DNA from: OCS116 cluster bacterium AG-390-I16
GTDB lineage: Bacteria > Pseudomonadota > Alphaproteobacteria > MED-G09
DNA: 41,207 bases
Direction: 5' to 3'
NCBI GenBank assembly: GCA_003279705.1
Contig: QCGZ01000009.1
Span: 1 to 41,207, forward strand
Shown piece by piece: positions 1 to 41,207 of the stretch (position 1 is its first letter; the number at the start of each line of letters is the position of its first letter). The position numbers were made by a program, and so were the translations under genes. The notes under the pieces are model-generated. The model was not told where the DNA came from and did not search any database. It worked only from the letters and a program-made list of their open reading frames with translations.

Positions 1-304
1 AACTATCAGAAATTCCATGAACCATTTTTGCAAGTATATTTGCAGTCGCAGGAGCAAGAACAATTAGATCAGCATCTCTAGATAATTTTATATGCCCAAT
101 TTTGCTTTCATTCTCTATATCAAATAGATCTGTATAAACCTTATTTTGTGATAAAGATGCAAAAGATAAAGGCTGAACAAACTTTGTAGCACTTTTAGTT
201 AGAACGCAGGTGACATCATCTCCTCTTCTTTTTATCTCTCGAATAAGATCAAGGGATCTGTATGCTGCAATTCCTCCGCTTACTATTAATAAAATTTTTT
301 TCAT
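1..304 (-). CDS. coaBC: Phosphopantothenoylcysteine decarboxylase/phosphopantothenate-cysteine ligase, N-terminal part (cut by window edge)
   Basis: Reading the minus strand from an ATG at 304 gives about 101 residues open to the left edge. The start (MKKILLIVSGGIAAYRSLDL) is the flavin-binding opening of the CoaC decarboxylase domain. Further on come a GHIKL segment with the expected catalytic histidine, then the APATAN motif followed by a conserved KMVHGISD stretch. In the family this bifunctional enzyme joins cysteine to 4'-phosphopantothenate and decarboxylates the product on the way to coenzyme A. Only the first part of the decarboxylase half is visible, so whether the CoaB half is fused cannot be seen. 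It is the last visible gene of a ubiE-ubiB-coaBC run, an order common in Alphaproteobacteria. The 74 bases between ubiB and this gene show no other feature. Confidence 0.9.
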   Translation of the reverse strand, partial: MKKILLIVSGGIAAYRSLDLIREIKRRGDDVTCVLTKSATKFVQPLSFASLSQNKVYTDLFDIENESKIGHIKLSRDADLIVLAPATANILAKMVHGISDS

Positions 305-378
305 GAATATTTCTTTATCTCAAAAGGGTTGAAAAAGCTATTAATATATATCTTTGTATAAATATATTCTTACAATAT

Positions 379-1932
379 TTATAAATTAATCAATAAGATA
401 GTAGCAATAACTGCTAATATTATTAAGACATACTTTGAAGAAAATATTCCAACATTATTATCATTTTTTATTTGCATAATACTATTTTCGTCTATTTTCA
501 GTCCTTCTTCCCCAAATGCATTTTTTATTTTCTTAAAATCTTTTTTTGTTTTTTCTATTTCATTAATAATTGATAAATATATTTCTTTGGGGCTAGGACT
601 ATCTTTTCCTTTATTAAAAGGTATTTTTGAGAATGCCTTTAATTTAATATTTTCTAAATTATTTAAAATTGGCTCTGAAAGACTCCAAATATTTAATTTT
701 GGGTTAAATTCTCTTGCTACTCCTTCTGTCACAACCATAGTTTTTTGAAGTAATAAAAGTTGAGGTTGTGTCTTCATTTCAAATTGATTAGTGATTTCAA
801 AAAGCTGAGATAAAAGATGTCCCATCGATATTTTATCAGAGTCTTGTCCAAGTATTGGCTCGCCAATCGACCTTAATGCTTGTGCAAATTTTTCTTTATC
901 TTGATTTTTTGGAACATAACCTGCTTCAAAATGAATATCTGCTATTTTTTTATAATCTCTATTTATAAATCCACTTAGAATTTCTAAAAGATATCTCCTG
1001 CTATCGATACTTAATCTTCCCATTATACCAAAATCAACAGGAATAACTTTGGAGTCATCTTTTATAAATAGATTGCCCTGATGCATATCTGCATGAAAAA
1101 AACCATCTCTAATTGCTAAAACTAAAAATGATTTCATAATATTTTCGGCAATATTTTGAAAATCTATTTTTTTTGCTTTAATTTTTTTAATATCTTTTGA
1201 TGAGTAAGCATCCACCCATTCGGTTGTAAGGATATTTTTAGTTGTTAATTCCCAATAAATTTTTGGTACTTCGATAAAATCATCATTTTGAGTATTTTCT
1301 ATAATTTCTGATTGAGCTGCTCCCTCAAGCCTCAGATCTACTTCCATAAAAAGACTCTCTTCTAAAGTCCTTACAATCTCAATGACTCTTAACCTTCTTG
1401 CTTCGCTTGATACTTTTTCTAATAATTTAGCAGCATAGTAAAAATCTCCTAAATCTTTTTTAATTTTACTTAAGATATTGGGGCGCAAAATTTTTAATGC
1501 AACATATTTTTTTTCACCTTCAATATTGATCTGTGCTTTGTGGACTTGTGCTATAGAAGCAGCAGCAATTGGTTCATTTATTTCAATAAAATTTTTTTTA
1601 TAATCTTTTCCAAATGATAAAGTTAGGAACTCTTCTACATATTTTTTTTCAAAAGGCGGAAGGCTATCTTGTAATTCTCTTAATTGATCAGAAAGCTCCT
1701 TTCCAATAATATCAGGCCTTGTAGACAAGAATTGACCCATTTTTATCCATGTAGGGCCTAATTTTTGAAGAGATTCAGATAAATTATAATTATTTTTTTT
1801 AACCAAAAATTTTAAAAAAGCTTTTATTACTTTTGGTAGGCTTTCTATTATTTCTTCAGGAATTAAGCCCTTTTGTGTTGAAAGAATAAAAAAACCTCTT
1901 AAAAGACGTGTTATTTTAAAAATAGAAGACAA
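379..1932 (-). CDS. ubiB: UbiB, ubiquinone biosynthesis ABC1/ADCK-family atypical kinase
   Basis: 517 residues, normal for the family. The ADCK hallmarks are all visible: the KxGQ motif (KMGQ, residues 64-67), the alanine-rich loop replacing the kinase glycine loop (PIAAASIAQV, 121-130), a lysine in ALK (147-149), the catalytic-loop equivalent HADMHQGN (280-287) and DFG (300-302). A hydrophobic C-terminal segment (about 498-516) should anchor it in the inner membrane. UbiB is an ATPase needed for coenzyme Q synthesis, probably helping extract lipid intermediates. The start is a TTG one base after the ubiE stop codon, preceded by AGGAGAG inside the ubiE 3' end. This implies translational coupling with ubiE. 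No in-frame ATG lies near enough to fit the family N-terminus better. Confidence 0.95.
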   Translation of the reverse strand: MSSIFKITRLLRGFFILSTQKGLIPEEIIESLPKVIKAFLKFLVKKNNYNLSESLQKLGPTWIKMGQFLSTRPDIIGKELSDQLRELQDSLPPFEKKYVEEFLTLSFGKDYKKNFIEINEPIAAASIAQVHKAQINIEGEKKYVALKILRPNILSKIKKDLGDFYYAAKLLEKVSSEARRLRVIEIVRTLEESLFMEVDLRLEGAAQSEIIENTQNDDFIEVPKIYWELTTKNILTTEWVDAYSSKDIKKIKAKKIDFQNIAENIMKSFLVLAIRDGFFHADMHQGNLFIKDDSKVIPVDFGIMGRLSIDSRRYLLEILSGFINRDYKKIADIHFEAGYVPKNQDKEKFAQALRSIGEPILGQDSDKISMGHLLSQLFEITNQFEMKTQPQLLLLQKTMVVTEGVAREFNPKLNIWSLSEPILNNLENIKLKAFSKIPFNKGKDSPSPKEIYLSIINEIEKTKKDFKKIKNAFGEEGLKIDENSIMQIKNDNNVGIFSSKYVLIILAVIATILLINL

Positions 1933-1933
1933 A

Positions 1934-2671
1934 CTATTCTTTCTCTCCTCTGTAAATACAAACTATATTGCCTGTTAATTGACGAATAGAAGTATTTATA
2001 AATCCAGCATTTCCTATCATTTCATTAAAATCCTCATTTGAAGGAAAAGTTCTTATGCTATCAACTAAATATTTATATGGCTTCTCTTCACCAACTATTA
2101 TTTTTCCAAATTTTGGAATTATCCCATATGACCATGCGTCATATAGGTTCCTTAAAAGTATATCTTTTGGCAAAGAAAATTCTAAGCAAGCAAAAATTCC
2201 ACCTGGTTTGAGTATCCGATAGCATTCTTCTAGGCATTTTTCTCTATCAGTCATATTTCTTATTCCAAAAGAAATTGTTACAACATCTGCATAGTTATCG
2301 GTTATGGAAATTGACTCACCTGACGAACAAATAAAATCTACATTATCAAATTTTTTGAATGAATTTTTACCTTCAATAAGCATTTCTTGATTAATATCAA
2401 CCACCTTAACTTTTATTTCTTTTTTATATTTTGATAAAATTCTTTTAGCTATATCACCAGTTCCACCAGCGAGGTCTATAAAGGTTAGATTTTCATTTTT
2501 ATTTAGATTTAAGGAATCTATAAATTTTTTTTTCCATAACCTTTGCATACCAAGAGACATTACATCATTCATGAGGTCATATTTATTTGCTACTTTATTA
2601 AAGACCTCTTTTACTTTAGACGTATGCTCTTCTTTATTATATTTCTTAAAACCAAAATTACTTTCTTTCAT
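1934..2671 (-). CDS. ubiE: UbiE, demethylmenaquinone/2-methoxy-6-polyprenyl-1,4-benzoquinol C-methyltransferase
   Basis: 245 residues starting at an ATG. A class I SAM-dependent methyltransferase with the UbiE signature YDLMNDVMS (31-39), the SAM-binding glycine motif DLAGGTGD (66-73) and the family segment SFGIRNMTDR. It carries out the C-methylation step of ubiquinone synthesis. Because no menaquinone genes are visible, ubiquinone is the likely product. It is the first gene of the minus-strand ubiE-ubiB-coaBC run and is divergent from mutM, with only 71 bases between the two starts, so the promoters of both directions must lie there. Identification is secure from motifs, length and the conserved alphaproteobacterial position. 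Confidence 0.96.
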   Translation of the reverse strand: MKESNFGFKKYNKEEHTSKVKEVFNKVANKYDLMNDVMSLGMQRLWKKKFIDSLNLNKNENLTFIDLAGGTGDIAKRILSKYKKEIKVKVVDINQEMLIEGKNSFKKFDNVDFICSSGESISITDNYADVVTISFGIRNMTDREKCLEECYRILKPGGIFACLEFSLPKDILLRNLYDAWSYGIIPKFGKIIVGEEKPYKYLVDSIRTFPSNEDFNEMIGNAGFINTSIRQLTGNIVCIYRGEKE

Positions 2672-2742
2672 TGCAATATTAACCTTTCTAAGAGAACATA
2701 AACCTAAGTCTTTATTTTTACCATCATGGAGTTGAAATTAAA

Positions 2743-3594
2743 ATGCCAGAGTTACCAGAGGTAGAAACAGTTAAAAGAGGTTTAGAAGAATTTATAATCA
2801 ATGAGAGTATAAAGGAAGTATATTTATCAAAATTTAGTTTACGTTTTCCATGGCCAAAAGATTTTGTTTCTAAGATTGTTGGCAAAAAGATTATTTCTAT
2901 AAGAAGACGCGCAAAATATATTATAATTGGTTTAAGTGACAATTATTCTATTATTGCCCATCTCGGGATGTCTGGGTGTTACAAAGTATTAAAAAAAGGT
3001 GAAGTGCAAGATTATAAAATATTAAAACATGATCATTTAATTATTGATTTAGAGAATTTTAAGATTGTTTACAATGATCCTAGAAGATTTGGATATATTG
3101 ATCTTACCAATCAGGATCCGGAAATTCATAAATTTTTGTCTTCATTAGGTCCTGAGCCTTTAAGTAATCATTTTAATGCAGATAACCTAGCTGAAACTTT
3201 ATTGAATAAGAATAAGCCTATAAAAAATACTCTTTTAGATCAAAATATTGTTTCAGGTTTAGGTAATATATATGTTTGCGAGGCTCTTTTCAGATCAAAA
3301 ATTAACCCCAAAAAAAATTGTTCTAAATTTGTAACTTCAAAAGGTAAGCCAAGGAAAAATTTAATTCTTTTGGTTAAAAAGATTAATGAAGTTATCAAAG
3401 AAGCAATAGAAGTGGGAGGGTCTACTTTAAGAGATTTTTCGAATATAAATGGTAAAATGGGTTACTTTCAGTCTTCTTTTAATGTTTATAACCGGGAAAA
3501 TGAAAAATGCTTATTAGGTAGCTGTGATGGTGCCGTAAAAAGAATTATTCAATCAGGTAGATCAACTTTTTTTTGTTCAAAATGTCAAAAGTAA
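2743..3594 (+). CDS. mutM: Formamidopyrimidine-DNA glycosylase (Fpg/MutM)
   Basis: 283 residues beginning MPELPEVETV. Removal of the initiator Met exposes the catalytic proline (P2) next to E3. K58 lies in the RRRAKY segment, and GLGNIYVCEALF is the helix-two-turn-helix family motif. The C-terminal zinc finger has C256, C261, C278 and C281. The C-x4-C first pair is the form I associate with alphaproteobacterial Fpg, rather than the C-x2-C of E. coli. The enzyme excises 8-oxoguanine and formamidopyrimidines and nicks the abasic site. It is divergent from ubiE. A run of eight A (3310-3317) occurs inside this intact frame, which matters for judging the trpB frameshift. Confidence 0.96.
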   Translation: MPELPEVETVKRGLEEFIINESIKEVYLSKFSLRFPWPKDFVSKIVGKKIISIRRRAKYIIIGLSDNYSIIAHLGMSGCYKVLKKGEVQDYKILKHDHLIIDLENFKIVYNDPRRFGYIDLTNQDPEIHKFLSSLGPEPLSNHFNADNLAETLLNKNKPIKNTLLDQNIVSGLGNIYVCEALFRSKINPKKNCSKFVTSKGKPRKNLILLVKKINEVIKEAIEVGGSTLRDFSNINGKMGYFQSSFNVYNRENEKCLLGSCDGAVKRIIQSGRSTFFCSKCQK

Positions 3595-3675
3595 TCCCTT
3601 GTTAATAAAATTTGATTGAATTTTAATAGTTAGATGGACTATATGATTATAGTCTTTAAAAAATTAGGAGCTTAT

Positions 3676-4452
3676 ATGTCATACGAAAATATAATTGTCG
3701 AGAAAAGTGATGGAATTATTACAGTATCGTTAAACAGGCCAGATGCTTTAAATGCCTTAAACGACCAACTTATGGATGAATTATTATTAGAGGTTGATAA
3801 TTATGAAAAAGATGAATCACTGCGTTGTATGATTCTCACCGGTTCAGAAAAAGCATTTGCAGCGGGTGCGGATATTAAGCAAATGCAACCTAAGACTTAT
3901 ATGGATGTTTATAAGGAAGATTTTATTACAAGAAATTGGGAAAGAGTAGCAAGTTGTAGGAAACCAATAATTGCAGCTGTTTCGGGATATGCCCTCGGTG
4001 GAGGTTGTGAACTTGCTATGATGTGTGATTTTATTTTGGCTTCAGAAAATGCAAAATTTGGCCAACCTGAGATTAATTTAGGCGTAAGTCCAGGGGCTGG
4101 AGGAAGTCAACGACTAACAAGATTTGTTGGTAAGTCTAAATCAATGGATATGTGCCTTACTGGGAGAATGATGGATGCCGATGAGGCAGAAAGAAGTGGT
4201 CTTGTTAGTAGAGTATTCGCTTCAGAAAACTTTCTAAATGATGTTATGGAGGTAGCAAAAGCTATCTCTGATAAGTCAATGATTGCAACTATGATGACTA
4301 AAGAAATGGTAAATCGTTCATATGAAACTACTTTATCAGAGGGTATTAGATTTGAAAGGAGACTATTTCATTCTATGTTTGCAACAGAGGATAAGAAAGA
4401 GGGGATGTCAGCATTTATAGAAAAAAGAAAAGCTGACTTCAAGGATAAATAA
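3676..4452 (+). CDS. Enoyl-CoA hydratase
   Basis: 258 residues from the ATG at 3676, which has AGGAG (3666-3670) five bases upstream. A longer frame from 3634 has no matching family sequence and no ribosome site, so I reject that start. Crotonase-fold motifs are clear: AFAAGADIKQM (oxyanion-hole and CoA site), ALGGGCELAMMCD with the first catalytic glutamate, and FGQPEINLGVSPGAGG with the second. Both acid/base glutamates of true enoyl-CoA hydratases are therefore present. It hydrates 2-trans-enoyl-CoA in fatty-acid or branched-chain acyl-CoA degradation. Its place between mutM and rpsT-dnaA is conserved in Alphaproteobacteria. The substrate chain length cannot be read from the sequence. Confidence 0.93.
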   Translation: MSYENIIVEKSDGIITVSLNRPDALNALNDQLMDELLLEVDNYEKDESLRCMILTGSEKAFAAGADIKQMQPKTYMDVYKEDFITRNWERVASCRKPIIAAVSGYALGGGCELAMMCDFILASENAKFGQPEINLGVSPGAGGSQRLTRFVGKSKSMDMCLTGRMMDADEAERSGLVSRVFASENFLNDVMEVAKAISDKSMIATMMTKEMVNRSYETTLSEGIRFERRLFHSMFATEDKKEGMSAFIEKRKADFKDK

Positions 4453-4473
4453 GTCTATTATTAACACTTATGC

Positions 4474-4502
4474 TTGACGAAGTACTTCTATACAAATATA
4501 AC
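4474..4502 (+). promoter_or_regulatory. Candidate sigma-70 promoter for rpsT
   Basis: TTGACG (4474-4479), a 17-base spacer and TATAAC (4497-4502), about 32 bases before the rpsT start. Both hexamers are five of six matches to the consensus and the spacing is optimal. This is the cleanest promoter-like sequence I found in the window, but it is a sequence match only. Confidence 0.55.
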
Positions 4503-4534
4503 GCCATTTCATACATTTTTAAGAGGTAAGTTAA

Positions 4535-4798
4535 ATGGCAAATCTATCATCATCAAAAAAGATGGTTAGAAAAATTGCAACAAGAACAGCAAGAAATAAA
4601 TCTCATGTTACTAATATGAGAACCTTAATAAAAAAGGTTGAGGAAGCCGTCGCTTCTGGAAATGCTGAAGAAGCAAAAATTGCACTTAAAAATGCTCAAC
4701 CAAAAATTATGAAAGTCGCCCAAAAAGGTATTCTTCATAAAAATACTGCTGCTAGAAAAGTTTCACGTCTAGCAAAAAAAGTCAAAAACATCTCATAA
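4535..4798 (+). CDS. rpsT: 30S ribosomal protein S20
   Basis: 87 residues, the usual length. Highly basic, with the S20 pattern [13 protein letters not shown]...RTARNKS near the start and the [19 protein letters not shown] segment near the end. It binds 16S rRNA early in small-subunit assembly. AGAGG (4520-4524) precedes the ATG, and a good promoter lies upstream. It sits just before dnaA, as in most Alphaproteobacteria. Confidence 0.97.
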
Positions 4799-4812
4799 TT
4801 ATCCAAAAATTT

Positions 4813-4842
4813 AATTAATTTAAAAAAAAATTAATTTTTTTT
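4813..4842 (+). terminator. Candidate intrinsic terminator after rpsT (AT-only stem)
   Basis: AATTAATTT (4813-4821), a loop of six A, and AAATTAATT (4828-4836) can form a 9-bp hairpin, followed directly by six T (4837-4842). The stem has no G-C pair, so its strength is doubtful, but position and T-tract fit a terminator. The rest of the 224-base rpsT-dnaA gap (4799-5022) shows no gene and no DnaA-box cluster. Confidence 0.4.
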
Positions 4843-5022
4843 AAAGATTCATTAATTCTCTATTGCATCATTTAAGATTCACCTCTAACGTAATTTTTGA
4901 GGATTTTCTTTTTTATAGAATTTATCTTATTTCAGAGCCTGTTAAATTTTATTTTTCTTGCTCATAATAATGGCTTCTTATTAAGTTGAGTAGCTAATTT
5001 GATTTTTTTGAGGGTGTTCTAA

Positions 5023-6441
5023 GTGAGCAAAAAGGGTTCTAAAACTTTTGATATAAAAAGCTCCTGGGATAGGACATTGTCAGTTTTAAGGGCAGAACTC
5101 GGCGAAGCTACTTTCAGAAGCTGGTTTAAGCATATAGAGTTTGGAGAATTAAGCGAAAAGAAATTAGTCTTATATGTTCCTACGAAATTTATGAAGGATT
5201 GGATACATACTCATTACTCAGATAGAATTTTAGCTATTTTAAAAAATGATAATATACCAGTTTCCTCAATAATTTTTGAGTTACAAAAGTTTAAAGTTTC
5301 AAAAGATAGTGAAGATTATAACACTCAAAAAACTGTTAAACATTCAAAACCTGCAATATCCCCAAAATTTATTACTGATGAAAATGGTGACCATAATAGT
5401 ATGTTGGGAGCACCTCTTGATCCTAATTTATCATTTGAAAATTTTGTTGTTGGTGGATCTAATGAACTTGCCTATGCGGCAGCCAAAAGAATTACTGAGG
5501 TAGAAAATGTTTCGTTTAATCCTCTTTTTTTATATGGTGGGGTAGGTCTTGGTAAAACTCATTTAATGCATGCTATGGCTCTTGAGATTAAGAGGAATTG
5601 GCCTGCAAGAAAAGTTCTCTATTTATCAGCTGAGAAGTTTATGTATCAGTTTATTAAGGCATTAAGATTTAAGGATACGATGTCTTTTAAGCAGCAATTT
5701 AGATCAGTTGATGTTTTAATGGTTGACGATATTCAGTTTATTGCAGGCAAGGACTCTACCCAAGAAGAGTTTTTTCATACTTTTAATACCCTAATTGACC
5801 ATAATCATCAGGTAGTTATTTCAGCAGACAGGTCTCCCGTTGATCTTGATGGGATAGAAGAAAGAATAAGGTCAAGATTAGGCTGGGGGTTAGTAACAGA
5901 TATTCATGCATCTGACTATGAGTTAAGACTTGGTGTTTTACAAACAAAGGCTAAAAAACATATTGAAGATAACCCTGAAATTATTATTAAGGACAACATT
6001 TTAGAGTTTTTGGCCCAAAGAATTGACTCAAACATTAGAGTGTTAGAGGGTGCTTTAAATAGAGTAATAGCATACTCATCTTTTGTTAAAAAACCTTTAA
6101 CAATTGAAATGGCTCAGGAGGTGCTTAAAGATTTAATAAGGGCTTCACAAAGAAGAATAACTATTGATGATATTCAAAGGAAAGTTGCTGATTATTACAA
6201 TATTAGATTATCTGATTTATTGTCAGCTAGAAGGTCACGAACTATTGCAAGACCTAGGCAAGTTGCAATGTATTTGTCAAAACTTTTGACAACCCGTTCC
6301 TTACCAGAAATTGGCAGAAAGTTTGGTGGACGTGATCATACTACTGTCATTCATGCTGTAAAAAGAATTGAAAGTTTGCAAGACTCAGATGCTGCTATTC
6401 AGGAAGAGGTTGATATCTTATCAAGAGCGTTTGAAGGTTAA
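5023..6441 (+). CDS. dnaA: Chromosomal replication initiator protein DnaA
   Basis: 472 residues from a GTG start with AGGG (5011-5014) upstream. Domain I occupies about 10-90 (the EATFRSWFKH helix that meets DnaB), followed by a linker to about 130. The AAA+ domain has Walker A YGGVGLGKTH (171-180) and Walker B VLMVDDIQF (231-239). The C-terminal DNA-binding domain IV carries GRDHTTVIH (436-444), which recognises DnaA boxes. The protein opens oriC and loads the helicase. It is followed by dnaN, recF and gyrB in the ancestral bacterial order. No oriC-like cluster of DnaA boxes is visible around it, so the origin may be elsewhere, as in many Alphaproteobacteria. Confidence 0.97.
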   Translation: MSKKGSKTFDIKSSWDRTLSVLRAELGEATFRSWFKHIEFGELSEKKLVLYVPTKFMKDWIHTHYSDRILAILKNDNIPVSSIIFELQKFKVSKDSEDYNTQKTVKHSKPAISPKFITDENGDHNSMLGAPLDPNLSFENFVVGGSNELAYAAAKRITEVENVSFNPLFLYGGVGLGKTHLMHAMALEIKRNWPARKVLYLSAEKFMYQFIKALRFKDTMSFKQQFRSVDVLMVDDIQFIAGKDSTQEEFFHTFNTLIDHNHQVVISADRSPVDLDGIEERIRSRLGWGLVTDIHASDYELRLGVLQTKAKKHIEDNPEIIIKDNILEFLAQRIDSNIRVLEGALNRVIAYSSFVKKPLTIEMAQEVLKDLIRASQRRITIDDIQRKVADYYNIRLSDLLSARRSRTIARPRQVAMYLSKLLTTRSLPEIGRKFGGRDHTTVIHAVKRIESLQDSDAAIQEEVDILSRAFEG

Positions 6442-6543
6442 TTCCTCAGTGATTTTTATTCAAATTCTGTTATAATAAACTATTGATTCGTTTGTGTATC
6501 AACGTGTCTTTTATATTTCGTTTTTGCCTAATAGGAGTTTTTT

Positions 6544-7647
6544 ATGAAGATATCAATTGATAGAGGTATACTTCTAAAAGCCCTTAATCATATCCAAAGT
6601 GTTGTTGAAAGACGCAACACCATACCTATTTTATCAAATGTTAAGATTAATGCTAACGAGAAAAATATCTTTCTTATTGCAACTGATTTAGATTTGGAGA
6701 TTATTGAGTCTGTTGATGCTAATGTCTCAAGGTCAGGTTCTACAACTGTATCTGCTCATACGTTATATGATATTATCAGGAAAATTCCCGAAGGTTCAAT
6801 TATTGAAATTGAATTAAATAGTAATGACCAGATGGAAATAAAATCTGCGCAGTCTAATTTTGATTTACCTTGTTTACCTGACGAAGATTTTCCAGAAATG
6901 TCATCGGGAGAAATGCCATGTGGTTTTAGTATCGATTCAGGCGATTTAGCAAGACTTATTGATAAAGCAAGGTTTGCAATTTCAACAGAAGAAACTAGAT
7001 ATTACTTAAATGGTATTTTCCTTCACTCAGTTGAAAATGAATTAAGATCAGTAGCTACTGATGGTCATAGGTTAGCATGCATTAAATCAGATTTACCAGC
7101 AGGTGCAGAAGATATCCCCAGCATAATAATTCCAAGGAAGACTGTTGGAGAGGTAAGAAAGCTTATTGAGGATTCTTCAGGGTCATTGGATATAAAAGTA
7201 TCAGATACAAAAATACAATTTAATTTTAATGATGTTCAATTGACTTCAAAATTAATTGATGGAACCTTCCCTGATTATGAGAGAGTTATACCCAAAAATA
7301 ATGATAAAGAGCTATTAATCGAGACTAAAGTTTTTGCCTCTTCAATTGATAGAGTAGCAACAATATCCTCTGATAAATCAAAAGCTGTAAAATTTTTATT
7401 AAAAGATAGTGTATTAACATTAACTGTTATTAATCCGGAAACTGGCAAGGCAATTGAAAAAACACCAGTAGACTATAACTATGAAGAACTGGAAATTGGT
7501 TTTAATGCAAGATATTTATTAGATATAGCAAGTCAAATTGATGGCTCAAATATTTTATTTGCATTAGAGGGATCAGGTTCTCCAGCCTTAATAAAAGACT
7601 CAGATGACAGCCAAGCAACTTACGTACTTATGCCGATGAGAGTTTAA
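6544..7647 (+). CDS. dnaN: DNA polymerase III beta subunit (sliding clamp)
   Basis: 367 residues, standard for the clamp. It shows the three-repeat clamp layout, with VVERRNTIPILSNV near the N-terminus, TRYYLNGIF and VATDGHRLAC in the middle and TYVLMPMRV at the C-terminus. The last segment forms part of the hydrophobic peptide-binding pocket. Two subunits encircle DNA and tether polymerase III and other clamp-binding proteins. AGGAG (6533-6537) precedes the ATG. The 102-base gap after dnaA could hold its own promoter (a TATAAT occurs around 6470-6478), but I see no convincing -35 element. Confidence 0.97.
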   Translation: MKISIDRGILLKALNHIQSVVERRNTIPILSNVKINANEKNIFLIATDLDLEIIESVDANVSRSGSTTVSAHTLYDIIRKIPEGSIIEIELNSNDQMEIKSAQSNFDLPCLPDEDFPEMSSGEMPCGFSIDSGDLARLIDKARFAISTEETRYYLNGIFLHSVENELRSVATDGHRLACIKSDLPAGAEDIPSIIIPRKTVGEVRKLIEDSSGSLDIKVSDTKIQFNFNDVQLTSKLIDGTFPDYERVIPKNNDKELLIETKVFASSIDRVATISSDKSKAVKFLLKDSVLTLTVINPETGKAIEKTPVDYNYEELEIGFNARYLLDIASQIDGSNILFALEGSGSPALIKDSDDSQATYVLMPMRV

Positions 7648-7666
7648 GTTTAATGGATTTTTTTAA

Positions 7667-11897
<4,231 letters not shown>

Positions 11898-11958
11898 GAA
11901 TTGCTTGTATATTAATTATTTATCTGTTGCTATAATTTTTTTAAGGATATTTAAACTT

Positions 11959-12564
11959 ATGTTTAATAATTTATTAAAACTTCAAAAAATTTATAAAAAA
12001 CAATTTATTATTTTTTTGTTATTTTTTCTTTTTCTTTTTTCAATTGATTGTTCTGCTCAATCAAGTAGCAAAAGTCCTTTCAAGGAAGGTTTAGTCGTGA
12101 CTGCGGTGAAATCAGGAACAATGTCTGATTTATTGTACTCGATTCAAGTAGGCGGTTCTCCAAGTGAATTAGATTTTGATGAAGTACCTGCCCTATTATT
12201 AGCGGTAGAGAGAGGGAGATCTGATATGGTTGATTTCTTATTAGAAAAAGGAGCTCGGGTTAATCAAAGAGATGATAACAAAAGAACTGCATTATCAATT
12301 GCATCTAGAAAAAATAATTTTAATTTGGTTTCAGAACTAATTAAATTTGGCGCAAACCCAGATAGATCAGGGCCTAACAAAGAAACTCCGTTAATTATAG
12401 CCTCTAGATTTGGCAACTTTGAGGCTGTTAAAGCCTTACTGGAGGGAGGGGCATATCCTGATGATACCGACCTTACTGGCAGGACAGCTTTCCAATGGGC
12501 AAAAATTAAACATTATAAAAGGATACAAGAAGTTCTTATTGAATATGGTGCATATGATAATTAA
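11959..12564 (+). CDS. Secreted ankyrin-repeat protein of unknown function
   Basis: 201 residues from the ATG at 11959, with AAGGA upstream at 11943-11947. An earlier ATG at 11896 would add 21 unlikely hydrophobic residues before the signal peptide. The N-terminus has a basic stretch and then a long hydrophobic core (about 15-30) ending in DCSAQ, consistent with cleavage after SA, so export to the periplasm is likely. The aspartate before the cysteine argues against a lipoprotein. About four ankyrin repeats follow (about 76-105, 108-138, 141-170, 174-201), with typical LLLAVERG, TALSIASRK and ETPLIIASRFG helices. It lies between sco and ctaB. The repeats suggest a protein-binding role; the partner is unknown. 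Confidence 0.85.
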   Translation: MFNNLLKLQKIYKKQFIIFLLFFLFLFSIDCSAQSSSKSPFKEGLVVTAVKSGTMSDLLYSIQVGGSPSELDFDEVPALLLAVERGRSDMVDFLLEKGARVNQRDDNKRTALSIASRKNNFNLVSELIKFGANPDRSGPNKETPLIIASRFGNFEAVKALLEGGAYPDDTDLTGRTAFQWAKIKHYKRIQEVLIEYGAYDN

Positions 12565-12566
12565 AA

Positions 12567-13430
12567 TTAAATAACTATTCCATCAATAATTATTAATATC
12601 AAAAGTAATCCTAATTGGATAAATGAACCAAAGAAATTTTTCATGGCAGCTGATTTTGTTTTTTTAATTGCCAATAAGATACTTGTCCAAATAAAATATC
12701 CACCGCCAATAAAAATTGCAAATATGTATAATAAACTTGAACTATAAAGCATTAATAGTGCTGTTACGAATACAAGTATAATTGTATGAAAAAGTATAAT
12801 ATAAGTCGTTAGAGAATTACTTAATGTATTTGGAAGCATTGGAATGCTAGCTTTTTCATAGTCATCTCCAATTGCCATTGCAAGACTCCAAAAATGAGGT
12901 GGTGTCCATAAAAATAAAATTACAGATAAAATAACTGCCTCAGGACCAATAATTGGATTAACAGCAGCTGATCCTGCAAGGGTAGCAAAGCTTCCTGCAA
13001 GACCTCCTATTACTATATTCCATATACTTTTTCTTTTAAGCCATATGGTGTAAACGGCTCCATAAAATAATGCACCAAGAAAATTATATAAACATGAATA
13101 AGGATTGATAAAAACGTAAGAAATAATCAATCCAGAAAAAATGATTAACAAAAATAAAACAGGCCAAAGTATATGCGATCTTAGCTCTCCTGTGACAAAA
13201 GGTCGCTTAGATGTTCTTGGCATTAATGCATCTAAATCTCTCTCAAAATACTGGTTGAATGCACTCACACCAGCAGAAGCTAAGAAAGTTGATATCCCCA
13301 CTAGAAATAAATCTAACATATTGAGATTGTTATTTGGTACAACAAAAACCCCAGAAATGGCGCACAACATAATTGTTAGGCTTATTCTTACTTTAAAAAG
13401 ATTTACCAAAAGTTTAAATTTTTCGAACAT
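12567..13430 (-). CDS. ctaB: Protoheme IX farnesyltransferase (heme O synthase)
   Basis: 287 residues with about eight or nine membrane segments, in the UbiA prenyltransferase superfamily. The catalytic aspartate region NQYFERDLDALMPRTSKRP (59-77) and the LWTPPHFWSLA motif are diagnostic for CtaB/CyoE/Cox10. The enzyme adds a farnesyl group to heme b to make heme O, the precursor of heme A for aa3-type oxidases. It is divergent from coxB across a 184-base gap and ends two bases from the convergent ankyrin gene. CtaA (heme O to heme A) is not in the window. Also known as cyoE; I use ctaB because of the aa3-type neighbours. Confidence 0.94.
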   Translation of the reverse strand: MFEKFKLLVNLFKVRISLTIMLCAISGVFVVPNNNLNMLDLFLVGISTFLASAGVSAFNQYFERDLDALMPRTSKRPFVTGELRSHILWPVLFLLIIFSGLIISYVFINPYSCLYNFLGALFYGAVYTIWLKRKSIWNIVIGGLAGSFATLAGSAAVNPIIGPEAVILSVILFLWTPPHFWSLAMAIGDDYEKASIPMLPNTLSNSLTTYIILFHTIILVFVTALLMLYSSSLLYIFAIFIGGGYFIWTSILLAIKKTKSAAMKNFFGSFIQLGLLLILIIIDGIVI

Positions 13431-13514
13431 TAAAGGCTCACTTAATATTTATCAAAATACAAGATGCCCCAAAGAAATATTTAATGGAAGCATAATATTG
13501 CGACATTGTGTGTC

Positions 13515-13542
13515 TTGACTTTAGTCGGACAATTAGTAATTT
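13515..13542 (+). promoter_or_regulatory. Candidate promoter for the cox operon
   Basis: TTGACT (13515-13520), a 16-base spacer and TAATTT (13537-13542), about 70 bases before the coxB start in the 184-base gap between the divergent ctaB and coxB (13431-13614). The -35 is good, the -10 moderate and the spacing slightly short. I saw no other structured element in this gap. Confidence 0.35.
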
Positions 13543-13614
13543 GTGATCATGAAATTAACAGGGCTTTAAAAAATGTTTTTTTAGTTCTATGTTCTTTAAA
13601 AATGAGGTTTATAA

Positions 13615-14451
13615 ATGGTACCTTTTATTCTTTTAGTTTTAATTGTTGGATCCGTTCTTTTTCATCTTTACACCCCTTGGTATTCAACCCCTATCGCCTC
13701 TAATTGGAGCAGCATTGATAGTACTATAGAATTGACTTTTGCTATGACTGGGGCTGTTTATGTCCTTGTTTTGGGATTTATGACCTACTGCGTTATTAAA
13801 TTTAAAAATACTAAGAGCAGAAAAGCTGACTACGAACCCGAAAGTAAGAAAGCAGAAGTTATTTTAACTGTTTTAACAACCATTGGTGTAGCAGGTCTTT
13901 TGGCTCCAGGTCTTATTGTTTGGGATGATTATGTATCACCCCCTGAAGAAGCAATGCCTATTGAGGCTATGGGTCAACAGTGGTATTGGAATTTTCGTCT
14001 TCCAGGTGAAGATGGTATTTTGGGTACAACTGATGCAAGAAATATTAGTGCGGACAACCCTTTTGGTATGAACGAGAATGATCCCAATGGTAAAGATGAT
14101 ATCCTGATTGAAGGTGATACTCTTCACCTTGAGCATGATAAACCAGTAAAGTTCTTATTGAGATCAATAGATGTTTTACATAATTTTTATGTTCCCCAAT
14201 TTAGAGCTAAAATGGATTTAGTACCAGGTATGGTAACTTTTTATTGGATTAGACCAACTGTTACGGGGAATTATGAAATTTTATGTGCTGAATTGTGTGG
14301 TGTTGGTCATCATGCAATGAGAGGTGAGGTGCAAGTTGATGACGCTAACAATTATCAAGAATGGTTAAATGATCAATTAACATTTGAAGCAATTCAAGAA
14401 CAAGCAATGCTAGAAAAAAAAGAAAAGCTAGCCTTTAATAAAAGTAATTAA
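13615..14451 (+). CDS. coxB: Cytochrome c oxidase subunit II (CuA-bearing)
   Basis: 278 residues. A hydrophobic N-terminal segment (about 2-19) and two further membrane helices (about 42-62 and 83-103) precede the periplasmic cupredoxin domain. All CuA ligands are present: H189 in DVLHNFYVP, and C224, E226, C228, H232 and M235 in CAELCGVGHHAM. This subunit takes electrons from cytochrome c and passes them to heme a. No cytochrome c domain is fused, so it is aa3-type rather than caa3-type. Residues about 131-165 form a D/N/G-rich insertion after QQWYWNF, longer than in the classical Paracoccus subunit. The ATG has GAGG upstream and heads the cox operon. Confidence 0.95.
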   Translation: MVPFILLVLIVGSVLFHLYTPWYSTPIASNWSSIDSTIELTFAMTGAVYVLVLGFMTYCVIKFKNTKSRKADYEPESKKAEVILTVLTTIGVAGLLAPGLIVWDDYVSPPEEAMPIEAMGQQWYWNFRLPGEDGILGTTDARNISADNPFGMNENDPNGKDDILIEGDTLHLEHDKPVKFLLRSIDVLHNFYVPQFRAKMDLVPGMVTFYWIRPTVTGNYEILCAELCGVGHHAMRGEVQVDDANNYQEWLNDQLTFEAIQEQAMLEKKEKLAFNKSN

Positions 14452-14470
14452 TTAGGAAGAGGTAAATATT

Positions 14471-16249
14471 ATGTCAGAATCTATAATTCCTGAAAGTGAA
14501 TTAGAAGAAGTTGAACTTTATCACGCAAAAAGCTGGTGGACAGAAAAAGTTTTTTCTCAGGATGCTAAATTAATAGCAATTCAGTATGGGTTAACTGCTT
14601 TTGCAATTGGATTTGTTGCTCTTGTTTTATCTTGGTTTATGAGAATTCAAATAGCATTCCCTGAAATGGCTATTATTAGTGAAGGAACTTATTATCAGTT
14701 TATAACCATGCACGGAATGATAATGGTTGTTTATCTTCTTACTGCGCTATTTTTAGGAGCATTTGGAAATTACTTAATACCACTTATGGTTGGTGCAAGA
14801 GATATGGTATTTCCATATTTAAATATGGTAAGTTATTGGACATATTTAGTTGCTGTTCTAGTCCTTTTTGTAAGTTTCTTTACTCCAGGTGGTCCTACTG
14901 GTGCTGGGTGGACTCTTTATCCCCCGCAGGCAATTCTTGGAGGTACTCCAGGTCAAGAAACCGGTATAGTTTTAATGCTGGTATCATTGTGTATTTTTAT
15001 CGTTGGATTTACTATGGGTGGTCTTAATTATGTTATAACTGTTCTACAGGCTAGAACACGTGGTATGACATTAATGAGAATGCCATTAACAGTTTGGGGA
15101 ATATTTACCGCTACTGTATTAGCTTTGTTCGCATTTCCAGCTTTGTTTGTTAGTGCTGTAATGATGCTTTTTGATAAGCTTTTAATGACAAGCTTTTTCA
15201 TGCCTGCTCTAGTTGAATTTGGAGAAAATCTTAGTTATGGCGGTGGAAGCCCTATTTTGTTTCAACACCTCTTCTGGTTTTTTGGGCATCCTGAAGTTTA
15301 TATTGTTGCATTACCCGCATTTGGTATTGTTTCTGATTTAATATCTATACATGCTCGAAAGAATATTTTTGGATTTAGAATGATGGTATGGGCAATAGTA
15401 GGTATTGGAGCGTTAAGCTTTATCGTTTGGGCGCATCATATGTATGTTAGCGGCATGAATCCTTATTTTGGTTTCTTTTTTGCGACTACAACTCTTATCA
15501 TTGCTGTTCCAACAGCTTTGAAAGTCTATAATTGGATCTTAACCTTATGGAAAGGAAATATTCATTTAACAATTCCTATGCTTTTTTGTTTAGGGTTTAT
15601 TGTTACATTCCTAAATGGTGGTCTTACAGGTTTGTTCCTTGGTAATGTTATTGTTGATGTTCCTCTTTCAGATACTTATTTTGTTGTAGCTCATTTCCAT
15701 ATGGTTATGGGAATTGCTCCAGTTTTAGTTATTCTTGGAGCAATTTATCATTGGTACCCTCTGATAACCGGTAAAATGTTACATGACGGTATGGGAAGAT
15801 TTCATTTTTGGATAACCTTTATTGGTTCTTACCTGATTTATTTCCCAATGCATTATTTAGGCTTTATAGGTGTACCAAGGAGATATTATGAGATGGGGCA
15901 AACAGAAGCTTTATACACTTCCTCAGCCGCTGACCTTAATGTTTTTATTACGGTTGCTGCACTCGCGGTTGGCTTTGCTCAGCTTGTTTTTATTTTTAAT
16001 GTTTTTTGGAGCGTCAAGAATGGTGAAGTTGCAGAAAAAAATCCATGGAAATCAACATCATTAGAATGGCAAACACCTGAACAGCCCCCAATTCATGGTA
16101 ATTTCGGTAAAGAACTACCAGTTGTTTACCGTTGGGCATATGACTACAGTGTTCCTGGTGCTGAGGATGATTTCATTCCTCAAGATGTTCCTAATGAAAA
16201 AGTTAAGCTTGCAGAAGGTTACACAGAACTCGGAGTAGAAAAAACTTGA
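14471..16249 (+). CDS. coxA: Cytochrome c oxidase subunit I (heme-copper oxidase, A1-type)
   Basis: 592 residues with about twelve membrane helices. Heme and copper ligands are all visible: H81 (heme a), H273, H322 and H323 (CuB), H408 (heme a3) and H410 (heme a). GHPEVY (272-277) carries the glutamate E275 and the cross-linked tyrosine Y277. K351 marks the K-channel, and D111 and N118 (with N100) mark the D-channel. This is therefore a complete A1-type proton-pumping oxidase core. It reduces oxygen to water in the inner membrane. The first 25 residues are acidic and hydrophilic. The stop codon overlaps the TTG start of the next gene, so translation is likely coupled. Confidence 0.97.
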   Translation: MSESIIPESELEEVELYHAKSWWTEKVFSQDAKLIAIQYGLTAFAIGFVALVLSWFMRIQIAFPEMAIISEGTYYQFITMHGMIMVVYLLTALFLGAFGNYLIPLMVGARDMVFPYLNMVSYWTYLVAVLVLFVSFFTPGGPTGAGWTLYPPQAILGGTPGQETGIVLMLVSLCIFIVGFTMGGLNYVITVLQARTRGMTLMRMPLTVWGIFTATVLALFAFPALFVSAVMMLFDKLLMTSFFMPALVEFGENLSYGGGSPILFQHLFWFFGHPEVYIVALPAFGIVSDLISIHARKNIFGFRMMVWAIVGIGALSFIVWAHHMYVSGMNPYFGFFFATTTLIIAVPTALKVYNWILTLWKGNIHLTIPMLFCLGFIVTFLNGGLTGLFLGNVIVDVPLSDTYFVVAHFHMVMGIAPVLVILGAIYHWYPLITGKMLHDGMGRFHFWITFIGSYLIYFPMHYLGFIGVPRRYYEMGQTEALYTSSAADLNVFITVAALAVGFAQLVFIFNVFWSVKNGEVAEKNPWKSTSLEWQTPEQPPIHGNFGKELPVVYRWAYDYSVPGAEDDFIPQDVPNEKVKLAEGYTELGVEKT

Positions 16250-16866
16250 GTATTTTAAGTATATTATCTCAAAAGCCATGGACTTCTGATCAGGCAAAAA
16301 TAGATGACAAGCATAGTGGTAAGTCATCTTCAATGCCTTTGCCAAGGGTAGCCCTTTACGTATCGATGGTTGTAATGGGTGTATTATTCACCCTTTTTTC
16401 AGTCGCTTATATCGGTAGAATGGCCTATGGGGATTGGAGGGTATTACCTGAACCCCCTTTATTATGGTTTAACAGTTTAGTTATACTAATGAGCAGTTTT
16501 GCTTTTCATAAAGCAACACTAAGTTCAAAAGAAAAGAATATTAGAAGAACCAGAGAGTATCTTTTTCTAGCTGGCACTCTCACTTTAGGATTTATTACTG
16601 GCCAACTTTTTGTTTGGAGGGAATTAGTTTCCTTTGGATACTTTGTTTCAACTAATCCTTCATATGCATTTTTTTATCTCTTAACAGCTCTTCATATTTT
16701 GCATTTGTTGGGTGGTCTTATAGCTTGGTTATTTGTTGTTTATAAAAGTTTTATACCAGAAGATGAATCATCTAATTTTTCTCTTAATGTAAATTTATGT
16801 GCAATTTATTGGCACTTTCTTTTAGTAGTGTGGTTAGTGTTATTTGCTATGCTTTTATTAACTTAA
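16246..16866 (+). CDS. Heme-copper oxidase subunit III-like protein (first of two)
   Basis: 206 residues. About five membrane helices follow a hydrophilic N-terminus of roughly 30 residues. The ending ALHILHLLGG...CAIYWHFLLVVWLVLF matches the last helices of the COX3 family, in which subunit III stabilises proton pumping by subunit I. The start is a TTG overlapping the coxA TGA by four bases (TTGA), with GGAG at 16232-16235. The next gene is a second, better conserved COX3 protein, so this is a diverged paralogue. It may act as an additional subunit or replace part of a longer, seven-helix subunit III. The family call is firm; the role beside the second copy is inference. Confidence 0.85.
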   Translation: MSILSILSQKPWTSDQAKIDDKHSGKSSSMPLPRVALYVSMVVMGVLFTLFSVAYIGRMAYGDWRVLPEPPLLWFNSLVILMSSFAFHKATLSSKEKNIRRTREYLFLAGTLTLGFITGQLFVWRELVSFGYFVSTNPSYAFFYLLTALHILHLLGGLIAWLFVVYKSFIPEDESSNFSLNVNLCAIYWHFLLVVWLVLFAMLLLT

Positions 16867-16891
16867 GTTTTATTTTTATGGGGTCTAAAAT

Positions 16892-17596
16892 ATGACTACA
16901 ACTTCAAAAGTGCCTTTAAGGGAAGGAATGGAAGGTTTTGTTTCTGACTGGGCTTCAGATCAAAGAGCTTTTAAAGGAGTTCCATGGGGAAAAGCCATGA
17001 TGTGGATTTTTCTTCTAAGTGACACTTTTATTTTTAGTATTTTTCTAATCAGTTATATGACTGCTAGATGGTCCACTGTTGAACCATGGCCTAATACAAG
17101 TGAGGTTTTTGCACTAACTGTTAACGGGGTAAGTGTCCCTTTGCTTTTGATTGCAATTATGACTTTTATACTCATTACGAGTAGCGGTACTATGGCAATG
17201 GCTGTTAGGAGTGGCTATCAGAAAAAAAGAAAACAAGCAGCAATATTATTATATTTGACTGCTATTCTAGGATTATCATTTGTTGGCATGCAAGCTTTCG
17301 AATGGACCAAACTAATTGAAGAAGGGATTCGACCTTGGGAGAACCCATTTGGCGCTAGACAATTTGGATCTATTTTCTTCATGGTAACTGGTTTCCACGG
17401 ATTCCATGTTTCCGTTGGAGTTATTTTCTTATTTATAACTGCTCGAAAAGTTTTACGTGGTGACTATGACACAGGTAGAAGAGGTTTCTTTACCTGGCAG
17501 AAGGGTCGTTATGAAATTATTGAAACAATGGGCTTATATTGGCACTTTGTTGATTTAGTATGGGTTTTCATTTTTGCATTTTTCTATTTATGGTGA
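16892..17596 (+). CDS. coxC: Cytochrome c oxidase subunit III
   Basis: 234 residues with about five membrane helices. Typical COX3 signatures are FVGMQAFEW, the GFHGFHVSVG motif and the C-terminal ETMGLYWHFVDLVWVFIF. It packs against subunit I in the inner membrane and helps keep proton uptake through the D-channel stable. The ATG follows a GGGG-rich stretch 26 bases after the first COX3-like gene. It is nine bases from the next gene, so all the subunits are clearly one operon. The N-terminal half, with LLSDTFIFSIF and the long polar start, resembles subunit III proteins of five-helix oxidases more than the seven-helix Paracoccus form. Confidence 0.93.
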   Translation: MTTTSKVPLREGMEGFVSDWASDQRAFKGVPWGKAMMWIFLLSDTFIFSIFLISYMTARWSTVEPWPNTSEVFALTVNGVSVPLLLIAIMTFILITSSGTMAMAVRSGYQKKRKQAAILLYLTAILGLSFVGMQAFEWTKLIEEGIRPWENPFGARQFGSIFFMVTGFHGFHVSVGVIFLFITARKVLRGDYDTGRRGFFTWQKGRYEIIETMGLYWHFVDLVWVFIFAFFYLW

Positions 17597-17604
17597 GGTA
17601 AATT

Positions 17605-17994
17605 ATGGCTGAAGAAGGTCAAGAGCATCCAATTAGTACATACCTTTGGGTATGGTTATTACTTTTTGTTTTAAGTGCATTTTCATATGCAGTTGATTAT
17701 ATAGGATTTCAGGGATTTACTCGCTGGAGTTTAGTCCTTCTTTTTATGTTCCTGAAGGCATATTTTATTTGTGCTGTTTTCATGCATATGGTTTGGGAGA
17801 GAATGGCTTTGGTACTTGGCCTTTTTATTCCTACATTTGCAATTATTGTCTTTATTGGAATAATGGGTTTTGAATCTGATTATACCCAGCTTTCAAGAAA
17901 GGTTTTCTTTGACACTGGTAAGCCACCTACTGTTTATGCTGTTCCTCACGCTAATAGTCATTCTAAAGATCATTCAGGAGAAGAAGCTCATTAA
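17605..17994 (+). CDS. Cytochrome c oxidase subunit IV family protein
   Basis: 129 residues with three membrane helices (about 11-30, 39-62 and 66-90), as in the prokaryotic COX4/CyoD-type subunits. The LKAYFICAVFMHM segment is the family hallmark. These small subunits stabilise the oxidase core and its copper and heme sites. The last 16 residues are hydrophilic and contain four histidines (HANSHSKDHSGEEAH), which might bind metal. GAGG precedes the ATG, nine bases after coxC. It is the last recognised oxidase subunit of the operon, and the Sel1-repeat gene starts ten bases further on. Confidence 0.88.
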   Translation: MAEEGQEHPISTYLWVWLLLFVLSAFSYAVDYIGFQGFTRWSLVLLFMFLKAYFICAVFMHMVWERMALVLGLFIPTFAIIVFIGIMGFESDYTQLSRKVFFDTGKPPTVYAVPHANSHSKDHSGEEAH

Positions 17995-18004
17995 TTTTGA
18001 AATT

Positions 18005-18535
18005 ATGCTAAAATTATTCTTTTCATATATTTTTTTAATTATTTTTTCATTGCCTGTATCAGCAGAAAATTCATTCATTGCCAAAATTGAGAGTTTAGCT
18101 GAGAGAGGCTTTGCAGATGCTCAATATAATCTAGCTAGAATGTATGCTAACGGTGAATCTGTAGATCAAGATTTCATTTCTGCAGAGTTCTGGTTTAGAA
18201 AATCAGCTGAACAAGGAAATATTGATGCTCAATATCGGTTAGGCAGAATGTATGACTCAGGTCTAGGCGTTGATGTAAATAAAAAAGAAGCATTCAAATG
18301 GTATTCATTATCTGCAGCACAAGGAAGCATTGAGGCACAATATAATTTAGGCTTAGCTTATCGTTTCGGTGTTGGTGTTGAACAAAATTTTACAAAATCA
18401 CTAAAATGGTACAAAAAGTCTGCCTCAAAAGGACATAGTGGGGCTCAATATAATTTAAATTTACTATTTGAAGAAGGATTGGCTACTAGAAAAGATATAT
18501 CAGACGCAATTAAATGGTATAGATGTGGAAGATAA
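18005..18535 (+). CDS. Secreted Sel1-repeat protein at the end of the cox operon
   Basis: 176 residues from the ATG at 18005. Longer upstream frames overlap the subunit IV gene and place the signal peptide internally, so they are rejected. Residues 1-20 are a signal peptide ending PVSA before ENSF, so the protein should be periplasmic. Four Sel1/TPR-like repeats follow (about 34-69, 70-105, 106-141, 142-174), each with an AQYNLxxMY-like first helix and an AxxWYxxSAxQG-like second helix. There is one cysteine (C174). It starts ten bases after the subunit IV gene with no room for a promoter, so it should be co-transcribed with the oxidase. A role in oxidase assembly is inferred from position only. 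Confidence 0.87.
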   Translation: MLKLFFSYIFLIIFSLPVSAENSFIAKIESLAERGFADAQYNLARMYANGESVDQDFISAEFWFRKSAEQGNIDAQYRLGRMYDSGLGVDVNKKEAFKWYSLSAAQGSIEAQYNLGLAYRFGVGVEQNFTKSLKWYKKSASKGHSGAQYNLNLLFEEGLATRKDISDAIKWYRCGR

Positions 18536-18546
18536 GTTTTGAAATC

Positions 18547-18574
18547 AGTAATTATGATTACTATAATTTTTTTT
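18547..18574 (+). terminator. Candidate terminator of the cox operon
   Basis: AGTAAT (18547-18552), a TATG loop and ATTACT (18557-18562) form a 6-bp hairpin; ATAA and then eight T (18567-18574) follow. It begins 12 bases after the Sel1 gene stop. The stem is short and AT-rich, so the call is moderate. Confidence 0.35.
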
Positions 18575-18645
18575 ATAACACTAATTATGACGCTAATTTA
18601 CTTTAATATTGGATAAAATAATTTTTGTTTATTTAACTTTGGAAT

Positions 18646-18678
18646 AAAAAAACGGTTATCCAAAATATTAAACCTGTT
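18646..18678 (-). terminator. Candidate terminator after tRNA-Ala
   Basis: On the minus strand, AACAGGTT (18678-18671) pairs with AACCGTT (18657-18651), leaving one bulged A and a 13-base loop, and a run of T follows. It lies about 36 bases beyond the tRNA 3' end. It faces the cox operon terminator across a short AT-rich gap with no supported gene. Confidence 0.45.
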
Positions 18679-18713
18679 ATTATAAGAATAATAGAAAATT
18701 TCATTTTATAAAT

Positions 18714-18789
<76 letters not shown>

Positions 18790-18793
18790 ATCT

Positions 18794-19255
18794 TTAATCA
18801 TCATCATTTTCGTTTGGAACCGTCTTAATTACATTAGAGACATCATCATCTTCATTAATAAAATCATCGTCATCTTCATCTTCTAAGTCATCAAGATCTT
18901 CAGCATCAAATTCATTAATATCATCTTCGGTTTCGCTATCAATGACCTCATCATCCGTTGAGTTTTCAAGGTCCGGAATTGCTTCTTCGTCAATTTCTGA
19001 GATTACGTCTTCATCATTAGTTTCAATTACATCATCAATTTCTTTGATATTTTCGTCTGTACTTTCGACTTCATTTTGACTTGCTTTAGTTTCAGGAGAA
19101 CTTACTTCTATTTTTTCTTTTTCTAAATCTTCAATATTTATTTCACTCAATATTTCACCTGTATAAGGACTTATCACAGGATCCTTATTTAAGTCATAGA
19201 ATTTTTTTCCTGTTGTAGGGCAAACTCTCTTTTTACCTAATTTATCTTTACTCAT
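18794..19255 (-). CDS. TIGR02300 family protein (FYDLN acidic domain protein)
   Basis: 153 residues from the ATG at 19255, with AGGGA upstream. A longer frame from 19291 has no ribosome site. The N-terminus (residues 1-35) holds the family signature VCPTTGKKFYDLNKDPVISP. The remaining roughly 115 residues are almost entirely D, E, N, S and I, a very acidic low-complexity tail that is probably disordered. The family is characteristic of Alphaproteobacteria and its function is not known to me. The short CPTTG and YTG motifs look like half of a zinc ribbon, but only one cysteine is present. It is divergent from aroA and precedes tRNA-Ala, its usual neighbourhood. Confidence 0.9.
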   Translation of the reverse strand: MSKDKLGKKRVCPTTGKKFYDLNKDPVISPYTGEILSEINIEDLEKEKIEVSSPETKASQNEVESTDENIKEIDDVIETNDEDVISEIDEEAIPDLENSTDDEVIDSETEDDINEFDAEDLDDLEDEDDDDFINEDDDVSNVIKTVPNENDDD

Positions 19256-19331
19256 TTTTATCCCTATAAAATTATTTATCTCCATTGCCATGAAGAAACA
19301 ATAGTGTCAAAACCAAAAAAAGTTTTTTTCT

Positions 19332-19337
19332 TATAAT
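19332..19337 (+). promoter_or_regulatory. Candidate -10 element for aroA
   Basis: A perfect TATAAT lies 24 bases before the aroA ATG, just after an A7-G-T7 tract. No good -35 is seen at the right distance, so transcription may depend on the A/T tract or start elsewhere. Confidence 0.3.
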
Positions 19338-19361
19338 ATGTCTGCTAAACCTTAATTAACA

Positions 19362-20711
19362 ATGAATCAAGATCAAAAAAATAATATGTCAAGCTCAAGC
19401 CTTTTTTCAAGTAAAAGTTCTGATTTAAGTGGAGAAATTATTATACCTGGAGATAAGTCTATTTCTCATAGGTGTATTATACTATCTTCTTTGGCAATTG
19501 GTGAAAGTAAAATAACTGGTTTACTTAATAGCTTCGATGTTAATTGTACAATAAATTCTATGAGATCCCTAGGTTCATGCATTGACCTAAATTCATCTGA
19601 CGAATGTATTATAAACGGTATAGGTATTGGCAGCCTAAAACAGTCTGAAACACCCCTTGATTTCGGAAATTCTGGAACTGCCGCAAGGCTTATATTAGGG
19701 CTTGTTTCAACTTATCCTATTGAAACTCATTTTATTGGCGATGAGTCATTATCTCAAAGACCAATGAAAAGAGTTATAGAGCCTCTTGTTGATTTTGGAG
19801 CAAATTTTAAGTTGAGAGATTCAGAATTTCTTCCGATAGAGGTTAAGGGTGCTGAATACCCTATTCCTATTACGCATGAAATGAAGGTAGCCTCTGCACA
19901 AGTTAAGTCAGCAATAATGCTTGCTGGTTTAAATACACCTGGCATAACTACCATAATAGAAAAAGAAAAAACAAGGGATCATACTGAAACTCTTTTTAAA
20001 TATTATGGATATGAAATTCATATAGAAGAAAAAGATGGTATGAACTTTATAAGCTTTGAAGGACAGAAAGCTCTAAATCCAGTTAATATAAAAGTTCCAG
20101 GTGATCCATCTTCTGCAGCTTATCCTGTGGTTGCGGGATTAATTTGTAAGGACTCAAATATTAAAATTAGGAGTGTTTTATTAAATCCTACTCGCGACGG
20201 TATATATAAATGTTTAGATGAGATGGGAGCAAATATAACATATTCTAATAAAAAGAATGAGGCTGGAGAAATAACTTATGATATAGAGGTTTCCTCAAGT
20301 ATCTTGAATCCAATTGATGTTCCCGCTAACAGGGCGCCAAGTATGATTGATGATTATCCTGTACTTGCTATAGCAGCGTCTATGGCTAATGGTACTTCAA
20401 TATTTCGTGGTTTATCAGAATTAAAAGTTAAAGAAAGTGACAGATTATTGGGTATTTATAATATTTTATCTAAAAATGGAATTGATACAATTATTGAAGA
20501 TAATAATCTTATTATTAGAGGAAATGCTGAAGGGCCAAAGGGAGGTGCTTTAATTGAGACTAACTTAGATCATCGCATTGCAATGTCATCAATTATATTG
20601 GGTATGGTGTCAGATGAACCAATAAAAGTGGATGATACTGAAACAATTAAGACTAGCTTTCCAGACTTTATAGAGCTAATGAAAAAATTAGGGGCTAAAT
20701 TATCGGCATAA
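19362..20711 (+). CDS. aroA: 3-phosphoshikimate 1-carboxyvinyltransferase (EPSP synthase)
   Basis: 449 residues. The PEP and shikimate-3-phosphate site residues are visible in GDKSISHR (30-37), GNSGTAAR (102-109), the TRDHTE segment and KVKESDRL. The enzyme makes 5-enolpyruvylshikimate-3-phosphate, the step before chorismate, which feeds the trp genes downstream. The ATG at 19362 has little ribosome-site signal. Another ATG at 19386 would shorten the protein by eight residues, so the exact start is open. The start is divergent from the FYDLN gene, and cmk follows four bases after the stop, in the conserved aroA-cmk-rpsA order. Confidence 0.96.
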   Translation: MNQDQKNNMSSSSLFSSKSSDLSGEIIIPGDKSISHRCIILSSLAIGESKITGLLNSFDVNCTINSMRSLGSCIDLNSSDECIINGIGIGSLKQSETPLDFGNSGTAARLILGLVSTYPIETHFIGDESLSQRPMKRVIEPLVDFGANFKLRDSEFLPIEVKGAEYPIPITHEMKVASAQVKSAIMLAGLNTPGITTIIEKEKTRDHTETLFKYYGYEIHIEEKDGMNFISFEGQKALNPVNIKVPGDPSSAAYPVVAGLICKDSNIKIRSVLLNPTRDGIYKCLDEMGANITYSNKKNEAGEITYDIEVSSSILNPIDVPANRAPSMIDDYPVLAIAASMANGTSIFRGLSELKVKESDRLLGIYNILSKNGIDTIIEDNNLIIRGNAEGPKGGALIETNLDHRIAMSSIILGMVSDEPIKVDDTETIKTSFPDFIELMKKLGAKLSA

Positions 20712-20715
20712 AAAT

Positions 20716-21372
20716 ATGACTTTTATTATTGCAATTGATGGTGGTGCTGGTTCAGGAAAAGGAACAATAGCAAGAGGTATTTCAAAGAAATTTAACTTTT
20801 CTTATTTTGATACAGGAATAATTTATAGAGGATTAGCCCTAAAAACTATAAGTAAATATGGTGAGGATTTTACTGATTTAAATGCAGTCTCAGAGGCTAA
20901 TATTTTTGATATTAATTCTGTAAATGAGAGTGAGATTCGTAATCCAATAATTGATAAATATTCGTCTATTATTGCTTCCATTCCGGATGTTAGAAAGATT
21001 GTAGTTAGCATTCAAAGAAATTTTAGAGAACAATCAAAGCATCATAGAGGAATTGTTGTTGATGGAAGAGATATTGGCACCATCATTTTTCCAAACGCTA
21101 ACCTTAAATTATTCATTTCCGCATCTTTAGAAGAGCGCGCAAAACGCAGATTCTCATACTTTTTGGAGAAAAATCAAAAAATTTCTTATAATGATGTAAT
21201 AAAACAATTGCAAAAAAGGGATCAAAGAGATAAGGAAAGAAGCGTTGCACCATTAGTTGCAGCAAAAGATGCTCATCTTATTGATACTACTGGTATTAAT
21301 ATTGAAGATACATTAGATATAGTTTCATCTTTAGTCATTAAAAAGTTTGATGACTATTGTGATATTTTATAA
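20716..21372 (+). CDS. cmk: Cytidylate kinase
   Basis: 218 residues. P-loop GGAGSGKG (9-16), the FDTGIIYRGLA nucleoside-binding segment, VVDGRDIGTIIFPNA and the late QKRDQRDKERSVAPL stretch are typical of bacterial CMP/dCMP kinases. It phosphorylates CMP and dCMP with ATP. It begins four bases after aroA and ends 17 bases before rpsA, so the three are likely one transcript. The motif DGGAGSGKGT differs slightly from the common DGPAGSGKST, but no key residue is lost. Confidence 0.95.
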   Translation: MTFIIAIDGGAGSGKGTIARGISKKFNFSYFDTGIIYRGLALKTISKYGEDFTDLNAVSEANIFDINSVNESEIRNPIIDKYSSIIASIPDVRKIVVSIQRNFREQSKHHRGIVVDGRDIGTIIFPNANLKLFISASLEERAKRRFSYFLEKNQKISYNDVIKQLQKRDQRDKERSVAPLVAAKDAHLIDTTGINIEDTLDIVSSLVIKKFDDYCDIL

Positions 21373-21389
21373 TTTAGGGAGATTAATAT

Positions 21390-23120
21390 TTGTCAAATTT
21401 AGTTGATTCAGTTCCAGAAAGTTCTCAAGAGGAATTTTCAAAACTTCTTGAAGAGAGCTTTGTTTCAAACGCTTGTGAAGAAGGTAAGGTTATTAAAGGT
21501 ACAGTTGTAGGAATAGAGTCCGATACAATCATAGTAGATGTAGGTATGAAAACTGAAGGTAGAATTCCATCTGAGGAATTCTCTGCTTCAGGAAAAGATC
21601 ACAATTTAGAAGTTGGTGATGAGGTTGATGTATATCTTGAGCGAATAGAGAATGCTCTTGGTGATGCTGTACTTTCAAGAGAAAAAGCAAGACGAGAAGA
21701 AATTTGGACAAATTTATTAGTTTCTCAAAAAGAAAATACAATTGTTGAAGGTGTTATCAATGGTAAAGTTAAAGGTGGCTTTACAGTTGATTTAGACGGC
21801 GCTCAAGCCTTTCTTCCTGGTAGTCAGGTTGATGTTAGACCAATTAGAGATATGAAGCCTTTGATGCATACGCTGCAAACTTTTCACATACTAAAAATGG
21901 ATCGTAGAAGAGGTAATATTGTCGTTTCAAGAAAGTCAGTACTCTCTGAAAGTTTATCTATTGATAAGTCTGAACTATTAGAGAAGATTAAAGAGGGTGA
22001 AATAGTAGAAGGCATTGTCAAAAATATAACTGACTATGGAGCTTTTGTAGATTTAGGTGGAATTGATGGCCTTTTGCACGTAACTGATATTTCTTGGAAA
22101 AGAATTAATAGTCCTGAAGAGGTTATTTCTGTTGGTGAAAAGATTAAGGTCTTAATTACTAAAGTTTCTGGTGAAAACATGCGTATATCGCTGGGTATGA
22201 AGCAATTACAAAATGATCCTTGGATTGAAGCTCAAGCAAATTATAATGTTGGCGATCGCTATAAGGGTAGAGTAACAAATATTGCTGATTATGGGGCTTT
22301 TGTTGAGCTTGAGGGTGGAATTGAAGGACTAGTTCATGTTTCAGAAATGAGCTGGGTTTCAAAAATGCAAAATCCTAATAAATACGTTGAACAAAATCAA
22401 GAAGTTGAAGTAATGGTTCTCGAAATCGATCCTGATAAAAAACGTTTGTCCCTTGGTTTAAAGCAATGTTTAGATAATCCATGGGAAGATTTTGCTCAAA
22501 ATAATCCTATTGGAACAAAACTAAAAGGCAAAATCCAAAATATTACTGATTTTGGTCTTTTTGTTAAAGTTAATGACGAGCTTGATGGCCTTGTTCATAT
22601 GTCTGATGTTAACTGGAGAAAGTCGGGGCCTGATGCAATTAAGGATTTTGAAGTCGATCAAGAAATTGAAACTATTATTATTGATATTGATCCCTCAAAA
22701 GAGAGAATATCTCTTGGGATTAAACAACTTGATGATGATCCAATGCAGTCTCTAGATCAAATTAAAAAAGGAAGTGTTGTAACTTGCACGGTAGTTTCAT
22801 CTCAAGCAGCAGGAATTGATGTTGAGATAGGTGATAAAGTACCAGCTTTTATTAAAAGATCTGATCTTTCAAAAGATAAATCTGAACAAATTCCTGAAAG
22901 ATTTGAGGCTGGTCAAAAGGTAGATGCCAAAGTAACAAACTATGATCCTAAGTCTCGAAAAATATCACTATCAATTAGGGCCTTAGAAATATCAGATGAG
23001 AAGGAGGCTATAGAGCAATATGGGTCTAAGGATTCTGGTGCGTCTCTAGGAGATATTCTTGGAGAAGCTCTTGATAAGAATTCATCAGAAACAAATAGTG
23101 ATGAGGATAATAATGATTAA
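21390..23120 (+). CDS. rpsA: 30S ribosomal protein S1
   Basis: 576 residues with six S1 (OB-fold) domains at about 32-99, 117-183, 202-270, 287-358, 374-444 and 459-530. Domains 3-6 carry repeated YGAFVxL, DGLVHxSD and ISLGxKQL motifs. Domains 1-2 bind the ribosome and the others bind mRNA. The start is TTG with AGGGAG (21376-21381) about eight bases upstream. The residues that follow ([11 protein letters not shown]) match the usual alphaproteobacterial N-terminus, so the TTG is credible. A TTG start for such a highly made protein is unusual. The 3' end overlaps the ihfB start by eight bases. Confidence 0.96.
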
Positions 23121-23397
23121 GTCTTCTTTAATTAAAAAACTTTTAAAGAATAACCCTCACTTAATTCAAAAAGATATTGAGGTAATTGTTGATACAGTTC
23201 TTGAAAATATTGGTGAAACTTTATCAAGTGATGGTAGGGTTGAGATTAGAGGTTTTGGAACTTTTTCAGTCAGACATAGGAATGCTCGAAATGGTAGGAA
23301 CCCAAGAACTGGAGAAAAAGTTATAGTTCCTGCCAAAAATGTTCCAATGTTTAAACCTGGTAAAGGTGTAAGAGATAGACTTAACTATAAATCTTAA
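23113..23397 (+). CDS. ihfB: Integration host factor beta subunit
   Basis: 94 residues from the ATG at 23113, which lies within the last codons of rpsA and has TGAGGA upstream. A longer frame from 23059 lies wholly inside rpsA and lacks family similarity. The HU/IHF fold is clear: [11 protein letters not shown] start, [14 protein letters not shown], and the DNA-intercalating arm with RNPRTGEKV. With the alpha subunit it bends DNA sharply at specific sites. The rpsA-ihfB linkage is conserved in Proteobacteria. The sppA and lapA genes often found around here in Alphaproteobacteria are absent. Confidence 0.94.
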
Positions 23398-23440
23398 TTC
23401 ACTCTAATTAGTTTATAAATTTAAACTGCTAGGAGAAGAA

Positions 23441-24148
23441 ATGAATAAGATATTTAAAAATCCAATTATTCTCGCATTAGATGTTAATTCATTAACTAAA
23501 GCTCAATCAATTGTATCAGATTTAAAAAATCATATTGGTGGTGTAAAACTTGGTATGGAATTTTTTAATTCTTTTGGACCTGATGGTGTTAGAGAGATTT
23601 CAAAGTTTGGTATTCCAATTTTTTTAGATTTAAAACTCCATGATATTCCTGTAACAGTCTACAAAACAATAAAGACATTAATGGAACTAGATATTGCAAT
23701 AATTAATGTTCATTCATCTGGTGGAAGAGATATGTTAGAGGCTGCTGCAGAGGCTAGGGGTGAGTTTAAAGATAAATCAACAAAACTAATTGCGGTCACT
23801 GTTCTAACAAGTCTAGATAATAAAGATATAAAGGAAATTGGTTATAAAGATAATAGTGAAGATCTTGTTCTTAGACTAGCTTCCTTAGCCAAAGATTCTG
23901 GATTAGATGGGGTTGTTTGTTCAGCAAAAGAAATTTCATTAATAAAAAGTAAACTTGGAAAAAATTTTATCCTAGTTGTTCCTGGAATTAGACTTGAAGA
24001 AGATAATAAAAATGATCAAAAAAGAATAATGAGTCCAAAAAATGCTATTAATGCAGGGGCTGACTTATTAGTTATTGGCAGACCAATAACTGATTCAAAA
24101 GATCCAGTAAAAACTATTGATAATATTCTTAAAAATATAAAACAATGA
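23441..24148 (+). CDS. pyrF: Orotidine 5'-phosphate decarboxylase
   Basis: 235 residues. Catalytic signature FLDLKLHDIP with the lysine and aspartates, ALDVN at the N-terminus, and VVPGIRLEEDNKNDQKR with the phosphate-binding RP segment near IGRPITDS. It decarboxylates OMP to UMP, the last step of pyrimidine synthesis. AGGAGAAG lies just before the ATG. Its last four bases overlap the start of trpF (ATGA), which couples pyrimidine and tryptophan genes, as in several Alphaproteobacteria. Confidence 0.96.
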   Translation: MNKIFKNPIILALDVNSLTKAQSIVSDLKNHIGGVKLGMEFFNSFGPDGVREISKFGIPIFLDLKLHDIPVTVYKTIKTLMELDIAIINVHSSGGRDMLEAAAEARGEFKDKSTKLIAVTVLTSLDNKDIKEIGYKDNSEDLVLRLASLAKDSGLDGVVCSAKEISLIKSKLGKNFILVVPGIRLEEDNKNDQKRIMSPKNAINAGADLLVIGRPITDSKDPVKTIDNILKNIKQ

Positions 24149-24819
24149 CAATAAAGATCAAAATATGTGGTTTATCTTCTCAAGAGCAAATAGAGATGGT
24201 TAGGGTTTCCGGAGCTGAGATATGTGGTTTCATATTTGCGGATCCTAGCCCTAGAAAAATTGAACCAGAATATGCTGAGAGAAATTTTTTTTCTAAATCA
24301 GCTAGCGATATTGAAAGAGTTGCGGTTTTTGTTGATGCTGATAGTAATTATATTGAACGCTGTATTTCTTCAGTAAATGCAAATCTAATTCAATTACATG
24401 GTGATGAAACAATTGATAGATGTATAGAAATAAAAAACTCTTTTGGGTTGCCAATCATTAAAGCTTTTGGAATATCAAGTGAATTAGATTTGGCTTCATC
24501 TGAAATATATAGTGATGTAGTAGATTATTTCCTCTTTGATGCAAAACCTGATATTGGTCTTAATAAACAAAGAGGTGGTCTTAATAAAACATTCGATTGG
24601 TCAATTTTAGAGAATTGGAAGGGTGGAGATTATTATTTATCAGGTGGATTAAATGCGGATAATATAGATGATGCAATTAATTTTTCTAGCGCATCTGTAA
24701 TTGATGTTTCTTCAGGCGTTGAGAATGAACCAGGATCAAAAGATAAAGAGAAAATTAAGAATTTTGTTAAATTAACCAGAATGGCTTATGAAAGAAAAAA
24801 TGACAAAAAATACTTATAA
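24145..24819 (+). CDS. trpF: Phosphoribosylanthranilate isomerase
   Basis: 224 residues. The catalytic cysteine lies in KICGLSS near the N-terminus and the catalytic aspartate in FLFDAKP. VQLHG-like LIQLHGDE and [12 protein letters not shown] complete the TIM-barrel phosphate site. It converts PRA to CdRP in tryptophan synthesis. It overlaps pyrF by four bases and the upstream trpB start by up to 32 bases. TrpC, TrpD and TrpE are not in the window. Confidence 0.95.
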
Positions 24820-26006
24820 AGATAAACCAGATGCTTCAGGGAATTTTGGTGATTTTGGAGGGCGTTATGTAGCGGAAACCCTTATGCCTTTGATATTGGA
24901 TCTTGAAAAGGCTTACGATGAAGCAAAAAGTGATCCCTCGTTTATTGAAGAGAGAGAAAGTTTTGCAAAGGACTATATTGGAAGAGAAAGCCCTTTATAT
25001 TATGCCGAAAGACTTACAGATTATGCTAATGGTGCAAAAATTTATTTTAAACGTGATGAATTAAACCACACAGGAAGTCATAAAATAAATAACTGCCTTG
25101 GTCAGATACTTTTAGCAAAAAAGATGGGTAAAACTCGTATAATTGCTGAAACAGGAGCTGGTCAACATGGGGTTGCAGTGGCAACAGTTTGCGCAAGATT
25201 TGGATTACCATGTGTCATTTATATGGGAAAAACTGATATTGAAAGACAAAAACCAAATGTTTTTAAAATAAAATTATTAGGAGGTGAAGTTGTTCCTGTA
25301 TCCTCAGGTAATGGTACTCTAAAGGATGCTATGAATGAAGCATTAAGAGATTGGGTTTCTAATGTAGATGATACTTTTTATATTATTGGAACGGCTGCTG
25401 GTCCTCATCCTTATCCACAATTAGTTCGAGATTTTCAATCTGTAATTGGTGAAGAGGCAAAAAAAACAAATTAAAATTAAAGAAGGGCGAAACCCAGATT
25501 TTTTAGTTGCTTGTATAGGTGGAGGTTCAAACGCATTGGGTTTATTTTATCCTTTCCTTGATGACGATGTTAAGATGTACGGCGTAGAGGCTGCAGGTAG
25601 GGGACTTGAAACTGAGGAGCATGCTGCATCTTTATCAAAGGGAAAACCAGGTGTTCTCCATGGTAATAAAACTTATTTATTACAAAATAATGATGGTCAA
25701 ATTACTGAAGGGCATTCAATTTCAGCAGGGCTCGACTATCCAGGAATAGGACCTGAACATTCATGGCTTAAAGATATAAATAGAGTAGAGTATGTCTCTG
25801 CAACTGACGATGAAGCATTGGATGCTTTTCAGATATGCTCTAAGCTAGAAGGAATTATTCCTGCTCTTGAACCCTCTCACGCTCTGTCATTTACCTTAAA
25901 ATTAGCAAAAGAACATTCTAAAGATAAAATAATAATTATGAATATGTGCGGTAGAGGAGATAAGGACGTATTCGCTATTGCTGATTTTTTAGGGATAGAG
26001 ATTTAA
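24788..26006 (+). pseudogene. trpB: Tryptophan synthase beta subunit, interrupted by a single-base frameshift
   Basis: The gene is read in two frames. Frame one (24788-25474, or from the ATG at 24800) has the N-terminal half, with [14 protein letters not shown] and the PLP lysine in HTGSHKINN (K99). It runs to [14 protein letters not shown] and a stop. Frame two (open from 25446) resumes with [17 protein letters not shown], the PLP phosphate-binding loop [10 protein letters not shown] and the family C-terminus. The break is a run of eight A at 25459-25466. With seven A the frames join without loss, giving about 405 residues, the normal TrpB length. All other parts look intact, so the change is recent, is corrected at expression, or is a sequencing error. 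Both trpF upstream and trpA downstream are intact. Confidence 0.9.
25459..25466 (+). other. A8 homopolymer at the trpB frameshift site
   Basis: Eight consecutive A after GAAGAGGC. One A too many moves the frame; a transcript with seven A (or a +1 ribosomal shift) restores TrpB. Read straight, translation stops at 25472-25474. Confidence 0.9.
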
Positions 26007-26821
26007 TGTCTTCACGTATATCAAAAGTTTTTAAGAATATCAGATTAAATAAACGTTCTGCATTTATACCTTATATTACTGCTGGTGATCCTGATATAGA
26101 GCTCTCTCAGATGATACTAGAATCTCTTCCTTTAGGAGGAGCAGATATTATTGAAATTGGTATGCCATTCTCTGATCCAATGGCAGACGGTCCTTCGATA
26201 CAAGAGTCTTCATTGCGTTCTTTAAATAATGGTCATGATATGAATAAAACATTCAAAATGATTGAGATATTCAGAATTAAAGACAAAGAAACACCGATTG
26301 TTTTGATGGGCTATTTTAATCCTATTCTTCAATTTGGTGTAAAATCATTTATAAAAAGATGTAGTGAGGTTGGTGTTGATGGTTTAATTGTCGTCGATCT
26401 TCCGATTGAACATAGTGATGAAATATGTATTCCTGCTCAAAAATTGGGAATAGATTTTATAAATTTCATAACTCCTACTACAAACAAAGAGAGATTAGAG
26501 AAAATATTGAATGTAAGCTCAGGTTTTCTTTACTTTGTTTCCATTGCGGGGATAACAGGAACAAAAGCACCTAATAATAAAATTATTAAAGAATTAATAA
26601 AAAAAGTAAAACAAAACACCGATTTACCTATTGGAGTAGGTTTTGGTATCAAAACCTCTTCTCAAGTTAAAGAGATTTCTGATTTCTCAGATGCTATAGT
26701 CGTTGGATCAGCGATAGTAAATGAAATTAATTCCTTGAAAATTAAAAAATTTGATAATGATTTGATAGTAAAAAATATGATAGATTTTCTTTTAGAATTA
26801 TCAAATCCTCTAAAAAGTTAG
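26006..26821 (+). CDS. trpA: Tryptophan synthase alpha subunit
   Basis: 271 residues. The two catalytic acids are visible in IIEIGMPFSDPMADGPSIQ (glutamate of EIG and aspartate of ADG). FISLVTP-like FINFITPTTNKERL, YFVSIAGITGTK and VGFGIKT form the phosphate site. It cleaves indole-3-glycerol phosphate and passes indole to TrpB. Its ATG overlaps the trpB stop by one base (TAATG), a coupling signal that would normally keep the two subunits in balance. The intact trpA argues that tryptophan synthesis is still under selection. Confidence 0.96.
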   Translation: MSSRISKVFKNIRLNKRSAFIPYITAGDPDIELSQMILESLPLGGADIIEIGMPFSDPMADGPSIQESSLRSLNNGHDMNKTFKMIEIFRIKDKETPIVLMGYFNPILQFGVKSFIKRCSEVGVDGLIVVDLPIEHSDEICIPAQKLGIDFINFITPTTNKERLEKILNVSSGFLYFVSIAGITGTKAPNNKIIKELIKKVKQNTDLPIGVGFGIKTSSQVKEISDFSDAIVVGSAIVNEINSLKIKKFDNDLIVKNMIDFLLELSNPLKS

Positions 26822-26831
26822 GGAGTCATAA

Positions 26832-27686
26832 GTGAATTGGTTTAAAAATATTGTTCCACCCGGGATTAAAAAAATTTTTAGAAAAAGAGAAGTACCCGAT
26901 AATCTTTGGCTAAAGTGTAATGCTTGTGACTCAATGATTTTTCATACTGATGCTGAAGAAAGCCTATTTGTATGCCCCGAATGTGACTATCATTTAAAGG
27001 TATCAGCTGAAACAAGGTTTTCCCAATTATTTGATGAGGGATCAATTTCATATCTTAAATGTCCTGATGTACCAATAGATCCACTAAAATTCCGGGATCA
27101 AAAAAAATATATTGATCGAATTAAAGATGCGAGGGCTAAAACTGGAAAAAAAGACTCAATTTTAATTGGCTTTGGCACAATCAATTCTACCAACGTCGTT
27201 ATGGCTGTTCATGATTTTTCTTTTATGGGCGGCTCTCTTGGAATGGCTGCAGGAGAAAGTATTATTTTAGCAATAGAAACGGCACTTAATAAAAAATGTC
27301 CTTTTATTTTATGTGCATCATCCGGGGGCGCAAGAATGCAAGAAGGCATTCTCTCTTTGATGCAAATGCCTAGGACTACAGTAATGCTTCAATCACTTAG
27401 AGATGAAAGATTACCTTATATTGTGTTATTAACAAATCCTACTACTGGAGGTGTTACTGCATCTTATGCTATGCTTGGTGATATTCATATTGCTGAACCA
27501 AAAGCTTTAATTGGATTTGCTGGACCAAGGGTTATTGGAAATACAATTAATGAAAGTTTACCTGAAGGTTTTCAGAAGTCTGAATACCTTCTGGATCATG
27601 GAATGATTGATATGGTTGTTCATAGGAAGGATTTAAAATCAACAATTTCAAAAATAATTAATATATTGATAAATGAAAAAACTTAG
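26832..27686 (+). CDS. accD: Acetyl-CoA carboxylase carboxyltransferase beta subunit
   Basis: 284 residues from a GTG start with AGGGAG (26820-26825) upstream. A four-cysteine zinc ribbon (C29, C32, C48, C51) is followed by the carboxyltransferase core with [10 protein letters not shown] and [13 protein letters not shown]. With AccA it transfers the carboxyl group from biotin to acetyl-CoA to make malonyl-CoA. The trpA-accD-folC order is standard in Alphaproteobacteria. A run of eight A (27100-27107) is read in frame without disruption. Confidence 0.96.
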
Positions 27687-27704
27687 TTAGAAATTCTATT
27701 AAAA

Positions 27705-28979
27705 ATGATTATTGAAGATTATTTTTATGAAAAATTTATAAAGAACCCTGAAAAAGGGACAGATAGAATTTATAATTTTCTTTCAAAAATTAATCACCCT
27801 CAAAAAAAACTAAAAAATATCATTCATGTAGCTGGTACAAATGGTAAAGGCTCAACAATCGAGTTTCTAAGATCATGTTTAAATTTTAATCAATTAACAT
27901 CAAATGTTTTTACTTCTCCGCATTTGTTAAAAATTAATGAGAGATTTCTTATTAAAGATAAAGTAATTAATGATGATTTATTATCATCAATTATAGAAAA
28001 TTGTTCGTATTTTTGTTCTGACCAAGAATTAACCTTTTTTGAATTTATTACTGCGTGTGCTTTTGAGTTATTTTCCAAAAATATTTCTGATTTTAATATT
28101 ATTGAGGTTGGGATTGGCGGATTACATGATCCTACAAATATTATATCTGAGAAAAAGTTAAGTATTATAACAACAATCTCTTATGATCACGAGGATCTTC
28201 TTGGAGGTGACCTAGGAATGATTGCGAAAGAAAAGTTAGGGATTATTCCTAATAATGGTTTTGTAGTTTTTGGGCCTCAATGCAACTCTTTGGACAAAAT
28301 TATTCATGAAAATTTAGCAGAAAAAAATGCTGAAGGATTTTTTTATGGAAAGGATTGGTTTGTTGAGAAAAATAATGACTTGATAATTTACAAAGATGAG
28401 TTTGGGAGATTAGAATTTAATTTACTGGGGCTAAATGGTGATTACCAGATTTTTAATGCAGGTCTATGTATTGCAGCACTTAGGTTATTAAAACAAAAGA
28501 ATAAAATTATTATTAATGATGAGAATATTATTAATGGTTTAAAAAATGCTCAATTACAGGGAAGACTGACTGAATTAACTGGAAATATAAAAAGTTGGGT
28601 TAATAAGAGCTCTGAGATTTTGATTGATGGGTGCCATAACCCCTCTGCTGCAAAAGTTATTAGCAATGAAATGATTAAAAAAAATAATAGAGATAGGAAG
28701 GATTTATTAATTATTTTAGGGATTAAAAAGAATAAAAATTTAGATGATTTTATAATAAATTTTAATGAGATAGCTAAAGAAATAACATTTGTCCCGATTG
28801 AAGGAAGCGTTTCTTCTTCTCTTTCAGATCTAAGAAATAAAAATTTATTTAAGAATACTATTTTAAAAGAATCATCATCTCTTAAAGAGGCAATAATAAG
28901 TTATTCAAAGTATGAAAATTCTAGAATATTAATCTGTGGTTCTTTGTATTTAGTATCTGAGGCTTTAAGAATTGATTAG
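27705..28979 (+). CDS. folC: Bifunctional folylpolyglutamate synthase/dihydrofolate synthase
   Basis: 424 residues. P-loop AGTNGKGS (43-50), the Mur-ligase family segments TSPHLLKINERF, EVGIGGLHDPTN and TTISYDHEDLLGGDLG, and ILIDGCHNPSAA in the C-terminal domain. It adds glutamate to dihydropteroate and extends the polyglutamate tail of folates. The ATG is 18 bases after accD. The stop codon overlaps by four bases (28976-28979) the stop of the convergent trxA. Confidence 0.94.
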   Translation: MIIEDYFYEKFIKNPEKGTDRIYNFLSKINHPQKKLKNIIHVAGTNGKGSTIEFLRSCLNFNQLTSNVFTSPHLLKINERFLIKDKVINDDLLSSIIENCSYFCSDQELTFFEFITACAFELFSKNISDFNIIEVGIGGLHDPTNIISEKKLSIITTISYDHEDLLGGDLGMIAKEKLGIIPNNGFVVFGPQCNSLDKIIHENLAEKNAEGFFYGKDWFVEKNNDLIIYKDEFGRLEFNLLGLNGDYQIFNAGLCIAALRLLKQKNKIIINDENIINGLKNAQLQGRLTELTGNIKSWVNKSSEILIDGCHNPSAAKVISNEMIKKNNRDRKDLLIILGIKKNKNLDDFIINFNEIAKEITFVPIEGSVSSSLSDLRNKNLFKNTILKESSSLKEAIISYSKYENSRILICGSLYLVSEALRID

Positions 28980-29296
28980 CTGTTTTCTTTTATCCAATTC
29001 TTCAGTTCTTGCATTGGTAAGGCTCCAACCTTTGTATCCTTTAACTCTCCATTTGAGAATAACATAAGTGTTGGAATACTTCTGACCCCATAGTTTGTTG
29101 GTGTTCTAGGATTCTCGTCTATATTTACTTTTGCTATGGTTATTTTGAAATCGGAATCTGAAGCTATTTCCTCAAGAATAGGGCTTACCTGCTTGCATGG
29201 ACCACACCACTCTGCCCAAAAATCGACTAGACACAACCCTTTATTTTCAATGATGGTATTTTGAAATTCTTCATCTGTAACATTTATTAAACTCAT
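28976..29296 (-). CDS. trxA: Thioredoxin
   Basis: 106 residues from the ATG at 29296, which has GGAG six bases upstream. A slightly longer frame from 29308 includes that ribosome site and is rejected. Active site WCGPC with C31 and C34, the cis-proline in VRSIPTLMLF, and the standard single-domain length. A cytosolic disulfide reductase. It lies downstream of an exonuclease I-like gene and is convergent with folC. In most Alphaproteobacteria this trxA follows addA. Confidence 0.95.
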   Translation of the reverse strand: MSLINVTDEEFQNTIIENKGLCLVDFWAEWCGPCKQVSPILEEIASDSDFKITIAKVNIDENPRTPTNYGVRSIPTLMLFSNGELKDTKVGALPMQELKNWIKENS

Positions 29297-29358
29297 TATA
29301 ATCTCCAAGAATTAATATTGTTAAGCTAAGAAAGTCCCTTCATTGATGCAAGTATTTT

Positions 29359-30777
29359 TTATTTTAATTGTTCATTTAGATCTAATAAATATTCTTTGTA
29401 TCCGTTCAAACAATCTATATCTAGCTCAGAATTCTCTTCTAAATTATCTTCCATTTCACATTTTCTAATATTTTCAAGTGCAGTAGGAATGGTAACCCAT
29501 GTTTTTCCTGAGTCATAATTTTTCATTGGTCTTTGATCGGGTCCAATACTTTTCCACCTTTCTTTTATAAATTCTTCAATAATTTTATAAGCATTATCAT
29601 CGAGAACTTCAGGTGCATTATCAAAAATAATTCTTTTTGCTATTCTTTTTGATCTAGCATCCTTAAATCTTATTTGTACCTTTTCATCCCAGGTTTCAGC
29701 TTTATGAAAAGAATCCCATGACCCTAAGTCTTCTCTAGGTGGGAAACCGAATCTTGATTTTTCTAAATATTTTTCTTCTTTTTCAGGCCAAATCTGTAGA
29801 TTTGATAAATGTTCACTGATTAAATTTTTAATTTCTAATAAATCTGAATTTTCAGGCAAACTATATTTTAGTGGTAAGTCAAACCAACTAGCATCAAGAA
29901 TAATTCCTCCAGTTTTTATGTAAGATGAATGTAACCAGTCAGGTAGGGTCTTGGATTTACCAGAACCAACTTTTATTATTTGATTTTTATGTTTTTCCTC
30001 AAATCCACCGTCTTTTTCATATTTTTCAAGGTCTATTGAAAAATAATTATCTCTGTCTCTCTCATATATTGGTAACATAGGAAACATTTGTTTTTTATCT
30101 TGATAATACCTTATCCAAACTGCTCTTTTGCTAAAAATATCCTCTCTTGCGAATTTACTGAACATTCTAGTTCTAAAGTTCCAAAACTCAGGAGCTTCTG
30201 ATTTAATTTTCTGTAATAACCTTGATGTTGCAATAATATCACTTTCAGCAACATGCCAGGTTAATTCATCATCATCTGTGAAATTTTCTTTATATACATT
30301 TTCAAGTTTATGGCTGTTATATATACCTTTTTTTCCTCTTCTTTCACCCTCTATCATGGGTATTTTAATGACTTCAGGATAAAGTATTGATGCAATGGAT
30401 ATGAATGGCATGGCATCACAAACAATCTTATCTTTATAAAGATATGGACTTCTTCCTGTGTTAAAAAGGCTTTCTTCAAGAACACCTTTGTCATAACTAT
30501 AATTATATGCCCATAAAATATCATAGCTAAGTAGATCATCGAGGATAGAGGGCATAATTTCATAAAGTGATGGATGGTTCTCTTTTGTTTTTTTCCAATT
30601 TGTATTCGTTTTATAAAGAGCTACAGGGCCAGGTAACTCATAATGAGGTAATCTCATATTATATGTATTACAAATATCCTCATTATCATTATCAATGATC
30701 GCTATTTGATGTGGATATCTAAATCCATCATTTAATCCATTTGCCTCCCAATCAAAGACGCATTCTTTTTCATCCAT
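29359..30777 (-). CDS. Exodeoxyribonuclease I-like protein (DEDDh family)
   Basis: 472 residues, like E. coli ExoI (about 475). The exonuclease acids are present: D9 and E11 in FDWEANGL, D96 in AYNYSYD, and H175 and D180 in HVAESD, with the same H-x4-D spacing as E. coli ExoI. The C-terminal part contains RSKRIAKRIIFDNAPEVL, resembling the ExoI region that contains DKRIEKLLFNYRARNFP. ExoI degrades single-stranded DNA 3' to 5' and acts in recombination and mismatch repair. The start overlaps the tsaE end by eight bases. This locus normally carries addB and addA in Alphaproteobacteria. I recognise the family by motifs; the exact substrate is inferred. Confidence 0.82.
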   Translation of the reverse strand: MDEKECVFDWEANGLNDGFRYPHQIAIIDNDNEDICNTYNMRLPHYELPGPVALYKTNTNWKKTKENHPSLYEIMPSILDDLLSYDILWAYNYSYDKGVLEESLFNTGRSPYLYKDKIVCDAMPFISIASILYPEVIKIPMIEGERRGKKGIYNSHKLENVYKENFTDDDELTWHVAESDIIATSRLLQKIKSEAPEFWNFRTRMFSKFAREDIFSKRAVWIRYYQDKKQMFPMLPIYERDRDNYFSIDLEKYEKDGGFEEKHKNQIIKVGSGKSKTLPDWLHSSYIKTGGIILDASWFDLPLKYSLPENSDLLEIKNLISEHLSNLQIWPEKEEKYLEKSRFGFPPREDLGSWDSFHKAETWDEKVQIRFKDARSKRIAKRIIFDNAPEVLDDNAYKIIEEFIKERWKSIGPDQRPMKNYDSGKTWVTIPTALENIRKCEMEDNLEENSELDIDCLNGYKEYLLDLNEQLK

Positions 30778-31249
30778 TTTTATTACTCTCTAACATCTTT
30801 AATCTCGTTTCCCAGCCTTTGATATTTTTCAGTTTTATTGATTTTCTTCCACTAATATCTCTAAATTTAATTTCTAAGGTATCATTTTCATAAAGTTCTT
30901 TTATTTTTTCTGGCCATTCCACTAAAAGGGAGCCTCTTTCTAAAATATCCTCTATACCTAAGGCATCTAATTCATTCTTATTTTTTATACGGTATAAGTC
31001 AGCATGGCCTAAAACAAAATTTTTACATTTATACTCTTGGATTAATGTAAATGTCGGAGAAGGAATTTCCATTCCTTTAAATTTCTCCTCGAGTAGATTG
31101 GAAATTATGGATCGAGCTAAAAAAGTTTTTCCTGATCCCATTTCTCCATCTAAAAGAATAATATCACCTTCTTTAATCAACTCCGATATGATTATACCAA
31201 AGTTATTAGTTGTTTTTTCATTATCAAGGTTAACTATTAATTCAGGCAT
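30770..31249 (-). CDS. tsaE: tRNA threonylcarbamoyladenosine biosynthesis ATPase TsaE
   Basis: 159 residues, usual length. P-loop GEMGSGKT (35-42), the PSPTFTLIQEY switch region, HADLYRIKN and the late LVEWPEKI motif are TsaE-specific. It powers the TsaB-TsaD complex that places t6A at position 37 of ANN-reading tRNAs. It overlaps the ExoI-like gene by eight bases, so the two are probably co-expressed. It is divergent from the ferredoxin reductase gene. Confidence 0.94.
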   Translation of the reverse strand: MPELIVNLDNEKTTNNFGIIISELIKEGDIILLDGEMGSGKTFLARSIISNLLEEKFKGMEIPSPTFTLIQEYKCKNFVLGHADLYRIKNKNELDALGIEDILERGSLLVEWPEKIKELYENDTLEIKFRDISGRKSIKLKNIKGWETRLKMLESNKNG

Positions 31250-31297
31250 TTTTTTACTAACATTTATATAGAAAACATATTAAAACAATAGAATTAT

Positions 31298-31303
31298 TAT
31301 AAT
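31298..31303 (+). promoter_or_regulatory. Candidate -10 element for the ferredoxin reductase-ferredoxin operon
   Basis: A perfect TATAAT 20 bases before the ATG at 31324 and only eight bases before the ATG at 31312. If used, the mRNA would have a very short or no leader. No clear -35 is seen. Confidence 0.3.
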
Positions 31304-31323
31304 CTTTTTTGATGATTCTAAAA

Positions 31324-32550
31324 ATGGACGATAAAAAAATAATTATTATTGGTGGAGGGCAAGCATCTTGCCAGGTTGCAGCTTCTTTAAGGCAAAAAAA
31401 GTTTACTGGTGATATTAGTATTTTGTCTTCAGAGTCATACCTTCCGTATCAAAGACCTCCATTATCAAAAAAATATTTATCAGGAGAGCTTGCTGCTGAG
31501 AGACTGTATTTAAAACCAGAAAAATTTTATGAAGAACAAAATATTGAAGTAATTTTGGACTCATATGTTGAAGAAATAGACAGAAAGAAATCACAATTAA
31601 CATTTTCAAAAGATAAAGGTCATAAAAATATTGAGTATGATAATCTTGTAATTGCAACTGGTACCGAGGCAAGGCTTATGGCTAAAGAGAATCCTAATTT
31701 ACAAGGTATCCATTATCTTAGATCTATTGATGATGTTGAAATGATTAAATCTTCATTAAAAGGTTCAAAAAATATGGTTATTATTGGCGGAGGTTATATA
31801 GGGCTTGAAGTGGCAGCTGTTGCAAATACTTTGGGTTTAAAAGTTACAGTAGTAGAAATGGCTTCAAGAATTTTAGAAAGAGTAACTAGCCCAACTATTT
31901 CATCATTTTATAATTCGTTTCATGAGTCTAGAGGAGTAAAAATATTAACCAATACTTCGGTACAAGGTATAAATGGAGATAATCGAGTTTCTTCTGTAGA
32001 GACATCCTCAGGAAGTATCGATGCTGATATAGTTATAGTGGGTATAGGCGTCTTGCCTTGCCAGGCTTTAGCAGAAGATGCGGGGATCAAAGTAGATAAT
32101 GGTATTGTTGTTGATGAATTTTGTAAAACATCCGATGATTACATTTTTTCTGCTGGAGACTGTACTCTTCATCCAAGTCATTTCTATAATAAAAATATAC
32201 GACTAGAATCCGTTCATAATGCAATAGAACAAGGAAAAACAGTTGCATCATCAATTATTGGTGAAAAAGTTTCATATAATCAAATACCTTGGTTTTGGTC
32301 AGATCAGTATGAGCTAAAACTTCAAATTGCAGGCCTCAATAATGATTATGATGAATATGTAGTTAGAGGAAATTTAGATGAAAATAGTTTTTCAGTATTT
32401 TATTTTAAATCTGGATATATGATTGCTTCTGATTGTATAAATTCAGCTCAAGAGCATATGATGTCTAGAAAATTTATTTCAGAAAAAACAAAAATTGATA
32501 TTCATAGGTTGCAAAATAAAGAAATTTCAATAAAAGAAGTTATGTCTTAA
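31324..32550 (+). CDS. NAD(P)H-dependent FAD ferredoxin reductase (putidaredoxin reductase type)
   Basis: 408 residues from the ATG at 31324; an ATG at 31312 or a TTG at 31309 would add four or five residues. None has a Shine-Dalgarno sequence. The FAD site IIIIGGGQAS is at the N-terminus and LVIATGTEARL follows. The NAD site VIIGGGYIGLEVAA has its acidic end VTVVE, FSAGDCT is the second FAD motif, and a C-terminal reductase domain begins near IPWFWSDQYELKLQIAG. The family moves electrons from NADH to an adrenodoxin-type ferredoxin. The next gene encodes just such a ferredoxin, so the pair is an electron-transfer unit. The final acceptor is not in the window. Confidence 0.9.
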   Translation: MDDKKIIIIGGGQASCQVAASLRQKKFTGDISILSSESYLPYQRPPLSKKYLSGELAAERLYLKPEKFYEEQNIEVILDSYVEEIDRKKSQLTFSKDKGHKNIEYDNLVIATGTEARLMAKENPNLQGIHYLRSIDDVEMIKSSLKGSKNMVIIGGGYIGLEVAAVANTLGLKVTVVEMASRILERVTSPTISSFYNSFHESRGVKILTNTSVQGINGDNRVSSVETSSGSIDADIVIVGIGVLPCQALAEDAGIKVDNGIVVDEFCKTSDDYIFSAGDCTLHPSHFYNKNIRLESVHNAIEQGKTVASSIIGEKVSYNQIPWFWSDQYELKLQIAGLNNDYDEYVVRGNLDENSFSVFYFKSGYMIASDCINSAQEHMMSRKFISEKTKIDIHRLQNKEISIKEVMS

Positions 32551-32567
32551 AAAATTGGAGGTTAATT

Positions 32568-32888
32568 TTGGTTAAAATAACTTATGTGGAAAGTAATGGT
32601 ACTGAACATAAAATTGATGTTGATGAAGGTTTGTCAATTATGGAAGGTGCCGTAACAAATTCTATTCCAGGTATTGATGCTGATTGTGGAGGAGGCTGCG
32701 CTTGTGCAACATGCATGGTTTTCATTGACAATGATTGGAAAGAAAAAATCAATTCTATGAGCGAGGAGGAGGAATCAATGATTGATTTCCATGAACATAA
32801 GAATGATAATTCAAGGCTTTCATGTCAAATCTCTGTTACAGCAGATTTGGATGGTATGATTTTAAAATTACCTGAGTCTCAACAGTAA
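32568..32888 (+). CDS. [2Fe-2S] ferredoxin, adrenodoxin/putidaredoxin type
   Basis: 106 residues from a TTG start with a strong GGAGG (32557-32561) six bases upstream. Cluster ligands C40, C46, C49 and C86 follow the C-x5-C-x2-C...C pattern of putidaredoxin almost position for position, and an extra cysteine lies at C44. The acidic EEEES loop that docks with reductase or P450 is present. It is 17 bases after the reductase gene. Such ferredoxins serve P450s, Rieske oxygenases or Fe-S cluster assembly. The Isc ferredoxin is an alternative, but the adjacent reductase favours an oxygenase partner. It ends eight bases from the convergent ahcY stop. Confidence 0.9.
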   Translation: MVKITYVESNGTEHKIDVDEGLSIMEGAVTNSIPGIDADCGGGCACATCMVFIDNDWKEKINSMSEEEESMIDFHEHKNDNSRLSCQISVTADLDGMILKLPESQQ

Positions 32889-32896
32889 CTTTTAAA

Positions 32897-34213
<1,317 letters not shown>

Positions 34214-34250
34214 TTAATAACTATATATATTGAAAAATATAATTTTACAT

Positions 34251-34273
34251 CTAAATTAAATATCTTAATTTAG
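34251..34273. promoter_or_regulatory. Inverted repeat between manX and ahcY
   Basis: CTAAATTAA (34251-34259), five bases, then TTAATTTAG (34265-34273): a perfect 9-bp inverted repeat in the 113-base gap. It might be an operator for ahcY or a weak AT-only terminator of manX. No SAH or SAM riboswitch pattern is seen in this leader. Confidence 0.35.
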
Positions 34274-34302
34274 AATTTTATTATATGACCTTTTATTTTT
34301 TT

Positions 34303-34695
34303 CTATAGAATTTCACTAGCTATAGAGATATATTTCTGAGCAGCTCTTTTTCCTTCTTGAACTATTTCTATAATATTTTGATTGTCCCTTATTTGCCCTA
34401 TCTTTACTAACATTGGAAGATTTACACCAGAGATAACCTCTATAACTCCTGGCTCTAAAAAATTTAAAGCTAAATTTGAAGGAGTGCCCCCAAACATATC
34501 TGTTAAAATTATAACACCATTTCCTTGGTTTAATTCTTTAATAGTTTTTTGAATATTATTTTTTTGAATATCTATATCATCATCAGGAATAATACAAAAA
34601 ATCTCAATATTAGTTTGAGTTCCAATGATATGCTCCATAGCTGATTTAAGTTCAAGAGCTAAATTTCCATGAGTTATAATTATTAGACCAAGCAT
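34303..34695 (-). CDS. PTS system EIIA component, mannose family (ManX-like)
   Basis: 130 residues, a single EIIA-Man domain. The phosphorylatable histidine is H9 in IIITHGNLA, and GVIILTDMFGGTPSNLAL is the family signature. In Alphaproteobacteria this orphan EIIA belongs to the regulatory PTS with HPr and HPr kinase rather than to sugar import. No membrane EIIC or EIID genes are near. It starts 34 bases after chvG. hprK (usually just before it) and ptsH (usually just after it) are missing, so its phosphate donor must be encoded elsewhere or lost. Confidence 0.9.
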   Translation of the reverse strand: MLGLIIITHGNLALELKSAMEHIIGTQTNIEIFCIIPDDDIDIQKNNIQKTIKELNQGNGVIILTDMFGGTPSNLALNFLEPGVIEVISGVNLPMLVKIGQIRDNQNIIEIVQEGKRAAQKYISIASEIL

Positions 34696-34729
34696 AAATA
34701 AACCTCTTATTTTATCTTTTTAAATGAAA

Positions 34730-36241
34730 TCAATTTTGTAAAGGAAGCATTATTGTAAATGTTGCTCCTCCTTCAGCCCTATTAGTGGCAATAATTGTTC
34801 CATTTAGTGATTGTATTATTTGTTTGCATATAGAGAGTCCTAGTCCAGAATTATTTCCAAAACTTTTTTCCTCAGGACGATATGTATAAAACCTCTCAAA
34901 AATTCTTCCAAGGTTCTCCTTTGGTATTCCAGGACCCTGATCTTTAACTTCTATTATTGCTTCTTTTTTTGTTGTCCATGCATTAATTTCAATAGAAGAT
35001 CCTGATTTAGAAAATGATAAGGCATTATCAACGAGATTATAAAATACTTGTGCTATGCGGTCGCCAATTCCCAAAACCCTTATTTCATTTTTTGGTATAT
35101 TGAGTCTTACATCTATTTCGAGTTTTTTTGAAATATTTGTTCTTGTTACCTCTATAACTGACTCTAAAACATCTCTAATATCAATTTCTTCAAACTCTCC
35201 TTTGGCAAGCTCAACCTCTAATCGTGAGGAAGATGCAATATCTGAAATTAATCTATCAAGTCTTTTTAAGTCCTTAAAGGCAATTTTAGTAAGCTGTTTT
35301 CTCTCTTCTTCTTCGTTAGAGATTTGTAGAGTTTCTATTGCACTTTGTAGAGATGTTAAAGGGTTTTTAAGTTCGTGTGCAACATCAGCAGCAAATGCTT
35401 CTACAGACTTGACCCTGTCTTGAAGTGCACCTGTCATTCTTCTTACAGATTTTGCTAGTCCACCTATCTCATCGTTTCTAGTATCCATTGATGGTATCTC
35501 GCCAATTCCAGCATCAGAAACCCCCTCTGCTGCTTTTGCAAGTCTATTTAAAGGTCTAGCTATTGTTCCAGATAATGATATTGATAAAAAAAGACTTACC
35601 GATAAAGCTATAAGAAAAGCTCTAAGAAACCTCTTTCTTTCTTCTTTTATTATTCTTCCAATATCACCTTCATTTGTAGATAATAGCAGTACTTCTTTTT
35701 TAAGACTATTTCTCTCTAGAGGAATGCTTACATGAACAGTTATGCCTCCATTCTCTAATTTATATTCACTGGCAGTTGTAACCCCAGTGAATGATTTTTT
35801 TATATTATCAATAGAGTACCCCTCTTTTGGTAAAATAGGCGCGTCTCTATCAAATAAAGTTTGAAAGCTTTTTAAAAGACCTGAAAAAAAACTTTTTTTT
35901 CTATTTTGTTCTATTGTTTCTTCTTCAAAGTCTCTAGAATCAAAAATTTCTTGAAGATTTTCATTAAAAATTTGAGTTCTTGCGATTTTTGTTGAGGTCC
36001 AGTTTTGCGTTAAAAATAGATTATCTATATTATTTACTTCTTGATTTACTGATTGTGCATTAAGAGTGAAAGAGAAAGCAATAAGATTTGCTTGTAATAT
36101 TAGGGCTTCTTTTCTAGATTCTATTAAATTATTTTGTGATTTATCAACAAATAAAAAACCTGTACCAAGAAAAATAAGCCCAATTAAATTAATTGCAATA
36201 ATCCTAGCACCAAGTGATTTAATTTTTAGAAAATTCAGCAT
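34730..36241 (-). CDS. chvG: Sensor histidine kinase ChvG
   Basis: 503 residues. Two membrane helices (about 13-33 and 207-227) flank a periplasmic sensor domain of about 170 residues, followed by a HAMP region (about 228-280). The dimerisation domain has the H-box FAADVAHELKNPLTSL (H289), and the HATPase has DNALSFS, DQGPGIP, FERFY and GLGLSICKQI. It should phosphorylate ChvI. ChvG/ChvI (ExoS in Sinorhizobium) senses acid or envelope stress and controls surface and metabolic genes. Its ATG overlaps the chvI stop by one base. In related species it is followed by hprK, which is absent here. Confidence 0.9.
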   Translation of the reverse strand: MLNFLKIKSLGARIIAINLIGLIFLGTGFLFVDKSQNNLIESRKEALILQANLIAFSFTLNAQSVNQEVNNIDNLFLTQNWTSTKIARTQIFNENLQEIFDSRDFEEETIEQNRKKSFFSGLLKSFQTLFDRDAPILPKEGYSIDNIKKSFTGVTTASEYKLENGGITVHVSIPLERNSLKKEVLLLSTNEGDIGRIIKEERKRFLRAFLIALSVSLFLSISLSGTIARPLNRLAKAAEGVSDAGIGEIPSMDTRNDEIGGLAKSVRRMTGALQDRVKSVEAFAADVAHELKNPLTSLQSAIETLQISNEEEERKQLTKIAFKDLKRLDRLISDIASSSRLEVELAKGEFEEIDIRDVLESVIEVTRTNISKKLEIDVRLNIPKNEIRVLGIGDRIAQVFYNLVDNALSFSKSGSSIEINAWTTKKEAIIEVKDQGPGIPKENLGRIFERFYTYRPEEKSFGNNSGLGLSICKQIIQSLNGTIIATNRAEGGATFTIMLPLQN

Positions 36242-36933
36242 TATTCGTTAATATACCGATATCCAACACCATACAGTGTTTCTATAGATTTAAAATTTTT
36301 ATCAATATCTTTAAATTTTTTTCTTAACCTTTTTATATGGCTATCTATTGTTCTATCATCAACATAAATATTATCATCATAAGCTGATGACATAAGTTGA
36401 TCTCTGCTTTTAACATGTCCGGGTCTAGAGGCTAAGCACTCAAGCAAAAGAAACTCCGTAACTGTAAGCCTTAAAGGTATTTCTCCCCAAAAACATTCAT
36501 ATCTATCCATATTGAGTGATAATTTACCTCTTTTTAAAACATCCTTATTATTATTTTCATTCGAATTAGCTGCCTTCGATCTTCTAAGGATTGTCTTGAC
36601 TCTCTCAAGCAATAATTTCTGTGAGAATGGTTTTGTGATATAATCATCTGCACCCATTTTAAGACCAAGTAATTGATCTATTTCCTCATCTTTAGATGTA
36701 AGAAAAATTACTGGAAGATTTGAAGTTTGCCTTAACTCTTGAAGCACCTCAAGCCCATCTAATCTTGGCATTTTAATATCTAAAATTGCAATATCGTAGT
36801 TATCTTCTTGTAAAGAGGTTAGCCCTGATAAGCCATCGGAGAAAGTTTTTATATTATAACCCTCTGACTTTAATGTGAGGCTAAGTGATGCAAGTATATT
36901 TTGATCATCATCTATTAAACAAATATCGGTCAT
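36241..36933 (-). CDS. chvI: Response regulator ChvI (OmpR/PhoB family)
   Basis: 230 residues. The receiver domain has acidic pocket DDD (8-10), phosphoacceptor D52 in [10 protein letters not shown], the threonine/serine of FLTSKDEE and the lysine of ITKPFS. The winged-helix domain ends with the typical [15 protein letters not shown] and [10 protein letters not shown]. The partner of ChvG by position, and divergent from pckA. In Agrobacterium and Brucella relatives, pckA is part of this same cluster and under its influence, so the shared 118-base gap is a likely site of ChvI action. Confidence 0.92.
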
Positions 36934-36947
36934 ATTTTCCCTTTTTT

Positions 36948-36965
36948 AAGTTAACTAATTAACTT
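36948..36965. promoter_or_regulatory. Inverted repeat in the chvI-pckA intergenic region
   Basis: AAGTTAA, four bases (CTAA), TTAACTT: a perfect 7-bp inverted repeat 15 bases before the chvI ATG. It could be an operator for autoregulation or for pckA control. It is AT-only, so chance is possible in this genome. Confidence 0.35.
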
Positions 36966-36996
36966 ATTTAAACTATATAATACCTTGAATTATTTG

Positions 36997-37025
36997 TTGA
37001 CAATATTCTGATATAAGTGTGAATT
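36997..37025 (+). promoter_or_regulatory. Candidate pckA promoter
   Basis: A perfect TTGACA (36997-37002) and, after 17 bases, TGAATT (37020-37025), which matches the -10 consensus in only three positions. A TATAAT at 36976-36981 is another possible -10 without a good -35. The real start site is uncertain. Confidence 0.35.
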
Positions 37026-37051
37026 AATTTTTTGATAACAAGGGGTAAATT

Positions 37052-38653
37052 GTGAAAGAACTAGGCGAGAATTTTTCAGTATCTGGTCCTGAAGCTCACG
37101 GATTTTTATTATTAGATAACGTTTTTTGGAATTTAAACCAGGAAGCGATATATAAAATTATCCTTGAGAGGGGTGAAGGAAAGATCTCAAAAGACGGAGC
37201 AATGGTAGTGAAAACTGGTATTCACACTGGTAGATCTGCTCAAGATAAATTCGTTGTGAAAGAATCAATGAATAAAGACTCAATATGGTGGGATAATGCC
37301 AAAGAGATGTCTGAAGAAAATTTTGATCTTCTTTATGAGGACATGATTAAATTTTCAGAGAATAAGGATTTATTTATTCAGGATCTTTTTGGTGGAGCGG
37401 ATCTTGAATATAGATTACCAACAAGAGTTTATACAGAATATGCATGGCATTCACTTTTCATTCAAAATCTTCTTATCACAGTCAAAGACGAAGAAAAAAG
37501 TAATTTTGATCCTGAGTTTGTAATTATAGATATGCCAAGTTTCAAAGCAAACCCTGAAAGACATGGCTCAAGGTCCGAAACAATTATTGCTGTGAATTTT
37601 GAGAAAAAAATTGTTCTTATTGCGGGTACTTCTTATGCAGGCGAAATTAAAAAATCAGTCTTTACAATGTTGAATTTTCTATTACCCCCGAAAAATGTCA
37701 TGCCAATGCACTGTTCAATTAACGTTGGTTCTGATGATGACTCAGCTATTTTCTTTGGCTTGTCAGGTACAGGTAAGACAACACTTTCCGCTGATCCAAA
37801 CAGAACATTAATTGGAGATGATGAACATGGGTGGTCAGAAAATGGTGTTTTTAATTTCGAGGGCGGCTGTTATGCTAAGATGATTAGATTGTCGAAAGAA
37901 GCTGAACCAGAAATTTATGAAACTACAAAAAAAACAGGAACAATTCTCGAAAATGTTGTTATGGATGATCAGACGGGCGAACTAGATTTAGATGATGATA
38001 CATTGGCAGAAAATACTCGAGGTGCTTACCCGCTTTCATTTATACCTAACTCAAGTGAGACCGGAAGGGGTCCCATTCCTAAAAATATAATTCTTCTAAC
38101 TTGCGATGCATTTGGGGTATTACCTCCAATCGCAAGGTTATCAGCCTCTCAAACAATGTATCATTTTCTGTCAGGTTATACTGCCAAAGTTGCGGGTACT
38201 GAAAAAGGAATTGATGAGCCTGAAGCAACTTTCTCGGCCTGTTTTGGAGCTCCTTTTATGCCAAGGCACCCGTCCGAATATGGTAACCTATTAAAAGACC
38301 TTATTCATAAATATCATGTAAACTGTTGGTTGGTAAATACTGGTTGGTCAGGAGGACCAGTTGGAAAAGGCAACAGAATGCCTATTAAAGATACAAGAGC
38401 TTTACTTACAGCAGCCTTAGATGGCACCTTAAATGAAGTAGAAATGCGGGTTGATAATTTTTTTGGATTTGAGGTACCATTATCTGTAAAGAATGTTAAC
38501 GAAAATATTTTAGTTCCAAGAAATACATGGAATGATAAGGAGAGTTATGACCTTCAAGCTAAAAAGCTTGTTGAAATGTTTTCAGAAAATTTTGCAATTT
38601 ATGAATCTCATGTAGATTCAGATATTATAGAAGCTGCTCCAAAAATTTCATAA
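37052..38653 (+). CDS. pckA: Phosphoenolpyruvate carboxykinase (ATP)
   Basis: 533 residues from a GTG with AAGGGG (37040-37045) upstream. Walker A GLSGTGKT (236-243), kinase-2 LIGDDEHGW (253-261), the oxaloacetate-site R61 in HTGRSAQDK, and [14 protein letters not shown] identify the ATP-dependent form. It converts oxaloacetate to PEP, the first committed step of gluconeogenesis from TCA intermediates. Position beside chvI is conserved in Alphaproteobacteria. The stop is six bases from the convergent polA stop. Confidence 0.97.
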
Positions 38654-38659
38654 ATAAAT

Positions 38660-41207
38660 TTAGTGAGCTTGTTCCCAGTTCTTTCCTGATGCAGCCTCGA
38701 CCTTTAAATCAACCGACAGATTTATAACAGGTTTGTGTGCTTCAGACATTTCCCTGGTTACTATAGACATAGTTTCTTCTATTTCATTATCTTTTGTTTC
38801 AAAAATAAGCTCATCATGAACCTGCATAATCATTTTTGTTCCAAGATTTTCCTTTTCAAAATATTTAGGAATTTTTATCATAGCTCTTTTAATAATATCA
38901 GCTGCTGTGCCTTGAATGGGAGCGTTAATTGCAGCTCTTTCCATAAAAGCTTTACCCCCTGGTCCCCTATTTATTGATTCATCTATAAAACATTTTCTTC
39001 CAAAAAGAGTTTTGACAAAGCCATTATCTTTTGCAAATTCTTTTGTGGTTTCCATGTAATCTCTAATTGATGGAAACTTTTCAAAATAAGAACGAATATA
39101 GTCAGAAGCTTCAGACCTTGAAATATCTAATTGATTTGATAGGCCAAATGCAGAAATTCCGTAAATTATACCAAAATTAATAGCTTTGGCCTTTCTTCTA
39201 ATATCTTGATTCATCTCTTTTAGCGGAATGCCAAATACTTCGGATGCAGTTAAAGAGTGGATATCAATATCATTTTTAAATGCTTCTTTAAGATTATTGT
39301 CATCAGATATATGAGCAATGATTCTTAATTCAATTTGGCTATAATCTGCACTAATTATAGAGGAGCCTTTTTCAGCTATAAACGCACTTCTTATCATTCT
39401 GCCTTCGTCATTTTTTACTGGTATATTTTGAAGGTTAGGATCAGAAGAAGATAGTCTTCCAGTTGATGTTGAAGACATTGAGTATGATGTATGTATTCTT
39501 TTTGTTTTTTTATTAACAAAGGTTGGAAGCGCATCGGTATAAGTAGACTTTAACTTCGATAAGCCTCTCCATTCAAGAAGAAGTTTAGGAAGAATATTTC
39601 CAGAAGATGCAAGAAAATTTAATGTTTCTGCATCTGTAGACCAAGCACCTGAAGGTGTTTTTTTTCCACCTTTAATTTTCAATTTATCAAATAAAATTTT
39701 ACCAATTTGTTTCGGCGAACCTAGATTAAACTCACTCCCTACTATTTCAAAACATTTGCTTTCAATATTTATAATTTCTTTTTGAAATTTTACTGATAAG
39801 TTTTCCAGGATTTCTTCATCAATACAAACACCGTTTTTTTCCATATCCATTATTACTTTAGCAAGAGGTCTTTCAATAGTTTCATATACCGATGAAACTT
39901 TTTCTTCTAGAAGTTTTGGTTTTAAAATTTTCCATAGTCTTAAGGTAATATCAGCATCTTCAGCAGCATATATTGAGGCTTTATCTATATCAATTTCGTT
40001 AAAACTTTTCTGATTTTTTCCTGAACCAACAATTTCTTTATATGAAATTGCAGTGTGTGAAAAATATTTTTTTGCTAAAAAATCTAAACTATGCCTTGAT
40101 GCTCCTGACCCTAAAGAGTATGAAATTAGCATTGTGTCATCATATGAGTTAACTTTTATTTTATATTTATCAAGGACCAGTGCGTCATATTTTTTATTAT
40201 GAAAAATTTTTAAAATACCTGAATCTCCTGCTATTGATTGTAAAAATTCAATTGCATCATCAAAGTTAATTTGTTTATCAGCATTATCATGTTTAAGGGG
40301 TATGTAGCAGGCTTTATTTACGTCTATAGCGAGAGAAAAGCCTATAAGATTTGCTTCTATTGCATTGAGAGAATCTGTTTCTGTATCAATTGCAACATAG
40401 CCTTTTTCAATTATTATTTTTTTCCAATTTTTTAATTCATCTTTATTTAAAATTATTGAGTATTTTTCTAATTCAAAATTATTGAAATTTATTTCATTTT
40501 TTATTTCAGTTTTGATTACTTCTTTTTCATTAAATTCTAATTTTAACTCTTCGGTTTTAATTTCGTCTAAATTTAAATTAAATTCTCTAGCCTTTTTCTC
40601 TGTTAATGTTTTGAATTCCATCCCTTTTAAAAAGGAAATTAATTTTTCAGGATCAATGGATTGGATTTCAATATTTTTAATAGGAATAGGTAACTCGACA
40701 TCTTCTTTTAAGGTAACTAATTCTCTACTGAGACGAGCCTGGTCAGCAAATTCTATTAAGCTTTCACGCCTTTTATTTTGCTTAATATTGGAGGCTTTCT
40801 CTAGCAGGTTGTCTAAATTATCATACTCATTAATAAGTAATGATGCTGTTTTGATACCAATACCTGGAACTCCAGGAATATTATCTACTGAATCCCCTGC
40901 TAGTGACTGCACATCAATTACTCTATCTGGCTCTACTCCAAATTTTTCTATTACTTCGTCTTTTTTGATTAAACGATTCTTCATTGTATCAAGCATTGAA
41001 ACATCTTCTTTTACAAGCTGCATTAAATCTTTATCAGATGAAACAATCGTAACTTTCATTTTTTCACCAATTGCTGCTTTTGCATAGCTTGCAATTAAAT
41101 CATCAGCCTCATAACCCAACATCTCGACGTGTGTAACATTAAAAGCATCAGTTGCTTTTCTTATAACAGGAAATTGAGGTATTAAATCCTCTGGCGGACT
41201 AGATCTA
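38660..41207 (-). CDS. polA: DNA polymerase I, 5' end cut by window edge
   Basis: About 848 residues are visible. The frame stays open past the internal ATG at 41122 to the right edge, where the translation (PPEDLIPQFPVIRKA) matches the PolA 5'-nuclease region just before GYEADD. Domains in order: 5' nuclease with GYEADDLIA, DKDLMQLV and DSVDNIPGVPGIG; 3'-5' proofreading domain with DTETDSL, FHNKKYD and YAAEDAD, acids intact; polymerase with SADYSQIELRI, RRKAKAINFGIIYG and QVHDELIFE. It fills gaps and removes primers. The intact proofreading acids are worth noting because many bacteria have lost them. About the first 75-80 residues lie outside the window. Confidence 0.96.
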   Translation of the reverse strand, partial: RSSPPEDLIPQFPVIRKATDAFNVTHVEMLGYEADDLIASYAKAAIGEKMKVTIVSSDKDLMQLVKEDVSMLDTMKNRLIKKDEVIEKFGVEPDRVIDVQSLAGDSVDNIPGVPGIGIKTASLLINEYDNLDNLLEKASNIKQNKRRESLIEFADQARLSRELVTLKEDVELPIPIKNIEIQSIDPEKLISFLKGMEFKTLTEKKAREFNLNLDEIKTEELKLEFNEKEVIKTEIKNEINFNNFELEKYSIILNKDELKNWKKIIIEKGYVAIDTETDSLNAIEANLIGFSLAIDVNKACYIPLKHDNADKQINFDDAIEFLQSIAGDSGILKIFHNKKYDALVLDKYKIKVNSYDDTMLISYSLGSGASRHSLDFLAKKYFSHTAISYKEIVGSGKNQKSFNEIDIDKASIYAAEDADITLRLWKILKPKLLEEKVSSVYETIERPLAKVIMDMEKNGVCIDEEILENLSVKFQKEIINIESKCFEIVGSEFNLGSPKQIGKILFDKLKIKGGKKTPSGAWSTDAETLNFLASSGNILPKLLLEWRGLSKLKSTYTDALPTFVNKKTKRIHTSYSMSSTSTGRLSSSDPNLQNIPVKNDEGRMIRSAFIAEKGSSIISADYSQIELRIIAHISDDNNLKEAFKNDIDIHSLTASEVFGIPLKEMNQDIRRKAKAINFGIIYGISAFGLSNQLDISRSEASDYIRSYFEKFPSIRDYMETTKEFAKDNGFVKTLFGRKCFIDESINRGPGGKAFMERAAINAPIQGTAADIIKRAMIKIPKYFEKENLGTKMIMQVHDELIFETKDNEIEETMSIVTREMSEAHKPVINLSVDLKVEAASGKNWEQAH

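What the first reader, a model, noticed from the sequence alone, without database searches (positions are those of the whole stretch)
18005..18535. Periplasmic Sel1-repeat protein co-transcribed with cytochrome c oxidase: a possible bacterial counterpart of COA7
Seen: a signal peptide plus four Sel1 repeats, starting ten bases after the subunit IV gene, with a terminator-like hairpin only after it. Known: human COA7 (SELRC1) is a Sel1-repeat protein of the mitochondrial intermembrane space needed for complex IV assembly; that space corresponds to the bacterial periplasm. Inference: this may be an assembly or stability factor for the oxidase. COA7 is cysteine-rich and this protein has one cysteine, so common function would not mean the same redox chemistry.
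Basis: partly seen in the sequence, partly recalled or inferred. Interest (0 to 1): 0.58.

Follow-up and report, generated by a model that had tools for sequence, protein, structure and literature searches.

The report
Clade-specific Sel1 protein in oxidase operon

Summary
The gene is real: a 176-aa Sel1-repeat protein with an apparent signal peptide, 10 nt after a prokaryotic COX4 gene, in a PS1/OCS116-like marine alphaproteobacterium. The oxidase is of coxMNOP type (two subunit-III genes) and the only COX1-family oxidase found in this genome.

Linkage: cox4 is followed by Sel1 in 13 of 18 family genomes (the other 5 cannot be assessed) and in 0 of 132 oxidase loci examined outside the family. 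dN/dS is 0.06-0.15; the last repeat, with one invariant cysteine (DAIKxYRCG), is the most conserved part.

COA7 matches only through the shared Sel1 fold: generic bacterial Sel1 proteins match better, and COA7's disulfides cannot form. An accessory role for the oxidase is plausible; COA7 orthology is not.

New: Sel1 is not the last gene. A conserved 24-28-aa transmembrane microprotein ORF starts 2-10 nt after it in 13 of 13 loci. No terminator was detected after Sel1. The family lacks detectable Cox11 and Surf1, but another genome lacks both without a cox-linked Sel1 gene.

The parts
18005..18535 (+). Sel1-repeat protein, 176 aa, apparent signal peptide 1-20, four SLRs, single invariant Cys174 in C-terminal DAIKWYRCGR
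18539..18616 (+). microprotein ORF (TTG start), 25 aa, one hydrophobic segment, 3 nt after the Sel1 stop; counterparts in 13 of 13 family loci, in-frame pN/pS 0.15
17605..17994 (+). cox4, prokaryotic subunit IV (PF03626), 129 aa
16892..17596 (+). second subunit III gene (coxP-like), 234 aa
16246..16866 (+). first subunit III-like gene (coxO-like), 206 aa
14471..16249 (+). cox1, subunit I, 592 aa; the only PF00115 match in the genome
13615..14451 (+). cox2, subunit II with CuA ligand motif CAELCGVGHHAM (read by eye; consensus quoted in PMC9145763)
12567..13430 (-). ctaB, heme O synthase
11292..11897 (-). SCO-like protein (assigned by eye from its [11 protein letters not shown] motif; NCBIfam gave no hit)

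Best explanation
A lineage-specific periplasmic Sel1-repeat (SLR) protein that is made together with the only COX1-family oxidase of this marine clade and serves it as an accessory scaffold in assembly or stability. Shown: the gene, its fold class, its linkage to cox4 in all assessable family members, purifying selection, and a following microprotein ORF under coding constraint. Inferred: export to the periplasm; transcription as one unit; the four SLRs form a curved surface that binds a periplasm-exposed part of the oxidase or of its copper-delivery proteins; the very conserved fourth repeat with Cys174 is the docking end; and the microprotein (charged N-terminus inside, short C-terminus outside by the positive-inside rule, recalled) is its membrane partner or a small oxidase subunit.
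For: Adjacent to cox4 in 13 of 18 family genomes, the other 5 not assessable. Spacing 8-17 nt. In L085 of the second genus both flanks are rearranged (an unrelated ORF between the ankyrin gene and ctaB; panB/panC-like ORFs after the microprotein; names by eye), yet cox2-cox1-cox3a-cox3b-cox4-Sel1 stays intact, and the microprotein follows in the four second-genus loci L017-L020. dN/dS 0.06-0.15 for Sel1 against 0.02-0.07 for cox4 and 0.01-0.05 for cox3b where computable. SLR4 has 19 of 32 invariant positions against 7 of 36 in SLR2; the C-terminal motif occurs only in family loci. One COX1-family gene in this genome and in 16 of 18 family genomes.
Against: No functional data. Linkage is confined to one family: 0 of 132 loci elsewhere, so the same oxidase type works without it. 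G118 is 100% complete, has this oxidase type, no Cox11 and no Surf1, and no Sel1 gene beside cox, so the protein is not a general requirement. SLR proteins serve many unrelated processes. Operon tails collect unrelated genes: in the 12 outside loci viewed the ORFs after cox4 vary.
Confidence: 0.45

Rival explanations
1. Passenger: a general periplasmic SLR scaffold (envelope maintenance, signalling) that happens to be expressed from the end of the cox operon and stayed there by vertical descent in a small, slowly rearranging genome.
For: Found only in one family; SLR proteins are common in the class without any tie to oxidases (331 of 385 genomes match); in the 12 outside loci viewed the ORFs after cox4 vary.
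Against: Flanks on both sides are rearranged in the second genus while cox4 and Sel1 stay joined with 8-17 nt spacing; strongly conserved C-terminal module.
Confidence: 0.32
2. Structural add-on: the Sel1 protein and/or the microprotein are stable accessory subunits of the mature oxidase (compare CydX of bd oxidase, CcoM of cbb3 oxidase), not assembly factors.
For: A single-helix microprotein at the operon end, under coding constraint; [quoted passage not shown]
Against: No purified complex; the microprotein matches no Pfam family above cut-off and no NCBIfam family.
Confidence: 0.15
3. Replacement for missing CuB/heme factors: the Sel1 protein with the microprotein takes over work of Cox11 and Surf1, which the family lacks.
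For: Cox11 0 of 18, Surf1 0 of 18, Caa3_CtaG none above cut-off in 18; Cys174 invariant.
Against: G118 lacks Cox11 and Surf1 and has no cox-linked Sel1 gene; one Cys and one or two His after residue 20 do not resemble known copper chaperones (recalled).
Confidence: 0.06
4. True bacterial orthologue of COA7.
For: Same fold class; VIA Z 15.7, rmsd 2.5 over 155 residues; topologically equivalent compartment (recalled).
Against: Generic bacterial SLR proteins match better in sequence and fold; no disulfide pattern; its C-terminal motif and cox linkage are restricted to one bacterial family.
Confidence: 0.02

Closest known systems
Generic bacterial Sel1-like repeat proteins (LceB 8sxq, Oxalobacter SLR 6ok3/6orc, c5321 4bwr, LpnE 6deh)
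   Same: Fold, repeat length and best sequence matches
   Different: No tie to an oxidase is stated for them in the listings seen; the DAIKxYRCG end was found in no locus outside the family among those held (PDB entries not checked for it)
Human COA7 (SELRC1), 7mqz
   Same: SLR fold; inferred equivalent compartment; reported role in complex IV assembly (PMC9163361 passages)
   Different: COA7 is described as heme-binding and as reducing disulfides in SCO1/SCO2, with 13 Cys and five disulfides; this protein has one Cys; 20% identity
coxMNOP-type cytochrome c oxidase operons (Bradyrhizobium, Mesorhizobium and others)
   Same: Gene order cox2-cox1-cox3a-cox3b-cox4; coxMNOP clusters described in PMC5492768 (passages). 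That the window's operon is of this type rests on gene order and subunit similarity, not on a match to a named CoxMNOP protein
   Different: No Sel1 gene near any of 92 such loci outside the family
Oxidase microproteins CydX, CioY, CcoM
   Same: Short single-helix protein encoded at an oxidase operon (CydX, CioY: PMC11955535 passages; CcoM: only its reference title there)
   Different: No sequence-family match; different oxidase classes

Membership tests
Sel1-like repeat (SLR) protein, PF08238 | Tandem Sel1 repeats scoring above the curated cut-off | tested here: met
   137.5 bits against 30.7; four helix pairs in the model, pLDDT 89
COA7 | Cys-rich SLR with five disulfides | tested here: not met
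   One conserved Cys, Cys174; COA7 disulfides as listed in PMC12114033
COA7 | COA7 is the closest relative by sequence | tested here: not met
   32nd of 33 PDB sequence matches
COA7 | COA7 is the closest fold | tested here: inconclusive
   Rank 29 by Foldseek; ninth by VIA, Z 15.7 against 19.4; all SLR folds score alike
COA7 | Heme binding and disulfide-reductase activity | not testable with these tools
   needs purified protein
Cytochrome c oxidase assembly factor (functional class) | Loss reduces functional oxidase; not part of the mature enzyme | not testable with these tools
   needs a mutant
Cytochrome c oxidase assembly factor (functional class) | Conserved genomic linkage with oxidase genes | tested here: inconclusive
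   13 of 13 assessable in the family, 0 of 132 outside
Cox11_CtaG or Surf1 | Match to PF04442 or PF02104 | tested here: not met
   At E <= 0.001 the protein matches only Sel1 and, below its cut-off, TPR_27 in Pfam

The most novel reading that the evidence does not exclude
The Sel1 protein and the 24-28-aa membrane microprotein form a dedicated two-part module, anchored by the microprotein and docking through the invariant C-terminal repeat and Cys174, that matures the only COX1-family oxidase of a marine clade in which Cox11 and Surf1 are not detectable.
Probability: 0.12. Interest if true: 0.65.

Novelty: new variant of a known kind. Interest (0 to 1): 0.38.

Why it matters
Known oxidase assembly factors differ strongly between bacterial groups and the set is thought incomplete (PMC9145763, abstract and passages). 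A clade whose only COX1-family oxidase has no detectable Cox11, Surf1 or above-cutoff Caa3_CtaG, but carries a conserved Sel1 protein and a microprotein in the same operon, offers two concrete candidates for missing parts. If true, it would show that Sel1 scaffolds were recruited to oxidases independently in mitochondria and in bacteria.

Tried and rejected
COA7 orthology: rejected on sequence rank and cysteine pattern, with fold rank unhelpful. Sel1 as a necessary stand-in for Cox11/Surf1: weakened by G118. General linkage of Sel1 to cox operons in Alphaproteobacteria: not found, 0 of 132 loci (92 coxMNOP-type, 40 canonical COX3 loci). Of the 92, 91 hold at least 600 nt after cox4; L247 holds 14 nt. 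The 80 loci are only the best of 559 confirmed relatives, and the 40 canonical loci were the higher-scoring ones of the 115 genomes with a match. Terminator and promoter scans: about as many or fewer than in shuffles. An orthologue outside the family: the best outside match in 385 class genomes has E 1.4e-47 against 7.6e-89 or better inside. A similar microprotein after cox4 elsewhere: 7 of 92 loci hold some hydrophobic small ORF, none alike by eye. Literature searches naming Sel1 or COA7 with cytochrome c oxidase listed 0, 10 and 5 papers; from titles and abstract starts none concerns a bacterial oxidase-linked Sel1 protein, and none of them was read. The original COA7 paper is not held.

Full report
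Identity of the window. The window is one contig of a 1.12 Mb, 77% complete genome. Its closest named relatives by the cox3b gene are OCS116 cluster AG-390-A19, PS1 clade AH-321-D15 and MAGs labelled Rhodobiaceae or Hyphomicrobiales. The held family, which is also the whole held order, has 18 genomes in three genera.

The protein. ORF 18005-18535 encodes 176 aa. Pfam Sel1 scores 137.5 bits. An AlphaFold model from six family sequences has mean pLDDT 89 and pTM 0.79; it shows a long N-terminal helix followed by four helix pairs. The N-terminus looks like a Sec signal peptide (by eye). The nearest solved structures are generic bacterial SLR proteins and SEL1L.

The oxidase. The gene order cox2-cox1-cox3a-cox3b-cox4 is shared with 92 outside loci, many from rhizobia, and fits coxMNOP clusters (PMC5492768 passages), not the canonical aa3 operon. 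The host has one COX1-family gene; of 18 family genomes 16 have one, G013 has two (4% estimated contamination) and G012 has none.

Linkage. Sel1 orthologues, cox3b and cox4 are found in the same 13 of 18 family genomes, next to each other. In four of the other five the contig ends inside cox1 or cox3a (G009, G015, G017; G011), and in G012 no COX1 is found, so these five say nothing either way. Outside the family no Sel1 ORF was found in 132 loci: 75 named coxMNOP-type loci, 17 from unnamed class genomes and 40 canonical COX3 loci. The same family alignment finds Sel1 proteins in 331 of 385 class genomes, so it is sensitive enough. In all 13 loci the first start codon after the cox4 stop lies 8-17 nt downstream. 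In L085, of the second genus, both flanks have changed while cox2 to Sel1 stay joined.

Selection. Pairwise dN/dS is 0.06-0.15 for Sel1, 0.02-0.07 for cox4 and 0.01-0.05 for cox3b where dS could be computed (many dS values are near saturation). Sel1 thus evolves faster than the oxidase subunits but is clearly constrained. Conservation is uneven: SLR4 has 19 of 32 invariant positions, SLR3 17 of 36, SLR1 13 of 36, SLR2 7 of 36. The C-terminal DAIKxYRCG motif with its Cys is in every family copy and in no other locus held.

A new part. Directly after the Sel1 stop lies a 24-28-aa ORF with one hydrophobic segment, M(K/R)S...TL.(Y/F)F, in 13 of 13 loci; the start is TTG in six and ATG in seven. 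Within the three groups of relatives its pN/pS is 0.15 in frame and 0.48 and 2.13 in the other two frames; in the largest group pairwise differences by codon position are 36, 10 and 137, while in the small, very similar third group they are 7, 4 and 5 and say little. It has no Pfam match above cut-off and no NCBIfam match. The operon therefore does not end with Sel1.

Assembly-factor inventory. In the 18 family genomes Cox11 has 0 matches, Surf1 0, Caa3_CtaG none above cut-off (one at 17.9 bits), and PCuAC is found in 13. Of 17 outside genomes with the same oxidase type, 13 have Cox11 and 12 Surf1. G118, 100% complete, lacks both and has no cox-linked Sel1 gene. So this oxidase type can apparently exist without them, and the Sel1 protein is not required for that.

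COA7. By sequence COA7 is 32nd of 33 PDB matches; by Foldseek rank 29; by VIA ninth with Z 15.7, rmsd 2.5 Angstrom over 155 residues. These values reflect a shared repeat fold. COA7's reported chemistry, heme binding and disulfide reduction in SCO1/SCO2 (PMC9163361 passages), goes with a Cys-rich protein (PMC12114033 passages), which this is not. It may act on the same enzyme; it is not a COA7.

Judgement. The most likely reading is a lineage-specific accessory protein of the oxidase, probability about 0.45; a passenger gene is the main rival (0.32). The co-encoded microprotein is, in my view, the more surprising part.

Noticed in passing
window 18539-18616 (+): Conserved 25-aa transmembrane microprotein ORF (TTG start) 3 nt after the Sel1 stop, with counterparts in 13 of 13 family loci and strong coding constraint.
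   Followed up: yes
window 18633-18704 (-): A second, convergent hydrophobic micro-ORF (23 aa, MKFSIILIITGLIFWITVFLFQS) just downstream of tRNA-Ala; recovered in 6 of 9 same-genus loci with the exact start pattern used; pN/pS 0.27 in frame against 0.84 and 1.32.
   Followed up: partly
family genomes G000-G017: No Cox11, no Surf1 and no above-cutoff Caa3_CtaG in 18 genomes although 17 have a COX1; how CuB is inserted is open. Four of 17 outside genomes with the same oxidase type also lack Cox11.
   Followed up: partly
window 11896-12564 (+): Ankyrin-repeat protein with a likely signal peptide (probable start near 11956, by eye) between the SCO-like gene and ctaB; seen in family loci L081-L085 and L253-L255 and in none of the 132 outside loci.
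   Followed up: partly
G000:C17:8708-9217: A second Sel1-repeat protein (289-codon frame), 32% identical to the first over the match, also seen in other family genomes; on another contig than cox.
   Followed up: no
G013:C29:14945-16285 (L211): A second COX1, 38% identical to the window's, in one family MAG; may be contamination.
   Followed up: no
L246, L249, L133, L112, L154, L158, L106, after cox4: Other, unlike hydrophobic small ORFs within 150 nt after cox4 in 7 of 92 outside loci; operon tails of this oxidase type may hold more microproteins.
   Followed up: no
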